Shown: in pieces, positions 1 to 64,000 of the stretch
Position numbering within the stretch: position 1 is the first letter of the stretch
Layout of the letters: the number at the start of each line of letters is the position of its first letter
DNA from: Azadirachta indica
Lineage: Eukaryota; Streptophyta; Magnoliopsida; Sapindales; Meliaceae
Length of the DNA stretch: 64,000 bases
Direction: 5' to 3'
Assembly: GCA_022749755.1 (NCBI GenBank)
Contig: CM040445.1
Coordinates: 7,709,182-7,773,181, forward strand
Translations under genes and position numbers: made by a program
Notes under the pieces: model-generated
Seen by the model: the letters and a program-made list of their open reading frames with translations, nothing else
The model's database searches: none
Told to the model about the DNA's origin: nothing

Positions 1-415
1 AGATTTCAGTCAAATTTATATTTTAGACATGTTTAGACAGAAAAAACAAATATTAGCTAAGATTGATTTTTAGATGAGGGTATCTAAGGGTGTTGCACGG
101 ATTATTAATCTTGCAGCTAATTAACTCGCAATTGGTTATGATTTTCTATGCCATGTACTTTCGCCATATACATTAAGAGGCAATTATTTCTCTTTAATTT
201 AATGAGGTAAGTAGAAAAAATTTGATATGCAATATGTCGTTAATCAAAGCAATGCAATAGTATAAAATATAACATGCTCCTTTATAAAAAGTAAGTAATT
301 GTAATAATAAAGTGTGAGTAATTACAGGAGATGTTAAACAAATAATTTTGCTTATTCCAGCTAACATAGACATTGTAATCATAGAAATTTTAGGTGTAAA
401 CTTACCAATGTATGT
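1..415. other. AT-rich sequence without a recognised gene (copy A)
   Basis: No coding pattern is seen. The same sequence recurs at about 33,779-34,202 in copy B. The longest open frame (minus, 194-418) has no recognisable domain and looks like chance. Confidence 0.6.
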
Positions 416-706
416 CATGGTATAAGACTTGGATCAGTCTTGATCTTTTCTATCATATGCTTTTACAGATCCATTGACATGTGGTATGAATGAAAATGGA
501 AGGCTAAGATTGTATTTTAAAAACTATACCAATTAATTTTAAAATTATTTTTTTTTATCTTTCAGTGCAATAAATTATAGTGATTAATTGGTAAAAGTTC
601 TTAAAATACAATCTCAACCTTCTATTTTCATTCATGCCATGTGTCAATGAATCCTTAAAAGTATAGGATCGAAAAGATCATGACTGGATCCAAGTCCCAT
701 GGTATA
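416..706. mobile_element. Mutator-like MITE with long terminal inverted repeats (copy A)
   Basis: The segment 425-697 is almost a perfect palindrome. The left half, from 'gacttggatc' through 'ccattgacatgtggtatgaa' to 'taccaattaat', reappears inverted in the right half, giving inverted arms of about 120 bp around a short AT-rich centre. Both ends are flanked by the identical 9-bp string CATGGTATA (416-424 and 698-706), a plausible target-site duplication of the length typical of Mutator-like elements. It has no coding capacity. Confidence 0.85.
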
Positions 707-779
707 TGATCTTAATTTGGTAAGTATGGCCATATCATTGTAGATCTTGAATGTCCTAAATGGTCATGCCAAGGCATGA

Positions 780-1888
780 AATTTTTTTTTATGGAATAAA
801 AGAATTTTATTCTTTCACAAAAGGAACATTACAAAATACAAGAAACTTTAGATGAGATTTCCTTTAACCAAATAATAGATTGTTAACATGAAACAACTAG
901 TTTTGCCAACTTATGGGCTGCTGAAATTACATGTCCTTGGGACAAAACCAACTTCAAGCTTTTCCTTCTCTATCATATAGATTTGGATTTTAAAGATTAC
1001 CTAACAAATATCACCTCTGCTTGCAAGGTTTTCCTTTACTAAATTCACAATATTCTAAGCATCATATTCCATTATTAGGGGTACATACCAGATTCAATAG
1101 CTAGTTTAATACCAAACCTCATTTTCTCCGCTTCCGCAAACGCTACATTAACCCAAAAAGGTTTCTTGTTAATAGCTGCTGCCTTAATATTGCCATTAGA
1201 ATTCCTCATGATAGCTTCCAGTCCCGCTAACCTATCTTGGTTTCTTATTGCTACATCAACGTTTAGTTTGTACCAGTTTTAGGGAGGAGACTCCCAACTA
1301 AAAGATATGGTGGCCGTTTTAGTAACTACCACAAAATTAAGCTCCTTGTCGCAACTTTATCAGATTCTACAAATATTTTTGCTCTAGCTATTGTTATGGA
1401 ATGGTCTTCAATTTTGCCTTTATACAACATAAGGTTTATAGAATGCCATATGAAACAAGCTATTATAATGAAGAATTTAAATTTTGTTTTAGGTGTTGAA
1501 GCTATCTTATGAAAGCACCAGTTAGAATTCCAGTTCTTTCTTTTACAACATAAGGATGCAAAATATGATAACTCCTATGCCTTTTGAGCATATTTGCATC
1601 CTATTAATGCATGGGAAACACCTTCTGGGCTTTACAACATCTCATACACCGCAAGAAATTAACAATGTTTCTTTTTACTAAGTTTCTTATGGTTGGTAGG
1701 AAATTCGATAATGCTCTCCGCATGAACACTTTGATTTTGGTAGAAATAGTTAAAGACCATATGTAGCTCCACCAATTTGTGGACTCTGAAGACGCGAAAG
1801 GAGAATCAGATTCTTTTAAGGACATAGCCACATCGTAGCCATTTTTTACAAGATACTTGCCTTTTTTTATCATAGTACCATAGATATT
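780..1888 (-). pseudogene. LINE (L1-type) ORF2, 3' part: zinc-binding and RNase H domains, poly-A (copy A)
   Basis: Read on the minus strand, 1,880-1,600 encodes the reverse-transcriptase zinc-binding domain of plant non-LTR elements (motif 'WWSYIWSLTISTKIKVFMRRAL', then 'FLRCMRCC'). About 1,330-1,085 encodes an RNase H-like segment (patterns like 'KLNVDVAIRNQDRLAGLEAI' and 'NVAFAEAEKMRFGIKLAIE'). A T-run on the plus strand at 781-790 marks the 3' poly-A end. The upstream part of the same ORF resumes at 13,160, beyond the Copia and Gypsy insertions. Stops and frameshifts make it dead. Confidence 0.85.
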
Positions 1889-2032
1889 GTTACGGAAAAC
1901 CAGCTCCAAAAATAATCTTCTAACACTAATCTGATTGAATGAAGATTATAATTTGATAAAAACTATCAGTTCCGACCAGATAAGGAACACAAGATACAAA
2001 AACAATAGGTAAGATCAGAGACAAAAGAATTA
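1889..2032 (-). mobile_element. Copia LTR remnant (3' LTR on minus strand), truncated by Gypsy insertion
   Basis: Starts with 'tgttacggaaaaccagctcc' and matches the first 144 bp of the intact LTR at 35,674 in copy B. It stops where the plus-strand Gypsy LTR sequence begins; the two share 'tta' at the junction. The rest of this LTR and most of the Copia interior (copy B 35,820 to about 37,715) are missing from copy A. Confidence 0.85.
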
Positions 2033-2650
2033 TTTTCTTGTTGTAATTTGAACTTCAATTAAATGATGTATTTCTAATTTCATAATTAGGGCTAAAAGTG
2101 AACTTTTGATGATTTTATAGTTTTGTTATTTGATCCTTTATTTTGTTCTTCATTGTTAATCTTTTTATTGATTGAGTACTATATTTTGCAAGAGATTTTG
2201 AATTGTTAGAAACCTTGATTCATTGTTAACAAATGGTACATTGAATATTTGGATATTTTCTACATATCAAGAGTAAGGTAACTTATAGTTTTTCACTATC
2301 AACTAAAAGGTAAGTCTTTTGATTTCTTTGTACTTAAATATTTTGTTTTCATCATCCAATTAAGATCATTTCTTTTGATTCTTAATTGTGTTTTTCTTTA
2401 AAAAAAAAAGGATCAAGAATAAGTTCTATACAAATCATTAAAATAGATCCCTAATGCCCTAATATATAATAATATTGAATTTAAATTTGACAATAAACAA
2501 ATTCACTCCATTTTTATAATATTGGAATATTTGGACTTATAATATTTAGACTTTTGGACTTGTGGACTTAATATAACATATTCCCTGTGGACCGACACTC
2601 GGACTTTCGAACTTTATTATTTGAGATAACCTATACTTGAGAGTTACAAC
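2031..2650 (+). repeat. 5' LTR of the Athila/Tat-type element, lacking about 780 bp of U3
   Basis: Aligns with 11,656-12,274 of the 3' LTR. The 3' LTR has about 780 further bases on its left side (from 10,876) that are absent here, so the 5' copy has lost most of its U3 region and probably its promoter. It ends '...gagagttaca'. Confidence 0.85.
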
Positions 2651-2673
2651 CTTTAAGTTGTAGCAAGTTTTTG

Positions 2674-2691
2674 GCGTCGTTGCCGGAAAAT
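2674..2691 (+). promoter_or_regulatory. Primer-binding site, tRNA-Asp type
   Basis: tggcgtcgttgccggaa matches, with few mismatches, the complement of the 3' end of plant tRNA-Asp(GUC), whose usual primer-site form is TGGCGCCGTTGCCGGGGA. It lies 23 bases after the 5' LTR end. This primer choice is common in Athila and Tat elements. Confidence 0.8.
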
Positions 2692-3028
2692 ACGGTTTGT
2701 ATAAAGTTTACTAGTTCTTATTTAATTTTCTTTTACTAACTTTAACCTCTAACTTTAATATTTTTTTTATTTACTTGTTGTTATTTATTTTTATTAGGAG
2801 GCTCAGCCACCCATTTATATTTACATTATGGTTGGTTCTACATATACCACCTAACTCTTGTTTTTTTTTTATTTTGTTCATGATAGGCTTTGCCACCTTT
2901 CTTAATTTTTTTTTCTATTATGTATTGTGTTGTTATTTTCATTTACAATAATTTTAGTAAGAGGAAGGTTATACCACCTCTTTTCTTTTTTTATTTTTTT
3001 ATTGTGTTTTATTATTATTATTATTTTT

Positions 3029-4105
3029 ATGCTTAGATGGTATCGTGATCCTCATTCTCATCGATTGGTGAAAGGTAATTCTGAAACCTCCTTTGAAAAT
3101 TTGTTTGATTCATCTTCAAACTCACACACAACTGACACTATGGCTGAAAATGAAAGTATACATGGAGAAAATGAAAATCATCATGTTCGAACTATGCGTG
3201 AATATTTGCAATCTCCTCGAAATTCATCTCCTTCATGTTTTATTTTTCCGCTTAATGCAAATAACTTTATATTTAAGCCCGGTATGATTCCTTTACTTCC
3301 TAATTTCCATGGCTTAGAGTCTGAGAGTTTTTATTTGCATTTGAAAGAATTTGAGGAAGTATGTGCCACATTTATGGATCAAACATGTAGTGAAGAAATA
3401 ATTAAGCTAAAATTGTTTCCTTTTTCTTTAAAAGATAAAGTAAAAACATGGCTTAATTCATTAAGACTTAGATCTATAGGCACATGGCAAGAAATGCAAA
3501 CTAAGTTTTTAAAGCAATTTTTTCCAATACATAAAACGAATGCTTTCAAGAGACAAATTCAAAATTTTTGTCAAAAAGGAAATGAAACCTATTTTCAATG
3601 TTTGGAAAGATTTAAAAACTTGTTGAATTCATGCCCACACCATGGTTTTGAAAAATGGCGTACGATAAGTTTCTTTTATGAAGGGTTAACACCAGAGACA
3701 AAACAATTTGTTGAAACAATGTGTAATGGTGAATTTTTAGACAAAGATCCAGAAGAAGCTTTAGAGTATTTAGATCATTTAGTTGAGAACTCTCAATTCT
3801 GGCAAACCACTAGTTCCTCTGAAAATTCAATTAAATCTAATATGGCTAGTTCTAGTGGGGGTAAATATAATTTGAGCCAAGAAGATGATCTAAGTGCTAA
3901 AATTACAAATTTAACGAGAAAGATTGAAGTCATGGAATTAACGAAAGTTAAAGAGGTCAAATCTGTGCATAATGATGAAATTTGTAAAATTTGTGAAGTC
4001 ATGGGACATTCCACTCAAGATTGTCCAAATATTCCTACTTTTAAAAAAGTGTTGCATTACCAAACAAATTCTATGAATTCCTTCAAAAAGTTTTTTTTCC
4101 TCTAA
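3029..4105 (+). pseudogene. gag: gag of the Athila/Tat-type element (frameshifted at 3' end)
   Basis: Capsid-like protein that would package element RNA. The frame is open from 2,927, but that upstream part is a hydrophobic, low-complexity reading of T-rich DNA, so a start at 3,029 or later is preferred. The retrotransposon gag domain lies roughly at 3,290-3,780 (for example 'LKLFPFSLKDKVKTWLNSL', 'FFPIHKTNAFKRQIQNF', 'FYEGLTPETKQFVETMCNG'). A CCHC zinc knuckle, C-x2-C-x4-H-x4-C (CKICEVMGHSTQDC), lies near 3,981-4,022. After a run of eight T at about 4,091 the frame shifts; the Pro/Ser/Asn-rich C-terminal tail continues in another frame to about 4,400. Confidence 0.88.
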
Positions 4106-4508
4106 TTCTCCATATTCTGAAACAAACAATCCTGGATGGAGAAATCACCCAAATTTTAGTTGGAAAAATGATAATCATGCCCATTCACCACCTCAAAGAC
4201 CTTCAAATTTTCCACCATACCATTCACCACATTTGAAAACTCTTGAGGAAACGTTGCAAACGTTCATGCAAGGGCAAACAAGCATAAACAATCAAACATC
4301 ACAAGCCATTAATGATATCAAGAATACACTTTCAACATTGACCTCAGTTTTGCGTAGTCAAGAGAAAGTAAATTTCCTGCTTAACCACAACCAAATCTAG
4401 CGAGTCAATTTCATGTAAGTGATTCTAACTCAAAATGGCACACAACACTAGAATGCCAACTCCATCACTACTCTCCGAAGTGGTAAGATCATTGATAAAA
4501 CCATTTTT

Positions 4509-5126
4509 TTGAAAGAGATTGAACCTAAAAAATCATCAAAATTAGTGAGTGAGGAAAATAATTTTGAACCTAAGATGTGTAATGTTAAAAAATGCCTTAT
4601 CCCTGCTCCTTTTCCTCAAAAATTGCAACCAATTCAAAAGTTGAACCAAAATTCTGAAATTTTTGAACTTTTTAAGCAAGTCAAAATTAACATTCCTTTG
4701 TTATATGCAATTAAGCAAGTTCCTTCTTATGCCAAATTTTTGAAAGATTTATGCACTGTTAAAAGGAAACTTAATGTTCAAAAGAAAGCATTTTTAACTA
4801 AGAATGTTAGTCCGATTATTCAATATAACACTCTACCAAAATATAAAGATCTTGCTTGTCCCACCATTTCTTGTGTAATTGGAAACTTTAGGATAAACCA
4901 TGCTTTACTTGATCTTGGTGCAAATGTTAATTTGTTGCCATATTCAGTGTATGAGCAATTAGGTTTAGGTGAGCTTAAACCTACTTCTACAATACTTCAA
5001 CTTGCTGATCGTTCTGTGAAAATACCACGAGAAATATTTGAGGATGTGAAAATACCACGAGGAATATTTGAGGATGTGTTGATAAACCGATGCCATCGAG
5101 TGTTCAACCACCAAAACTTGAATTGA
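4509..5126 (+). pseudogene. pol: Aspartic protease region of pol (Athila/Tat-type element)
   Basis: A 205-codon open stretch. The retropepsin core has the Athila/Tat-style active-site string LLDLGANVNLLPYSVYEQLG at about residues 132-151, followed by 'TILQLADRSVKIPR'. A short in-frame tandem duplication (the unit 'VKIPRxIFED' occurs twice) lies near 5,019-5,078. The frame then ends, and a frameshift separates this piece from the reverse-transcriptase frame that starts near 5,297. The family's job is to cleave the polyprotein; this copy cannot make a full Gag-Pol. Confidence 0.85.
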
Positions 5127-5296
5127 AACCATTACCATCTGACCTCAAGTATGCTTTCTTGGGTGCTAATGAAACTTTTCCGGTGATAATTTCTTCTAAA
5201 CTCAGTGCTCTTTAAGAATGTAAGTTGCTCGAAATTCTAAAATTGCATAAACATGCTTTAGGATAGACAATAGCTGACATAAAAGGAATTAATCCT

Positions 5297-6660
5297 TTGA
5301 TTTGCACACATAAGATATATTTGGAAGATAATGCCAAATTATCTAGACAAATGCAACGTAGGCTAAATCCTAATATGAAAGAGGTAGTGAGAAATGAAGT
5401 TCTCAAGATTTTAGATGTGGGGATCATTTATCTTATTTCTGATAGCACATGGGTAAGTTCTACACAAGTTGTACCTAAGAAATCTAGAGTTACTGTAGTC
5501 AAAAATGAAAATAATGAATTAATTCCAACTAGAACAATTACTGGCTGGAGAATGTGCATTGTCTATAGGAAATTCAATTCAATGACTAGGAAAGACCATT
5601 TCCCGTTACCATTCATAGATCAAATGTTAGAAAGGGTAGCTGGACATGCATTTTATTGTTTCCTAGATGGGTATTCTGGGTATATCTAAATTGAAATTGC
5701 ACCTGAAGTCCAAGAAAAGACCACTTTCACTTGTCCATTTGAAACTTTTGCATATAGAAGGATGTCATTTGGATTGTGTAATGCACCAGCTATATTTCAA
5801 AGATGCATGCTTAGTATTTTTAGTGATATGGTTGAACGATTTCTTGAAATTTTCATGGATGATTTTTCTATTTTTGGTGATTCATTTAAGGATTGCTTAT
5901 CTAACTTGGAAAAAGTTTTGATTAGGTGTGAAGAAAAGAATCTTGTGCTTAATTAGGAAAAATGTCATTTCATGATCACAAATGGTATTGTGTTTGGTCA
6001 CATTGTCTTATCAAAAGGAATTGAAGTAGATAAATCTAAAATTGAATTAATTGCCAATTTACCTGTTCCTAAGTCTGTTAAAGATGTTAGATCATTTTTA
6101 GGACATGCTGATTTTTATAGGAGATTTATCAAAGACTTTAGTGTTATATTAAGACCATTGTGCAATCTCTTATTAAAAGATGCTCTCTTTGAGTGGACTC
6201 AGTCATGTCAAGAAGTTTTTGTCAAACTTAAAGCCATGCTGACATCTGCTCCTATCATGCAGCCTCCAAATTGGACTTTGCCTTTTGAAATCATGTGCGA
6301 TGCTAACGATTATGCTGTTGGAGCTGTTTTAGGACAACGAAAGGACAAGAAACCCTATGTGATTTACTATACTAGTAAAACCTTAAATAGTGCTCAAATG
6401 AATTATTCTACCACTAAAAAGGAATTACTTGCAGTAGTATTTGCATTGGATAAATTTTAATCTTATCTTGTTGGCTCACCTATTGTGATTTTTAGTGATC
6501 ATGCAGCATTAAAATATCTTCTCTCAAAAAAGGATGCTAAATCTAGATTGATTAGGTGAATTCTGTTACTTCAAGAATTTGATCTCACAATTCAAGACAA
6601 AAAAGGAGTATAAAATGTGGTTGCTGATCACTTGTCAGGACTTAAGTTTGAAGAATCGAT
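5297..6660 (+). pseudogene. pol: Reverse transcriptase and RNase H of pol (in-frame stops)
   Basis: One continuous reading frame from 5,297 through the integrase, broken only by in-frame stop codons (5,689, 5,956, 6,460, 6,559, 6,613). Reverse-transcriptase motifs are clear: 'VVPKKS' and 'GWRMCIVYRKFNSMTRKDHFP' regions, 'FLDGYSGY', 'RRMSFGLCNAPAIFQRCM' and the catalytic FMDDF. Then come 'FLGHADFYRRFIKDFS' and the RNase H region ('DANDYAVGAVLGQ', 'YYTSKTLNSAQMNYSTTKKELLAVVFA', 'FSDHAALKYLLSKKDAK'). Several stops fall where the family has Trp (for example before EKCHF and before ILLLQEFD). Not functional as it stands. Confidence 0.92.
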
Positions 6661-6763
6661 TGAGACAACACCGATTAATGACAATTCTCCTGATGAGCAA
6701 CTTTTCAATGTTTCTATTTTACCTTGATTTGCTGATATTGTCAATTTTTTTGTTATAGGTCAA

Positions 6764-8020
6764 ATGCCAAATTATTGGAATGCTCAAGATAAAAAGAAAT
6801 TTTTAAGGGAGGTATGTAATTTCTTTTGGGGTAATCCATATTTTTTCAAATATTGCCCTGACCAAATTATAAAGAGATGTGTACCTAACAATGAAATTCA
6901 AAATATCATTTCTTTTTGCCATTTCGAAGCATGTGATGGTCATTTTTCTTCAAAGAAAACTGCTGCGAAAATATTGCAATGTGGATTTTATTGGCCCACC
7001 TTATTTAAAGACATAAATACATTTTGTAAAACATGTGACCGTTGTCAAAAATTAGGTGGAATAACTTGTAGAAACATGATACCATTAAATTCTATTTTAA
7101 TCATTGAAATATTTAATTGTTGGAGCATTGATTTTATGGGTCCTTTTCCATCTTCTTTTGCGGATCAATACATTTTAGTTGGAGTTGATTATGTTTCAAA
7201 ATGGGTAGAGACAACTTCTTGCAAAAATAATGATCATCAAATTGTTTTGAAATTTTTAAAAGAAAACATTTTTTCAAGATTTGGAGTGCCTCGAGCCATA
7301 ATAAGTGATGGAGATTTACATTTTTGTAATAAACTTTTTGAGAATTTAATGAAAAAATATGGAATTACACATAAAGTGTCAACCCCTTATCATCCACAAA
7401 CAAGTAGACAAGTTGAACTTGCCAATAGAGAAATAAAACATATTTTGGAAAAAACGGTAAGCCTGAATCGTAAGGATTGGTCTTTAAAACTAACCGATGC
7501 ACTTTGAGCTTATCGAACTACTTTTAAATCATCACTTGGCATGTATCCTTATAGACTTGTTTTTGGAAAAGCTTGTCACCTATCGGTGGAATTAGAACAT
7601 AAAGCTTTTTGGGCCATTAAAATGCTTAATTTTGACTTAGATAAATCAGGATCATTGAGAAAACTCCAAATAGATGAACCCGAAGAAATTAAGAATGAAA
7701 CTTACAAGAATTCTAGAATTTACAAAGAGAAAATGAAGGTGTATCATGGTAAACATATCATTAAAAAATCATTTGAACCTTCACAAAAAGTTCTTTTGTA
7801 TGATTCAAGATTGCATCTATTTCCTGGCAAACTTTGCTTAAAATAGACAGGTCCTTTCATTGTTAAGAAGGTTTACCCATATGGCGCTGTTGAGATTAAG
7901 AACTCCAAAAATGATAATGTTTTTAATGTTAATGGACATCGTTTAAAGCCATTCTTTGAGAATTTTCCAAGCGAGTTAGAGATAATCACTTTGAATGAAT
8001 CTGTTTACAACACTGGATGA
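6764..8020 (+). pseudogene. pol: Integrase of pol (in-frame stops)
   Basis: Same frame as the reverse transcriptase. A zinc-binding region (H near '[18 protein letters not shown]', then 'CKTCDRCQK') is followed by the catalytic core: D in 'SIDFMGPFP', D in 'IISDGDLHF', and E in '[13 protein letters not shown]', with '[12 protein letters not shown]' just before it. Stops at 7,507 (family Trp in DALWAYRT) and 7,846 (family Trp before TGPF). The C-terminal tail ends near 8,020 ('FNVNGHRLKPFFENF'). It joins element cDNA to host DNA in live relatives. Confidence 0.9.
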
Positions 8021-8076
8021 TTTTTTTTTGTATATACATTACTTGTTTTCTTGTGTTATTAATTTTATTGATTCCA

Positions 8077-8090
8077 TTGTTTGTTTTCAG
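8077..8090 (+). promoter_or_regulatory. Possible 3' splice site ahead of the accessory ORF
   Basis: ttgtttgttttcag is a good plant splice acceptor. It lies between the integrase end and the Cys-rich ORF, where envelope or extra ORFs of other plant elements are often expressed from spliced RNA. I did not identify the donor; a GT in the 5' leader is an inference. Confidence 0.35.
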
Positions 8091-8126
8091 TTACTTTCCC
8101 GGTCAAGTGGCGGATAACGGTACTCC

Positions 8127-8666
8127 GTGACTCTTCAAGTCGGTTCTTTCAGTTGCCCAAAATTACTGATAGTATTTTTTTTTCTCTCACTTCTTTTTAT
8201 ATTCTTTTCTTTCATTATGGATGTCATTCTTTCTAGATTGCAAACATATTTTCCTTCTTTTCCTAAAAATGTTCTACGAAAAATGTACCAAGTTAGGTGT
8301 GCAAGATTAAGAATGCTTATGCAAAAAGGTATTTCTGAAGATGTACGATGGATAATTGAAGTAAAGGTACGTTTAGCAGGTGAGTTTTCTGATTCATTTG
8401 TTTCACGCATGCCTGGTTTAGGTAAGAGCTCTTTTGCAAAGAAACGAAGAGCGAAAAGGTTACAAGTGTGTCACAATTGTGCACATTCAACCTGTAACAA
8501 GCGATGTTGTTCTCTAGGCATGGTGTCTACTAATAGAGAAGATAAAATTAAATTCATCAAGGATGGACTGAGTAAGGAGTCTTTAGATAATATCTTATTG
8601 ACTCTTGAGACGTATCCTAGTGGATATGTGCAACGTAAAATACTCAATTTCTATACATTATTTTAA
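8127..8666 (+). CDS. Accessory ORF: Cys-rich basic protein, betaflexivirus NABP-like
   Basis: An intact 179-codon ORF between integrase and the LOG ORF. The first ATG gives a hydrophobic N-terminus from T-rich DNA; the ATG at 8,217 (149 codons, MDVILSRLQTYF) is the more natural start. Residues 99-111 (from the first ATG) read GKSSFAKKRRAKR and lead into Cys 115, 118, 123, 127 and 128, then 'DKIKFIKDGLSKESLD'. The order basic block, Cys cluster, short charged 'F-[IV]-K-[DE]-G' segment is the layout of the small nucleic-acid-binding Cys-rich proteins of carla- and vitiviruses, a family with RNA-silencing-suppressor members. Resemblance is by eye; the homology and any suppressor activity are inference. 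No stop interrupts it, unlike pol. Confidence 0.6.
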   Translation: MTLQVGSFSCPKLLIVFFFLSLLFIFFSFIMDVILSRLQTYFPSFPKNVLRKMYQVRCARLRMLMQKGISEDVRWIIEVKVRLAGEFSDSFVSRMPGLGKSSFAKKRRAKRLQVCHNCAHSTCNKRCCSLGMVSTNREDKIKFIKDGLSKESLDNILLTLETYPSGYVQRKILNFYTLF

Positions 8667-8985
8667 AAAGAACGTGATCGTTATAGTCTTGGGAATCTGA
8701 TTTTAAAAGACTCTGTTTGCCAATTTGTAAGAAAATTGGATGGGAAGCCAATCCTCGACCCATAGAGGGCGTTTAAGCCGTTACTGGACGTAAAATCAGA
8801 GGAAGATGTGAGCCACAATCACAACTATCTATAAATATCTACTTTTAGCCGTCATTGTTGAAATTTTTATGTTTTGGATTCCTATATTAACTGTTATCTT
8901 TGACATTTTTACATTTTTAAATTTTAACTTTTATGACAACAGCTGGCTTACCTCTATTGGTTTCATTAATGCATTCTCTTTAAGT

Positions 8986-8993
8986 TATATAAA
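8986..8993 (+). promoter_or_regulatory. TATA-like box upstream of the LOG-like ORF
   Basis: tatataaa lies 76 bases before the preferred ATG of the LOG-like ORF, in a spacer of about 400 bp with no ORF. It could drive a separate transcript. The bases just after it (aaatgcag|gacc) could instead act as a splice acceptor. Confidence 0.35.
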
Positions 8994-9068
8994 TGCAGGA
9001 CCTCACTTCTTTATTTTCATACAAAATTTGAATCATTGATGAGAGTAAAAGACTGTAAAAAAAAAAAA

Positions 9069-9719
9069 ATGGAAGGAGCTTCTATTCATCAATTTAAAAC
9101 TATTTGTGTTTTTTGTGGGTCAAGCCCTGGGAAAGGTGAAGAGTTTATAAAAGCAGCGGACAACCTGAGTCGAGTTTTAGTTGAGCAAAAACTTAACTTA
9201 GTGTATGGAGGAGGTAGCCTTGGGTTAATGGGATATGTGTCAACTGCCGCACATATAAAAGAGAGTGAAGTCATAGGTATCATGCTAAGGGCTTTATCTG
9301 CAGGTAACATAACTGGTAAAATAGTTGGAGAAGAACTAATGGTGTCAACAATGCATGAAAGAATTGTTAAAATGTTTGATTTTGCAGATGCTTTTATTGC
9401 CTTACTAGGTGGTTTTGGGACCTTAAAAGAAATTTTTCAAATTGCATTTTGGGCACAACTCACCGTTCATAAAAAACCCATAAAATTGTTAAATGTTAAT
9501 AGTTTTTTAAACAAGTTGTTGTCTTTTTTTGATCATGCTGTAGAACAGAATTTTATTTCACAAATGGCTCGCAAACTCCTCATTTTTGCTCCGACAGTTA
9601 ATGACTTGATCAATCAGTTGCAGAACTTTGTCCATGAACCAGATCCAACAATGACACGATTAAAATGGTCAAGTGAAAGCAGTAAAAAGCGAAAACTGGA
9701 TTTGTCACTTCATTTGTAA
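9069..9719 (+). CDS. LOG-like cytokinin riboside 5'-monophosphate phosphoribohydrolase, carried by the retrotransposon
   Basis: An intact, intronless 216-residue ORF (an in-frame ATG at 9,036 would add 11 Lys-rich residues; 9,069 fits LOG N-termini better). LOG enzymes cut ribose 5-phosphate from cytokinin nucleotides to give the active base. Landmarks: FCGSS 15-19, GGGSLGLMG 47-55, TMHER 94-98, LGGFGTLKE 113-121, WAQL 128-131, KPIKLLNV 136-143. The family motif PGGxGTxxE has Leu for Pro here but keeps GG, GT and the Glu; the MHxR Arg is kept. The C-terminal tail KKRKLDLSLHL (206-216) joins a basic, nuclear-signal-like cluster to an LxLxL EAR-like string. Host LOG genes are intron-rich, so this copy probably came from spliced RNA. 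It lies on the element's sense strand, ahead of the 3' tract. Activity is unproven. Confidence 0.9.
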   Translation: MEGASIHQFKTICVFCGSSPGKGEEFIKAADNLSRVLVEQKLNLVYGGGSLGLMGYVSTAAHIKESEVIGIMLRALSAGNITGKIVGEELMVSTMHERIVKMFDFADAFIALLGGFGTLKEIFQIAFWAQLTVHKKPIKLLNVNSFLNKLLSFFDHAVEQNFISQMARKLLIFAPTVNDLINQLQNFVHEPDPTMTRLKWSSESSKKRKLDLSLHL

Positions 9720-10875
9720 CTTTTCTTATCTCTTTTTTACCACTGATTGCATTTTGTTATTTTTTTTTTCTTTAATTATTTTTGCTTAAGTTTGTTTCAG
9801 GTTTTACTTGTGTTTCAATAACTACTATCTCAGGTAATATTCTCTATACTGTACCTTTTTACATTTAAACATTGGGGACAATGTTGCAATCTGGTTGGGG
9901 GGAGTGTAGTCGACATAAGTAACCATTTTTTTTTATTTTTTTATATACAACTAAAAAAAAAATTAGATTCATAATTTGTAAGGATAGTAGAGTAAGGAGT
10001 AATCTTACTCCTGAGACACATCTTAGTAGATATGCATTATCATTTGTTTTGAATTTTGAATTTCATAACAAAGAATTTATCATTCACTTTCTTTTGAATT
10101 GATCAAATATACAAACTCTTACATCATTATCACATAATAAATTCTGCTCAAATACTTAATTAGTAAAATATTTATAAACCACCTTTCACACACACACTTT
10201 GATACATGATTGTGGATGACATATTAAAATTTTACAATATTTGAGCTCTTTAATTTTGTCAAAAGTAGCAACTAAGGGTTCCAAAAAAAAAAATCTCCAA
10301 AAAAAATAATAATAAAAAAAATTAAAACAAAATAAATAAGTAAAAATTCTAATCAAAACTTTTACTTAGTAACCGGACTTCTTGCCTAATCAGCAATGAA
10401 TATTCGCGTAAAACGGTAAAATTTTGATATGAATAAATTCATAACCTTAACTCGAGTAATTAAGTTCGTAGGGGTGTTTTAATACCTAATACCCTAAGGC
10501 CAACTGGTTTGAGAGTTATTGGCCCAAAGCTCGGTACATAGGTTAGGTTATGCACAAAGAGGAAAAAAGAAAAATGGAGATAAAAATAATCTTTGCCCAA
10601 AAAAGTTTACCTTGACAAAATTTAGAACCGATGTTGTTTGATTCTAATTAAGTCCCATAACATGTATTAGTTACAAAAGCACAAAAAGAAGGTTTATTAA
10701 TAATTTGACTGATGAGTATTTGACACATATATAGTAAATTTTTAAGGGAGAGTTTGTTTATTTTAAGAAGATGAAAAGGGAAAGAATGATTTTTACTTTG
10801 AATGTAAATTCTATAAATCAACTCTAAATGGTATTACTTATATTACTAGGGACTAGTAATAAGTTGGTTGGGGGG
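9720..10875 (+). other. 3' non-coding tract of the element, with conserved motif and G-rich tracts
   Basis: No ORF. It holds the inverted-repeat motif aacattggggacaatgtt (9,868-9,885) and a G-rich tract ggttggggggag (about 9,892-9,903), a pair found after the coding region of many Athila/Tat elements. A second purine/G tract, ggttgggggg, at about 10,866-10,875 directly precedes the 3' LTR and is the likely polypurine tract. Low-complexity A-runs occur near 10,280-10,340. Confidence 0.7.
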
Positions 10876-12274
10876 TGTGATGAATGTTTAAAAGTATAGG
10901 TTTATCAAGAAAAATATTATGATTCACACTTAATAATGTTCTTCTATTCCCCAATAATAAAGCATATTCCTTTATATTGAATTGTAAAACATGAATTGGA
11001 CTAAATAGTTGGTTTTGCGCAGGTTTCGTATAAGGAGCGTATCTTTCAATCCAAATTATCAATTGATACGATTCTAGGGCTGGACAAACATAAACTCATC
11101 ATTTCACAATTTTTTGAGGTAAAGGTTGGACTAGTTCGAGCAATTAATGGGACGAAATTGGGCTTCAACAGAACTCAAGCGCATCTTAGAACTAGCCCAA
11201 CATACTTCTGTATTTGGGCCGTATCTCCCTAAATATGCAACAAACAATTATACGATTAGGTGATCTAGAAATCTGAGAAAAGGATCTAAATTTTTTATGT
11301 TTTGTATTTTCTCAAATTTCAACTGATCGGTTACCAAAAAGAGCTATCATTCTAGAAGGGCGGTGGAGAAATGTGACTTGAATATCTTTGCCTATTTTCA
11401 ATACAATTCACGGTCTAAAATAGAAATAAGAGTGAGGTATGGACCATTAGAAAGATGAGTCATCCACCTACAACTTTGAAGAAGGATGCTTTACGAAATT
11501 CGATGATTTTCATAGTCAAAAATATGTTGGAAATTGGTAGAGCGTGATTAATTGGAAATTGACCAAATTATGTTCACACATGTGGAATGTCTTTTGTTTT
11601 ACCTATATAAAGGAAGACGTGGAAGTGAGGAGGGGGATCAGTTTTGTTTCCATTTTTATTTTCTTGTTGTAATTTGAACTTCAATTAAATGATGTATTTC
11701 TAATTTCGTAATTAGGGCTAAAAGTGAACTTTTGATGATTTTATAGTTTTGTTATTTGATCCTTTGTTTTGTTCTTCATTGTTAATTTTTTTATTGATTG
11801 AGTACTATATTTTGCAAGAGATTTTGAATTGTTAGAAACCTTGATTCATTGTTAACAAATGGTACATTGAATATTTGGATATTTTCTACATATAAGAGTA
11901 AGGCAACTTATAGTTTTTCACCATCAACTAAAAGGTAAGTCTTTTGATTTTTTTGTGCTTAAATGATTTTATTTTCATCATTCAATTAAGATCACTTCTT
12001 TTGATTCTTAATTGTATTTTTCTTTAAAAAAAAAGGATCAAGAATAAGTTCTATACAAATCATTAAAATGGATCCCTAATGCCCTAATATATAATAATAT
12101 TGAATTTAAATTTGACAATAAACAAATTCACTCCATTTCTTATAATATTGGAATATTTGGACTTGTAATATTTAGACTTTTGGACTTGTGGACTTAATAT
12201 AATATATTTCCTGTGGACCGACACTCGGACTTCCGAACTTTATTACTTGAGACAACCTATACTTGAGAGTTACA
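10876..12274 (+). repeat. 3' LTR of the Athila/Tat-type element
   Basis: Starts TGTGATGAATG right after the G tract and ends ...GAGAGTTACA. Bases 11,656-12,274 align with the 5' LTR remnant at 2,031-2,650; 10,876-11,655 (U3) have no counterpart on the 5' side. The sequence following it, acctttaa, is also found in Copia DNA at copy B 37,692, matching the insertion point. Confidence 0.85.
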
Positions 12275-13159
12275 ACCTTTAACATTGAAATTTAGGCAGA
12301 GACATTATTACTTGGGAACTTAGCTTTGATAACAATTGTTGCGGCTAACCAGCCTTAGTAACAATGCCCTAATACTGATATAATTGAATCAAGATTACGA
12401 TATGATAAAAACTATCAGGTCTGACTGAATAATGAACACAAAACACAAAAATAATAAGTAAGATTAGAGACAAACAAGAATTACATGGTTTGGCAAAATT
12501 GCCTACATCCATGGAGCAAACACATGTAAGGGTTTTTATTAGAAGTGAAAGATACAAGATGACTCCCTTTTCTAAAATCACCTCTCTTTAATTTCTCCCC
12601 CTCTTTTCCCTTTCCTTTACTTTTTCCCCTCACATCCTTTGCATCTTAATTCTCTAAAATATAGGGTTTTATAATGCCTTTAAAGAATCCTAATTCTAAT
12701 AGGTTTAGTATCTTAATTCGAGTAGCATTTGGTATCCTCTTCAGGTTAGAATTAAACACCTCATCGAGTCATCGGGTATCAGATCAGGTCCTCTTTAAGT
12801 CACAATGACTACTCCACCTTAACTCCTTGGGTCTTTAGATCTCAGGGTACTCAGGTATTAAATCAGGTCCTCTTCAAGTCAGGATGATTACTCTACCTTA
12901 ACTATTTTGGTCCTCAGGTTCTCAAGTACTAAGGATATTAGATTAGATCCTCTTCAAGTTAGGATGACTACTTTACCTTGACTCCTTGGTTCCTCAAGTT
13001 CTCAAGTACTCAGGTACTAAGATATCAGATTAAATCCACTTCAACTCATGATGACTACTCTACCTTTACTCTTTGGGTTGTTAGGTCATCGAGTCCTCTA
13101 AGGTATTTGAGTACTTAGACACTTAGGTTCTCAAGAATTTGAAGCATCTATTCTTCACA
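12275..13159 (-). mobile_element. Copia 5' LTR and primer-site region (copy A)
   Basis: 12,337-13,159 matches the LTR at 37,770-38,578 of copy B (begins tgttgcgg, ends ttcttcaca). Just left of it, 12,275-12,336 keeps a short piece of Copia leader including the degraded Met-tRNA primer site (aacaattg-side of 'tttgataacaattg'). The interior and the other LTR were lost around the Gypsy insertion. The LTR contains several imperfect copies of a 60-70-bp unit ('tcctcttcaagtcaggatgactactctaccttaac'). Confidence 0.85.
12740..13130. repeat. Imperfect internal tandem repeats in Copia LTR (copy A)
   Basis: Repeated phrase 'cctcttcaagt..ggatgactactctaccttaactc.ttggg' with 'caggtactaa' recurs about every 65-75 bp, four to five times. 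The same array occurs at about 36,100-36,360 and 38,170-38,540 in the copy B LTRs. The number of units differs between LTRs. Confidence 0.75.
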
Positions 13160-16100
13160 AATATTGATCTTCTTCAAGTGCCTCGAGCAATGAAATGCTT
13201 ATAATAGCTTCTGCATCTTCTTGATTGAAGTGTTCTGAATTGTTTCTGTGTTTCATTCACTGTTGAAGTTGATAAACACTTCAGCTAGGGAATTTTGAGG
13301 CAGAGTTGATGAGGAAATTGGCCTAAATAACTATGGCCTCAGAATCTAATTATGTTTATAAATAAGAATTTTTTTTCTACTTCCAATTTATTGAATTCTA
13401 GCTTTTAAAATATTTCTCCCCTATAGAATGGTTCTCCAGATAAAGGATGGATTGCTTCCTACCTGCACCTCAATAAATTCTTTTTTAGGAAAATATCTTG
13501 CTTGTAAAGTGCTAGCCACCAATGAGTTTGGATAAAGTTGATTCTTTATCCCTATTTGGTTAACAATGCCTGATTAAAAGTGTTGAAATCTTTGAATCCT
13601 AATCTTCCCTTGGTTTTTGGTTGATACAACTTTGACCAATTTTCCCAATGTATGCTCTTGGAGCACGTAGATGTTTGCCACTAGTAAGCTATTAGACTCT
13701 TATGAATTTCTTCACAAAGACCTTAAGGTATCTTAAAAATACTCATTGCATGAGTTAGAATTGCTTGCAGTATTACTTCGATCATGACCTTTTTACATGC
13801 ATTTGAAAAAAATTTGGCCTTCTACCTCTTTAACTTACTTTTGATTTTGGTCTTCAACTCATTAAAGTAGATTTGCTTATTTCTTTCCACTATAGATGGC
13901 CAGCCCAAGTAAGTTGAGGATACTCTTAATTGTATTGGTAATTGATTATCCAATATTTGGATAAAAAGCATGTATGACTTATCAAGGCTGAACATTTGTC
14001 CAAAAGCAACCAAATAAACTTTAAGTATCCTGTTCAAGTGGGAGCAATCATTTAGAGATATATGGGTAAAGACCAAACTATCATAAATTATTAGATTTCA
14101 AGTAAATTTAACACCATTAATAAGATTTATATACTTTGCTAGCTTTAACATTGGTGAGAAAGCTTCCACACAAAATAAAAATAAATAGAGAGACAAGGGG
14201 CAGCCTTGTCTTAGCCCTCTCTAGAGATAAACAAGCCCTTTAAACCTACCATTTATATTAATTGATAAAAAAAAGCGTGGGGATGCATCATATAATAAGT
14301 TTCACCATCTTATTTGAAAGGCCTATCTTCAGCATAACACTTTCCAAAATGCACCACTTTGCCCTGTTATAAGCTTTGCTCGAAACTAATTTCAGCACCA
14401 CTAGACTAGTCTTGCCCTTTTTCTTGCTTCTAATTTTGTGTAGACTCTTATATTATAATATTATTTGCAATAAGCTTATTGGGTAAAAATGCACTCTCGT
14501 TGGTGGATATAACTTGGTTGAGAATATTTTTCAATTTGTTGGCTATAACTTTAGCTATAAGCTTATAAATCACATTGCACAAGCTAATTGGTATAAAATC
14601 AAACACTTTCCTTGGATTTTTAGTTTTCGAAACCAAAGTAATGAGGTATGATTCATTGCTAATATGTCACCTTTCTCATTTAGAATGTTTCGACAAGCTT
14701 TGATTACCTTGTCATCAACAGAACTCTAATGTTTTTGACAAAATGCAATAGGAAATCCATCTGGCCTTAAAGCTTTCATCTGTCACAATGCTTACATAAT
14801 CTCCTCTTGTTTGAATTCTCATTCTAGATTATGGTTCATAACCTTAGTGACTTTCCTAAAATTCTCTTCCGAAGCTGCTTCCATACTTAGTTTGATAGGC
14901 TTAGATGAAGAGAATAAGATTTTAAAACAGTTACAGATCATATCAGACACCTCATGGTCTTCCACCAACCACTTATTATGGTCATCAAGAATGCCCAAAA
15001 TTTTATTCCTTCTTGTTTTTTTTAATGCTTGGGCATGGAAAAATTTGTTGTTTCTATCTTTTTTTTAAGCCACAGAATTCTAGATCTTTGTCTTCAATAA
15101 ATTTTTTCCTTCAGAAAGAACCTATCAATTTGATTCTTAATGTTTATGATTTCCATCGTATTATGGGGGTGAGTTTAAGAGTTTCTTAGTTTATTTAGAG
15201 TATGAATCATATGTTGGAATTCCTGCTTTCTTTTACTTAACCTTGCCTTGCATTATTCTTTCAGATTGTTCTTAGCAGTTTCCAAATAAGAGAGAAATTA
15301 TGATATCGAGTTCAGGTTTGCTCCAATGTCACTATCTTGATAAGCTTCTCTTATAATCTCCTTACATTTTTTCAATCTTTACTAATACAGAGAGGTGATT
15401 GGAGCTCCAAGACTCCAAATATGATACAAATGATTTTACAAACATATCTTGCTAGGACAAAGTGATAAGAATTGGTATAACTTTTCCTCTATCAAAGCTA
15501 AGTTGAAACACTTATTTAACTAGGTATAAGGATGCTCTGATTACCCTAAGTCATATTATCTGCAATCTTAGATAGTAAACTTTGAATTTTGTAATCTTAT
15601 CAGAGTTACAAATTATACCCTTCTCTTTTCTCTTTTGGGTGGGTTATCTCGTTGAAGTCTCTGCCACAAATCTAAAAGAGAGTAAATAAAGAAGCCAGCC
15701 TTTTTAAAAGGCTTTGATTGTCCTTTTTTTTACTTTGCTCTAGGTGACCATACTAATCGATAGACCTTCAAAGATCTCTCTCTTCTGATTTTGTGAAAGA
15801 ACCAATATGGTGGTTATTGTAAGAAATAATCTTAACGTCCAATTCTAATGATCATAACAAAGTTGTTGCACTTGGTTAATCGTGGGCACAATTCAAAAAT
15901 TTAAAATTATGCATTTCAGTACATTTTCAAGGTTTTTAAAATCTTGCATTATTTTTTAGGTTTTAAAGACTTGATTTTTATCCGATTTTCAAAACTCAAA
16001 ATATTTGTTTTTGAAAAACTCTTGAACTTGACACAAATATCATGCACACTTACATACATAAGGATACAAATACAAATATAAAATGAAGTACCGTACTTGT

Positions 16101-16766
16101 GTCATGAGATTTTATTAAAGCCTTCTTCCATTTGCTCAAGGGAATTTACTTTGCTTTTCTTGAAATCCTTGATTTTGGATATTCTTTGAATTTTTATAAT
16201 TGCATTCTAATTCTTCACACTAGAAATATCACAATAAATACTACAAAAAGAATTTGGTTTTGAAGGATATCAATATTTGTTATCATAAAAACAAAGGGTT
16301 ATAAGCCTTAAGACTAACATTTGTTTCCATTTTTTGAAACTTCCTCTACTCTACCAATTTTCTTACTCAAGAATAACCCATTTCACAATTCATATATATG
16401 ACTGGGACATTATGGATTTGCACACAAAAGGAAGCATGGGTGAAGCTTTGTTTTGATATATCTTCAATTCTTGTTAGCTTACACAATACAATAAAGGATT
16501 TATCAAAGCTTTAAGGACTATTAGCCATCATTCTTCATTGATCTGTTTATGAGATAAAGAAGAAAATAAATTTATTAAAGCCCAAACTTTCAACTTTCAC
16601 TCCGTGAACTGTCCTTCAAATTTGCTTTATGGCTACTTGAAAGCCTCCCTATTTATCTTATCCCTTTTTAGTTTGAGTTTCCCCCAATATTTACCTTATC
16701 TACTTCCTTCTTCATTAGAGACAAGGAATTGCATCACATTACTAGTTCTTCTATTTCTGAGTCCAT
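13160..16766 (-). pseudogene. LINE ORF1 start and ORF2 endonuclease/reverse transcriptase (copy A, interrupted)
   Basis: Minus-strand continuation of the LINE cut at 1,888. The reading across the Copia insertion is contiguous: 'FNQEDAEAIISISLLEALE' (13,230-13,160) leads into 'KKGKYLVKNGYD' (1,860-1,830). Reverse-transcriptase pieces: 'PISLCNVIYKLIAKV' near 14,590-14,540 and the 'YLGWPSIVERNKQIYF' segment near 13,920-13,870. The endonuclease motif DFNEI lies near 15,650. ORF1 begins at about 16,766 on the minus strand (MDSE...). About 770 bp of ORF1, including its zinc knuckle, are deleted at 16,335 relative to copy B. Many stops. Confidence 0.82.
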
Positions 16767-18371
16767 CTGAGTGTAATTTATTTTGATTGTGTGTATGAGT
16801 GGGTTTTGGCTAAAGATTGATCTAGCTAAACTTCCAATAAAACTAACAAATAGGTATTAAGTGGAGATATGGGTATTAAGTTGAGAGATTGGGTAGAGAA
16901 AATAACTAGGTGTATGCTACAGAACAAAGAGACGTAGTTGTTAGGTTGTGGAATAAAAATTTATAGGAGAGGAGCTATAGATATCAATGGAAAGATAAGA
17001 CAAAAACACAAATGAAATATTCAAGCAATATGGTAGTGGCAAAAAATCTTCACTCAAGGAAGTGAATGGAATCTTAATTGGCCAATTTTAGATGCCTCCT
17101 TTCTATTTCCACAGTTGGTTCACAAGCTTAGCTGGAGAACTCACGAGAAGAAAGTTATCCCAAATATACATCTACTTAACCTTTTTATTTCCCTTTTCAG
17201 AGACCTTTTGTTTCATGATTGTGTGCTTCAACTATTTTCACCGTCATATAGTATATGTCAGGAAAGAAGCCAAGAAACTCCTCTAATATATAGTTAAGTG
17301 TATTTCTATTTGATACACCTTGCACTAACAAGTGTAAAAAAAAGAATAATAAAATAAAATCTGAAGCGGTGAACGCAAAAGCAATACATATATATATATA
17401 TATATTGTTTGTTTTCGGTTTTGCAAAGGGGAATGAAAAGCAATTGAATAGAACATAAGCAAAACTTGAATAAAAGGAAAAGAGAAGAAAGGAAAAAGAG
17501 AAGAAAAAAGATAAATAGGCATAATCCTTCACAGGAAATGGGAAAAATACAGGAAAATGTATTGGAAAGTTAAATTTATATCTAGAAACTCAGTACGTAA
17601 TGTATTTATAAAATTAAAGTAATTTTATTGTTATATTTTTTATATGTATCAAGTCTTCAACTAATTTTAATCGTAAACTGTTAAATCATGTGTTTTTAGG
17701 AAGTAACGCAGTGGTAAAGAATCTAGAGGAAACTGAACTTTCTAGAGATTAAGTCATCGAGTTGTGAGTGGATATTTTTAAAACACTATGTATTTATAAT
17801 ATATTTAAATGTTAAACATATTATGATTAATCTGTTTATTGATATGTTAGATTGTGCATGTAAAGTGGCATTTAAATGATGTGTGATGTCCAAAAATTAT
17901 GTGAAAGTGATTGTTTTATGTTTGAATATTGTTTATGTTTGTTTAAAGCACCACACATGTACCTATCCCCCAATATTATGTAGTAAAGTCCTTAGGACCC
18001 ATGGAAACATATATACGATATAAGTGAATTGTAAGCTCCCTAAGCGATAATAGAAGGCCGCTGGGTTGAGTATAATTTTCCAACTTGGGCAATAGAAATT
18101 CTGCCAAGCATGATATACCCTAGGTACCAGTTGGGTGCTATATGAATTATTTGTGATGATATGCAGCCTTATTATGCAAATGATGTTCAATTTATGCATA
18201 ATTTAAAGATGTTTTACCATAATGCATAAATATTTATTTTCTTTAAAATTATGTTCGCTCACTGAGCCACAAGCTCATTCTTTTTCCTATTTTCCCTATT
18301 TCTCTCTAAGTCACGCAGAATTTCATATAGGGTACAGTTTTGTAAATGAGGTTGGGAGCACTCTGCTCAGA
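16767..18371. other. LTR-like, non-coding part of the block (copy A)
   Basis: No convincing gene. Short ORFs at 17,092-17,532 on both strands are not family matches. A (TA)n run lies at about 17,388-17,405. The part from about 17,700 on, with 'gctcactgagccacaagctcat' (18,257-18,278), resembles LTRs of Gypsy elements in style, so a solo LTR ending near 18,770 ('gagtcggggtagg') is possible. Counterpart: about 42,966-44,576. Confidence 0.4.
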
Positions 18372-18716
18372 CTACATGAAATATTTTGAGCATGTCTTAT
18401 ATGTATGTGGTTATGTATGTATGTGTGATGAGACATGAAGTCTCAATATATATTAATGATAAAGGCCTGAGACCATTTTCTTTATCCATAAGTTTTATTA
18501 TGTGATGATTATAAGAAATGATAGGTGGTAAGTACAAATTTCACCACTTTAAGCATGCTACATGAAATATTTTGAGTATGTCTTATATGTATGTGTTATG
18601 TATATATATGTGATGAGGCATGTAGTCTCAATGTATATTAATGATGGAGGTCTGAGATTATTTTTTTTATCCATGACATTTATTATGTGATGATTATACG
18701 TACAAATTTTTAGCAG
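18372..18716. repeat. Two-unit tandem repeat of about 186 bp (copy A)
   Basis: Unit 1 (18,372-18,557) and unit 2 (18,558 to about 18,716) both begin ctacatgaaatattttgag and share 'gtctcaat.tatattaatgat' and 'ttattatgtgatgattata'. The same pair occurs at 44,577-44,923, so it predates the block duplication. Confidence 0.88.
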
Positions 18717-20449
18717 AATTTATCTCAAACTCTTGAAAGGAGTCGGGGTAGGTCTTATCACTATTGAAAAATTTTATCAAATAAACATCAGAAAATAAAT
18801 TAAGAGAGTTATAAAATTTATATAAGTACACAATTTCAATATAAAATAAAAAGAAAATACCTTTTGATGCCATTTAATTACTTTTACTGTAAGTTTTCTT
18901 TTACCAATAGTTTTCAAACCAATCCATATTTGATCTTTACTAAACCAATCCTCCTTCCTTCACCAAAATCCTTCTATTTTTACTAAACTAATTTGCTTTG
19001 AGCTGCAGTAAAGAGAAGGATAAACTTCTTTTTGTAATATAGTAATAAAGAAAACTAATTTTTTCTTTATAATATACATCAAAAAATTAAAAAACTCCAG
19101 GGTTTTTACACTTTATATTCCTTTTATATCACAATTATTTTAATTAAAACAATTTTAGTTAAAGTAGAATTAACTTAATTAATTAATTAAATGTATAAGA
19201 CAACGCTAAAGTAATTTTTTATTTTTTTTAATTAAGCAAAAATAATAATAATTAATTAATAACATTTATTAATTAATTAAATTTGTAAAACAACTTCTAA
19301 TAGATTGGATATTCTAATTAATTCAAAATTAATATTTGAAAGAAATAATAAAGAGGATAAATATATCTTTTGAACTTATCCATTTAATTTCTTAAATTAA
19401 ATTATTTGAATATTAATAAAAGATATTTTCCTTAAAAAATCTTACTAATTAATTAATTAAATCCAAATGAAAATATGTATTCAAGAAAATTATTTTTTGG
19501 ATATATAAATATCTGTTGTAATAATTTTATTCATTGTATTATTTATTGTACTTATTTAAGAGGTAGCATTGGAGACCTATGAACTTATAATTTCAAAATC
19601 CAATAAATTTAGATAATTAATTAAACTCTTTAATTAATTAATTCAATTTATTAATTCTAATATTATTCAATTTGTAGATATATTTTATTCAAAAAACTTT
19701 AAACAGTCTGTTAATATAATCATTACATGTAGTTCAACTTTTTATAAACGGTCCATAATTAGATTTAGGCTATTTTTTTGTTTTATGTCTCTAATTACAT
19801 ATTTATTCTTAAATTTCATTAATTTTCTAGCGAAAAATCAATTCATAAGCCAACTATAAATTGATCGTTCAAATTATTCAGTTCTAGAATTAACACTTAA
19901 GGGAACCACTTTTCTAACTTCTAACAAGAAGAAATAGATTTCATATATGCATATCACATTCTAAGTTATTTATCTCATTAAATCTCTAAGATACAAATAT
20001 TGAACTTGTTTTTTTGAACAAACCTTAACAAGTAATTTAAAAAACTTAATACCATTAACAAGAATTTATGACTACTCAAGATTAAAATCGATTTATATAT
20101 GATTATTTATTAATATTATTTGAATCCTCAATTCATAATAGAATTTATATGAAAATTTAAACTATATTTAGTTTAGTTTAGTCCTATATAATTTTATTAT
20201 ATAAAGTGCTTCTGTCATTAATGTTACTACATTGATAATCTGGATAAAATTACCACAGTCTTAATATAAATGGACCGCATTAGTAATATTTAATCAAAGA
20301 ACTCAACTTTAATTAATTTATTACGGACTATTTTAATTTATTATCCATAATTTTAATCCTCTTGTGTATATAACACTTATATATATTAAGATTATGATTA
20401 TATAAATAAAGTAGGATTTTTCTGATATTAATTAACATTAAATATGAAC
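18717..20449. other. Very AT-rich sequence without a recognised gene (copy A)
   Basis: Dominated by A/T runs and repeated 'attaattaatta' strings (for example 19,170-19,190, 19,248-19,280, 19,448-19,462). No coding pattern found. The counterpart is about 44,924-46,690. Confidence 0.5.
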
Positions 20450-20915
20450 ATAATTAAGTATAAAAAAATAACAATTTTATTTATTTCAGAAAGTGTACAA
20501 ATTACATGTTTTTAATAATTTCTTCACAACAAATTTGCTACTATAAATTAAATGTCTTTGAATTTGACAATAATTAAAGTTGACAAATATTTTTTGAATC
20601 TTGGTGAATATAAGGCATCATGGATACTTAACCTACTTCATTCTTCAATGCTTTGAATCTTGCTAATAATATCATAGTTATATATTATGGAGCCTTCCAT
20701 TAGATCTACGACGTTTAATATAGTATTCACTCTTCAATGCTTCGTGGAGACGATATAGAAATATTATTACTTAAGCATTCTCTTGTTTGAATGTATTATT
20801 TCTAGCCTTAACTTTATTTCCTAGGCCCTTGGCATCAAAATAAATTTTAATCCAAGATAAATAGTTTTCATCAGTACTTTGAAGCCGATAAAACCAATTT
20901 TTGTTAGATTAAATA
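20450..20915 (-). pseudogene. Copia-type gag fragment (copy A)
   Basis: On the minus strand from about 20,905 the translation reads 'ENYLSWIKIYFDAKGLGNKV' and then 'HEALKSEYYI', a pattern typical of short gag-like proteins of plant Copia-derived elements. It is broken by stops within about 60 codons. The same fragment lies at about 46,690-47,085. I cannot assign LTRs to it. Confidence 0.55.
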
Positions 20916-21649
20916 CTCAAATAAATCTTCGAGTAGTTTCAGTTATTGATATTATATCAATATAAAAATCACAAAATAAATAAACACAATATATAAATAG
21001 TTATAAAACTAGTTTTATTTTTTAAGTTAGAGGATCTAACTTAACGGCAATTACAATAAGAGTTTTTTGACCTTTCAGAAAGTTTTTAGATACAAGTGAA
21101 AAATCTCACTTACAAAACACCAATTCCTTGAAAAGGATCTTGAAAATAAATAAGAATGTTAGCTTGAACCATTTGTTTAAGTGGGAATAGAAATCCTAAC
21201 TTAAATAGGAATAGAAATTCTAACTTAAAAGAGAAAAACTATAATTTTAATCTAATTAGGAAACAAAACAATCTTAAACAATTTAGAAAACTAATTATAT
21301 GTAAAATAAATAATCTAAACAAAACAAGAATTTTTCTAAACCCTAATTTTCCATGCAGCATTAGGATTTAGTAACATAGAGCTATTTTTTGTCTTACACA
21401 TAAATATAAGTAATTATCTTTGGTAAAGTTTTAGAAACTTCTAAAACAACCTTAAAATCTTCTAGAATAGCCTTTTTATCATGCACTTCCATGATTAAGC
21501 CTTATAAAGCCTCTTTCATCCTCTTTATCCTTACCCTAGTCATTGGACCAGAGATTCCTTGCAAAGGATCTTAAAAATATTTGGAAATGTTAGTTTGAAC
21601 CATTTAGCTAGCGCCTCGATTTCTATTATTCCCTCCCTTGTCGAAAGGA

Positions 21650-24100
21650 TTCGTCCTCGAATCACCGTTATTTTATTAATGGCTCGGCAATCCACATACA
21701 TACGTCACGTTCTATCTTTCTTTGGAACTAGGATGACAGGAACCGAACACGGGCTAAAACTCTCCCTTACAAAACCCTTTTGCATCAACTCATCTACTTG
21801 CCTTTGTATCTCCTTTGTTTCCTTAGGATTAGCTCTATAAACAGGTCAATTTGGCATAGAGAAACTGAGTGTGAAGTCTGTTTGATGCTCAATACCTCTT
21901 AAGGGAGATAATCCATAAGGAATCTCTTCAGGGAATAAATCCTCAAACTCCTATAATAAAGACACAACAACACTAGGCAAGAGGGATTAAGGTCATTGGT
22001 AAAAAAGTAAAGATCCTTATACATAAGTATAAGTAGTTGTTGTCTTGTAATCATGACACTCTTAACCTCATTTTTTTCAGCAAATACACTTATTCCCTTA
22101 CTTTTCTCTCCTTTTTGCATACTTTTCTCTCTAATTTTTCTCTCAGCCTTACTTTTTCCACTTGCACTTTTCCTTTCAATTTCACTTGCTCTCTTTGCTT
22201 TTACTTGTTCACTTTCTTTCTTTTTCTTTTCCTCTTGTTCACATATTTGTTCTTCTCTCATCGTACACTCTCTTGCTATACTAATCTAATTTTTATAAGC
22301 TTGCAAAGGTTTGAGAGGAGTTAGTACAACAATTCGGTTATTCATTACAAAAGAATAATTATTTTTATACCCATCATGTGTAACTTTCGATCAAACTGCC
22401 TTGGTTGGCCAAGCAAGATATGACTAGCTTGCATTAGTGTCACATCACATAAAACCTCATCCTTATACTCGCCAATTGAAAAGGAAACTATAACTTACTT
22501 GGTTACCCTCAGTTCTTCCATTCATTCAGCCATTGCAATTTGTACGGTTTAAGATGCTTTATGGTATACAAATTTAGCTTTTATATGAAAAAGTGCTATC
22601 AATATTAGTATAACTTCCACTATCAATGATCATAGTATACACTTTATCCTTCACATGGCATCTTGTGTGAAAAATATGCTCACGTTGCTTCTCATCAACA
22701 TCATTTTTAGGCTGTATACTTAGGGCTCTACTTGTAACCAACAAATCACCGTGCATGGATTCTTCAATTTCAACATCAAAATAATTCTTTAATAATGGCA
22801 TCTCATCCTCACTTGAGCTAGCACTTTTTATTTCTCCATTCTCCAACACAATCATAATTTTTTTGTTTAGACATTAAGAAGTAATATGCCCGAATCCTTG
22901 ACACCTAAAACACTTAACTTCACGTGACTTAAAAAAAGTTTTACTTTCAGTTTTACCTTTAGAAACAATAATAGAATCCTTCTGCTTTACTTCTTCTTTT
23001 GTTTTCACAGTAGCTTGGTTGTGTTTCTAATTAGATTTCTATGAAGAACTAGAAACTGATCTAAATCTAAACCTTTTTTATTTGGTTTGCTTTTCCAATT
23101 TAATGGCTTTGTGCAATAGCTCCTTCATCTCCATATAATGTTGTAAATCAATCACATCAGCAATTTCTTTGTTCAAGCTACCAAAAAATCTTGTCATTAT
23201 TGCTTCTCAATCTTCTTATATGTTTGCTCTAATCATAGCTATCTGCATCTTCTTGTAATAGTCCTCTACACTCATAAAACCTTGAACCAGCCTTTATAAC
23301 TTTCTATGAAAATCTCTATATTAATGGTTAGGTATGAATCTCTTTCCCATTACCAATTTCATCTCTTCCCATGACCAAATTAGCCTTTCTCCATTCCTGC
23401 GCCTGTTGATCACCAATTGATCCCGCCATATACTTACATAATCTGTAAACTTTATGATTGCTAGTTTTACTTTCTTCTCTTCGAAATAATTATGGCAATC
23501 AAATACGTGTTCAACCTTTCTTTCCCACTCTAAGTATAGTTCAGGATCATTCTTTCCTTGAAAGGTCAAAATCTTCATTTTTATGCTACCCAAATTGTTA
23601 TCTCTTTTTGAAACGGCTCTCTTCCCTCGTTTAAAACTTGATTCCTCCAAATTTGAAACATCTTTCACTTCCTCCTCAAACACACGTCTTCTAGTAGTTT
23701 TAGACATAGATGGGGATTGCAATTCATCTAACCTAGTATTCAACTTTCTAAATTTTTCATTAACAATCTTTATGAGCATTTTCATGTCAACTTCTTATAG
23801 TTCTCTTTCACTACTCATGTTTATAACTTGCAAAACTTATTATAAATTAAAAAAATTTGTTCCTCTCACACTTCCTCACATGTTTACACTTAAATCAGAT
23901 TGTCATCACTCGTGTTTCACACTAATTTGGTGATGGTCTCACCACTCTCGCCTTTTACCACTCAAGCCAACCCCCTTTATGTTCTTAAAGAATCAAGATC
24001 AACAAATCTTAGGAGCAATCAATTAAATGGTGACAAATCTCAAAATCAAAACATTGAAAACTTAATTGATGCAAACAGCAATGAGAAAGAAAATTAAAAA
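21650..24100 (-). pseudogene. gag-protease-RT start of second Gypsy element (copy A)
   Basis: gag is open at 23,321-23,785 (MKMLIKIVNEKFRKLNTRLD..., 'LYLEWERKVEHVFDCHNYFE', 'WSWEEMKLVMGKRFIP') and continues with stops, 'SVEDYYKKMQ' and '[20 protein letters not shown]'. A zinc knuckle CFRCQGFGHITS-C lies at about 22,915-22,872 (a stop precedes the last Cys). The protease string 'VKDKVYTMIIDSGSYTNI' lies near 22,655-22,600. After a Lys/Glu-rich spacer (22,261-21,950) the reverse-transcriptase start ('KGFVRESFSPCSVPVILVPKK') lies near 21,780-21,715, with a stop at the family Trp that follows. Dead copy. Confidence 0.85.
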
Positions 24101-24760
24101 AGCTAAGAAAAAAAAAAAACTTTAAAAGGAAGCAAAAAACATGTAAAGAAATCACTAGAATGCAATGAATTAAAGAGCAAAGTTAAAAGACACAAATGCA
24201 CAATTAAACCTGAATAGGATAAATAAAATATGGAGTATGAAATTAAATTACTTTAGAATCCTTATTTGATTAGGAATAATACTAGTCAATATAGTAAGAT
24301 TATTGTATAAGGAAAAGAAATCCTAGTTCAAAAAAGAATATATATAACTGGTTTTGAATTAGTCAACTAGTCAAATCCAAAAAAGATAGGAGATCTTGTT
24401 ATAATTTATTTAAATAGAAATATGATCTTGCAATTCAAAAAATCACTTTTATATTGGGAAAAGAATCAAAATCAAATCTGCAATCTTAATAAATAGTACA
24501 AAAAAGATTGCCCATTGATCAAACAATGCAATCTAACTCCATTTTTTTGTTTTAACTTGTTTTTTAATTGGATTTTTTTTAATCTCTTTTTTTTTTAATT
24601 TATCAAACTAAACACACAAGACGAAATTGAATCTATTCAAAACACAAAGAAGTGGAATTAAAAAAAATTCAGGGATGCAAAGACAACACAAGAACAAAAA
24701 TTAAAGACAAAGACACAAAATAAGGATAAATAAAAGATAAGTAACCTGTTTCTAGAGTTA

Positions 24761-24776
24761 AAGCTCTAATACCAAA
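24761..24776 (-). promoter_or_regulatory. Primer-binding site, initiator tRNA-Met type (copy A)
   Basis: On the minus strand tttggtattagagctt follows the LTR end TTCTTATCA; it differs by one base from the common TGGTATCAGAGC primer site. Confidence 0.8.
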
Positions 24777-25263
24777 TGATAAGAACCCATTAGATGACTT
24801 ACTCTAAGAACTCTTGAATCAGTTGTTATCCGCACTCTAAAAACTAGAAAACAAGTTATAGATGATCATATTAGAACATAAGAAAATAAATTCTTAAAAT
24901 TTCAATTTTGAAAACGCCACAAAAGTTGATCACTCCTTTAATAAATCAAGATATTGTATTTTACCAAGAACACAAGAAGGCAAAGCTATGCTTGCTGAAG
25001 ATATCTCAATATTATTAATAATGTGATGATAATTCATTTTACATAATTGTAACCTTTATATAAGCATGTAAACATCATTATCCTAAATAAATAGAAAACC
25101 AAAATTAAGTAGGAATAGAAATTCTAACTTAAAAGAGAAAAACTATAATCTTAATCTAACTATAAAACAAAACAAGCCTAAACAAATTAAGAAATTAATT
25201 TTATGTAAAGTAAATAATCTAAACAAAATAATAAACTTCTAAGCCTTAATTTTTCATACAGCA
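24777..25263 (-). repeat. LTR of second Gypsy element (copy A)
   Basis: Minus strand begins TGCTGTATG and ends TTCTTATCA (TG...CA), 487 bp. It matches 53,567-54,052 and 49,492-50,002 in copy B. A TATA-like 'tatataaagg' on the minus strand near 25,061-25,052 may be its old promoter. Confidence 0.82.
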
Positions 25264-25530
25264 TTAGAATTTAGTAGCACAAAGCTATTTTTCGTCTTGC
25301 ACATAAAGATAAGTGATTATCTTTGGTAAAATTTTGGAAACTTTTAAAACAGTCTTAGAATTTTCTAGAATAGTCTTTTTGTCATGCACTTCCATGATTA
25401 AGCCTTGTAAAGCCTCTTTCATCCTCTTTGTCCTTACCCTAATCATTGGACCACCGATTCATTGTAAAGGATTTTGAAAATATTTGAAAATGTTAAATTG
25501 AACAATTTGACTAACACCTCGATCTCCATA

Positions 25531-26236
25531 TTGGGTAATTAATTAGGTAGACATTTCTTTTGAGATTTCATAAGGTTCAAACAAGGGTTTATCATCCTTT
25601 GAGATTTGACAGACAACTTGAGATTCTAGACCTTAAACAAATCCCAAACAAAACAAAAACTCTTTTGAATACCAAAAAAGTACACAAGTTTTAAATGTGG
25701 AAAACCAAGGCACCCTACAAAGTATTGTAGAGTCAATAGAAGAATCAATGAGTTGCAATTAGATGAAGAGATTGTCCAAAATTTAGAACTTCTTCTATTA
25801 GAAACTTCTGATTTAAATAGTCATCAGTTTGATGGTTCTTGTACCAATAAGACAAGATCGAATACCCAAAAAGAAATTGGTGTAGAAATTGAGATTAAAC
25901 AATCTAAGAAATAAAATGCAAATACATGCAATTGAAATAAAATATGCAATTATAAGAATAAATTCAAATCAACAAAATTTATAAAGAAAGTAAGTTCAAT
26001 TTCCTCCCTAATACTGATTACATCCTTAAAACTAAAGAAAAAACAATTTCTTTAAAAAATACATACTAAATGATTTGTCTTCTCCCTGGGAATTCGATCA
26101 AAAAATACAAATCAAAATAATACTTCGTCTGCATAGGATTACTTCAAGTTGGTTTCAAATCTCTTAGTGCTGAAGGATTGGATATTGCAATGTTTATATG
26201 TCAAGAGATTGTAGGTTTCTAGAGTTTAGAGATTCA
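25531..26236. other. Right edge of copy A, unassigned
   Basis: Matches 54,320-55,025. Short plus-strand reading pieces such as 'GTLQSIVESIEESMSCN' (near 25,716) and 'LDEEIVQNLELLLLETSDLNSHQF' (near 25,760-25,830) may be remnants of an old coding element, perhaps the same pararetrovirus-like source seen at 55,027 onward, but I cannot name a family. Confidence 0.35.
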
Positions 26237-26479
26237 AGGCATGAACTCATAACCAAGGAGTAAATTATCCATAAGTTTCCTGTTTATACCTTAAGATAGA
26301 AGTACTTTTATAATTCCCCCTCCCTCTCTCTTTCTCTTAGGCATGCTAAAATTAAGGATGCGTACCTAATAAAAAAAAGTCTCTTTTTGTGTGAATTATC
26401 TAATCCTTATAGATAATTCACCACTTATTGCTTCTTAGGTATAAATTATACTAACATGCTTTTTCTGTCCAAATTTCAG

Positions 26480-26971
26480 CTTCCAGAACCATTCAGTTTC
26501 ATTTTTACGTGGTTTGCAGCAGTGCCTCTTCTAGTTTGGTTAGCTCAATCACTCACAAAATTGATTGTGAAAGATTTCTTGATATTGAAGGTAACAATTT
26601 TTTACATATATCATTTGAGGCTTGTATTTAACAGACACATGACTTTGGAGTTAATTGCTTTACTGATATATAATTTTACTTTTAAGGGTCCCTGTCCAAA
26701 CTGTGGTACAGAGAATCTCTCTTTCTTTGGGACCATATTATCAATTTCCAGTGGTGGAACCACCAATAATCTTAAATGCTCAAAGTAAGTTTACATTTGT
26801 GCTTTCATAAAATTCATTTACATGAATTTTTCTAGCTGTCATTAGCAAGAGGTGCTGTTTTGTTTTCCATTTTTTAACTTTTAGAAGCTTTTTCACTTCA
26901 GCTGTGGAACTGAACTCGTGTATGATTCAAGCACACGGTTGATTACATTGCCAGAAGGAAGTGAAGCTTGA
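26480..26971 (+). CDS. PGRL1: PGRL1 (PGR5-like protein 1), last three exons only
   Basis: Exons 26,480-26,590, 26,687-26,784 and 26,902-26,971 (stop) with GT-AG introns. They give 'LPEPFSFIFTWFAAVPL...' (membrane segment), 'GPCPNCGTENLSFFGT', and 'KCSNCGTELVYDSSTRL...PEGSEA', the C-terminus of PGRL1. PGRL1 is a thylakoid protein that partners PGR5 in cyclic electron flow around photosystem I; the two CxxC pairs form its rubredoxin-like redox or metal site. The exon joins keep frame and no stop interrupts them. The preceding exons (chloroplast targeting, coiled coil, first membrane segment) are absent: the duplicated transposon block starts only about 240 bp upstream and fills the window to base 1. 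Either an intron grew beyond 26 kb, or this is a severed fragment. Family call is firm; intactness is not. Confidence 0.88.
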
Positions 26972-27938
26972 TTGGAGGTATGGTATATGTCTTGCTCACC
27001 CCATAATCCTGCCACTAGTGATTTTCAGTGTATAAAGTAACCAGCAATAGAACTAAAATTATGACCCTGCCAAAATCACTCCTTCCTGTGTTACGTTTTT
27101 GCACTAATTTGTTTTCAATCCTAAATTGATCTATGATCCCTGCTGAAAACTATGCTTTATCCCAGTCTTGACTTACAACGCTCTATTCTGTTCTGGAAGA
27201 TTGTTATTTGGTTTAGTTGTTTGTATTATGGTTATTGATTTGGTAATTAACAAAATGGTAGCTGCTAAATACAGGGCAACCAATAAGAAGGGATTGCTCA
27301 ACTTTGACTAACTTGTGAAGTTGGAGGTTTAAGTCTCAAATTATGTGGATGTTTGGTCATTATTTGCGAGAGGGAAGAATTTATTGTGTGCTTCGCTGTG
27401 GCTTAGTTGTAAGTTGTGTCAATATCGTACTTGTAAGTATATGTATTGTATATACACCTGTAGCAGGCTTGTTCACAGGGGGAGAGAAGATGAATGATTC
27501 ATCATGTTGTTTGTAATGCCTACAGTTTTAGTGTTCTATCACAAATCAAACCAATTTAAGTATGCATGTTGATGTTACTCTCAGTCTTTCCTATTTATTG
27601 TCGATCTAAGAATCATTTTCAGCAGGTCACTCTGCAGCATTGCTACAGAAGTGATACTGAATAATGAAGACTGTTTCTGTAAGTGAATTGAAACTAAATG
27701 AAAGACAAGCCAAAAATTCATTCAGAACAATAAATTGACTTTAAGAGTTCACCTCTTACTCACCAAGGCTTTTCAACCATAGCCAAAATAAATTATGTAA
27801 GCACATGCCATCTTACAAATGGGTATTGTCCAACTAAATATTTTCTGAGTGCATAAAAGATCCCTCAAACCAATCAAGCAACAGATGGCAATGACAACTG
27901 AACAGCATCTCTGCTTGATGCATCAACAACCTTTTTCT
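26972..27938. other. PGRL1 3' flank and PGRL1-SAP18 convergent intergenic region
   Basis: No further coding sequence. The start probably holds the PGRL1 3' UTR, and the right part the SAP18 3' UTR, as the two genes converge. A 3'-UTR intron ('gaggtatgg' near 26,976 to an acceptor near 27,275) is possible but unsupported. Confidence 0.5.
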
Positions 27939-30283
27939 CTACAAGATTGCTACATCCAAGTAATCTCCAATCTATAACAGGAAAACAAGGATAGGATGAA
28001 CATATCTGAATTGAAAATATGTACTTATACTGTGGGTATAAATATGTGATTTACCTCAAAGCTAAGATCACCCAATGCCTTACTGTCATCAAGCCGCCTT
28101 CCATTTCCATAAGAATGGGTCATTCCCACCTTAAAAAATCAGAGATTTAAACCAAAATTTAAAATGATTTCAGTACTCAATCCAAGCAAATTGTGCATTT
28201 GTGTACATGTTAACTCAGACTGACACCAGAATTGCACCTTATTTAAGGTGATTCTTGCCTATTCCTTGAAAGGAATAATTAATGTGCAGAAACAATTATA
28301 GGTAATTCTCCTATGCAACTTATTTAACAAATTTATTGCCTATCACTGGAAAAGAATAATATGCCCAGAGCCTCTTTAAGGTAACGCATGCAATGGGACA
28401 ACCCATGCCCTGGAAGAAATCGAGTGGTGCAGGATTAGATAAATATTTCTGTCTGCTAAATCAGAATCTCAGAAGAATGAACAGAATGGAAGTTTATTAA
28501 CAAGGACAGGAAATTACTTTACCCCTCTCTTGTTTGATTGTTTCAAGCACACATGCTAGACAAAGTGCCACAAATTACAGCAACATAAAAACAAAATTGA
28601 ACTGGCACAAAAACTGCCAGTTCCCACATTCAGAGACAAGGACCATACTATCAAATATATGATCGGATGATTTGATGTTCTCATCCATCTGCAATTGTAT
28701 AAACAACAAACAGATATAATCTCCAAAGGATGAAATGTAGCAATTACCTGTCTGAGCACAAACCGACCACGTTTATCAGGATATACAAAAGCAAAAGACA
28801 ATTTTGCATTTCTTCTCCTTGCCTCTGGAGCAACCTCTTTAACCTAATACAAAACAAGAATTCAGTAATCAAGTACAACAAAAACAAAATAAATATATCA
28901 GATTATCTGAAGCCAAAAGCACAATGTACAAGATCAGTTAATTCACGGAGAGTTGCATCTTTCCAGGTATAAATTTGAACTTCATCTTTGGGTTCCTTGC
29001 CTCTGACCGCAAAGTCTTCTGCGGTATGATGACTGCCAATCTGGAATAAGAACCAAATGCAAATTAGAAATGAACCAGGTGTATTAAATAAAAATTTCTC
29101 GACATTGCTAGTAGGAATACCTTAGCATGGACTAAGAGTCTGCTTGGCAGTGCTGATTAGCACCATAAGTACAAATTAAGAAATATAAGTAATTATCCAT
29201 GTATTTGCCTTTTGCTTAAACGTGTTTATCAAATTTAATTGGTACTAGAGGCGATTTTTAAATTAGTACATAATTATATACTAACTGAAATAGTATTTGG
29301 AATGCTTATGGGTAGCTAGGAATTTTAATGAATTTTTTCTAAAAAGTGCTAAAATGCAGAAGTGCTTATGCAGTTCCTTTTTCTTTCACTCCCAAACGGA
29401 CCGCAAGAAAATCTGAAAAATTAAGATTACTCTAATAATTTTAACCATCCTAGCAGCAAAATGATGCTTTCATACATCCATAGTTTTACATTGTTCCCTC
29501 CTCACTACAAAGTACACATTTATTCTACACCAAATGGTACTTCAGTTTGGGACTAGAAAAGACATAAGATATTACAAAGAGATACCCAGTGAAATTAAAA
29601 ACTCAGAAAGAAGAAAAGTTAATGAAAACATGAACACACCTTAGTGAAAACTCGAAGCAACAAAGGGCAAGTCTGCAATCAGCAACAGGCAGAAATATCA
29701 AAACAAGAATATAGAACTTTTGCAATAACATCAACAATAAGAAGCCCATCAACAGAAGCATTAAGAACACCATTTATTACATCCATCTATTATTCTCTCA
29801 TCCCATTATTAAATTGAAGAAAAGTTAGCATATGCTTCGTGAGGTTCCACAATAAATTTCAGTTTATCCAGCCAAAACACAAAAATTCACGCCAAAATCC
29901 AGTCGCTCGATATCATATTTTCTCATAAATAATAATTTTAGTTTGGTGCACATCATTTAGATGACAAAATTTTGGTCTTCAAACAACTTGAAACATAGTT
30001 TAGCATAATGAGTGCATAAAACCAAATTCCAGGCTCTTCAATTTGATCAATTCTACGTAGAAAGCTCCCGTGGCAGGCCACCGGGAAGATATTGTAGGAA
30101 ATGGACAACAAAACCCTAAAACGAATTTGTGAATGCCTTTGAATACACAGAGCTATGAGCAGATACCTTTTCGCGGTCAACGGGTTCGAAGCGGGGGCGA
30201 GGAGGTAGGTCTTGGGGTCGGTTTGGAGGAGGACGAGCTCTGCCTGAACCCGGTCTGCTCTGGATTTGGGGAGCAGCAGCCAT
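27939..30283 (-). CDS. SAP18: SAP18, histone deacetylase complex / ASAP complex subunit
   Basis: Complete six-exon gene, 154 residues. Exons (minus, 5' to 3'): 30,283-30,167; 29,672-29,640; 29,040-28,930; 28,843-28,748; 28,129-28,055; 27,971-27,939, all GT-AG and in frame. The N-terminus is a Pro/Arg-rich tail (MAAAPQIQSRPGSGRA..., 'PPRPRFEPVDREK'). The ubiquitin-like SAP18 fold follows: 'TCPLLLRVFTK', 'HHTAEDFAVRGKEPKDEVQI', 'YTWKDATLRELTDL', 'AKLSFAFVYPDKRGRF', 'MTHSYGNGRRLDDSKALGDL', 'IGDYLDVAIL'. SAP18 bridges transcription repressors to Sin3-HDAC complexes and is part of the ASAP splicing complex with ACINUS and SR45; it acts in the nucleus. Length matches the plant family. The 599-bp second intron carries a probable MITE. 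No defect seen. Confidence 0.95.
29134..29404. mobile_element. hAT-like MITE in SAP18 intron
   Basis: Ends resemble inverted repeats: left 'gtctgcttggcagtgctg' (29,137-29,154) and, on the other strand, right 'gcggtccgtttgggagtgaa'. The form 'GGTCCGTTTGGCAGTGC' is common in plant hAT-type MITEs. About 270 bp, no ORF, in the 599-bp intron between SAP18 exons 3 and 2. I could not find a convincing 8-bp target duplication. Confidence 0.55.
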
Positions 30284-33200
30284 TGTTATCCCAATTCTAA
30301 GTTATTCTGTTCTTATTGCGTTGACTGTTTGATTTAGACATTATTATTCTTCCGCTTTTGGGGACTAAAGCGGCATTACGAACGGGGGCCTATGATTACG
30401 AGCCCAATGATCTCTAGTACACTCATTTTAGCATCGGCGTACAGCTAGTAAATAAGCCGGGCCGGACCGGCCCATCAAAGTGAAGTCCAAACGAGTTGAT
30501 GTGTCGGGTCGGTTCAGGTATGTAAAGTAGTCGTATTGGGTTGAGCCAAGCTCGCTTCACAAATTTTAAGTTCAACATAATTCATGAAATCCGACTCTTA
30601 TAAACCATCTTAAACCTATACTTGAATCAGTTTGAAAGTCATGACAGACTGACCCACGAACTATTTTGACTTTAAGTTAACTTTACAAAATTATTTTTAA
30701 AATTTGACTATAAAAAGAATCAAACACAAAATATCAAAAAGGAATTAGACAGATTACCATTAAGTCAACAACATTTATTTATAAAACTTATATAAATAAA
30801 CAATATTTGACAAATAGTACATCTTTAATTTATATTATTAAAATCAAAATTATTATATTGATAAAAATATAATTTTATAACTTAAGACGATTCAAATTTT
30901 ATACTTATAACTATTATCATCATTAATAAAACCATAAAAATGAAAAATCTTATACGTAACATTAACAATTATCAAAATAATTTATAGTTATGAAAAATAT
31001 TGTTATTTACAATAGATAATAAGTGATTATAAGGGAAAAAATAAAATGGTGGGGGCGACTCGTGTCATTTGTAAAATTAGAATTTAAACATTTATATAAT
31101 GATTTAATTTTACAATAGTTTATATTAAACTTAATATAAATTTCAAAAAAAAAAAAAAAATATTGATTAGAATACATATTTAAAGTATTTAAAAAAAATT
31201 AACTTTTCCTATTTCACATCTCATCAAAATAACATAATTAAGATAACGTAATAAAAATAAATATTTGATTTCTTCACAAAATAATTGATAACAATCATCA
31301 ATTATTATTAATCCCAATTAAAATATATAGTATAATATTATAATAATCAATGAATCATTATAATCATATAAATACATAAATTTTTTGGTGTAAAATTTCT
31401 AAACCAAAATAAATTTTAAATTTCAATTTCAAATTTCAAAATTAAAACCCATAGCTATTGGAGTATTTTTAACGTCAGGTTGGATTCTTGTCTTTCTAGA
31501 GCACAAAAGCAATACAAATTATAATTTTTTTAATTTAGTCAATTAAGCCTTTCATAATTATTTACAAATTTTTAATTTAATTAATTTTAGAATGTTTTTA
31601 AATTTATTTTCTAATAAAGAAATTTGCTAAAATAATAAAAACTAACAAAATTAAATAATTTTTAATAATTAGAATAATAATTTTTGACAAAATTAAAGTA
31701 ATAAATTTATGTCAAATAAAATAACCAATTTCTAATTAATGAATTAATTTGTTGTAATATAATAATATAAGATTTAAAAAAAAAAAAAGAATTTCTTAAG
31801 GAATATCTTTTTTCTTTTCAAATTTAATTTTCTTATCTATCAAATAAAATACTTTTCTACAAATTATCAAAAAATAAAACACTTTAAGATTTCTTTAATA
31901 TATTGACTCTAACTTTATCAATTCTATTAAAAATTAGATCATAATTTACTACTACATTTTTTTTTTATAGGTTAGTAGAGAAATTATAGTAAATGTGTCA
32001 ATTAAATTTGATATTTTATTCTAACAAAATTTTTAATATTGACAATACTTTATATAAATTATTTAATTACCTCAATCAAATTGATGATTATTGTTAATTA
32101 TCTTTTTTTAACAATTAATTTATGAAAAAATAAATATTTATTAGAATTAAAAAAATTATGATATTAAAATATAATAATTGTTCCTTCAAAAAATTATAAT
32201 AAAATTATATTTAAATAATGGTTAAAGATAAAATATGTTAGATTACACAATTATTTGGTATCAATAATAATAATTCAAAAATAATATATTTAATAAATTT
32301 ACTAAATGTTCATTTGTGATTAAATATATTGTATTTATAAATTATAATAAGCAAATGGAGTTGGCCTAGAGGTAAGGTTGTTGTTTGTGTTATTTTGGTC
32401 ATGAGTTTGTAAAAAAATTTCTTTCATTGAAAGCCAAACCCATTGAGCGGTCCATCAGAGGCTCGCGAGCTAGCACGACCCATCACGGGATTGTGTAAAC
32501 CCAACCCATAGGCTCAACCTCGGTCAAGTTTGGCCCGACTTCTGTGCAGTGCTAGGCCGGGCTGATACCGTTTATGGGTCAGGCCCATATCAAACCAGGC
32601 CAGCCCAGCCCATTTGCCACTTTTACATTAGCTTATGCTAATTCGGTTCAATTAGTGACTTGGTTTTTTTTTTTTTAATATTACACAATTTATTAATTTT
32701 CACATTAAATATCTACTGAAACTTGGGAGCTTGATAGTTGTAAAATAATATAAATATTTTGTACAATGTGTATTTATCTATTTTCAAAAAAAAGAGTGGT
32801 TATATATACGTGAATAGAAAACTCTATATAATTTACTTATTCTGAAAAATATTGTGAAAAAGGTAAATAAATGATATGATATAATATTCTCTCTTTTTTT
32901 AAAATAACAAAAATAAATATAGAAACTACATTAAAATGCGATAAAACAAAACATAAAAGTAATCCGAGCGTACATCTTTTTAATTTTTTATTACTGTATT
33001 TAAATATTAACTCGTATATAATTTATAATGTCTAAAAGAACTATTCATAGACTTATAGAACCAATAGAAATTGACCAAGATAAAAAAAATAAAGAAGTTA
33101 TAATATATGATATATGTAATTTAGAAGATAAAACTGAAAAGCAAAAATGAGCTAAGATAAATGGGGAAGAAAGATAAACTGAGCGACAAGGACTAAAGAA

Positions 33201-33778
33201 ACAAAATAAGGAAAACAATTTTTTACCTTGGTGGATAGTTGTTACACCTCTAAATCTTGAGCATATTTAGTTGGGAGGAAAAATGGGTGATGAGAGCATT
33301 TAGTCACAAACGTAAGAGTTAAGAAGGGTCATGACTAGCCTTGCACAAACTACTTAGGGACTAGAGTTATTCTCCTAATGAAGGGTAATAAACCTAAACC
33401 AATTATATGCAAGAAATTTAGCGCCTATTTATTTTCTTTACTGAAGTCTTAATATAAATATTTAGATGTATAACAGTCATTTGTTTTTTAATTTATGTCT
33501 AAATATTTGTTAAAAATATTTGAATATAATTAAGTTAAAAATTCTGACTTAAATTTGAATGAGTAAATGTCTGAATAATTTAAATATTTCCTCTATTAAT
33601 AATATCTTTAATTTATTACTTAATATTTATATATGCTAATAACTTAATATATTAGTATAAGATTTTTAGGACATATATATCAATATTTCAGTTTTAAATT
33701 TTTTATTTTTATAAAAATAAAAAACTTAATATTGATATTTAGACATTTAAGATAAAAAAATATATATATTAATTAGTT
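30284..33778. other. Gene-free AT-rich region upstream of SAP18
   Basis: The first few hundred bases should hold the SAP18 promoter. Two GC-rich patches (30,450-30,680 and 32,430-32,640), rich in 'gggccgg' and 'ggcccg', stand out from very AT-rich DNA. They are roughly inverted to each other at the outer ends (about 15 of 20 bases over 'agccgggccggaccgg'), so they may bound a non-autonomous transposon of about 2.2 kb. No ORF between them. 'ttggcctagaggtaag' (about 32,352) looks like a tRNA-type A box, but no good B box follows. Confidence 0.45.
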
Positions 33779-34202
33779 CAGATTTTAGTCAAATTCATAT
33801 TTTAGACGTGTTCAAATTTTAGATAGGAAAAACAAATATCACCTAAGACTGATTTTTAGATGAGGGTATCTAAGTGTGTTGCGCGGATTATTAATCTTGC
33901 AACTAATTAACTCGCAATTGGTTATGATTTTCTATGCCAAGTACTTTCGCCATATACATTAAGAGGCAATTATTTCTCTCTTTAATTTAATGAGGTAAGT
34001 AGAAAAAATTTGATATGCAATATGTCTTTAATCAAAGCAGTGCAATAGTATAAAATATAACATACTCCTTTATAAAAGTAAGCAATTGTAATAATAAAGT
34101 GTAAGTAATTACAGGAGATGTTAAACAAATAATTTTGCTTATTCCAGCTAACATAGACATTGTAATCATAGAAATTTTAGGTGTAAATTTACCAATGTAT
34201 GT

Positions 34203-34492
34203 CATGGTATAGGACTTGGATCTAGTTCTGATCTTTTCTATCCTATATTTTTAAGAATCCATTGACATGTGGTATGAATGAAAATGGAAGGCTGAGATTA
34301 TATTTTAAAAATTATACCAATTAATTTTAAAATTATTTTTTTATCTTTCAGTGCAATAAATTATAGTGATTAATTGGTAAAAGTTTTTAAAATACAATCT
34401 CAACCTTCCATTTTCATTTATGTCACGTGTCAATGGATCTTTAAAAGTATAGCATAGAAAAGACTAGGACTGGATCCAAGTCCTATGGTATA
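34203..34492. mobile_element. Mutator-like MITE (copy B)
   Basis: Same palindromic element as at 416-706, flanked by CATGGTATA on the left and the one-base variant TATGGTATA on the right. It shares the insertion site, so it was present before the block duplicated. Confidence 0.83.
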
Positions 34493-34565
34493 TGATCTTA
34501 ATTTGGTAAGTATGGCCACATTATTGTAGATCTTGAATGTCCTAGATGGTCATGCCAAAGCATGA

Positions 34566-35673
34566 ATTTTTTTTTTTATGGAATAAAAGAATTTCATTCT
34601 TTCACAAAAGGAACATTACAAAATACAAGAAACTTTAGATGAGATTTCCTCTAAGCAAATAATAGATTGTTGATATGAAAAAGCTACTTTGGCCAACTTA
34701 TGGGCTGTTGAAATTACATGTCCTTAGGACAAAACCAACTTCAAGCTTTTCCTTCTCTATCATATAGCTTTGGATTTTAGAGATTACCTAACAAATATCA
34801 CCTCTGCTTGCAAGGTTTTCCTTTACTAAATTCACAATATTCTAAGCATCAAATTTCACTGTTAAGGGTACATACCAGATTCAATAGCTAGTTTAATACC
34901 AAACCTCATTTTCTCCACTTCCGCAAATGCTAAATCACCCCAGAAAGGTTTCTTGTTAATAGCTGCTGCCTTAATATTGCCATTAGAATTCCTTATAATA
35001 GCTTACAGTCCCGCTAACCTATCTTGGTTTCTTATTGCTGCATCAATGTTTAGTTTGTACCAGTTTTGGGGAGGAGACTCCCAACTAAAAGATATGGTAG
35101 TCGTTTTAGTAACTAGCACAAAATTGAGCTCCTTGTTGCAACTTTGTAAAATTCTGCAAATACTTCTACTCCAGCTATTATTATGGAATGGTCTTCAATT
35201 TTGCCTTCATACAACATAAGGTTTATAGAATGCCATATGAAACAAGCTATTATAATGAAGAATTTAAATTCTGTTTTAGGTGTTGAAGATATCTCATAAA
35301 AGCACCAGTTAGAATTCTAGTTCTCTCTTTTACAACATAAGGATGCAAAATATGATAGCTCCCATGCCTTTTGAGCATATTTGCATCCTATTAATGCATG
35401 AGAAACACCTTCTAGGCTTTGCAACATCTCATACACCGCAAGGAATTAACAATGTTTCTTTTTACTAAGTTTCTTATGGTTGGTAGGAAATTCTATAATG
35501 CTCTCTACATGAACACTTTGATTTTGGTAGGAATAGTTAAAAACCATATGTACGTCCACCAATTCGTGGACTCTGAAGACGCGGAAGGAGAATCAGATTC
35601 TTTTAAGGACATAGCCACATCGTAGCCATTTTTTACAGGATACTTGCCTCTTTTATCATAGCACCATAGATAT
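34566..35673 (-). pseudogene. LINE ORF2 3' part (copy B)
   Basis: Counterpart of 780-1,888: poly-A end (T-run 34,566-34,577 on the plus strand), RNase H-like segment and zinc-binding domain up to the Copia insertion at 35,674. It carries its own small changes, such as a different stop pattern near 35,400-35,630. Confidence 0.83.
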
Positions 35674-36414
35674 TGTTACGGAAAACCAGCTTCAGAAATA
35701 ATGTTCTAATACTAATCTGATTGAATCAAGATTATAATTTGATAAAACTATCAATTCTGACCAGATAATGAACACAAGATACAAAAATAATAAGTAAGAT
35801 CAGAGACAAATAAGAATTATGTAGTTCGACAAAATTGTGTATGTCCAAACAAACACATGTAAAGTCTTTTATTAGAAGTAAAAGATAGAATCTGTACAAG
35901 ATAACTCTCTTCTCTCAAATCACCTCTGTTTAGTTTCTCCCTCTATTGTCTTTTCCCTTTTCTATCACATCCATTGCACCCTAATTCTCTAAAATATAAA
36001 GTTTTTATAATATCTCTAAAGAATCTCAATTCTAATAGGTTTAGTATCATAATTCAAGTAGGTTTGGTATCCTAAAGTAGGATTTGGTATCTTTTTTCAG
36101 GTCAGGATGACAACACCTCCCCTCTTAGGCTCTTGGGTACTTAAGTATCATATCAGGTCCTCTTCAAGTCAAGATGATTACTCCACCTTGACTCTTTGGG
36201 TCCTTAGGTCCTTGGGTACTCGAGTACTAAATTAGATCCTCTTCAAGTCAAGATGACTACTCCACCTTTACCCTTTGGGTCCTCAGGTTCTTGGAAACTT
36301 AGGTACTAAGATAATAGATCAGGTTCTCTTTAAGTCAAAATGGCTATTCCACCTTGACTCTTTAGGTTCTCAAATACTCAAGTTCTCAAGAATTTAAAGC
36401 ATCTATTCTTCACA
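35674..36414 (-). repeat. Copia 3' LTR (copy B)
   Basis: 741 bp, tgttacgg...ttcttcaca on the plus strand. It aligns with 37,770-38,578 but has fewer copies of the internal 65-75-bp repeat. Confidence 0.83.
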
Positions 36415-36749
36415 ATTCTCCACCTTAATTCTAATTCTTTTTCCGCTACATCTTCTTACTCAAACTAGCTTTCTTATAAATTACTAATGCCCACCAAGTT
36501 CATACATAGATTGAACTTAGCGCTTGGTAATGATTTTATCAATATATCAACAGGATTATCATTTGTGTGTACCTTTACCAAGTCTACAGATCATATAACA
36601 ATCTGATCCCTGACTATAGATTCATTCAAGAGATATAAACCATTTTTTGTTACCCTTTTCATGATTACCATAGAATCGTTAAATAATTTTAAGGTCACAA
36701 TCTTAGCCTTGAATACACAACCTAACTAATCTAACATTCTCAAAAAGAC

Positions 36750-37690
36750 CAGTTTTTTTTTCAGATCTGGTGCATGCCAACCTGATGCAATTCTCTTATC
36801 ATTCCATCAAACATTCTGATCTTGACACTACCAATCCTAATAACTTTACATGCTTTATTGTTATCCATTAATACTTTACTCTTATCACATATTTGATAAG
36901 ACTCAAACATATTTAAATTAAGGCACATATTGAAAGAACAACTTGAATCTAACACCTACTTACCTTCTGTTTTAGCACTAGATACAATGAGTAGATCTGC
37001 AGACTCAAAGCAATCTTCTGTTGCAACAACTACATCATAATTTACCTTCTTCTTGTTCTTTCTCTCTAAATAATCCCTTTTAAAATATCATTCTTTATGG
37101 CAATGAAAGCACTTCAAGATCTTTGGCTTTGACTTGGATTTGACAAGTTTCTTGCCTTTATTCTTTTGTTTTTCTAGTCTCTTTCTTACAATCAAACTTT
37201 TTCTTTGACTTGAGTTCCTTTTTTCTTACTTTCTGGTCAGTTCTTTGGAGTTTATAGCTACCTTAACATTTGTTATAGAGAGTGAGGTTTGACAATTTGT
37301 TAAAGTCTCAACAAAGTGATCATATGATTTTGGTAAAGAACTCAGCCGGATCACTGCTTGGTCTTCATCTTTAATCTTCATATCTATTGTTTCAAGGTTA
37401 AGAATCACCTTGTTAAATAAATCAATGTATTCTTTATTTGAGGTCCCTTCAGCCATAGCAAGGGTATACAATCTTTTCTTCAACTATATCTTATTGGCCA
37501 AAAATTTGGTCATATAAATCGCTTCTAAGCTGTTCCAAAACCCAGCTGCAGTCTTTTCCTTTGAACCTTCCTTTAGAACTTGATTATGTAGATTTAATAT
37601 AATTTCAGAATGAGCTTTCCTTATAATCTCCCTTATCTCAGATTCTGTCAGCGTATCAGGCATCTTATCTTCCCTTCAAAAGCATCCTTC
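36750..37690 (-). pseudogene. Copia gag fragment (copy B)
   Basis: Minus-strand pieces of a plant Copia gag: 'MPDTLTESEIREIIRKAHSE' (about 37,663-37,604), 'KTAAGFWNSLEAIYMTKFLA', then the open stretch 37,483-37,226 ('KKRLYTLAMAEGTSNKEYID', 'EDQAVIRLSSLPKSYDHFVE'). A short open piece at 36,955-36,761 matches the domain that precedes integrase in Copia pol. Stops separate the pieces. Confidence 0.75.
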
Positions 37691-37769
37691 AACCTTTAAT
37701 GAACTAAGATTGCCTTTATCAAACTTTGGCAGAGACATTATTACTTGGGAACTTAGCTTTCATACCAAT

Positions 37770-38578
37770 TGTTGCGGCTAACCAACCTTAGTAATAATGC
37801 CCTAATACTGATATAATTGAATCAAGATTACGATATGATAAAAATTATTAGGTCTAACTGAATAATGAACATAAAACACAAAAATAATAAGTAAGATTAT
37901 AGACAAACAAGAATTACATGGTTTGGCAAAATTGCCTACATCCATGGAGCAAAAACATGTAAGGGTTTTTATTAGAAGTGAAAGATATAATCTATACAAC
38001 CTCTCTTCAATTTCTCCCTCTCTTTTCCTTTTCCTTTTCTGTTTCCCCTCACATCCTTTGCACCTTAATTCTCTAGAATATAGGGTTTTATAATGCCTTT
38101 AAAGAATCCCAATTCTAGCAGGTTTAGTAGCCTAATTCGAGTAGCATTTGGTATCCTCTTCAGGTTAGAATGACAACACCTCATTAAGTCCTCGGTTATC
38201 AGATCAGGTCCTCTTTAAGTCACGATGACTACTCTACCTTAACTACTTGGATCTTCAGATCTTAGGGTACTCAGGTACTAAATCAGGTCCTCTTCAAGTT
38301 AGGATGACTACTCTACCTTAACTGTTTTGATCCTCAGGTTCTCAAGTACTAAGGATACTAGATCAGATCCTTTTCAAGTTAGGATGACTACTCTACCTTG
38401 ACTCCTTGATTCCTCAAGTTCTCAAGTACTTAGGTACTAAGATATTATATGAGGTCCACTTCAAGTCATGATGACTACTCTACCTTGACTCTTTGGGTTA
38501 TTAGGTCTTGGGTCCTCTGAGGTATTTGAGTACTTAGACACTCAGGTTCTCAAGAATTTGAAGCATTTATTCTTCACA
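37770..38578 (-). repeat. Copia 5' LTR (copy B)
   Basis: 809 bp, tgttgcgg...ttcttcaca on the plus strand; counterpart of 12,337-13,159. Confidence 0.83.
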
Positions 38579-41500
38579 AATATTGATCTTCTTCAAGTGC
38601 CTCGAGTAATGAAATGCTTATAATAGCTTCTACATCTTCTTGATTGAAGTGTTCTGAATTGTTTCTATGTTCCATTCATTGTTGAAGCTGATAAACACTT
38701 CAGCTAGGAAATTTTGAGGCAGAGTTGATGAGGAAATTGGCCTAAATAACTATGGCCCTAGAATCCAATTATGTTTATAAATAAGAATTTTTTTCTATTT
38801 CCAATCTATCGAATTCTAGCTTTTAAAATGTTTCTCCCTTATAGAATGGTTCTCCAGATAAAGGATGGATTACTTCCTACCTTTATCTCAATGAATTCTT
38901 TTTTAGGAAAATATCTTGCTTGTAAAGTGCTAGCCACCAATGAGTTTAGATAAAGTTGATTCTTTATTCCTATTTGGTTAACAATGCCTGATTAAAAGCG
39001 TTGAAATCTTTGAATCCTAATCTTCCCTTGGTTTTTGGTTGATACAACTTTGACCAATTTGCCCAATATATACTCTTAGAGCACATAGATGTTTGCCACT
39101 AGTAAGCTATTAGACTCTTATGAATTTCTTCACAAAGACCTTAAGGTATCTTAAAAATACTCATTGCATGAGTTGGAATTGCTTGCAGCATTACTTCAAT
39201 CATAACCTTTTTACATGCACTTGAAAAAAATTTGGCCTTCTACCTCTTTAACTTACTTTTGATTTTGGTTTTCAACTCATTAAAGTAGATTTGCTTATTT
39301 CTTTCCACTATAGATGGCCAGCCCAAGTAAGTTGAGGATACTCTTAATTGGATAAAAAGCCTGTACGACTTATCAAGGCTGAACATTTGTCCAAAAGCAA
39401 CCAAATAAACTTCAAGTGGGAGTAATCATTTAGAGATATATGGGTAAAGACCAAACTATCATATACAAATAACAAATGAGAAATTATTAGATTTCAACTA
39501 AATTTAACACCATGAATAAGATTTATAGACTTTGCTAGCTTTAACATTGGTGAGAAAGCTTCCACACAAAATAAAAATAAATAGAGAGACAAAGGGTAGC
39601 CTTATCTTAGCCCTCTCTGGGGATAAACAAGCCCTTTAAACCTACCATTTATATTAATTAATAAAAAAAAGCGTGGGGATGCATCATATAATAAGTTTCA
39701 CCATCTTATTTGAGAGGCCTATCTTCAGCATAACACTTTCCAAAATGCACCACTTTACCCTGTTATAAGCTTTGCTCGAAACTAATTTCAGCAACACTAG
39801 ACTAGTCTTGCCCTTTTTCTTGCTTCTAATTTTATGTAGACTCTTATACGATAATATTATTTGCAATAAGCTTATTGGGTGAAAATGCACTTTAGTTGGT
39901 GGATATGACTTGGTTGAGAATATTTTTCAATTTGTTGCTATAACTTTAGCTATAAGCTTATAAATCACATTGCACAAGCTAATTGGTATAAAAACAGACA
40001 CTTTCCTTTGATTTTTAGTTTTCGAAACCAAAGTAATGAGGTATGATTCATTGCTAATATGTCATCTTTCTCATTTAGAATGTTTCGACAAGCTTTGATT
40101 ACCTTGTCACCAACAGAACTCTAATGTTTTTGACAAAATGCAGTAGGAAATCCGACTGCCCTTGGAGCTTTCATCTGTCAAAATGCTTACATAATCTCCT
40201 TTTGTTTGAATTCTAGATTATGGTTTATAACCTTAGTGACTTTCGTAAAATTCCCTTCCAAAGTTGCTTCCATACTTAGTTTGATAGGCGTAGATGAAGA
40301 GAATAAGATTTTAAAATAGTTACAGATCATATCAGACACCTCATGGTCTTCTACCAACCACCTATTATGGTCATCAAGAATGCCCAAAATTTTATTCCTT
40401 CTTTTTTTTTTAATGCTTGGGCGTGGAAAAATTTGGTGTTTCTATTTTTTTTTTAAGCCACAGAATTCTAGATCTTTGTCTTCAATAAATTTTTTCCTTC
40501 AGCAAGAACCTATCGATTTGATTCTCAATGTTTATAATTTCATCGTATTATGGGGTTGAGTTTAAGAGTTTTTCAGTTTATTTAGAGTATGAATCATGTG
40601 TTGGAATTCCTGCTTTCTTTTACTTAACCTTGCCTTGCACTATTCTTTCATATTGTTCTTAGCAGTTTCTAAATAAGAGAGAAATTATGATATCGAGTTC
40701 ACGTTTGCTCCAATGTCAGTGTCTTGATAAGCTTCTCTTATAATCTCCTTACATTTTTTTCAATCTTTACTAATACAGAGAGGTGATTGGAGCTCCAAGA
40801 CTCCAAATATGATACAAATGATTTTACAAACATATCTTGCCAAGAAAAAGTGATAAGAATTGGTATAACTTTTCGTCTGTCAAAGCTGAGTTGAAACACT
40901 TGTTTAACTAGGTATAAGAATGCTCTGACTGCCCTAAGTCATATAATCTGCAATCTTATATAGTAAACTTTGAATTTTGTAATCTCATCAGAGTTAAAAA
41001 TTATACCTTCTCTTTTCTCTTTTGGGTGGGTTATCTCATTGAAGTCTCTGCCACAAATCTAATAGAGAGTAAATAAAGAAGCCAGCCTTTTTAAAAGGCT
41101 TTGATTGTCCTTTTTTTTTTTACTTTACTCTGGGTGACCATACTAACCGATAGACCTCCAAAGATCTCTCTTTTCTAATTTTATGAAAGAACCAATATGG
41201 TGGTTATTGTAAGAAATAATCTTAACGTCCAGTTTTAATGACCATAACAAAGTTGTTGCACTTGGTTGATCGTGGGCACAATTCAGAAATTTAAAATTAT
41301 GCATTTCAATACATTTTCAAGGTTTTTAAAATCTTGCATTATATTTTAGGTTTTAAAGACTCGATTTTTATCCGATTTTCAGAACTCAAAATATTTGTTT
41401 TTGAAAAACTCTTGAGCTTGACACAAATATCGTGCACACTTACATATATAAGTGTACAAATACAAATACAAAATGAAGTACCGTACTTGTGTCATGAGAA

Positions 41501-42965
41501 TTTATTAAAGCCTTCTTCCATTCGCTCAAGGGAATTTACTTTGCTTTTCTTGAAATCCTTGATTTTGGATATTCTTTGAATTTTTATAATTGGATTATAA
41601 TTCTTCATGCTAGAAATATCATAATAAATACTACAAAAAGAATTTGGTTTTGAAGGATATCAATATTTGTTATCATAAAAACAATGGGTTATAAGCCTTA
41701 AGACTAACATTTGTTTCCATTTTTTGTCTTTTCCTTTCCTTATAGTGGTCGAAGCATATGATATTTGAATGTCTTCACTAGACTTAACCTTTTCATTTGA
41801 CTTATTCTGAATGCTTGGTGTTTGTTTTTGGAAAGGTTATGAACCTTTTAAAGTAGTCAGCGAGCAGCTTCAGTCCATATAATCATTTCCTTTTGGATAT
41901 TTGGATGTTTTATAATGAGGAACAAAAGGCGATACTCCTTATTTCTTTGTTTTCAAGAATTGTCTAGTTATCTGTAACTTTTTCCATTGATTGAGGGTAA
42001 GATTAGAGAGTTTGGTTTGAAATCTTTACACCATATAAGGTCAATATTTCATCATTATTCTCCACAAACTGAGAAGTAGTTTGTGAACCTGAACCCGATT
42101 GCTTCCCTAAGTAGATGGATCTTCTGCATTTGATTCTCGTCGTTCGACTTAGTTCTCTCTTGCCAATTTCATGGTCTCTACATCTTTGGCTTTGGAAAAC
42201 TTTATTTTCTTCGACATAGTTGATGCTTGAAGCCATGGTCCATATTCAAACTCTTGGAGCCTTAATTCTACCTTTGAACTCTGAGATTCAGTTGAACATT
42301 CCTTGAAAATATGGCTAATGTCACCATACTTGTAGCAAAAGTCTAAAAGTCTTTTATATAATAATGAAAGTGTTAAGTAGCTTTTATCCCCTTTTATCCT
42401 GATCCTATTCCCTTTTAAGGGGTTTTGTTGTGTCTATAAATACTTTAACTCTTAAGAATCTGCCAAAACAAGCACCCAAAAGGTTAGTTTCAATTTCCTC
42501 TACTCTGCCAATTTTCTTACTCAACAATAACTTATTTCACAATTCATATATATGACTGAGACCTTATGGAGTTACACACAAAAAGGAAGCATGGATGAAG
42601 CTTTGTTTTGATATATCTTCAATTCTTGTTAGCTTAGAGAATACAATAAAGGATTTATCAAAGCTCTAAGGACCATTAACCATCATTCTTTGTTGATCTG
42701 TTTATGAGATAAAGAAGAAATAAATTTATTAAAGCCCAAACTTTCAACTTTCACTTTGTGAATTGTCCTTCAAATTTGCTTTATGGCTACTTAAAAGCCT
42801 CCCTATTTATTTGCTACAAAGACAAGATCTTGCCTACCAAGTAGTATGTTGTTATATTATCCTTTTTTACTTTGAGTTCCCCCCAATATTTACCTTATCT
42901 ACTTCCTCCTTCATTGGAGACAACGAATTGCATCGCATTACTAGTTCTTTTATTTCTGAGTCCAT
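38579..42965 (-). pseudogene. LINE ORF1 and ORF2 5' part (copy B, fuller copy)
   Basis: ORF1 starts at about 42,965 on the minus strand (MDSEIKELVMRCNSLS...), runs through 'LVGKILSLQQINREAFK' and an RNA-binding region, then a CCHC-type knuckle ('CYKYGDISHIFKEC' at about 42,345-42,302) with the following 'FEYGPWLQA', the usual layout of plant L1 ORF1. ORF2 endonuclease and reverse-transcriptase pieces match 13,160-16,330 of copy A. About 770 bp (41,726-42,491) and a further 45 bp of ORF1 are present here but missing from copy A. Frameshifts and stops throughout. Confidence 0.82.
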
Positions 42966-44576
42966 CTGAGTGTAATTTATTTTGATTGTGTGTATGAGTG
43001 GGTTTTGGCTAAAGATTGATCTAGCTAAGCTTCCAATAAATCTAACAAGTAAGTATTAAGTGGAGAGATGGGTATCAAGTTGAAAGATTAGGTGGAGAAA
43101 ATAACTAGGTGTATACTACAGAAAAAAGAGACGTAGTTTTTAGGTTGTGGAATAGAAATTTATAGGGGAAGAGCTATAGATATCAATGGAAAGATAAGAC
43201 AAAAACACAAATGAAATATTCAAGCGATATGGTAGTGGCAAAAAATCTTCACTCAAGGAAGTGAGTGGAATCTTAATTGGCCAATTTTGGATGCCTCCTT
43301 TCTACTTCCACAGTTTGTTCACAAGCTTAGCTAGAGAACTCACGAGAAGAAAGTTATCCCAAATATACATCTACTTAATCTTTTTATTTCCCTTTTTAGA
43401 GACCTTTTGTTTCATGATTGTGTGCTTCAACTATTTTCACCGTCATATAGTATAAGTCAGGAAAGAAGCCAAGAAACTCCTCTAATATATAGTTAAGTGT
43501 ATTTCTATTTGATACACCTTGCACTAACAAGTGTAAAAAAAAAGAATAATAAAATAAAATTTGAAGCGGTGAACGCCAAAGCAATGCATATATATATATA
43601 TATATATTGTTTGTTTTCGGTTTTGCAAAGGGGAATGAAAAGCAATTGAATAGAACATAAGAAAAACTTGAATACAAGGAAAAGAGAAGAAAGTAAAAAG
43701 AGAAAGAAAAAGATAAATAGGCATAATCCTTCACAGGAAATGGGAAAAATACAGGAAAATGTATTGGAAAGTTAAATTTATATCTAGAAACTCAGTAGGT
43801 AGTGTATTTATGAAATTAAAGTAATTTTATTGTTATATTTTTTATATGTATCAAGTCTTAAACTAATTTTAATGGTAAACTGTTAAATCATGTGTTTTTA
43901 AGGAGTAACGCAGTGGTAAAGAATCTAGAGGAAACTGAACTTTCTAGAGATTAAGTCATGGAGTTGTGAGTGGATATTTTTAAAACACTATGTATTTATA
44001 ATATATTTAAATGTTAAACATATTATGATTGATCTATTTATAGATATGTTAGATTGTGTTGCATGTAAAGTGGGATTTAAATTATGTGTGATGTCCAATA
44101 ATTATGTGAAAGTGATTGTTTTATATTTGAATATTGTTTATGTTTGTTTAAAGCACCACACATGTACCTATCCCCCAATATTATGTAGTAAAGTCCTTAA
44201 GACCCATGGAAACATATATACGATATAAGTGAATTATAAGCTCCCTAAGTGATGATAGAAGGCCGCTGGGTTGAGTATAATTTTCCAACTTGGGCGATAG
44301 AAATTCTGCCAGGCATGATATTACCCTAGGTACTAGTTGGATGCTATATGAATTATTTGTGATGATATGCAGCCTTATTATGCAAATGATGTTCAATTTA
44401 TGCATAATTTAAAGATGTTTTACCATAATGCATAAATATTTATTTTCTTTAAAATTATGTTCGCTCACTGAGCCACAAGCTCATTCTTTTTCCTATTTTC
44501 CCTATTTCTCTTTAAGTCACGCAGAATTTCATATAGGGTACAGTTTTATAAATGAGGTTGGGACCACTCTGCTCAG
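42966..44576. other. LTR-like, non-coding part of the block (copy B)
   Basis: Counterpart of 16,767-18,371, including a (TA)n run near 43,588-43,608. No supported gene. Confidence 0.4.
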
Positions 44577-44923
44577 ACTACATGAAATATTGTGAGCATG
44601 TCTTATATGTATGTGGTTATGTATATATGTGTGATAAGACATGAAGTCTCAATATATATTAATGATAAAGGCCTGAGACCATTTTCTTTATCCATGAGTT
44701 TTATTATGTGATGATTATAAGAAATGATAGGTGGTAAGTACAAATTTCACCACTTTACGCATGCTACATGAAATATTTTGAGTATGTCTTATATGTATGT
44801 GTTATGTATATATATGTGATGAGGCATGTAGTCTCAATGTATATTAATGATGGAGGTCTGAGATCATTTTCTTTATCTATGACTTTTATTATGTGATGAT
44901 TATACGTACAAATTTTTAGCAGA
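44577..44923. repeat. Two-unit tandem repeat of about 187 bp (copy B)
   Basis: Units start at 44,577 and 44,764 with ctacatgaaatat; counterpart of 18,372-18,716. Confidence 0.87.
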
Positions 44924-46689
44924 ATTTGTACCAGACTCCTGAAATGGGTCAGGGTAGGTTTTATCACTCTTAAAAAATTTTTTCAAATAAACAGCAAAAA
45001 ATAAATTAAGAGAGTTATAAAATTTATATAAGTACACAATTTCAATATAAAATAAAAGGAAAATACCTTTTGATGCCATTTAATTACTTTTACTGTAAGT
45101 CTTCTTTTACCAATAGTTTTCAAACCAATCCTTATTTGATCTTTACTAAACCAATCCTCCTTCCTTCACCAAAATCCTTCTATTTTTGCTAAACCAATTC
45201 GCCTTGAATCACAGTAAAGAGAAGGATAAACTTCTTTTTGTAATACAGTAATAAAGAAAACTAATTTTTTCTTTACAATATACATCAAAAAATTAAAAAA
45301 CTCTAGGGTTTTTACACTTTATATTCCTTTTATATCACAATTATTTTAATTAAAACAATTTTAGTTAAAGTAGAATTAACTTAATTAATTAATTAAATGT
45401 ATAAGACAACGCTAAAGTAATCTTTTAATTTTTTTAATTAAGCAAATAAAATAATTAATTAATAACATTTATTAATTAATTAAATTTGTAAAACAACTTC
45501 TAATAGAATGGATATTCTAATTAATTCAAAATTAATATTTGAAAGAAATAATAAAGAGGATAAATATATCTTTTGAACTTATCCATTTAATTTCTTAAAT
45601 TAAATTATTTGAATATTAATAAAAGATATTTTCCTTAAAAAATCTTACTAATTAATTAATTAAATCCAAATGAAAATATATATTCAAGAAAACTATTTTT
45701 TGGATATATAAATATCTATTGTAATAATTTTATTCATTGTATTATGTATTGTACTTATTTAAGAGGTAGCATTGGAGACCTATGAACTTATAATTTCAAA
45801 ATCCAATAAAGTTAGATAATTAATTAAACTCTTTAATTTATTAATTTCAATATTATTCAATTTGTAGATATATTTTATTTAGAAAACTTTAAACGGTCTG
45901 TTAATATAATCATTATATGCAATTCAACTCTTTATAAACGGTTCATAATTAAAGTTAGGTCATTTTTTCGTTTTATGTCTCTAATTACATATTTATTCTT
46001 AAATTTCATTAATTTTCTAGCGACCAATCAATTCATAAGCCAACTATAAATTGATTGTTCAAACTATTCAGTTTTAGAATTAACACTTGAGAGAACCACT
46101 TTTCTAACTTCTAACAAGAAGAAATAGATTTCATATATGCATATCACATTTTTAGCTATTTATCTCATTAAATTTCTAAGATACAAGTATTAAGCTTGTT
46201 TTTTGAACAAACCTTAACAAGTAATTTAAAAAACTTAATAACATTAACAAGAATTTATGACTACTGAAGATTAAGATCGATTTGTATATGATTATCTATT
46301 GATATTGTTTGAATTCTCAATTCATAATAGAATTTATATGAAAATTTAAACTATATTTGGTTCAGTCCTATATAATTTTATTATATAAAGTGCTTCTGTT
46401 ATAATGTCACTATATTGATAATCTGGATAAAATTACCACATTCTTAATATAAATGGACTGCATTAGTAATATTTAATTAAAGAACTCAATTTTAATTAAT
46501 TTATTATAAACTATTTTAATTTATTATCCATAATCTTAATCCTCTCATGTATATAACACTTATATATACTAAGATTATGATTACATAAATAAAGTAGGAT
46601 TTTTCTGATATTAATTAACATTAAATATGAACATAATTAAGTAAAAAAAAATAACAATTTTATTTATTTCAGAAAGTGTACAAATTACA
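44924..46689. other. Very AT-rich sequence without a recognised gene (copy B)
   Basis: Counterpart of 18,717-20,449, with the same 'attaattaatta' strings. Nothing coding seen. Confidence 0.5.
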
Positions 46690-47085
46690 TGTTTTTAATA
46701 ATTTCTTCACAACAAATTTGCTACTATAAATTAAATGTCTTTGAATTTGACAATAATTAAAGTTGACAAATATTTTTTGAATCTTGGTGAATATAAGGCA
46801 TCATGGATACTTAACCTACTTCATTCTTCAATGCTTTGAATCTTGCTAATAATATTATAGTTATATATTATGGAGCCTTCAATTAGATCTACGACGTTTA
46901 ATATAGTATTCACTCTTCAATGCTTCCTGGAGACGATATAGAAATATTATTACTTAAGCATTCTCTTTTGAATGTATTATTTCTAGCCTTAACTTTATTT
47001 CCTAGGCCCTTGGCATCAAAATAAATTTTAATCCAAGATAAATAGTTTTCATCAGTACTTTGAAGCCGATAAAACCAATTTTTGT
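46690..47085 (-). pseudogene. Copia-type gag fragment (copy B)
   Basis: Same fragment as 20,450-20,915: minus-strand 'ENYLSWIKIYFDAKGL' near 47,060-47,010, broken downstream. Confidence 0.55.
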
Positions 47086-47304
47086 TAGATTAAATATCTC
47101 AAATAAATCTTCAAGTAGTTTTAATTATTGATATTATATCAATATAAAAATCACAAAATAAATAAACATAATATATAAAAAGTTATAAAACTAGTTTTAT
47201 TTTTTAAGTTAGAGGATCCAACTTAACGGCAATTACAATAAGAGTTTTTTTCCCTTTTAGAAAGTTTTTAGATATAAGTGAAAAATCTCATTTACAAAAC
47301 ACCA

Positions 47305-48600
47305 AATCCTTATCTCTACTGTTACTTGATATTGTGACTTAAAAGTATCAAGAGTGCATCAGATAATCTGAGCTACATCCAAGAAGCCAATTATGATAAA
47401 GTATATTTATAAAGATAATTATTTTAAACAATATAAAAACATGGTTGCATTAATAATGTGTTGTGAACTATTAACTTAGGAATAAGAGAAAAGTGTATGG
47501 CCAAAATAAGAAAGCAAGCTAAGAAATTTTCCTTTCATTGTTTTTTATTATTGTATTTAAGTATATAACTCAAATATCATTTACAATTTCACTATATAAT
47601 ATCTAATGTTTAAGTTATGTTAAGAATTGTGTTGTATAGATGTAGGAATTTTAAACTAAAATTGTTTATTACTTAATATCATATACAAATGTTAATTTAG
47701 GCATGTTTGGCAAATAGGACTGACCTATATTAATAGCCTAGCCTGCATTCAAAATTTTTTATCCCATGTTTGGCAAAAATATTTGCTTACAATGCATTGG
47801 ATTAAAATTATAATAATCCAGTGTAGTCTAGCTAAACTTGACCCACACCCCTACACTCCCTCGGGTCAAATCTAGTCTGCACTCCTTTTTTTTTTAAATT
47901 CTTTTTGAAATAATTTTTTCACTTTAACTTCAAACTAAACTATCACTATTATTTGCCATCACCAACCACCACAACCCACCATTGACCTCTACCAACTAAC
48001 TCTCGTTTAAGTCACCATAAACATCTTTAAAATCTTTGTTGAACACTATACATAATGGTATCATTGTCATCATTGTAGATCTTAAGTTGAATATTTGATT
48101 ATAATTATTTTAATACAACTACCAAGTCATTCCATTTCATGGTCGTCGCATTTTAGGTTGAGTGATGGCTGTGTAAGTTTGTTGGTCAGTAAACATAGTA
48201 AATGGTTATAAGAAAAATAATTCAAAAAAGAGTTCAATGTTTAAATCAACGTCAACCTCCAATTTTGATGCTGGTAGGATGAGATTATTAATCAAGAAGA
48301 AATACTGATAAAAAATGAAATTGATAATCTTACCATCACCAATCTCGATAATCTAGGATTTTTGACAATTTTGGAGGGAAATTTGTTGGTTTCTTACACT
48401 TATTAGACTTGTAAAGTTTTCTCCTAAAGAGAGGTTTTTTACTACAATTGCCATCACACTTGGATAAAATTTCTTTTTCTTATGCGCGACACCAAAATAT
48501 TGAGGCTTAAATTTTTCACAAAAAAATCCTAAATCTCTCTTAGTTTATGCTTGTTGTCTTTTGATTTCTTCTGTCATTCCAATACTTTGCAAATTTTCAT
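47305..48600. other. Sequence present only in copy B, mostly unassigned
   Basis: Copy A lacks copy B bases from about 47,305 to 50,195; the ends share 'caccaa-tcctt', which suggests a deletion in copy A. 47,697-47,900 contains 'catgtttggcaaatagg' and a second 'catgtttggcaaaaat', a style seen in hAT-like MITEs. 47,920-48,010 is CA-rich. No gene is supported. Confidence 0.4.
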
Positions 48601-49491
48601 TCCTTCCTTTTAGATAAAATTACCTAGCTCACCATAAGTAACCTTTTTATAAGGGATTTCACCACCATATTTTTCTTTCATTTTGCCCCTAACTTTATTA
48701 CCTAAAAGTCTAGCTAATCTTGCAAGAATATTTTCTTTCTAAATTTGGTGATTGTTATCTGGTTAGCATGACTCTGGTTAGGAAGGTATCTTTATACCAC
48801 CTAAAATTTCAAAGGGTTTTACACCTAAGATTGGATAATAACTTAGCATTTTTTTTCTAATAGTGAATGGATCACCAATAAGGAATTTTGTAATAAAAAA
48901 AATCATTGAATTGATAGCATCTTGAATGTCATCATTGTCTTCATTCTTAATGACAATACCACTAGAATCTCTGCTCACAACTCTAAGAATTTCATTCTTT
49001 TCATTTTGAGTGAGAGTATAACCCCACCATCGTTTTAATTAAACTATAAATCCAAGAACTAAAAGTTGAGCTAGTGTATAATCAGAAGAATTGAGTTTGG
49101 TTTTGTAAACATTACTAACCATTGTTTTATGCTAGAGGACATTAAAGATATTTACTTACACATTCCATCTATGTTCTATTTATAAGTAGAATTTGCATTA
49201 TATTTGTTTGGGAACATTTTGTGTTTTTCTTCAATTATAAAATCTGAAGCATATGCTTTTGGATTCATATAATTTTTGTGGAATTTTCAAATTGATTTTA
49301 TTGATTTCTAAACTTGACTCATTAGGATCACTACTATCACCTAATTGACTTTCATCATATTGATCTAAAACATAAATTACCTTAGAAATGGATGTTTGAG
49401 GAGTATCTAGTGCAATCATAGACTCAATGGATGCAATTCTTTCATTAATTGCATCTATATACTCTTCTTTATTTAATTTTGACATATGGAT
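48601..49491 (-). pseudogene. Endogenous pararetrovirus-like (Caulimoviridae) capsid-region fragment
   Basis: Minus-strand open pieces at 49,551-49,231 and 48,978-48,778, with related readings between and after them (to about 48,600), have the pattern of the capsid-region polyprotein of plant-genome caulimovirids: an N-terminal acidic stretch, a 'LKRWWGY' patch, 'FLIGDPF', and 'YGELGNFI' followed by a 'KIC' patch. Stops and frame changes break it into several pieces and no zinc knuckle is seen, so it is an old dead copy. It is cut on the right by a Gypsy LTR at 49,492. The family call rests on memory of the pattern. Confidence 0.5.
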
Positions 49492-50002
49492 TGATAAGAA
49501 ACCCACTAAATGACCTGCTCCACGAACTCTTGAATCAGTTGTTATGTGCACTTCAGGAACTAAAAAACAAGTTGTAGATGATCATATTAGAACTTAGGAA
49601 ATAAATCCTTAAAATTCTAATTATAAAGATGCCACAAAGGTTAATCACTTCTTTAATAAGTTAAGATATTATATTCTACCAAGAACACAAGAAGGCAAAG
49701 CTATGCTTGCTAAAGATATCTTAATATTATTAATGATGTGATGATAATTCGTTTTACATAGTTGTAACCTTTATATAGGCATGTAAACATCATTATTCTA
49801 AATAAATAAAAAACCAAAATTAAGTAAGAATAGAAGTCTTAACTTAAATAGGAATAGAAATTCTAACTTAAAAGAGAAAAACTATAATCCTAATTTAAGT
49901 GGGAAACAAAACAATTCTAAACAAATTAGAAAACTAATTCTATGTAAAATAAATAATTTAAATAAAACAAGAAATCTTCTAAACCCTAATTTTTCATGCA
50001 GC
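49492..50002 (-). repeat. Leftmost LTR of second Gypsy array (copy B)
   Basis: 511 bp, tgataag...catgcagca on the plus strand. Its left neighbour is not a primer site, so this is an outer (3') LTR facing old host or viral DNA. Confidence 0.8.
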
Positions 50003-50719
50003 ATTAAGATTTAATAGGATAAAGCTATTCTTCATCTTGCACATAAAGATAAGTGATTATCTTTAGTGAAGTTTTGGAAACTTCTACAACAATCTTAGAA
50101 TCTTCTAGAATAACCTCTTTGTCATGCACTTCCATGATTAAACCTTGTAAAGCCTCTTTCATCCTCTTTACCCTTGCCCTACCCCTATTCATTGGACCAC
50201 CAATTCCTTGGAAAGGATCTTGAAAATAAATAGAAATGTTAACTTGAACCATTTGTTTAAGTGGGAATAGAAATCCTAACTTAAATAAGAATAGAAATTC
50301 TAACTTAAAAGAGAAAAATTATAATTTTAATCTAATTAGGAAACAAAATAATCCTAAACAATTTAGAAAACTAATTATATGTAAAGTAAATAATCTAAAC
50401 AAAACAAAAAATCTTCTAAACCCTAATTTTTCATGCAGCATTAGGATTTAGTAGCGTAGAGCTATTTTTTGTCTTACACATAAATATAAGTGATTATCTT
50501 TGGTAAAGTTTTAGAAACTTTTAAAACAACTTTAAAATCTTCTAGAATAGCCTCTTTATCATGCACTTCCATGATTAAACCTTATAAAACCTCTTTCATC
50601 CTCTTTGTCCTTGCCCTAATCATTGGATCAGAGATTCCTTGCAAAAGATCTTAAAAATATTTGGGAATGTTAGTTTGAACCATTTAGCTAGCACCTCAAT
50701 TTCTATTATTCCCTCCCTC

Positions 50720-52570
50720 ATCGAAAGGACTCGTCCTCGAATCACCGTTATTTTATTAATGGCTTGGCAATCTACATACATATGTCACGTTCCATCTTTC
50801 TTTAGAACTAGGATGATAGAAACCGAACACGGGCTAAAACTCTCCCTTACAAAACCTTTTTGCACCAACTCATTTACTTGCTTTTGTATCTCTTTTGTTT
50901 CCTTAGGATTAGCTCTATAAACAAGTCAATTTGGCATAGAGAAACCGAGTGTGAAGTCTATTTGATGCTCAATACCTCTTGAAGGACTAATCCATAGGGA
51001 ATCTCTTCAGGGAATAAATCTGCAAACTCCTATAATAAAGACACAATAACACTAGGCAAAGAGAGATTAAGGTCATTGGTAAAAAAGTAAACATCCTTAT
51101 ACAAAAGTATAAGCAGTTGCTGCCTTGTAATCATGACACTCTTAACCTCATTTTTTTTCAGCAAATACACTTATTCCCTTACTTTTCTCTCCTTTTTGCA
51201 TACTTTTCTCTCCTTTTAGTGCCACATCACATAAAACCTCATCCTTATACTCGCCAATTGAAAAGAAAACTATAACTTGCTTGGTTACCCTTAGTTCTTC
51301 CATTCATTCAGCGATTGCAATTTGTACGGTTTAAGATGTTTTATGGTATACAAATTTAGCTTTTATACGAACAAAGTACTATCAATATTAGTATAACTTC
51401 CACTATTAATGATCATAGTATATACTTTATCCTTCACATGACATCTTGTGTGAAAAATATGCTCACGTTGCTTCTCATCAACATCATTTTTAGGCTGTAT
51501 ACTTAGGGCTCTCTTTGTAACCAACAAATTACCGTGCACGGATTCTTCAACTTCAACATCAGAACAATTCTTTAATAGTGGCATCTCATCCTCACTTGAG
51601 GTAGCACTTTTTATTTCTCCATTCTCCAACACAATCATAATTTTTTTGTTTAGACATTAAGAAGTAATATGCCCGAATCCTTGACACCTAAAACACTTAA
51701 CTTCACGTAACTTAAAAGAAATTTTACTTTCAGTTTTACCTTTAGAAACAATAATAGAATCCTTCTGCTTTACTTCTTCTTTTGTTTTTAAGGTAGTTTG
51801 GTTGTGCTTCCAATTAGATTTCTATGAAGAACTAGAAACTGATCCAAATCTAAACCTTTTTTTTGATTTGCTTTTCCAATTTAATGGCTTTATGCAATAG
51901 CTCCTTCATCTCCACATAATGTTGTAAATCAACCACATCAGCAATCTCTTTGTTCAAGCTGCCAACAAATCTTGTCATTATTGCTTCTCGGTCTTCTTAT
52001 ATGTTTGCTCTAATCATAACTATCTGCATCTCCTTGTAATAGTCCTCCACACTCATGGAACCTTGAACCAGCCCGTATAACTTTCTATGAAAATCTCTGT
52101 AGTAATGGCTAGGTATGAATCTCTTTCCCATTACCAATTTCATCTCTTCCCATAACCGAATTAGCCTTTCTCCATTCTTGCGCCTGTTGATCACCAATTA
52201 ATCCCACCATATAGTTACATAATCTGTAAACTTTATGATTGCTAGTTTTACTTTCTTCTCTTTGAAGTAATTATGGCAATTAAATATGTGTTCAACCTTA
52301 CTTTCCTACTCCAAGTATAGTTCAGGATCATTCTTTCCTTGAAAGGTCGGAATCTTCATTTTTATGCTGCCCAAATTGCTATCTCTTTTTGAAACAGCTC
52401 TCTTGCCTCGTTTAAAACTTGATTCCTCCAAATTCGAAACATCTTCCACTTCCTCCTCAAACACACGTCTTCTAGTAGTTTTATACATAGATGGGGATTG
52501 CAATTCATCTAACCTAGTATTCAACTTTCTAAATTTTTCATTAACAATCTTTATGAGCATTTTCATGTCA
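50720..52570 (-). pseudogene. gag-protease-RT start of second Gypsy element (copy B)
   Basis: Counterpart of 21,650-24,100. gag pieces at 52,566-52,306 and 52,197-51,997 ('GKRFIPSHYYRDFHRKLYGL', 'MSVEDYYKEMQIVMIRANI' are kept open here, unlike copy A). Protease piece 51,638-51,363 has 'MIINSGSYTNI', so the catalytic Asp of DSG is replaced by Asn in this copy. Reverse transcriptase stops after the first motifs. Confidence 0.82.
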
Positions 52571-53566
52571 ACTTCTTATAGTTCTCCTTCACTACTCATG
52601 TTTATAACTTGCAAAACTTATTATAAATTAAAAAAATTTGTTCCTCTCACACTTCCTCACATGTTTACACTTAAATCAGATTGTCATCACTCGTGTTTCA
52701 CACTAATTTGGTGATGGTCTCACCACTCTCGCCTTTTACCGCTCAAGCCAACCCCCTTTATGTTCTTAAAGAATCAAGATCAACAAATCTCAAGAGCAAT
52801 CAGTTAAATGGTGGCAAATCTCAAAATCAAAACATTGAAAACTTAATTGATGCAAACGACAATGAGAAAGAAAATTAAAAAAGCTAAGAAAATAAAAAAA
52901 AAAAACTTCAAAAGAAAGCAAAAAACATGTAAAGAAATCACTAAAATGCAATGAATTAAAGAGCAAAGTTAAAAGACACAAGTACACAATTAAACCTGAA
53001 TAGGATAAATAAAATATGGAGTACGAAATTAAATTACTTTAGAATCCTTATTTGATTAGGAATAATACTAGTCAATATAATAAGATTACTGTTTAAAGAA
53101 AAAAAATCCTAATTCCAAAAAGAATATATATAACTGGCTTTGAATTAGTCAACTAGTCAAATTCAAAAAAAGATAAGAGATCTTGTTATAATTTATTTAA
53201 ATAGGAATATGATCTTGCGATTCAAAAAATCACTTTTATATTGGAAAAAGGATCAAAATCAAATTTGCAATCTTAATAAATAGCACAAAAAAGATTGCCC
53301 ACTGATCAAACAATGTAATCTAACACCTTATTTTTTTGTTTTAACTTTTTTTTTAATTGGATTTTTTTTAATCTCCTTTTTTTTAATTTATCAAACTAAA
53401 CACACAAGAAATTGAATCTATTCAAAACACAAAGAAGTGGAATAAAAAAAAATTCAGGGATGCAAAGACAACACAAGAATCGTAACAAAATCAAAGACAA
53501 AAACACAAAATAAGGATAAATAAAAGATAAGTAACCTGTTTTTAGAGTCAAAACTCTAACACCAAA

Positions 53567-54052
53567 TGATAAGAACCCATTAGACGACCCACTCTAAAAA
53601 CTCTTGAATCAGTTGTTATCTGCACCCTAAGAACTAGAAAACAAGTTATAGATGATCATATTAGAACGTAAGGAAATAAATTCTTAAAATTTCAATTTTG
53701 AAAACGCCACAAAAGTTGATCACTCCTTTAATAAGTCAAGACATTGTATTCTATCAAGAAGCCAAGAAGGCAAAGTTACGCTTGTTAAAAATATCTCAAT
53801 ATTATTAATAATGTGATGATAATTCATTTTACATAGTTGTAACCTTTATATAAACATGTAAACATCATTATCCTAAATAATAGAAAACCAAAATTAAGTA
53901 GGAATATAAATCCTAACTTAAAAGAGAAAAACTATAATCCTAATCTAACTATAAAACAAAACAAACCTAAACAAATTAGGAAATTAATTTTATGTAAAGT
54001 AAATAATCTAAACAAAATAATAAACTTCTAAGCCTTAATTTTTCATACAGCA
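53567..54052 (-). repeat. LTR of second Gypsy element (copy B)
   Basis: 486 bp; counterpart of 24,777-25,263, next to the Met-type primer site 53,551-53,566 (minus strand 'tttggtgttagagttt', more decayed). Confidence 0.8.
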
Positions 54053-54320
54053 TTAGGATTTAGTAACATAGAGCTATTTTTCGTCTTGCACATAAAGATA
54101 AGTAATTATCTTTAGTGAAATTTTGGAAACTTCTATAACAGCTTTAGAATTTTCTAGAATAGTCTTTTTGTCACGTACTTCCATGATTAAGCCTTGTAAA
54201 GCGTCCTTCATCCTCTTTGTCCTTGCCCTAATCATTGGACCACCGATTCCTTGTAAAGGATTTTGAAAATATTTGGAAATGTTAGATTGAACAATTTGGC
54301 TAACGCCTTGATCTCCATAT

Positions 54321-55025
54321 TGGGTAGTTAATTAGGTAGACATTTCTTTTGAGATTTCATAAGGTTCGAACAAGGGTTTATCATCCTTTGAGATTTGACA
54401 GAAAACTTAAGATTCTAGACTTTGAACAAATACCAAACAAAACAAAGACTCTTTTGATAATACCAAGAAGTACACAGGTTTTAAATGTAGAAAACCAAGG
54501 CACCCTACAAAGTATTATAGAGTCAATAGAAGAATCAATGAGTTGCAATTAGATGAAGAGATTGTCCAAAATTTAGAACTTCTTCTATTAGAAACTTCTG
54601 ATTTAAATAGTCATCAGTTTGATGGTTCTTATACCAATAAGACAAGATCAAATACCCAAAAACAAATTGGTGTAGAAATTGAGATTAAACAATCTAAGAA
54701 ATAAAATGCAAATGCATGCAATTGAAATAAAATATGCAATTATAAGAATAAATTCAAATAAACAAAATCTATAAAGAAAGTAGGTTCAATTTCCTCCCTA
54801 ATACTAACTACATTCTTAAAACTAAAGAAAAAACAATTTCTTTGAAAAATACATACTAAATGATTTGTCTTCTCTTTAGGAATTCGATCAAAAAATACAA
54901 ATCAAAATAATACTACATTTACATAGGATTACTTCAAGTTGGTTTCAAACCTCTTAGTGCTGAAGATTGGATATTGTAATGTTTATATGTCAAGAGATTG
55001 TAGGCTTTTAGAGTTTAGAGATTCA
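54321..55025. other. Right edge of copy B, unassigned
   Basis: Counterpart of 25,531-26,236. The plus-strand frame 54,349-54,552 is open a little longer than in copy A, but no family is recognised. Confidence 0.35.
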
Positions 55026-55026
55026 C

Positions 55027-55585
55027 TCTTAAGAGCTACTGAAACCAATCTCTATAATGGACCAATTTACTTTTATTGTTATCCCAAATTTTACAATTAG
55101 TCTAAATGACACCAATATCCTTGATATATTGATTTTGAATATTAAAACTCAGAATTACAAAATTAAGCCTGGAATCCTTCAATACCAAAGCCTTGAAACA
55201 CAATCCAAAAGGTAAAACTTTATTGTTTCAAACTATGTTTACAAAGCCAATGTTGCCATACCAAGAGCCATTCAAATGGGATCAAATTAGTCTTTTTGAT
55301 AGATGAGAGATGGAAGAAGCCATAAAATTTAGGAAAGACCCAAACATAGAAATCAAAGGCATAGAAACCAAACCCAATGTTAATGTCACCATTGAATTTT
55401 CTAGGAAGAAACATGTTGAATTTGAAAATGTGAATATACGTTGTAGTAGTAGGTTTGGATCAACTAGATTTGAGTCTACATCTAGTAGGGCCTCATGCTC
55501 CTTAATTCCTTGTTCAAAATCTCCTTCAATTAGTATCAATCTCAATGGGATAAATAATTCCACTAGTATTCCAAAATTGTATTAA
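55027..55585 (+). pseudogene. Endogenous pararetrovirus-like movement-protein fragment
   Basis: The plus-strand reading starts near 55,027 in one frame ('YNGPIYFYCYP'), shifts frame near 55,090, and continues to about 55,290 before the open stretch 55,310-55,585 (MEEAIKFRKDP...). The pattern resembles the 30K-type movement protein of plant caulimovirids. Frame changes and a truncated start show it is dead. It begins where the duplicated block ends, and lies in the opposite orientation to the fragment at 48,601-49,491. The call is by eye. Confidence 0.45.
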
Positions 55586-57204
55586 TTTTTAAATATTTAA
55601 TTTCAAATCTACGACGAACAATTTCTCAAATGGTGATAATAATAATACTATTGTATAAAGTATTCAATAAAAATTTTAATAATATTTATAGCAACCCAAA
55701 TAAATGATGACGATAGACAGCTAACAATCGACATTGTTATAGTAGGCAGTTGAAATTTTTTTATTATTAACAATTTTAAATTATTTAATTATCAATTAAA
55801 AATAATAATATATAATTAATACCCACTGAACATAATACCGTATTAAATTTCATCTGGTGCAATCCATTACAATATAATCTAATCTACTCTATTACAATAT
55901 AATACAATCCTATATATCCTACCAAATGCACCCTGAGTGGTTAAAATGACTATTAAGTTGTCAACAGGTAAATACTATTTTTTGAGTTTAAATTTCAATC
56001 ATTAAATTACATAAATTAATAAATAAAAATTAGTGCCTAAAATGAAGTAAAACATAATAGAGATAGTTCCATATGCTCTTTAAAATTTGTCTCATTTTGA
56101 CACCAATGTCATATATCTCTCTAAAATTCGGTCATATAGTCTTATTCAGCGTAAACACTCTTTAGTTTATATACTTTTAAAGCACAACAAATATCCCTTA
56201 ATCATTAAACTGAAGAAACGAAAGTCTTTTAACTGTAAAACATTTATTATTTTATTTGAAAATTCAATAGACCCATAAAATAGTAATTTTGTTTTATAAC
56301 ATCTGTTAAATACTTTGTTTAGAATAAATAAATTATTGAAACCTTTACTATGATTAATTGATACAAGAAATGACATAACCTTATCTTATTGGTCTATTTA
56401 ATTTTGTAATAATATTATCTCATGGATATATTTAGCTTTTTAAATAGAAATAGTAAATATTTAATTAATGTTACAAATTATACAACAATCTTATCTTATT
56501 AGCATATTTAATTTTTTTTATATTTTTCAAGAACTGTTTAGTATAGCTTTCCAAATAAGGTTTTTAAAATAAATTTTTCACTAAAAAATAAATCTTCTCT
56601 TATTTTATTTTAAGACTTTAAGTTATTGTTTTATAACATAATCTCAAAATTTTTTCTATTAAAATAATTAAACAATTCTTATTAAAAATTATTTGTAACG
56701 ATCAAATAATTAATAAACTTTATTTAAATTTCACTTATATATAAAAATTCTATTTAACAAACTCTCAAAAAATTATAAGAAACCAATCCGATATAAAGTT
56801 TTTCTTTGATGTGGTAAAAATTTAACATAAGATATCCCCAATTAGTTTTCTGTAATATCTTAGAATTAACCCCAAAAAAATTTACATTTACATGTATCGT
56901 CTTTGATTAATTCTTACCCATTTGGGAAATGAGGTTAATAATTGATTATCAATAATGAACAACAAAATTTAAGGACTAAATTAAAACAAAGGATCCATTC
57001 ATTGTACAGGGTATTTCAGGTTTAGGATGATCCAAAACACTGAAACCTGCACGCACGACAACAGCCAACATAAATAATAAACAAATAAACTTGAGGCGTA
57101 AATTAATCCATTTTGACCTCAGGAACCAAAGGATAGTTTCGTGAGGGTCACGAAGGCATTTTCTGGTGCAAATGTACATATAGCAATCGCACGTAGTTGA
57201 ACAT
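55586..57204. other. Intergenic, AT-rich, upstream of expansin
   Basis: No gene supported. 55,850-55,935 ('aatccattacaatataatctaatctactc', 'ctaccaaatgcaccctgagtgg') resembles a MITE end. Small ORFs near 56,087-56,376 on both strands overlap and show no domain. Confidence 0.45.
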
Positions 57205-57212
57205 TATATAAG
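57205..57212 (+). promoter_or_regulatory. TATA box of expansin gene
   Basis: tatataag, about 76-83 bases before the ATG at 57,288, is well placed for a plant promoter with a short leader. Confidence 0.6.
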
Positions 57213-57287
57213 GCCAATACGTAGAAGTCAATTAGCCTAAGCCTGCCTGCTTAATTAGTTGCTATACTCCTGGAAAAATTAACCAAT

Positions 57288-58298
57288 ATGGCTTCTCTTC
57301 TTCAATCCTGCTTCTTCTTGGTTGTATTGACTTTCGCAGTTGTTCCAAGATCACATGCTGCTGGTTATTCAACTGTTTTCTTTCGTGCAGGTCCATGGCA
57401 GCTTGCTCACGCCACCTTTTATGGCGATGAGACTGCCTCCGAAACCATGGGTATGTATCATGCATGTTTGTATATATGTATGCATGTATACTACTCATTA
57501 CTGGTGTAGTAAGTGTGTGTTAAATTAATATTGCTCCCTTGTATTGTTGGAATTGCAGGTGGAGCTTGTGGGTACGGAAATTTGTTTGTGAATGGATATG
57601 GAACAGATACAGCTGCTTTGAGTTCTACCTTGTTCAAGAATGGATACGCTTGTGGTACTTGTTACCAGATAAAATGCCAGGGATCGCCTCATTGCTATAA
57701 GTATGGCACTTTTATCACTGTCACTGCTACAAACCTGTGCCCACCAAACTGGTCCCAGGACTCCAACGCCGGCGGCTGGTGCAACCCTCCTCGCTCCCAT
57801 TTTGACTTGTCCAAGCCTGCTTTCATGAAGATTGCTGACTGGAAAGCCGGCATTATCCCAGTTGTCTACCGCAGGTACATATGCCATAGCATATATATAT
57901 ATATATATATATATATCCTGAGTTCATGATCACGTATCGTATTAGTTACAGTACTAACTTTTGCTGTTTGATATGTTTGTTGCAGAGTTCCGTGCAGGAA
58001 GGCTACTGGGCTGCGATTCCAATTCCAGGGAAATGGTTACTGGTTGTTGGTGTATGTTATGAATGTTGCAGGCGGTGGAGACATTGCTCAGATGTGGGTT
58101 AAAGGAAGCAGAACAGGTTGGATTAGCATGAGCCATAATTGGGGAGCTACATACCAGGCTTTTGCAACTCTTGGTGGGCAATCTCTTTCTTTCAAGCTCA
58201 CTTCATATTCATCGAAGGAAACTATTGTAGCTTACAATGTTGCTCCTGCAAATTGGAATGTAGGATCGACTTACACTTCAAATGTGAACTTCCATTGA
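57288..58298 (+). CDS. EXPA: Alpha-expansin
   Basis: Three exons: 57,288-57,450, 57,559-57,874, 57,986-58,298, all GT-AG and in frame; 263 residues, the usual size. A signal peptide ([24 protein letters not shown], cut after about residue 24) sends it to the cell wall, where expansins loosen wall polymers without cutting them. The family-45-like domain has '[20 protein letters not shown]', '[14 protein letters not shown]', '[12 protein letters not shown]', 'TATNLCPPN', '[14 protein letters not shown]' (with the HFD motif) and 'YRRVPC'. The C-terminal CBM63-like domain has '[20 protein letters not shown]', '[17 protein letters not shown]' and 'LSFKLTSY'. Intron positions fit the alpha-expansin pattern. 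The '[17 protein letters not shown]' start and SETMGG are a somewhat divergent subgroup; I do not assign a number. Confidence 0.95.
57891..57916 (+). repeat. (AT)13 microsatellite in expansin intron 2
   Basis: Perfect AT dinucleotide run of 26 bases, 17 bases after the splice donor. Confidence 0.95.
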
Positions 58299-60211
58299 TG
58301 ATCTACAATTAAACAAGAGTTTTAATTTCCCAACTTTTTTTTTGAAGGCTCCTTAAGGGCTATGTGAACTAATCTCTTTGTTTTCCGAGATTTATATGTC
58401 CTTGTCTTTGTAATTTTGTATTAGAACCTTACTGGTCTAAAATTTATTTTCACCTCCAAATATACATAGATGTGAGAGAAGTTGCTATGCCAAGAGTTCA
58501 ACTAGTTGTTTTTCAAATTTATTTGACTTAAGTGCAGATCAGAGCCAGAGTTGTAAATTTGCTGTCAAAATATAAATAATTAAAATCTATGGGAACAAAA
58601 ATATAAAAATTTATTTTATTTTATAGAATAAAAATTCTGAATATTCTAATTTCTTTAAAATTTTTGCTGAGACCCTTAAGGGAATGGCCCTAGCGTAGCT
58701 CCTTGATTTAACCCTATACCTTTTTTTATAGATATAAGAGGTTCAAATTTTGAACTCTGTTCACATTAAATTGAAAAGAAATTTGATTTATTTTCTTATA
58801 ATAATTGTAAAAAAAAATATTCTAACTTTTACAAGTGACTATATATTTTCTAGACTGTGCTTAAGGTGCACAAATGCCATATTTTCTTTCTTTCTTATCT
58901 TTCTTTGGATATGTAGGAAAGAAAATGCAAAGCAAGAATATAATTTTCAATAAATTAAATTGAGCTTTTAGAAGGGTAAAATATTAGAATTAATGTCAAT
59001 ATATTCTCAAATCTATATAGTTATTATTTTGAATTGTTTAGTGGGCAGACATGGTGTGCCACTCATTAGAATCATATCCATTAATTAGATGATATCAATA
59101 AGAGCAATTAGTCAACGTACGCCAATGAAACACTATTAATAGTTCCACCAGAAACCACTTTTCAGAAAAGAGAAAACATTTTCTATGTTTTCATTTGCTT
59201 TCTCTACATTCCAAATGTAACATCAAGAACATATAGATATGCTTAAGAAGAAGAAACATCTGCTTTTTAGCAGTAATTAATTATCAAGTGATAAAAGAAT
59301 TTGACCTCATAATTTAGGTTGTGTAAAGTACCATGCATGCCTTGTTAATTTTTGCTTTGGTGATTGGTTGATCCCCACGTCTAGCAAACATGAGACCCAC
59401 ATAGTTGTTGGAGTGGGAAACATGTCATCAACACAATTAGAAGAATATTTGTGTATTGAAACCCTAAAGATGAAACTATATATAATATGCCCCCTACTAC
59501 TTCATTCCATTGCTAAGCACGCCACCTACTTTTTGACCTGTTGTGTCATCATCAACCCACGCGCCAAATCATTTCCCTCACCATTTCTTTTCTGCCCATC
59601 TTCTAATTTTCCTTCCTTTTAAGCCTTTCTTTTTGTTAGTTTAAGGTAATGTACCTTATCTTACGTACCCAATTCCATGTATTCACATATTGCGAGTAAA
59701 CTTTTTAGTAACTAACGCGTTTGGTAATATCAATAGCAAGTAGGAAGAGAGGAATCCATTTATATAAGCAGCTGTTGTTGCAAGTTCTGATCGCATCAAA
59801 CAAATTCTGGAAACTGTAAATCTGTAATATGTATAACAGACAGTATATTTTTTGGGTTAGAACTTAGAACTGACTGCACTCCCACCTAACATATATTCTA
59901 TTCAGGACTAAAGAGAATGGACAACCACGGAAGAAAGAAACTTCATTTTTTACTTTTTAATCATTTTACTTACTTTCTCTTCAATCCAAAGCTTCTGTCA
60001 ACTAAGTATAAATTACCCCCAACAGTAGAAACTTTCCTCTTTTCAACTCTATTCCTGTTACATTTATAGGAAAACAAAAGCTGATCCAGGGCTAGTTTTC
60101 ATGGAAATCAAGATCTTCATCTTCTTTCAGTATACAACCCAAGAGAATTAGATAAAACCAAGCTACACTTCTGTTCAACTTCCTTTTTAAGCCAGTCTGA
60201 TAATTCCTCAC
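58299..60211. other. Intergenic region, expansin 3' flank and DUF1191 promoter
   Basis: No gene found. The open frames at 58,750-58,953 and 59,368-59,622 show no family. 'atttatataagcagct' at about 59,758-59,773 is a TATA-like site, about 450 bases before the DUF1191 ATG. Confidence 0.5.
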
Positions 60212-61129
60212 ATGGGATCTCTTTTTTCTCTCATATTGATAATTATTATTTCATTAGCATCAACGAATACTGAAGCTCAAGGTATTAAATCTGCTCGACT
60301 TCTCGATCTTCTCATCAGAGACTACACATTCAAGTCCTTTGACACTCGCTTGAAGACAGGTACACTGCACAATGTAGATTTACCAGCAAATCTTTCCGGG
60401 ATCAAAGTTGATACAGTGAGGTTTAGATGTGGGAGTCTGCGAAGATATGGTGCCAAGGTTAAAGAATTCCATCTAGGTACTGGCGTAATTGTGCAACCAT
60501 GTGTGGAGAGAGTGATGATTGTCAGGCAAAACCTGGGTTATAACTGGTCTTCTATATACTATTCCAACTATGATTTATCTGGTTATCAACTTGTATCACC
60601 TGTTTTAGGCCTTTTAGCTTATAATGCGGCCACTGATGTCAAATTCAATAACCGGTTTCAGCTTGGAATTCTGGCAAATGAAAAACCAATCACTATAGAT
60701 TTCAGAAACACTACAAGAGTCAACAATATATCAGAAATCAAGCCATTATGTGCAAACTTTCAAGGAGATGGGAAAGTGACATTGACAAACCAGGTAGCTC
60801 CCTATGTTTGTGTTGCAACAAGACATGGTCATTTTGGTTTGGTAGCTGAATCACCCCCACCAGAACCAGTCAAGAAGAACGTTAGCAGATGGAAATTGGC
60901 AGTCGGCACAACAGTTGGCTCTGCTGTGGGTGCATTTCTCTTGGGGTTGCTGTTGGTTGCAATGTTTGTTAAGGTAAAGAAGAAAGCAAGAATGGAGGAG
61001 TTGGAGAGGAGGGCTTATGAAGAGGAGGCTCTTCAGGTTTCAATGGTTGGGCATATCAGGGCTCCTACTGCACCTGTTATTAGAACAATACCTACAATTG
61101 AGCACGAGTACATACCTTACGCTTCTTGA
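60212..61129 (+). CDS. DUF1191 family single-pass membrane protein
   Basis: Intronless, 305 residues, complete. Signal peptide about residues 1-22 (MGSLFSLILIIIISLASTNTEA), then an extracellular DUF1191 domain ('LLIRDYTFKSFDTRLKTGTL', 'VDTVRFRCGSLRRYGAKVKEF', 'VERVMIVRQNLGYNWSSIYYS', 'KPLCANFQGDGKVTLTNQV'), a transmembrane helix at about 229-254, and a basic stop-transfer (KVKKKAR) leading to a cytosolic tail of about 50 residues with 'ERRAYEEEALQVSMVGH' and 'IEHEYIPYAS'. Several Asn-glycosylation sites (NWSS, NTTR, NISE) fit a secreted ectodomain. The function of the family is unknown to me. In Arabidopsis, as I remember it, the gene sits between PGRL1A and FZR2, as here. Confidence 0.93.
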   Translation: MGSLFSLILIIIISLASTNTEAQGIKSARLLDLLIRDYTFKSFDTRLKTGTLHNVDLPANLSGIKVDTVRFRCGSLRRYGAKVKEFHLGTGVIVQPCVERVMIVRQNLGYNWSSIYYSNYDLSGYQLVSPVLGLLAYNAATDVKFNNRFQLGILANEKPITIDFRNTTRVNNISEIKPLCANFQGDGKVTLTNQVAPYVCVATRHGHFGLVAESPPPEPVKKNVSRWKLAVGTTVGSAVGAFLLGLLLVAMFVKVKKKARMEELERRAYEEEALQVSMVGHIRAPTAPVIRTIPTIEHEYIPYAS

Positions 61130-63746
61130 ATTTTTCTTTTTTTTTTATTTTTTTGTTCTGAATGATTATTCTTTTGTAACATTAGTTGAGAAGAAAAGAT
61201 TCAGGGACAACTCTGTTTCTTCGTCTCTGGTAATTCATTAATCCATTTTCTTAGTATTGCAATGTCTTTTCATTTTTGGGTAGTTACTGATACTCATTTT
61301 CAATTAGTAAATGGATTTTTCTAATGAATTTCAAAAGTGTTTTGAGGTTCATTCTACATTCAAAAACTGGCTGGAAATTTCTGCAGTTTGGAATACAACA
61401 CTGCTGTTATGAACATTTATTTATTACTCTCATAAAACTCTTTTTAATTTTCCTGATTTGTTCATTAATATTTTAAAATAATGCTGCATTAATTACCTCT
61501 TCAAAGGTACTATTTTTGACGTTTTGAGACTAGGGTCGGCGACTTTTTGGGTTCGAATTTATAAAATCTTACTCCGGTTAAATTTATTGAAAGTCGGCCC
61601 AAGATCAGATTATGTGCTATCTACACCTGGCCTTGACTCAGTATAGTACGGGCTGGATTTGAAATCTAGATTTTAAAATTTTATTTAGAGGTCGAAAATT
61701 TTTAGATTTGGGTTGAATTTTATGAATTTGGTCTGTATCCGTCTAAATTTATTAAATGTCCGAGCTAAATTTGGCTGGGCCTAAAATTTTAAAATTTATT
61801 ATTCGAATACTCCAATTTTATTCAAACTTTGTTAAGACCCGACTCAAAGTATACGTAGGATCAAATTTAATCCAATCTTATAACTCTAAGTTTTATTTAG
61901 ATCCGTACTATTTTGACTGCCCTAAATTTGAGACCGCACGCAAGATCACAACCAAAATTATTATCTTACAGTAGTATAAACACATAATCGTTTAAAAGAT
62001 AAATTAAACTCTAAAATGAACAAAAACAATAAGCAAAGATTAGGGGTTATGATGGCCTACAATAAATATTCATATGAAATTACATTCAAAAAAGAAGCCA
62101 CAAAGAATAACTCAATTAGAAGAACCCAATGTAAAGTCCAAATTGCACTCTAAATAATTAGAAGAAGCCAATGTAAAGTCCAAATCGCAAACTCTAAACA
62201 AACTCTAAATAAGCAATTCAAATAAAGTAAAAAAGAAAAATTGGCTGTTAAATTTTACCTTTCATATAATATATGCTCTTGAATTTTTTTTTAAATTAAT
62301 ATGTGATTCTAATTTAAGTTTATTAAAGGAAATTTTTTAAAATAACCCTAATTTGAATCTAAACTATGTAAATAGTTATATTTTAAATTTTTTTAATCAA
62401 ATTGACCAAAAAAATGTAATTTTTAATAAAAGTCCCCCTCAATAGTCTTTAAACATAAAAACTCTATAATTTTTTTTTTCTCTCTTAAATTTCTAACATA
62501 TTAATCATTACCTAAACAATAATATCAATCAATTAATCAACACCAATAAATGTTATTTATATTGAAATAATTGCTTTAGTTTAATTTAAATTATTTGAAT
62601 GTTGACAAAATAATAATTTTATATAATTTATGGCTTATTTCCTAAACTAGTCACAATTTAGGAGTATAAAGTGTTGATTTGGGTGTTATATACATATTTA
62701 AACGTATATTATACATAATTTTTAAGTACAGAGACGTTGTTTAGAGGTTGAAGATAACTTATCGCCTTCAAGTACAAAAACTTTATTTGAAATTACGTTT
62801 TAATAAAAACAATTTTTATTACCCGAAATGATTTTCAGGTAAGAATAATTTTATTTTATTCCTAATCTTTAAAAGTTAATTGGATATAACAAGTGCCTTC
62901 ATTAAATTATTTTTAAAATTTAATATCACTAACTTGACTTTTATACAATACTAATAATAATAATAATTAGTATTACTATTATTTGTCTTATTAATTTTTT
63001 AATTTTAAAACTATTTTAATTAATTAGTTATAGTTTTATTTTGACCCATGTGCAGGATCACGTGATTCATATATCTAAAACATTAATTTAACTTGAACCC
63101 ATGTGGACTATTTGCCGTGCTACTTGTACCATTTGTCACATCTTGTGAAATTTATAAATTTACAAAAAGAGAATTTATGAGACTTTTAAAAATTGGTAAA
63201 AAAAATAAATACAAAAAATTAATAGATAGATACATTTAATTTTAAATATAAAACAGCTTTTATTAACCAAAATAAGTTAACAATATAAAAATAAATAAAC
63301 AAACAGAGAATCCAAATCCACTTTGTCCGAATTCTCTTAGCTTGATCTAAACAGCACCGTTTTAAAATTGGGCCAAATGGAAGGCCGAAAAAGAAGAATA
63401 AGAATGGAATCCCTTAGCTGGCTAGATCTTCGACTTTCGTAAGGTAAAGGCATCAACTAGAAATGTACACTAACCTCCAACTGGGCCCCACCCCTTACTA
63501 ATTTTCGCGCAAAAAATACACATTTTACATGACGTTTTTCGTTCTGTTACCAAGCTTTTCCCGGGAAAAAAACAATAATAAAAATATAAAAACAAATCCG
63601 GACAATGAAAGGTTAAAGGAAAAGGGAAAGAGCAAAAACACATTTAATACAATTATTTCACAGAAAATCTCCATCGCCATCCATCTATCCATCCATCCAG
63701 GATCCGTTTAGGGTTCGTTCTTCGTTTCTGTGATTGATTATCCTCT
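61130..63746. other. Intergenic region, DUF1191 3' flank and FZR promoter/5' UTR
   Basis: No gene found. 61,520-61,960 has a decayed 'ggtcggc/ggctgg/cgggctgg' composition like a transposon remnant. 62,240-63,060 is very AT-rich. The last 300 bases (a rise in GC, 'ccatccatctatccatccatcc') look like the FZR 5' UTR. Confidence 0.5.
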
Positions 63747-64000
63747 ATGGACGATCCCACGGTAACTCCTCAACTGAATGTCCCATCGACAATGTCGCTC
63801 TCGTCACTCACCCCACCTTTCAAACACATCAGCCGCATGATCAACTCCAACCACCATCAATCGCCGTCTCGGACAATCTACTCCGACAGGTTTATTCCCA
63901 GCAGATCCAGCTCAAACTTTGATCTCTTCAACATCTCGCAGCCTTCGCTTAACTCTTCGCCGGCTGTCGACTCCCACAAGGACGATAACTCCGGGACCTA
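63747..64000 (+). CDS. FZR: CCS52A/FIZZY-RELATED (Cdh1-type) APC/C activator, N-terminus, cut by window end
   Basis: Open from the ATG at 63,747 to the window end, 84 codons and two bases. The N-terminus (MDDPTVTPQLN...) leads to 'PPFKHISRMINSNHHQSPSR' and 'TIYSDRFIPSRSSSNFDLF'. DRFIPSR (residues 47-53) is the C-box through which Cdh1-type activators bind the anaphase-promoting complex; 'SRTIYSDRFIPSRS.SNF' points to the CCS52A (FZR1/FZR2) branch rather than CCS52B. The WD40 repeats that hold substrates should follow beyond 64,000. CCS52A drives exit from mitosis and endoreduplication in the nucleus. Confidence 0.9.
   Translation, partial: MDDPTVTPQLNVPSTMSLSSLTPPFKHISRMINSNHHQSPSRTIYSDRFIPSRSSSNFDLFNISQPSLNSSPAVDSHKDDNSGT

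Follow-up and report, generated by a model that had tools for sequence, protein, structure and literature searches.

Why does a plant Gypsy retrotransposon carry an open reading frame (ORF) for a LOG cytokinin-activating enzyme, and what might the encoded protein do? The question is raised by the window, a 64,000-nucleotide stretch of the Azadirachta indica genome (contig CM040445.1, positions 7,709,182–7,773,181). The first-pass annotation, made from the letters of this stretch, had proposed that a host LOG mRNA was captured and kept, and that the element could thereby raise cytokinin locally.

The carrier is a Ty3/gypsy element with paired LTRs, a primer binding site (PBS), gag, and RNase H ahead of integrase (Table 1), and we suspect that it belongs to the Athila lineage. 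Its LTRs are 96.5% identical, differing by 18 transitions and 0 transversions across 625 sites (K2P 0.030); at substitution rates of 1.3e-8 to 4e-9, this corresponds to an age of roughly 1–4 My. The restriction of LTR differences to transitions, together with the dominance of C to T among shared changes in non-coding element sequence of source-genome copies, is expected of methylated, silenced copies. Allowing up to 2 mismatches, the PBS sequence occurs once in the window, and it is presumably tRNA-Asp-like. Profile searches placed RNase H at 5972–6460 (PF17919/PF17917) and the integrase domains at 6764–7507 (PF17921 and PF00665); the RT region (5297–5689) of this broken copy gave no match in the Pfam search and was assigned by position. 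Eight in-frame stops were counted in the pol frame, in line with the at least eight described earlier, of which the last, at 7844, is probably natural.

Several other features of the window were recorded. A 140-nt direct repeat, 78% identical, lies just outside both LTRs (1886–2025 and 12335–12474), and the usual termini are seemingly absent at the outer ends of both LTRs. An inverted repeat (435–525/596–686) has 91-nt arms, 85% complementary, spaced by 70 nt. An intact 305-codon ORF at 60212–61129 matches PF06697 (DUF1191, E 1.6e-69) and is apparently an ordinary host gene.

Table 1 Features of the LOG-bearing element, in window coordinates
Feature	Position	Strand	Basis
5′ LTR	2030–2656	+	Similarity boundaries; outermost bases indistinct
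PBS	2672–2686	+	TGGCGTCGTTGCCGG, immediately 3′ of 5′ LTR
gag ORF (mechanical start)	2927–4105	+	PF03732 Retrotrans_gag, E 3.3e-20
Protease-region ORF	4509–5126	+	Weak PF13650 Asp_protease_2, E 0.0097, under its cut-off
pol frame, stop-interrupted: RT region (position only), RNase H, integrase	5297–7846	+	
Accessory ORF 1: carlavirus/allexivirus-type Cys-rich nucleic-acid-binding protein (NABP)	8217–8666	+	PF05515
Accessory ORF 2: intronless LOG, 216 codons	9069–9719	+	Profile, structure and genome matches
LOG C-terminal tail: basic run KKRK, then LxLxL (EAR-like)	9684–9716	+	Conserved in most relatives
Polypurine tract candidate	11627–11637	+	GAGGAGGGGGA, by eye, 18 bases 5′ of 3′ LTR
3′ LTR	11656–12282	+	Partner of 5′ LTR

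The two accessory ORFs and their distribution

The 216-codon sense ORF with the LOG motifs named at first pass was confirmed in the interval from integrase (6764–7846) to the 3′ LTR. It matches PF03641 (Lysine_decarbox; E 1.9e-34) and TIGR00730 (E 4.2e-47), and its best solved relative is At2g37210 (2a33; E 5.5e-55). The predicted model aligns with AtLOG3 (2a33) at TM 0.91, normalised by target, with moderate model confidence (pLDDT 73, tail below 50). The PF03641 domain and the predicted LOG fold thus place the protein in the LOG family. Among named LOG proteins, the closest comes from Melia azedarach, also of the Meliaceae (78% over 90%). With 12 of 84 positions conserved among relatives changed, two of these within PGGxGTxxE, the window copy reads as an eroding family member.

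Other element copies with a LOG ORF were found in the source genome (280.8 Mb), which gave 152 LOG matches, 150 of them listed including the window copy; some score equally and may represent duplicated assembly stretches, and the rows are not all independent insertions. By hand count, about 120 of the 150 cover 185 residues or more without a break and hence lack introns, and 33 are stop-free. The earlier caution that an open frame of this length could be chance is dispelled by the 149 further LOG matches listed besides the window copy. Pairing of integrases with LOG, using the 150 listed matches plus 12 further LOG places, revealed a sharp boundary: among the matches listed, LOG lies 1.2–4.5 kb 3′ of 78 of 86 integrases at 78–100% identity and 3′ of 14 of 20 at 63–77%, versus 0 of 44 at 50–62%, where a more diverged LOG could be missed. 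LOG is therefore a fixed part of this Gypsy family and was not seen in neighbouring families. A late, unique insertion of LOG was rejected on the family-wide listing, the clade of element LOGs described below and the integrase pairing; a chance ORF and a host gene inside the element were likewise rejected on the genome listing, the tree and the pairing. Separately, several LOG-like places, both host and element (G000 C2, C5, C7 and C10), occur two to three times with identical scores and far apart, reflecting either recent duplication or assembly duplication.

Just upstream of LOG and 3′ of integrase lies a second accessory ORF, which opens at 8127; in its relatives the start coincides with the Met of 8217 or falls close by. 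The product scores 27.7 bits against PF05515 Viral_NABP (cut-off 23) and 20.4 bits against PF01623 Carla_C4, just under the cut-off of 20.9. A search returned 304 relatives at E ≤ 10, and the 120 listed match one or both models, with Populus, Xanthoceras, Rhamnella, Acer and Orobanche among the named hosts. PF05515 was matched at E ≤ 1e-3 by 20 of 22 aligned proteins, and in these 22 rows a four-Cys cluster follows a basic run (C118, C123 and C127 invariant, C115 at least 90%). The predicted structure was too poor for use (pLDDT 56). NABP precedes LOG by 0.6–1.8 kb, start to start (median 0.87), in 116 of the 150 listed rows, versus 0 in a control shifted by 50 kb. The better source-genome NABP matches are ~85–93% identical to that of the window, and LOG is lower at ~77–85%. 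In other species, contigs of the same size appear in both the LOG and NABP lists (8723 for P0010/P0144; 4511 for P0085/P0125), which suggests that the two genes travel together there as well. IMG/VR contigs yielded no LOG or NABP relatives in a search with single proteins, a type of query limited to close relatives. Silencing suppression has been ascribed to carlavirus Cys-rich proteins (CRPs), and in a related mandarivirus CRP the NLS and zinc finger play a part in symptoms (PMC12172455).

On balance, we favour the view that LOG is the second accessory gene of an old Ty3/gypsy family and forms, with NABP, a two-gene host-manipulation cassette, the anatomy and age of which are directly evident and the function of which we infer. 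According to this proposal, a processed LOG mRNA would have been captured either ahead of the divergence of the known host lineages or in a single event followed by spread among them, and active elements would have retained it. The tail would carry the LOG protein into the nucleus and let it bind TOPLESS-type corepressors, the LOG fold would bind or cleave a nucleotide, not necessarily a precursor of cytokinin, and NABP would counter RNA silencing; both proteins would act like small viral effectors, lowering host restraint during the RNA stage of the element. A more specific version, which we hold only tentatively, is a counter-defence pair across rosids and asterids, in which an NABP suppressor would be joined by a LOG-fold enzyme retuned to a non-cytokinin nucleotide (e.g., an immune or stress signal) and aimed by NLS and EAR motifs at nuclear TOPLESS complexes.

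Active site and C-terminal tail of the element LOG

Residue roles were taken from CgLOG (PMC4979012; numbering one lower here) and tabulated for 184 of 189 element LOG proteins, leaving out four Xanthoceras proteins and one short protein; the 184 are not independent, since Reevesia and Populus-like sequences are abundant. Of the 184, 171 retain the catalytic Arg and 180 the catalytic Glu (R98 and E121 in the window). The adenine/prenyl pocket (Met, His, Lys, Glu and Trp) is altered, window included: Lys is replaced by Met, Ile or Leu in 182 proteins and the prenyl-pocket Glu by Gln or His in 178, His is retained in 73, and Trp is retained in most. All 8 host-type sequences plus Xanthoceras P0108 keep the catalytic pair and the pocket Lys, Glu and His. 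The 29 other source-genome copies show the element pattern, one of them read a residue out of register. Against the NCBIfam equivalog model NF058542, from a library built for bacterial and archaeal annotation, the window LOG scores 100 versus a cut-off of 300. This altered pocket across element LOGs appears to be a new observation, and it suggests that the cytokinin substrate has likely been changed or lost and that the protein does not simply release cytokinin.

The idea that LOG raises cytokinin, put forward at first pass, thus becomes doubtful: replacement of the pocket Lys and Glu in nearly all element LOGs, set against their retention in every host-type sequence, argues against plain cytokinin activation, and alanine changes at CgLOG active-site residues abolished nearly all activity, S19A excepted (PMC4979012). 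The alternative that the enzyme still activates cytokinin, with raised local levels favouring dividing or meristem-like cells, keeps the LOG fold, the catalytic Arg/Glu pair and, in most proteins, the phosphate-binding GGxGT on its side. In addition, wheat LOGs with the same critical residues differ in activity (PMC11593424), so the residues do not by themselves reveal what the enzyme does, and the prenyl pocket was itself deduced, not observed with a bound substrate (PMC4979012). We regard continued cytokinin activation as rather unlikely.

The window LOG ends in KKRKLDLSLHL. An LxLxL motif lies within 3 residues of the C-terminus in 146 of 173 full-length relatives (those of the 189 with at least 213 residues) and is present in 28 of the 29 other source-genome copies; it is absent from all 7 host-type LOG tails inspected. 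The tail is conserved, whereas the segment leading from the last Trp to the basic run is variable. By hand count, the 27 misses include 15 from Orobanche, in which the basic run is kept and LxLxL altered, and 3 from Xanthoceras; four Xanthoceras proteins lack LxLxL, and gene models there may be faulty. We take the tail to resemble the SUPERMAN domain. LxLxL, although a short motif, is one of two EAR repressor patterns (PMC6479872), and pathogen effectors that interact with TOPLESS have been reported (PMC7446885, PMC8126959). A basic run followed by LxLxL at the end of most element LOGs appears to be a further new feature, and resembles an NLS joined to an EAR motif of the kind that binds TOPLESS.

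A basic run with a leucine-rich end would equally suit nuclear import or particle packaging, and the Orobanche tails retain the former and not LxLxL. The tail might accordingly serve the element cycle instead of acting as an EAR motif, with LOG as a dimeric scaffold or nucleotide binder. The position of LxLxL so close to the C-terminus in most full-length relatives speaks against this, and the catalytic pair and pocket Trp, kept in most proteins, suggest more than a scaffold; we consider such a role unlikely.

Conservation and origin of the element LOG

Conservation between species was assessed on 23 representatives chosen at <80% identity from 106 full-length proteins among 120 listed, 21 of which entered the column analysis (P0001 and P0039 left out), against a neutral codon simulation on the tree of the 21 scaled to the same mean identity of 0.64. 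At ≥95% identity, 66 LOG columns were conserved, compared with 27 on average and never more than 36 in 100 simulations; at ≥90%, there were 84 columns, whereas the simulations averaged 58 and peaked at 79, a small margin. The frame would stay open by chance in ~8% of lineages in the neutral simulation, an estimate to be set against a biased sample of open LOGs, as the database lists predicted proteins only.

A different picture emerged within the source genome, where the best 30 of the 150 listed LOG matches were compared. Pooled Nei–Gojobori ratios were 0.73 for LOG, NABP and the integrase end alike, all within the range of four non-coding pseudo-frames (0.53–0.85), indicating no clear selection; the proposed comparison of LOG with pol therefore did not set LOG apart. 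In the spectrum-based analysis, N/S relative to expectation was 0.90 for LOG singletons (p 0.62) and 0.78 for shared changes (p 0.17), 0.66 (p 0.06) and 0.94 for NABP, and 1.34 and 0.93 for the integrase end. Stop changes occurred at the expected neutral level, and changes at conserved LOG sites were not clearly avoided among these copies. Per site, LOG and NABP showed roughly two fifths to two thirds as many changes as expected from non-coding sequence, a deficit that alignment errors in non-coding sequence could explain. Selection on the window copy itself is not supported, given its changed conserved positions and neutral-fitting relatives.

Between-species conservation combined with neutral copies within the genome suggests that active lineages keep LOG while inserted copies decay. 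The claim that LOG was kept consequently is supported over the long time between plant families and finds no support within the source genome. A functionless captured passenger would fit the neutral-looking changes and stops among source-genome copies and the small number of stop-free matches. Conservation between families exceeds the neutral simulation, clearly at ≥95% and narrowly at ≥90%, and few lineages would remain open by chance, subject to the bias noted above; a passenger is thus improbable.

As to origin, six host LOG genes checked in the source genome each have seven coding segments with common intron positions, bearing out the statement that host LOGs contain several introns. Host LOGs with introns and element LOGs without them therefore indicate capture of an mRNA, and capture of a processed host LOG by a Gypsy element is supported. 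In an unrooted tree of 63 rows, including 29 of the 120 listed proteins and 25 source-genome copies, the element LOGs form one clade (100/99) apart from host LOGs. It comprises sequences from the source genome, Melia, Populus, Malvaceae, Parasponia and Paulownia, and Xanthoceras P0108 falls between this clade and the host LOGs. This single clade of rosid and asterid element LOGs appears to be a new finding. In Xanthoceras P0250, a stretch resembling the protease-region ORF of the window was seen by eye between two LOG pieces, which fits an element in Xanthoceras too. With the Paulownia protein as query, 4875 relatives were found at E ≤ 1e-3, host LOGs perhaps among them. The 120 of these that were listed include clusters at 90% identity from the parasitic Orobanche with 244 (P0293) and up to 328 (P0295) members, pointing to large amplification of element LOGs there.

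A second family of intronless LOG retrocopies, distinct from that of the Gypsy element and near host LOG L062, occurs in other repeats of the source genome (L031–L036 and L038; G000 C5, C7 and C14). Among these, L031–L033 are ~99.5% identical over 7.5 kb, and several members hold stops or gaps. L034 lacks the element-type tail, groups with L062 (99/89) and adjoins a PF13963 transposase-associated gene, which we take to mark a CACTA-type DNA transposon; this suggests capture of the L034 LOG by such a transposon. Several independent captures with convergent tails, for which this retrocopy offers a precedent, are scarcely tenable, as L034 sides with a host LOG and is tailless, the Gypsy LOGs form one clade, and most of the 21 representatives differ from host LOGs at 29 of 100 host-invariant positions.

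Relation to known systems

If the cassette reading is right, selection has long preserved virus-like accessory genes in a plant retrotransposon lineage, including one for an enzyme of a hormone pathway whose pocket is changed and whose tail is repressor-like, and the role of extra ORFs in plant LTR elements becomes testable by single-protein assays. There is also a warning for annotation: the names LOGL10 and cytokinin riboside phosphoribohydrolase, as given to proteins of Populus, Melia and Rehmannia, probably stand for transposon genes, whose products may have no cytokinin activity.

LOG-bearing Gypsy elements are not wholly new. LTR-element consensi with YgdH/LOG domains have already been published for Citrus sinensis, C. 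clementina and Populus trichocarpa (PMC9289625, citing Steinbauerova 2011). Those elements share the LOG-family domain with ours, the extra domains of that screen were all in Gypsy-type elements, and the Populus proteins fall in the same clade of element LOGs; the accessible part of PMC9289625, in contrast, describes neither a tail nor an altered pocket, and neither an adjoining NABP nor a tree of the LOGs. The NABP neighbour, pocket change and tail were not found reported in open-licence PMC papers.

A Phalaenopsis Gypsy family with an AlkB RNA demethylase ORF likewise captured and kept an extra enzyme ORF, although the enzyme is a different one, is active in vitro and, in that account, is reported from Phalaenopsis only (PMC9289625). 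The aORF-3S/env-like ORFs of plant Gypsy elements likewise lie in sense orientation after pol and ahead of the 3′ LTR, but these are env-like, some with transmembrane segments (PMC7264820), whereas LOG and a virus-type NABP are found here. Retand elements have long regions between pol and the 3′ LTR with extra ORFs; unlike ours, these are mostly antisense TRP28 ORFs, and the sense ORFs are described, in the portion of PMC11963269 available, as being without known domains. NABP resembles the Cys-rich proteins of carlaviruses, allexiviruses and mandariviruses in its PF05515/PF01623 match and in having a Cys cluster after a basic run (PMC12172455), but it is encoded by a retrotransposon, and its silencing role is predicted from this likeness. 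With the plant LOG enzymes (AtLOG3, 2a33; At5g11950, 1ydh), finally, the element LOG has the fold and the catalytic pair in common, and it departs from them in being intronless, in its altered pocket and in its added tail.
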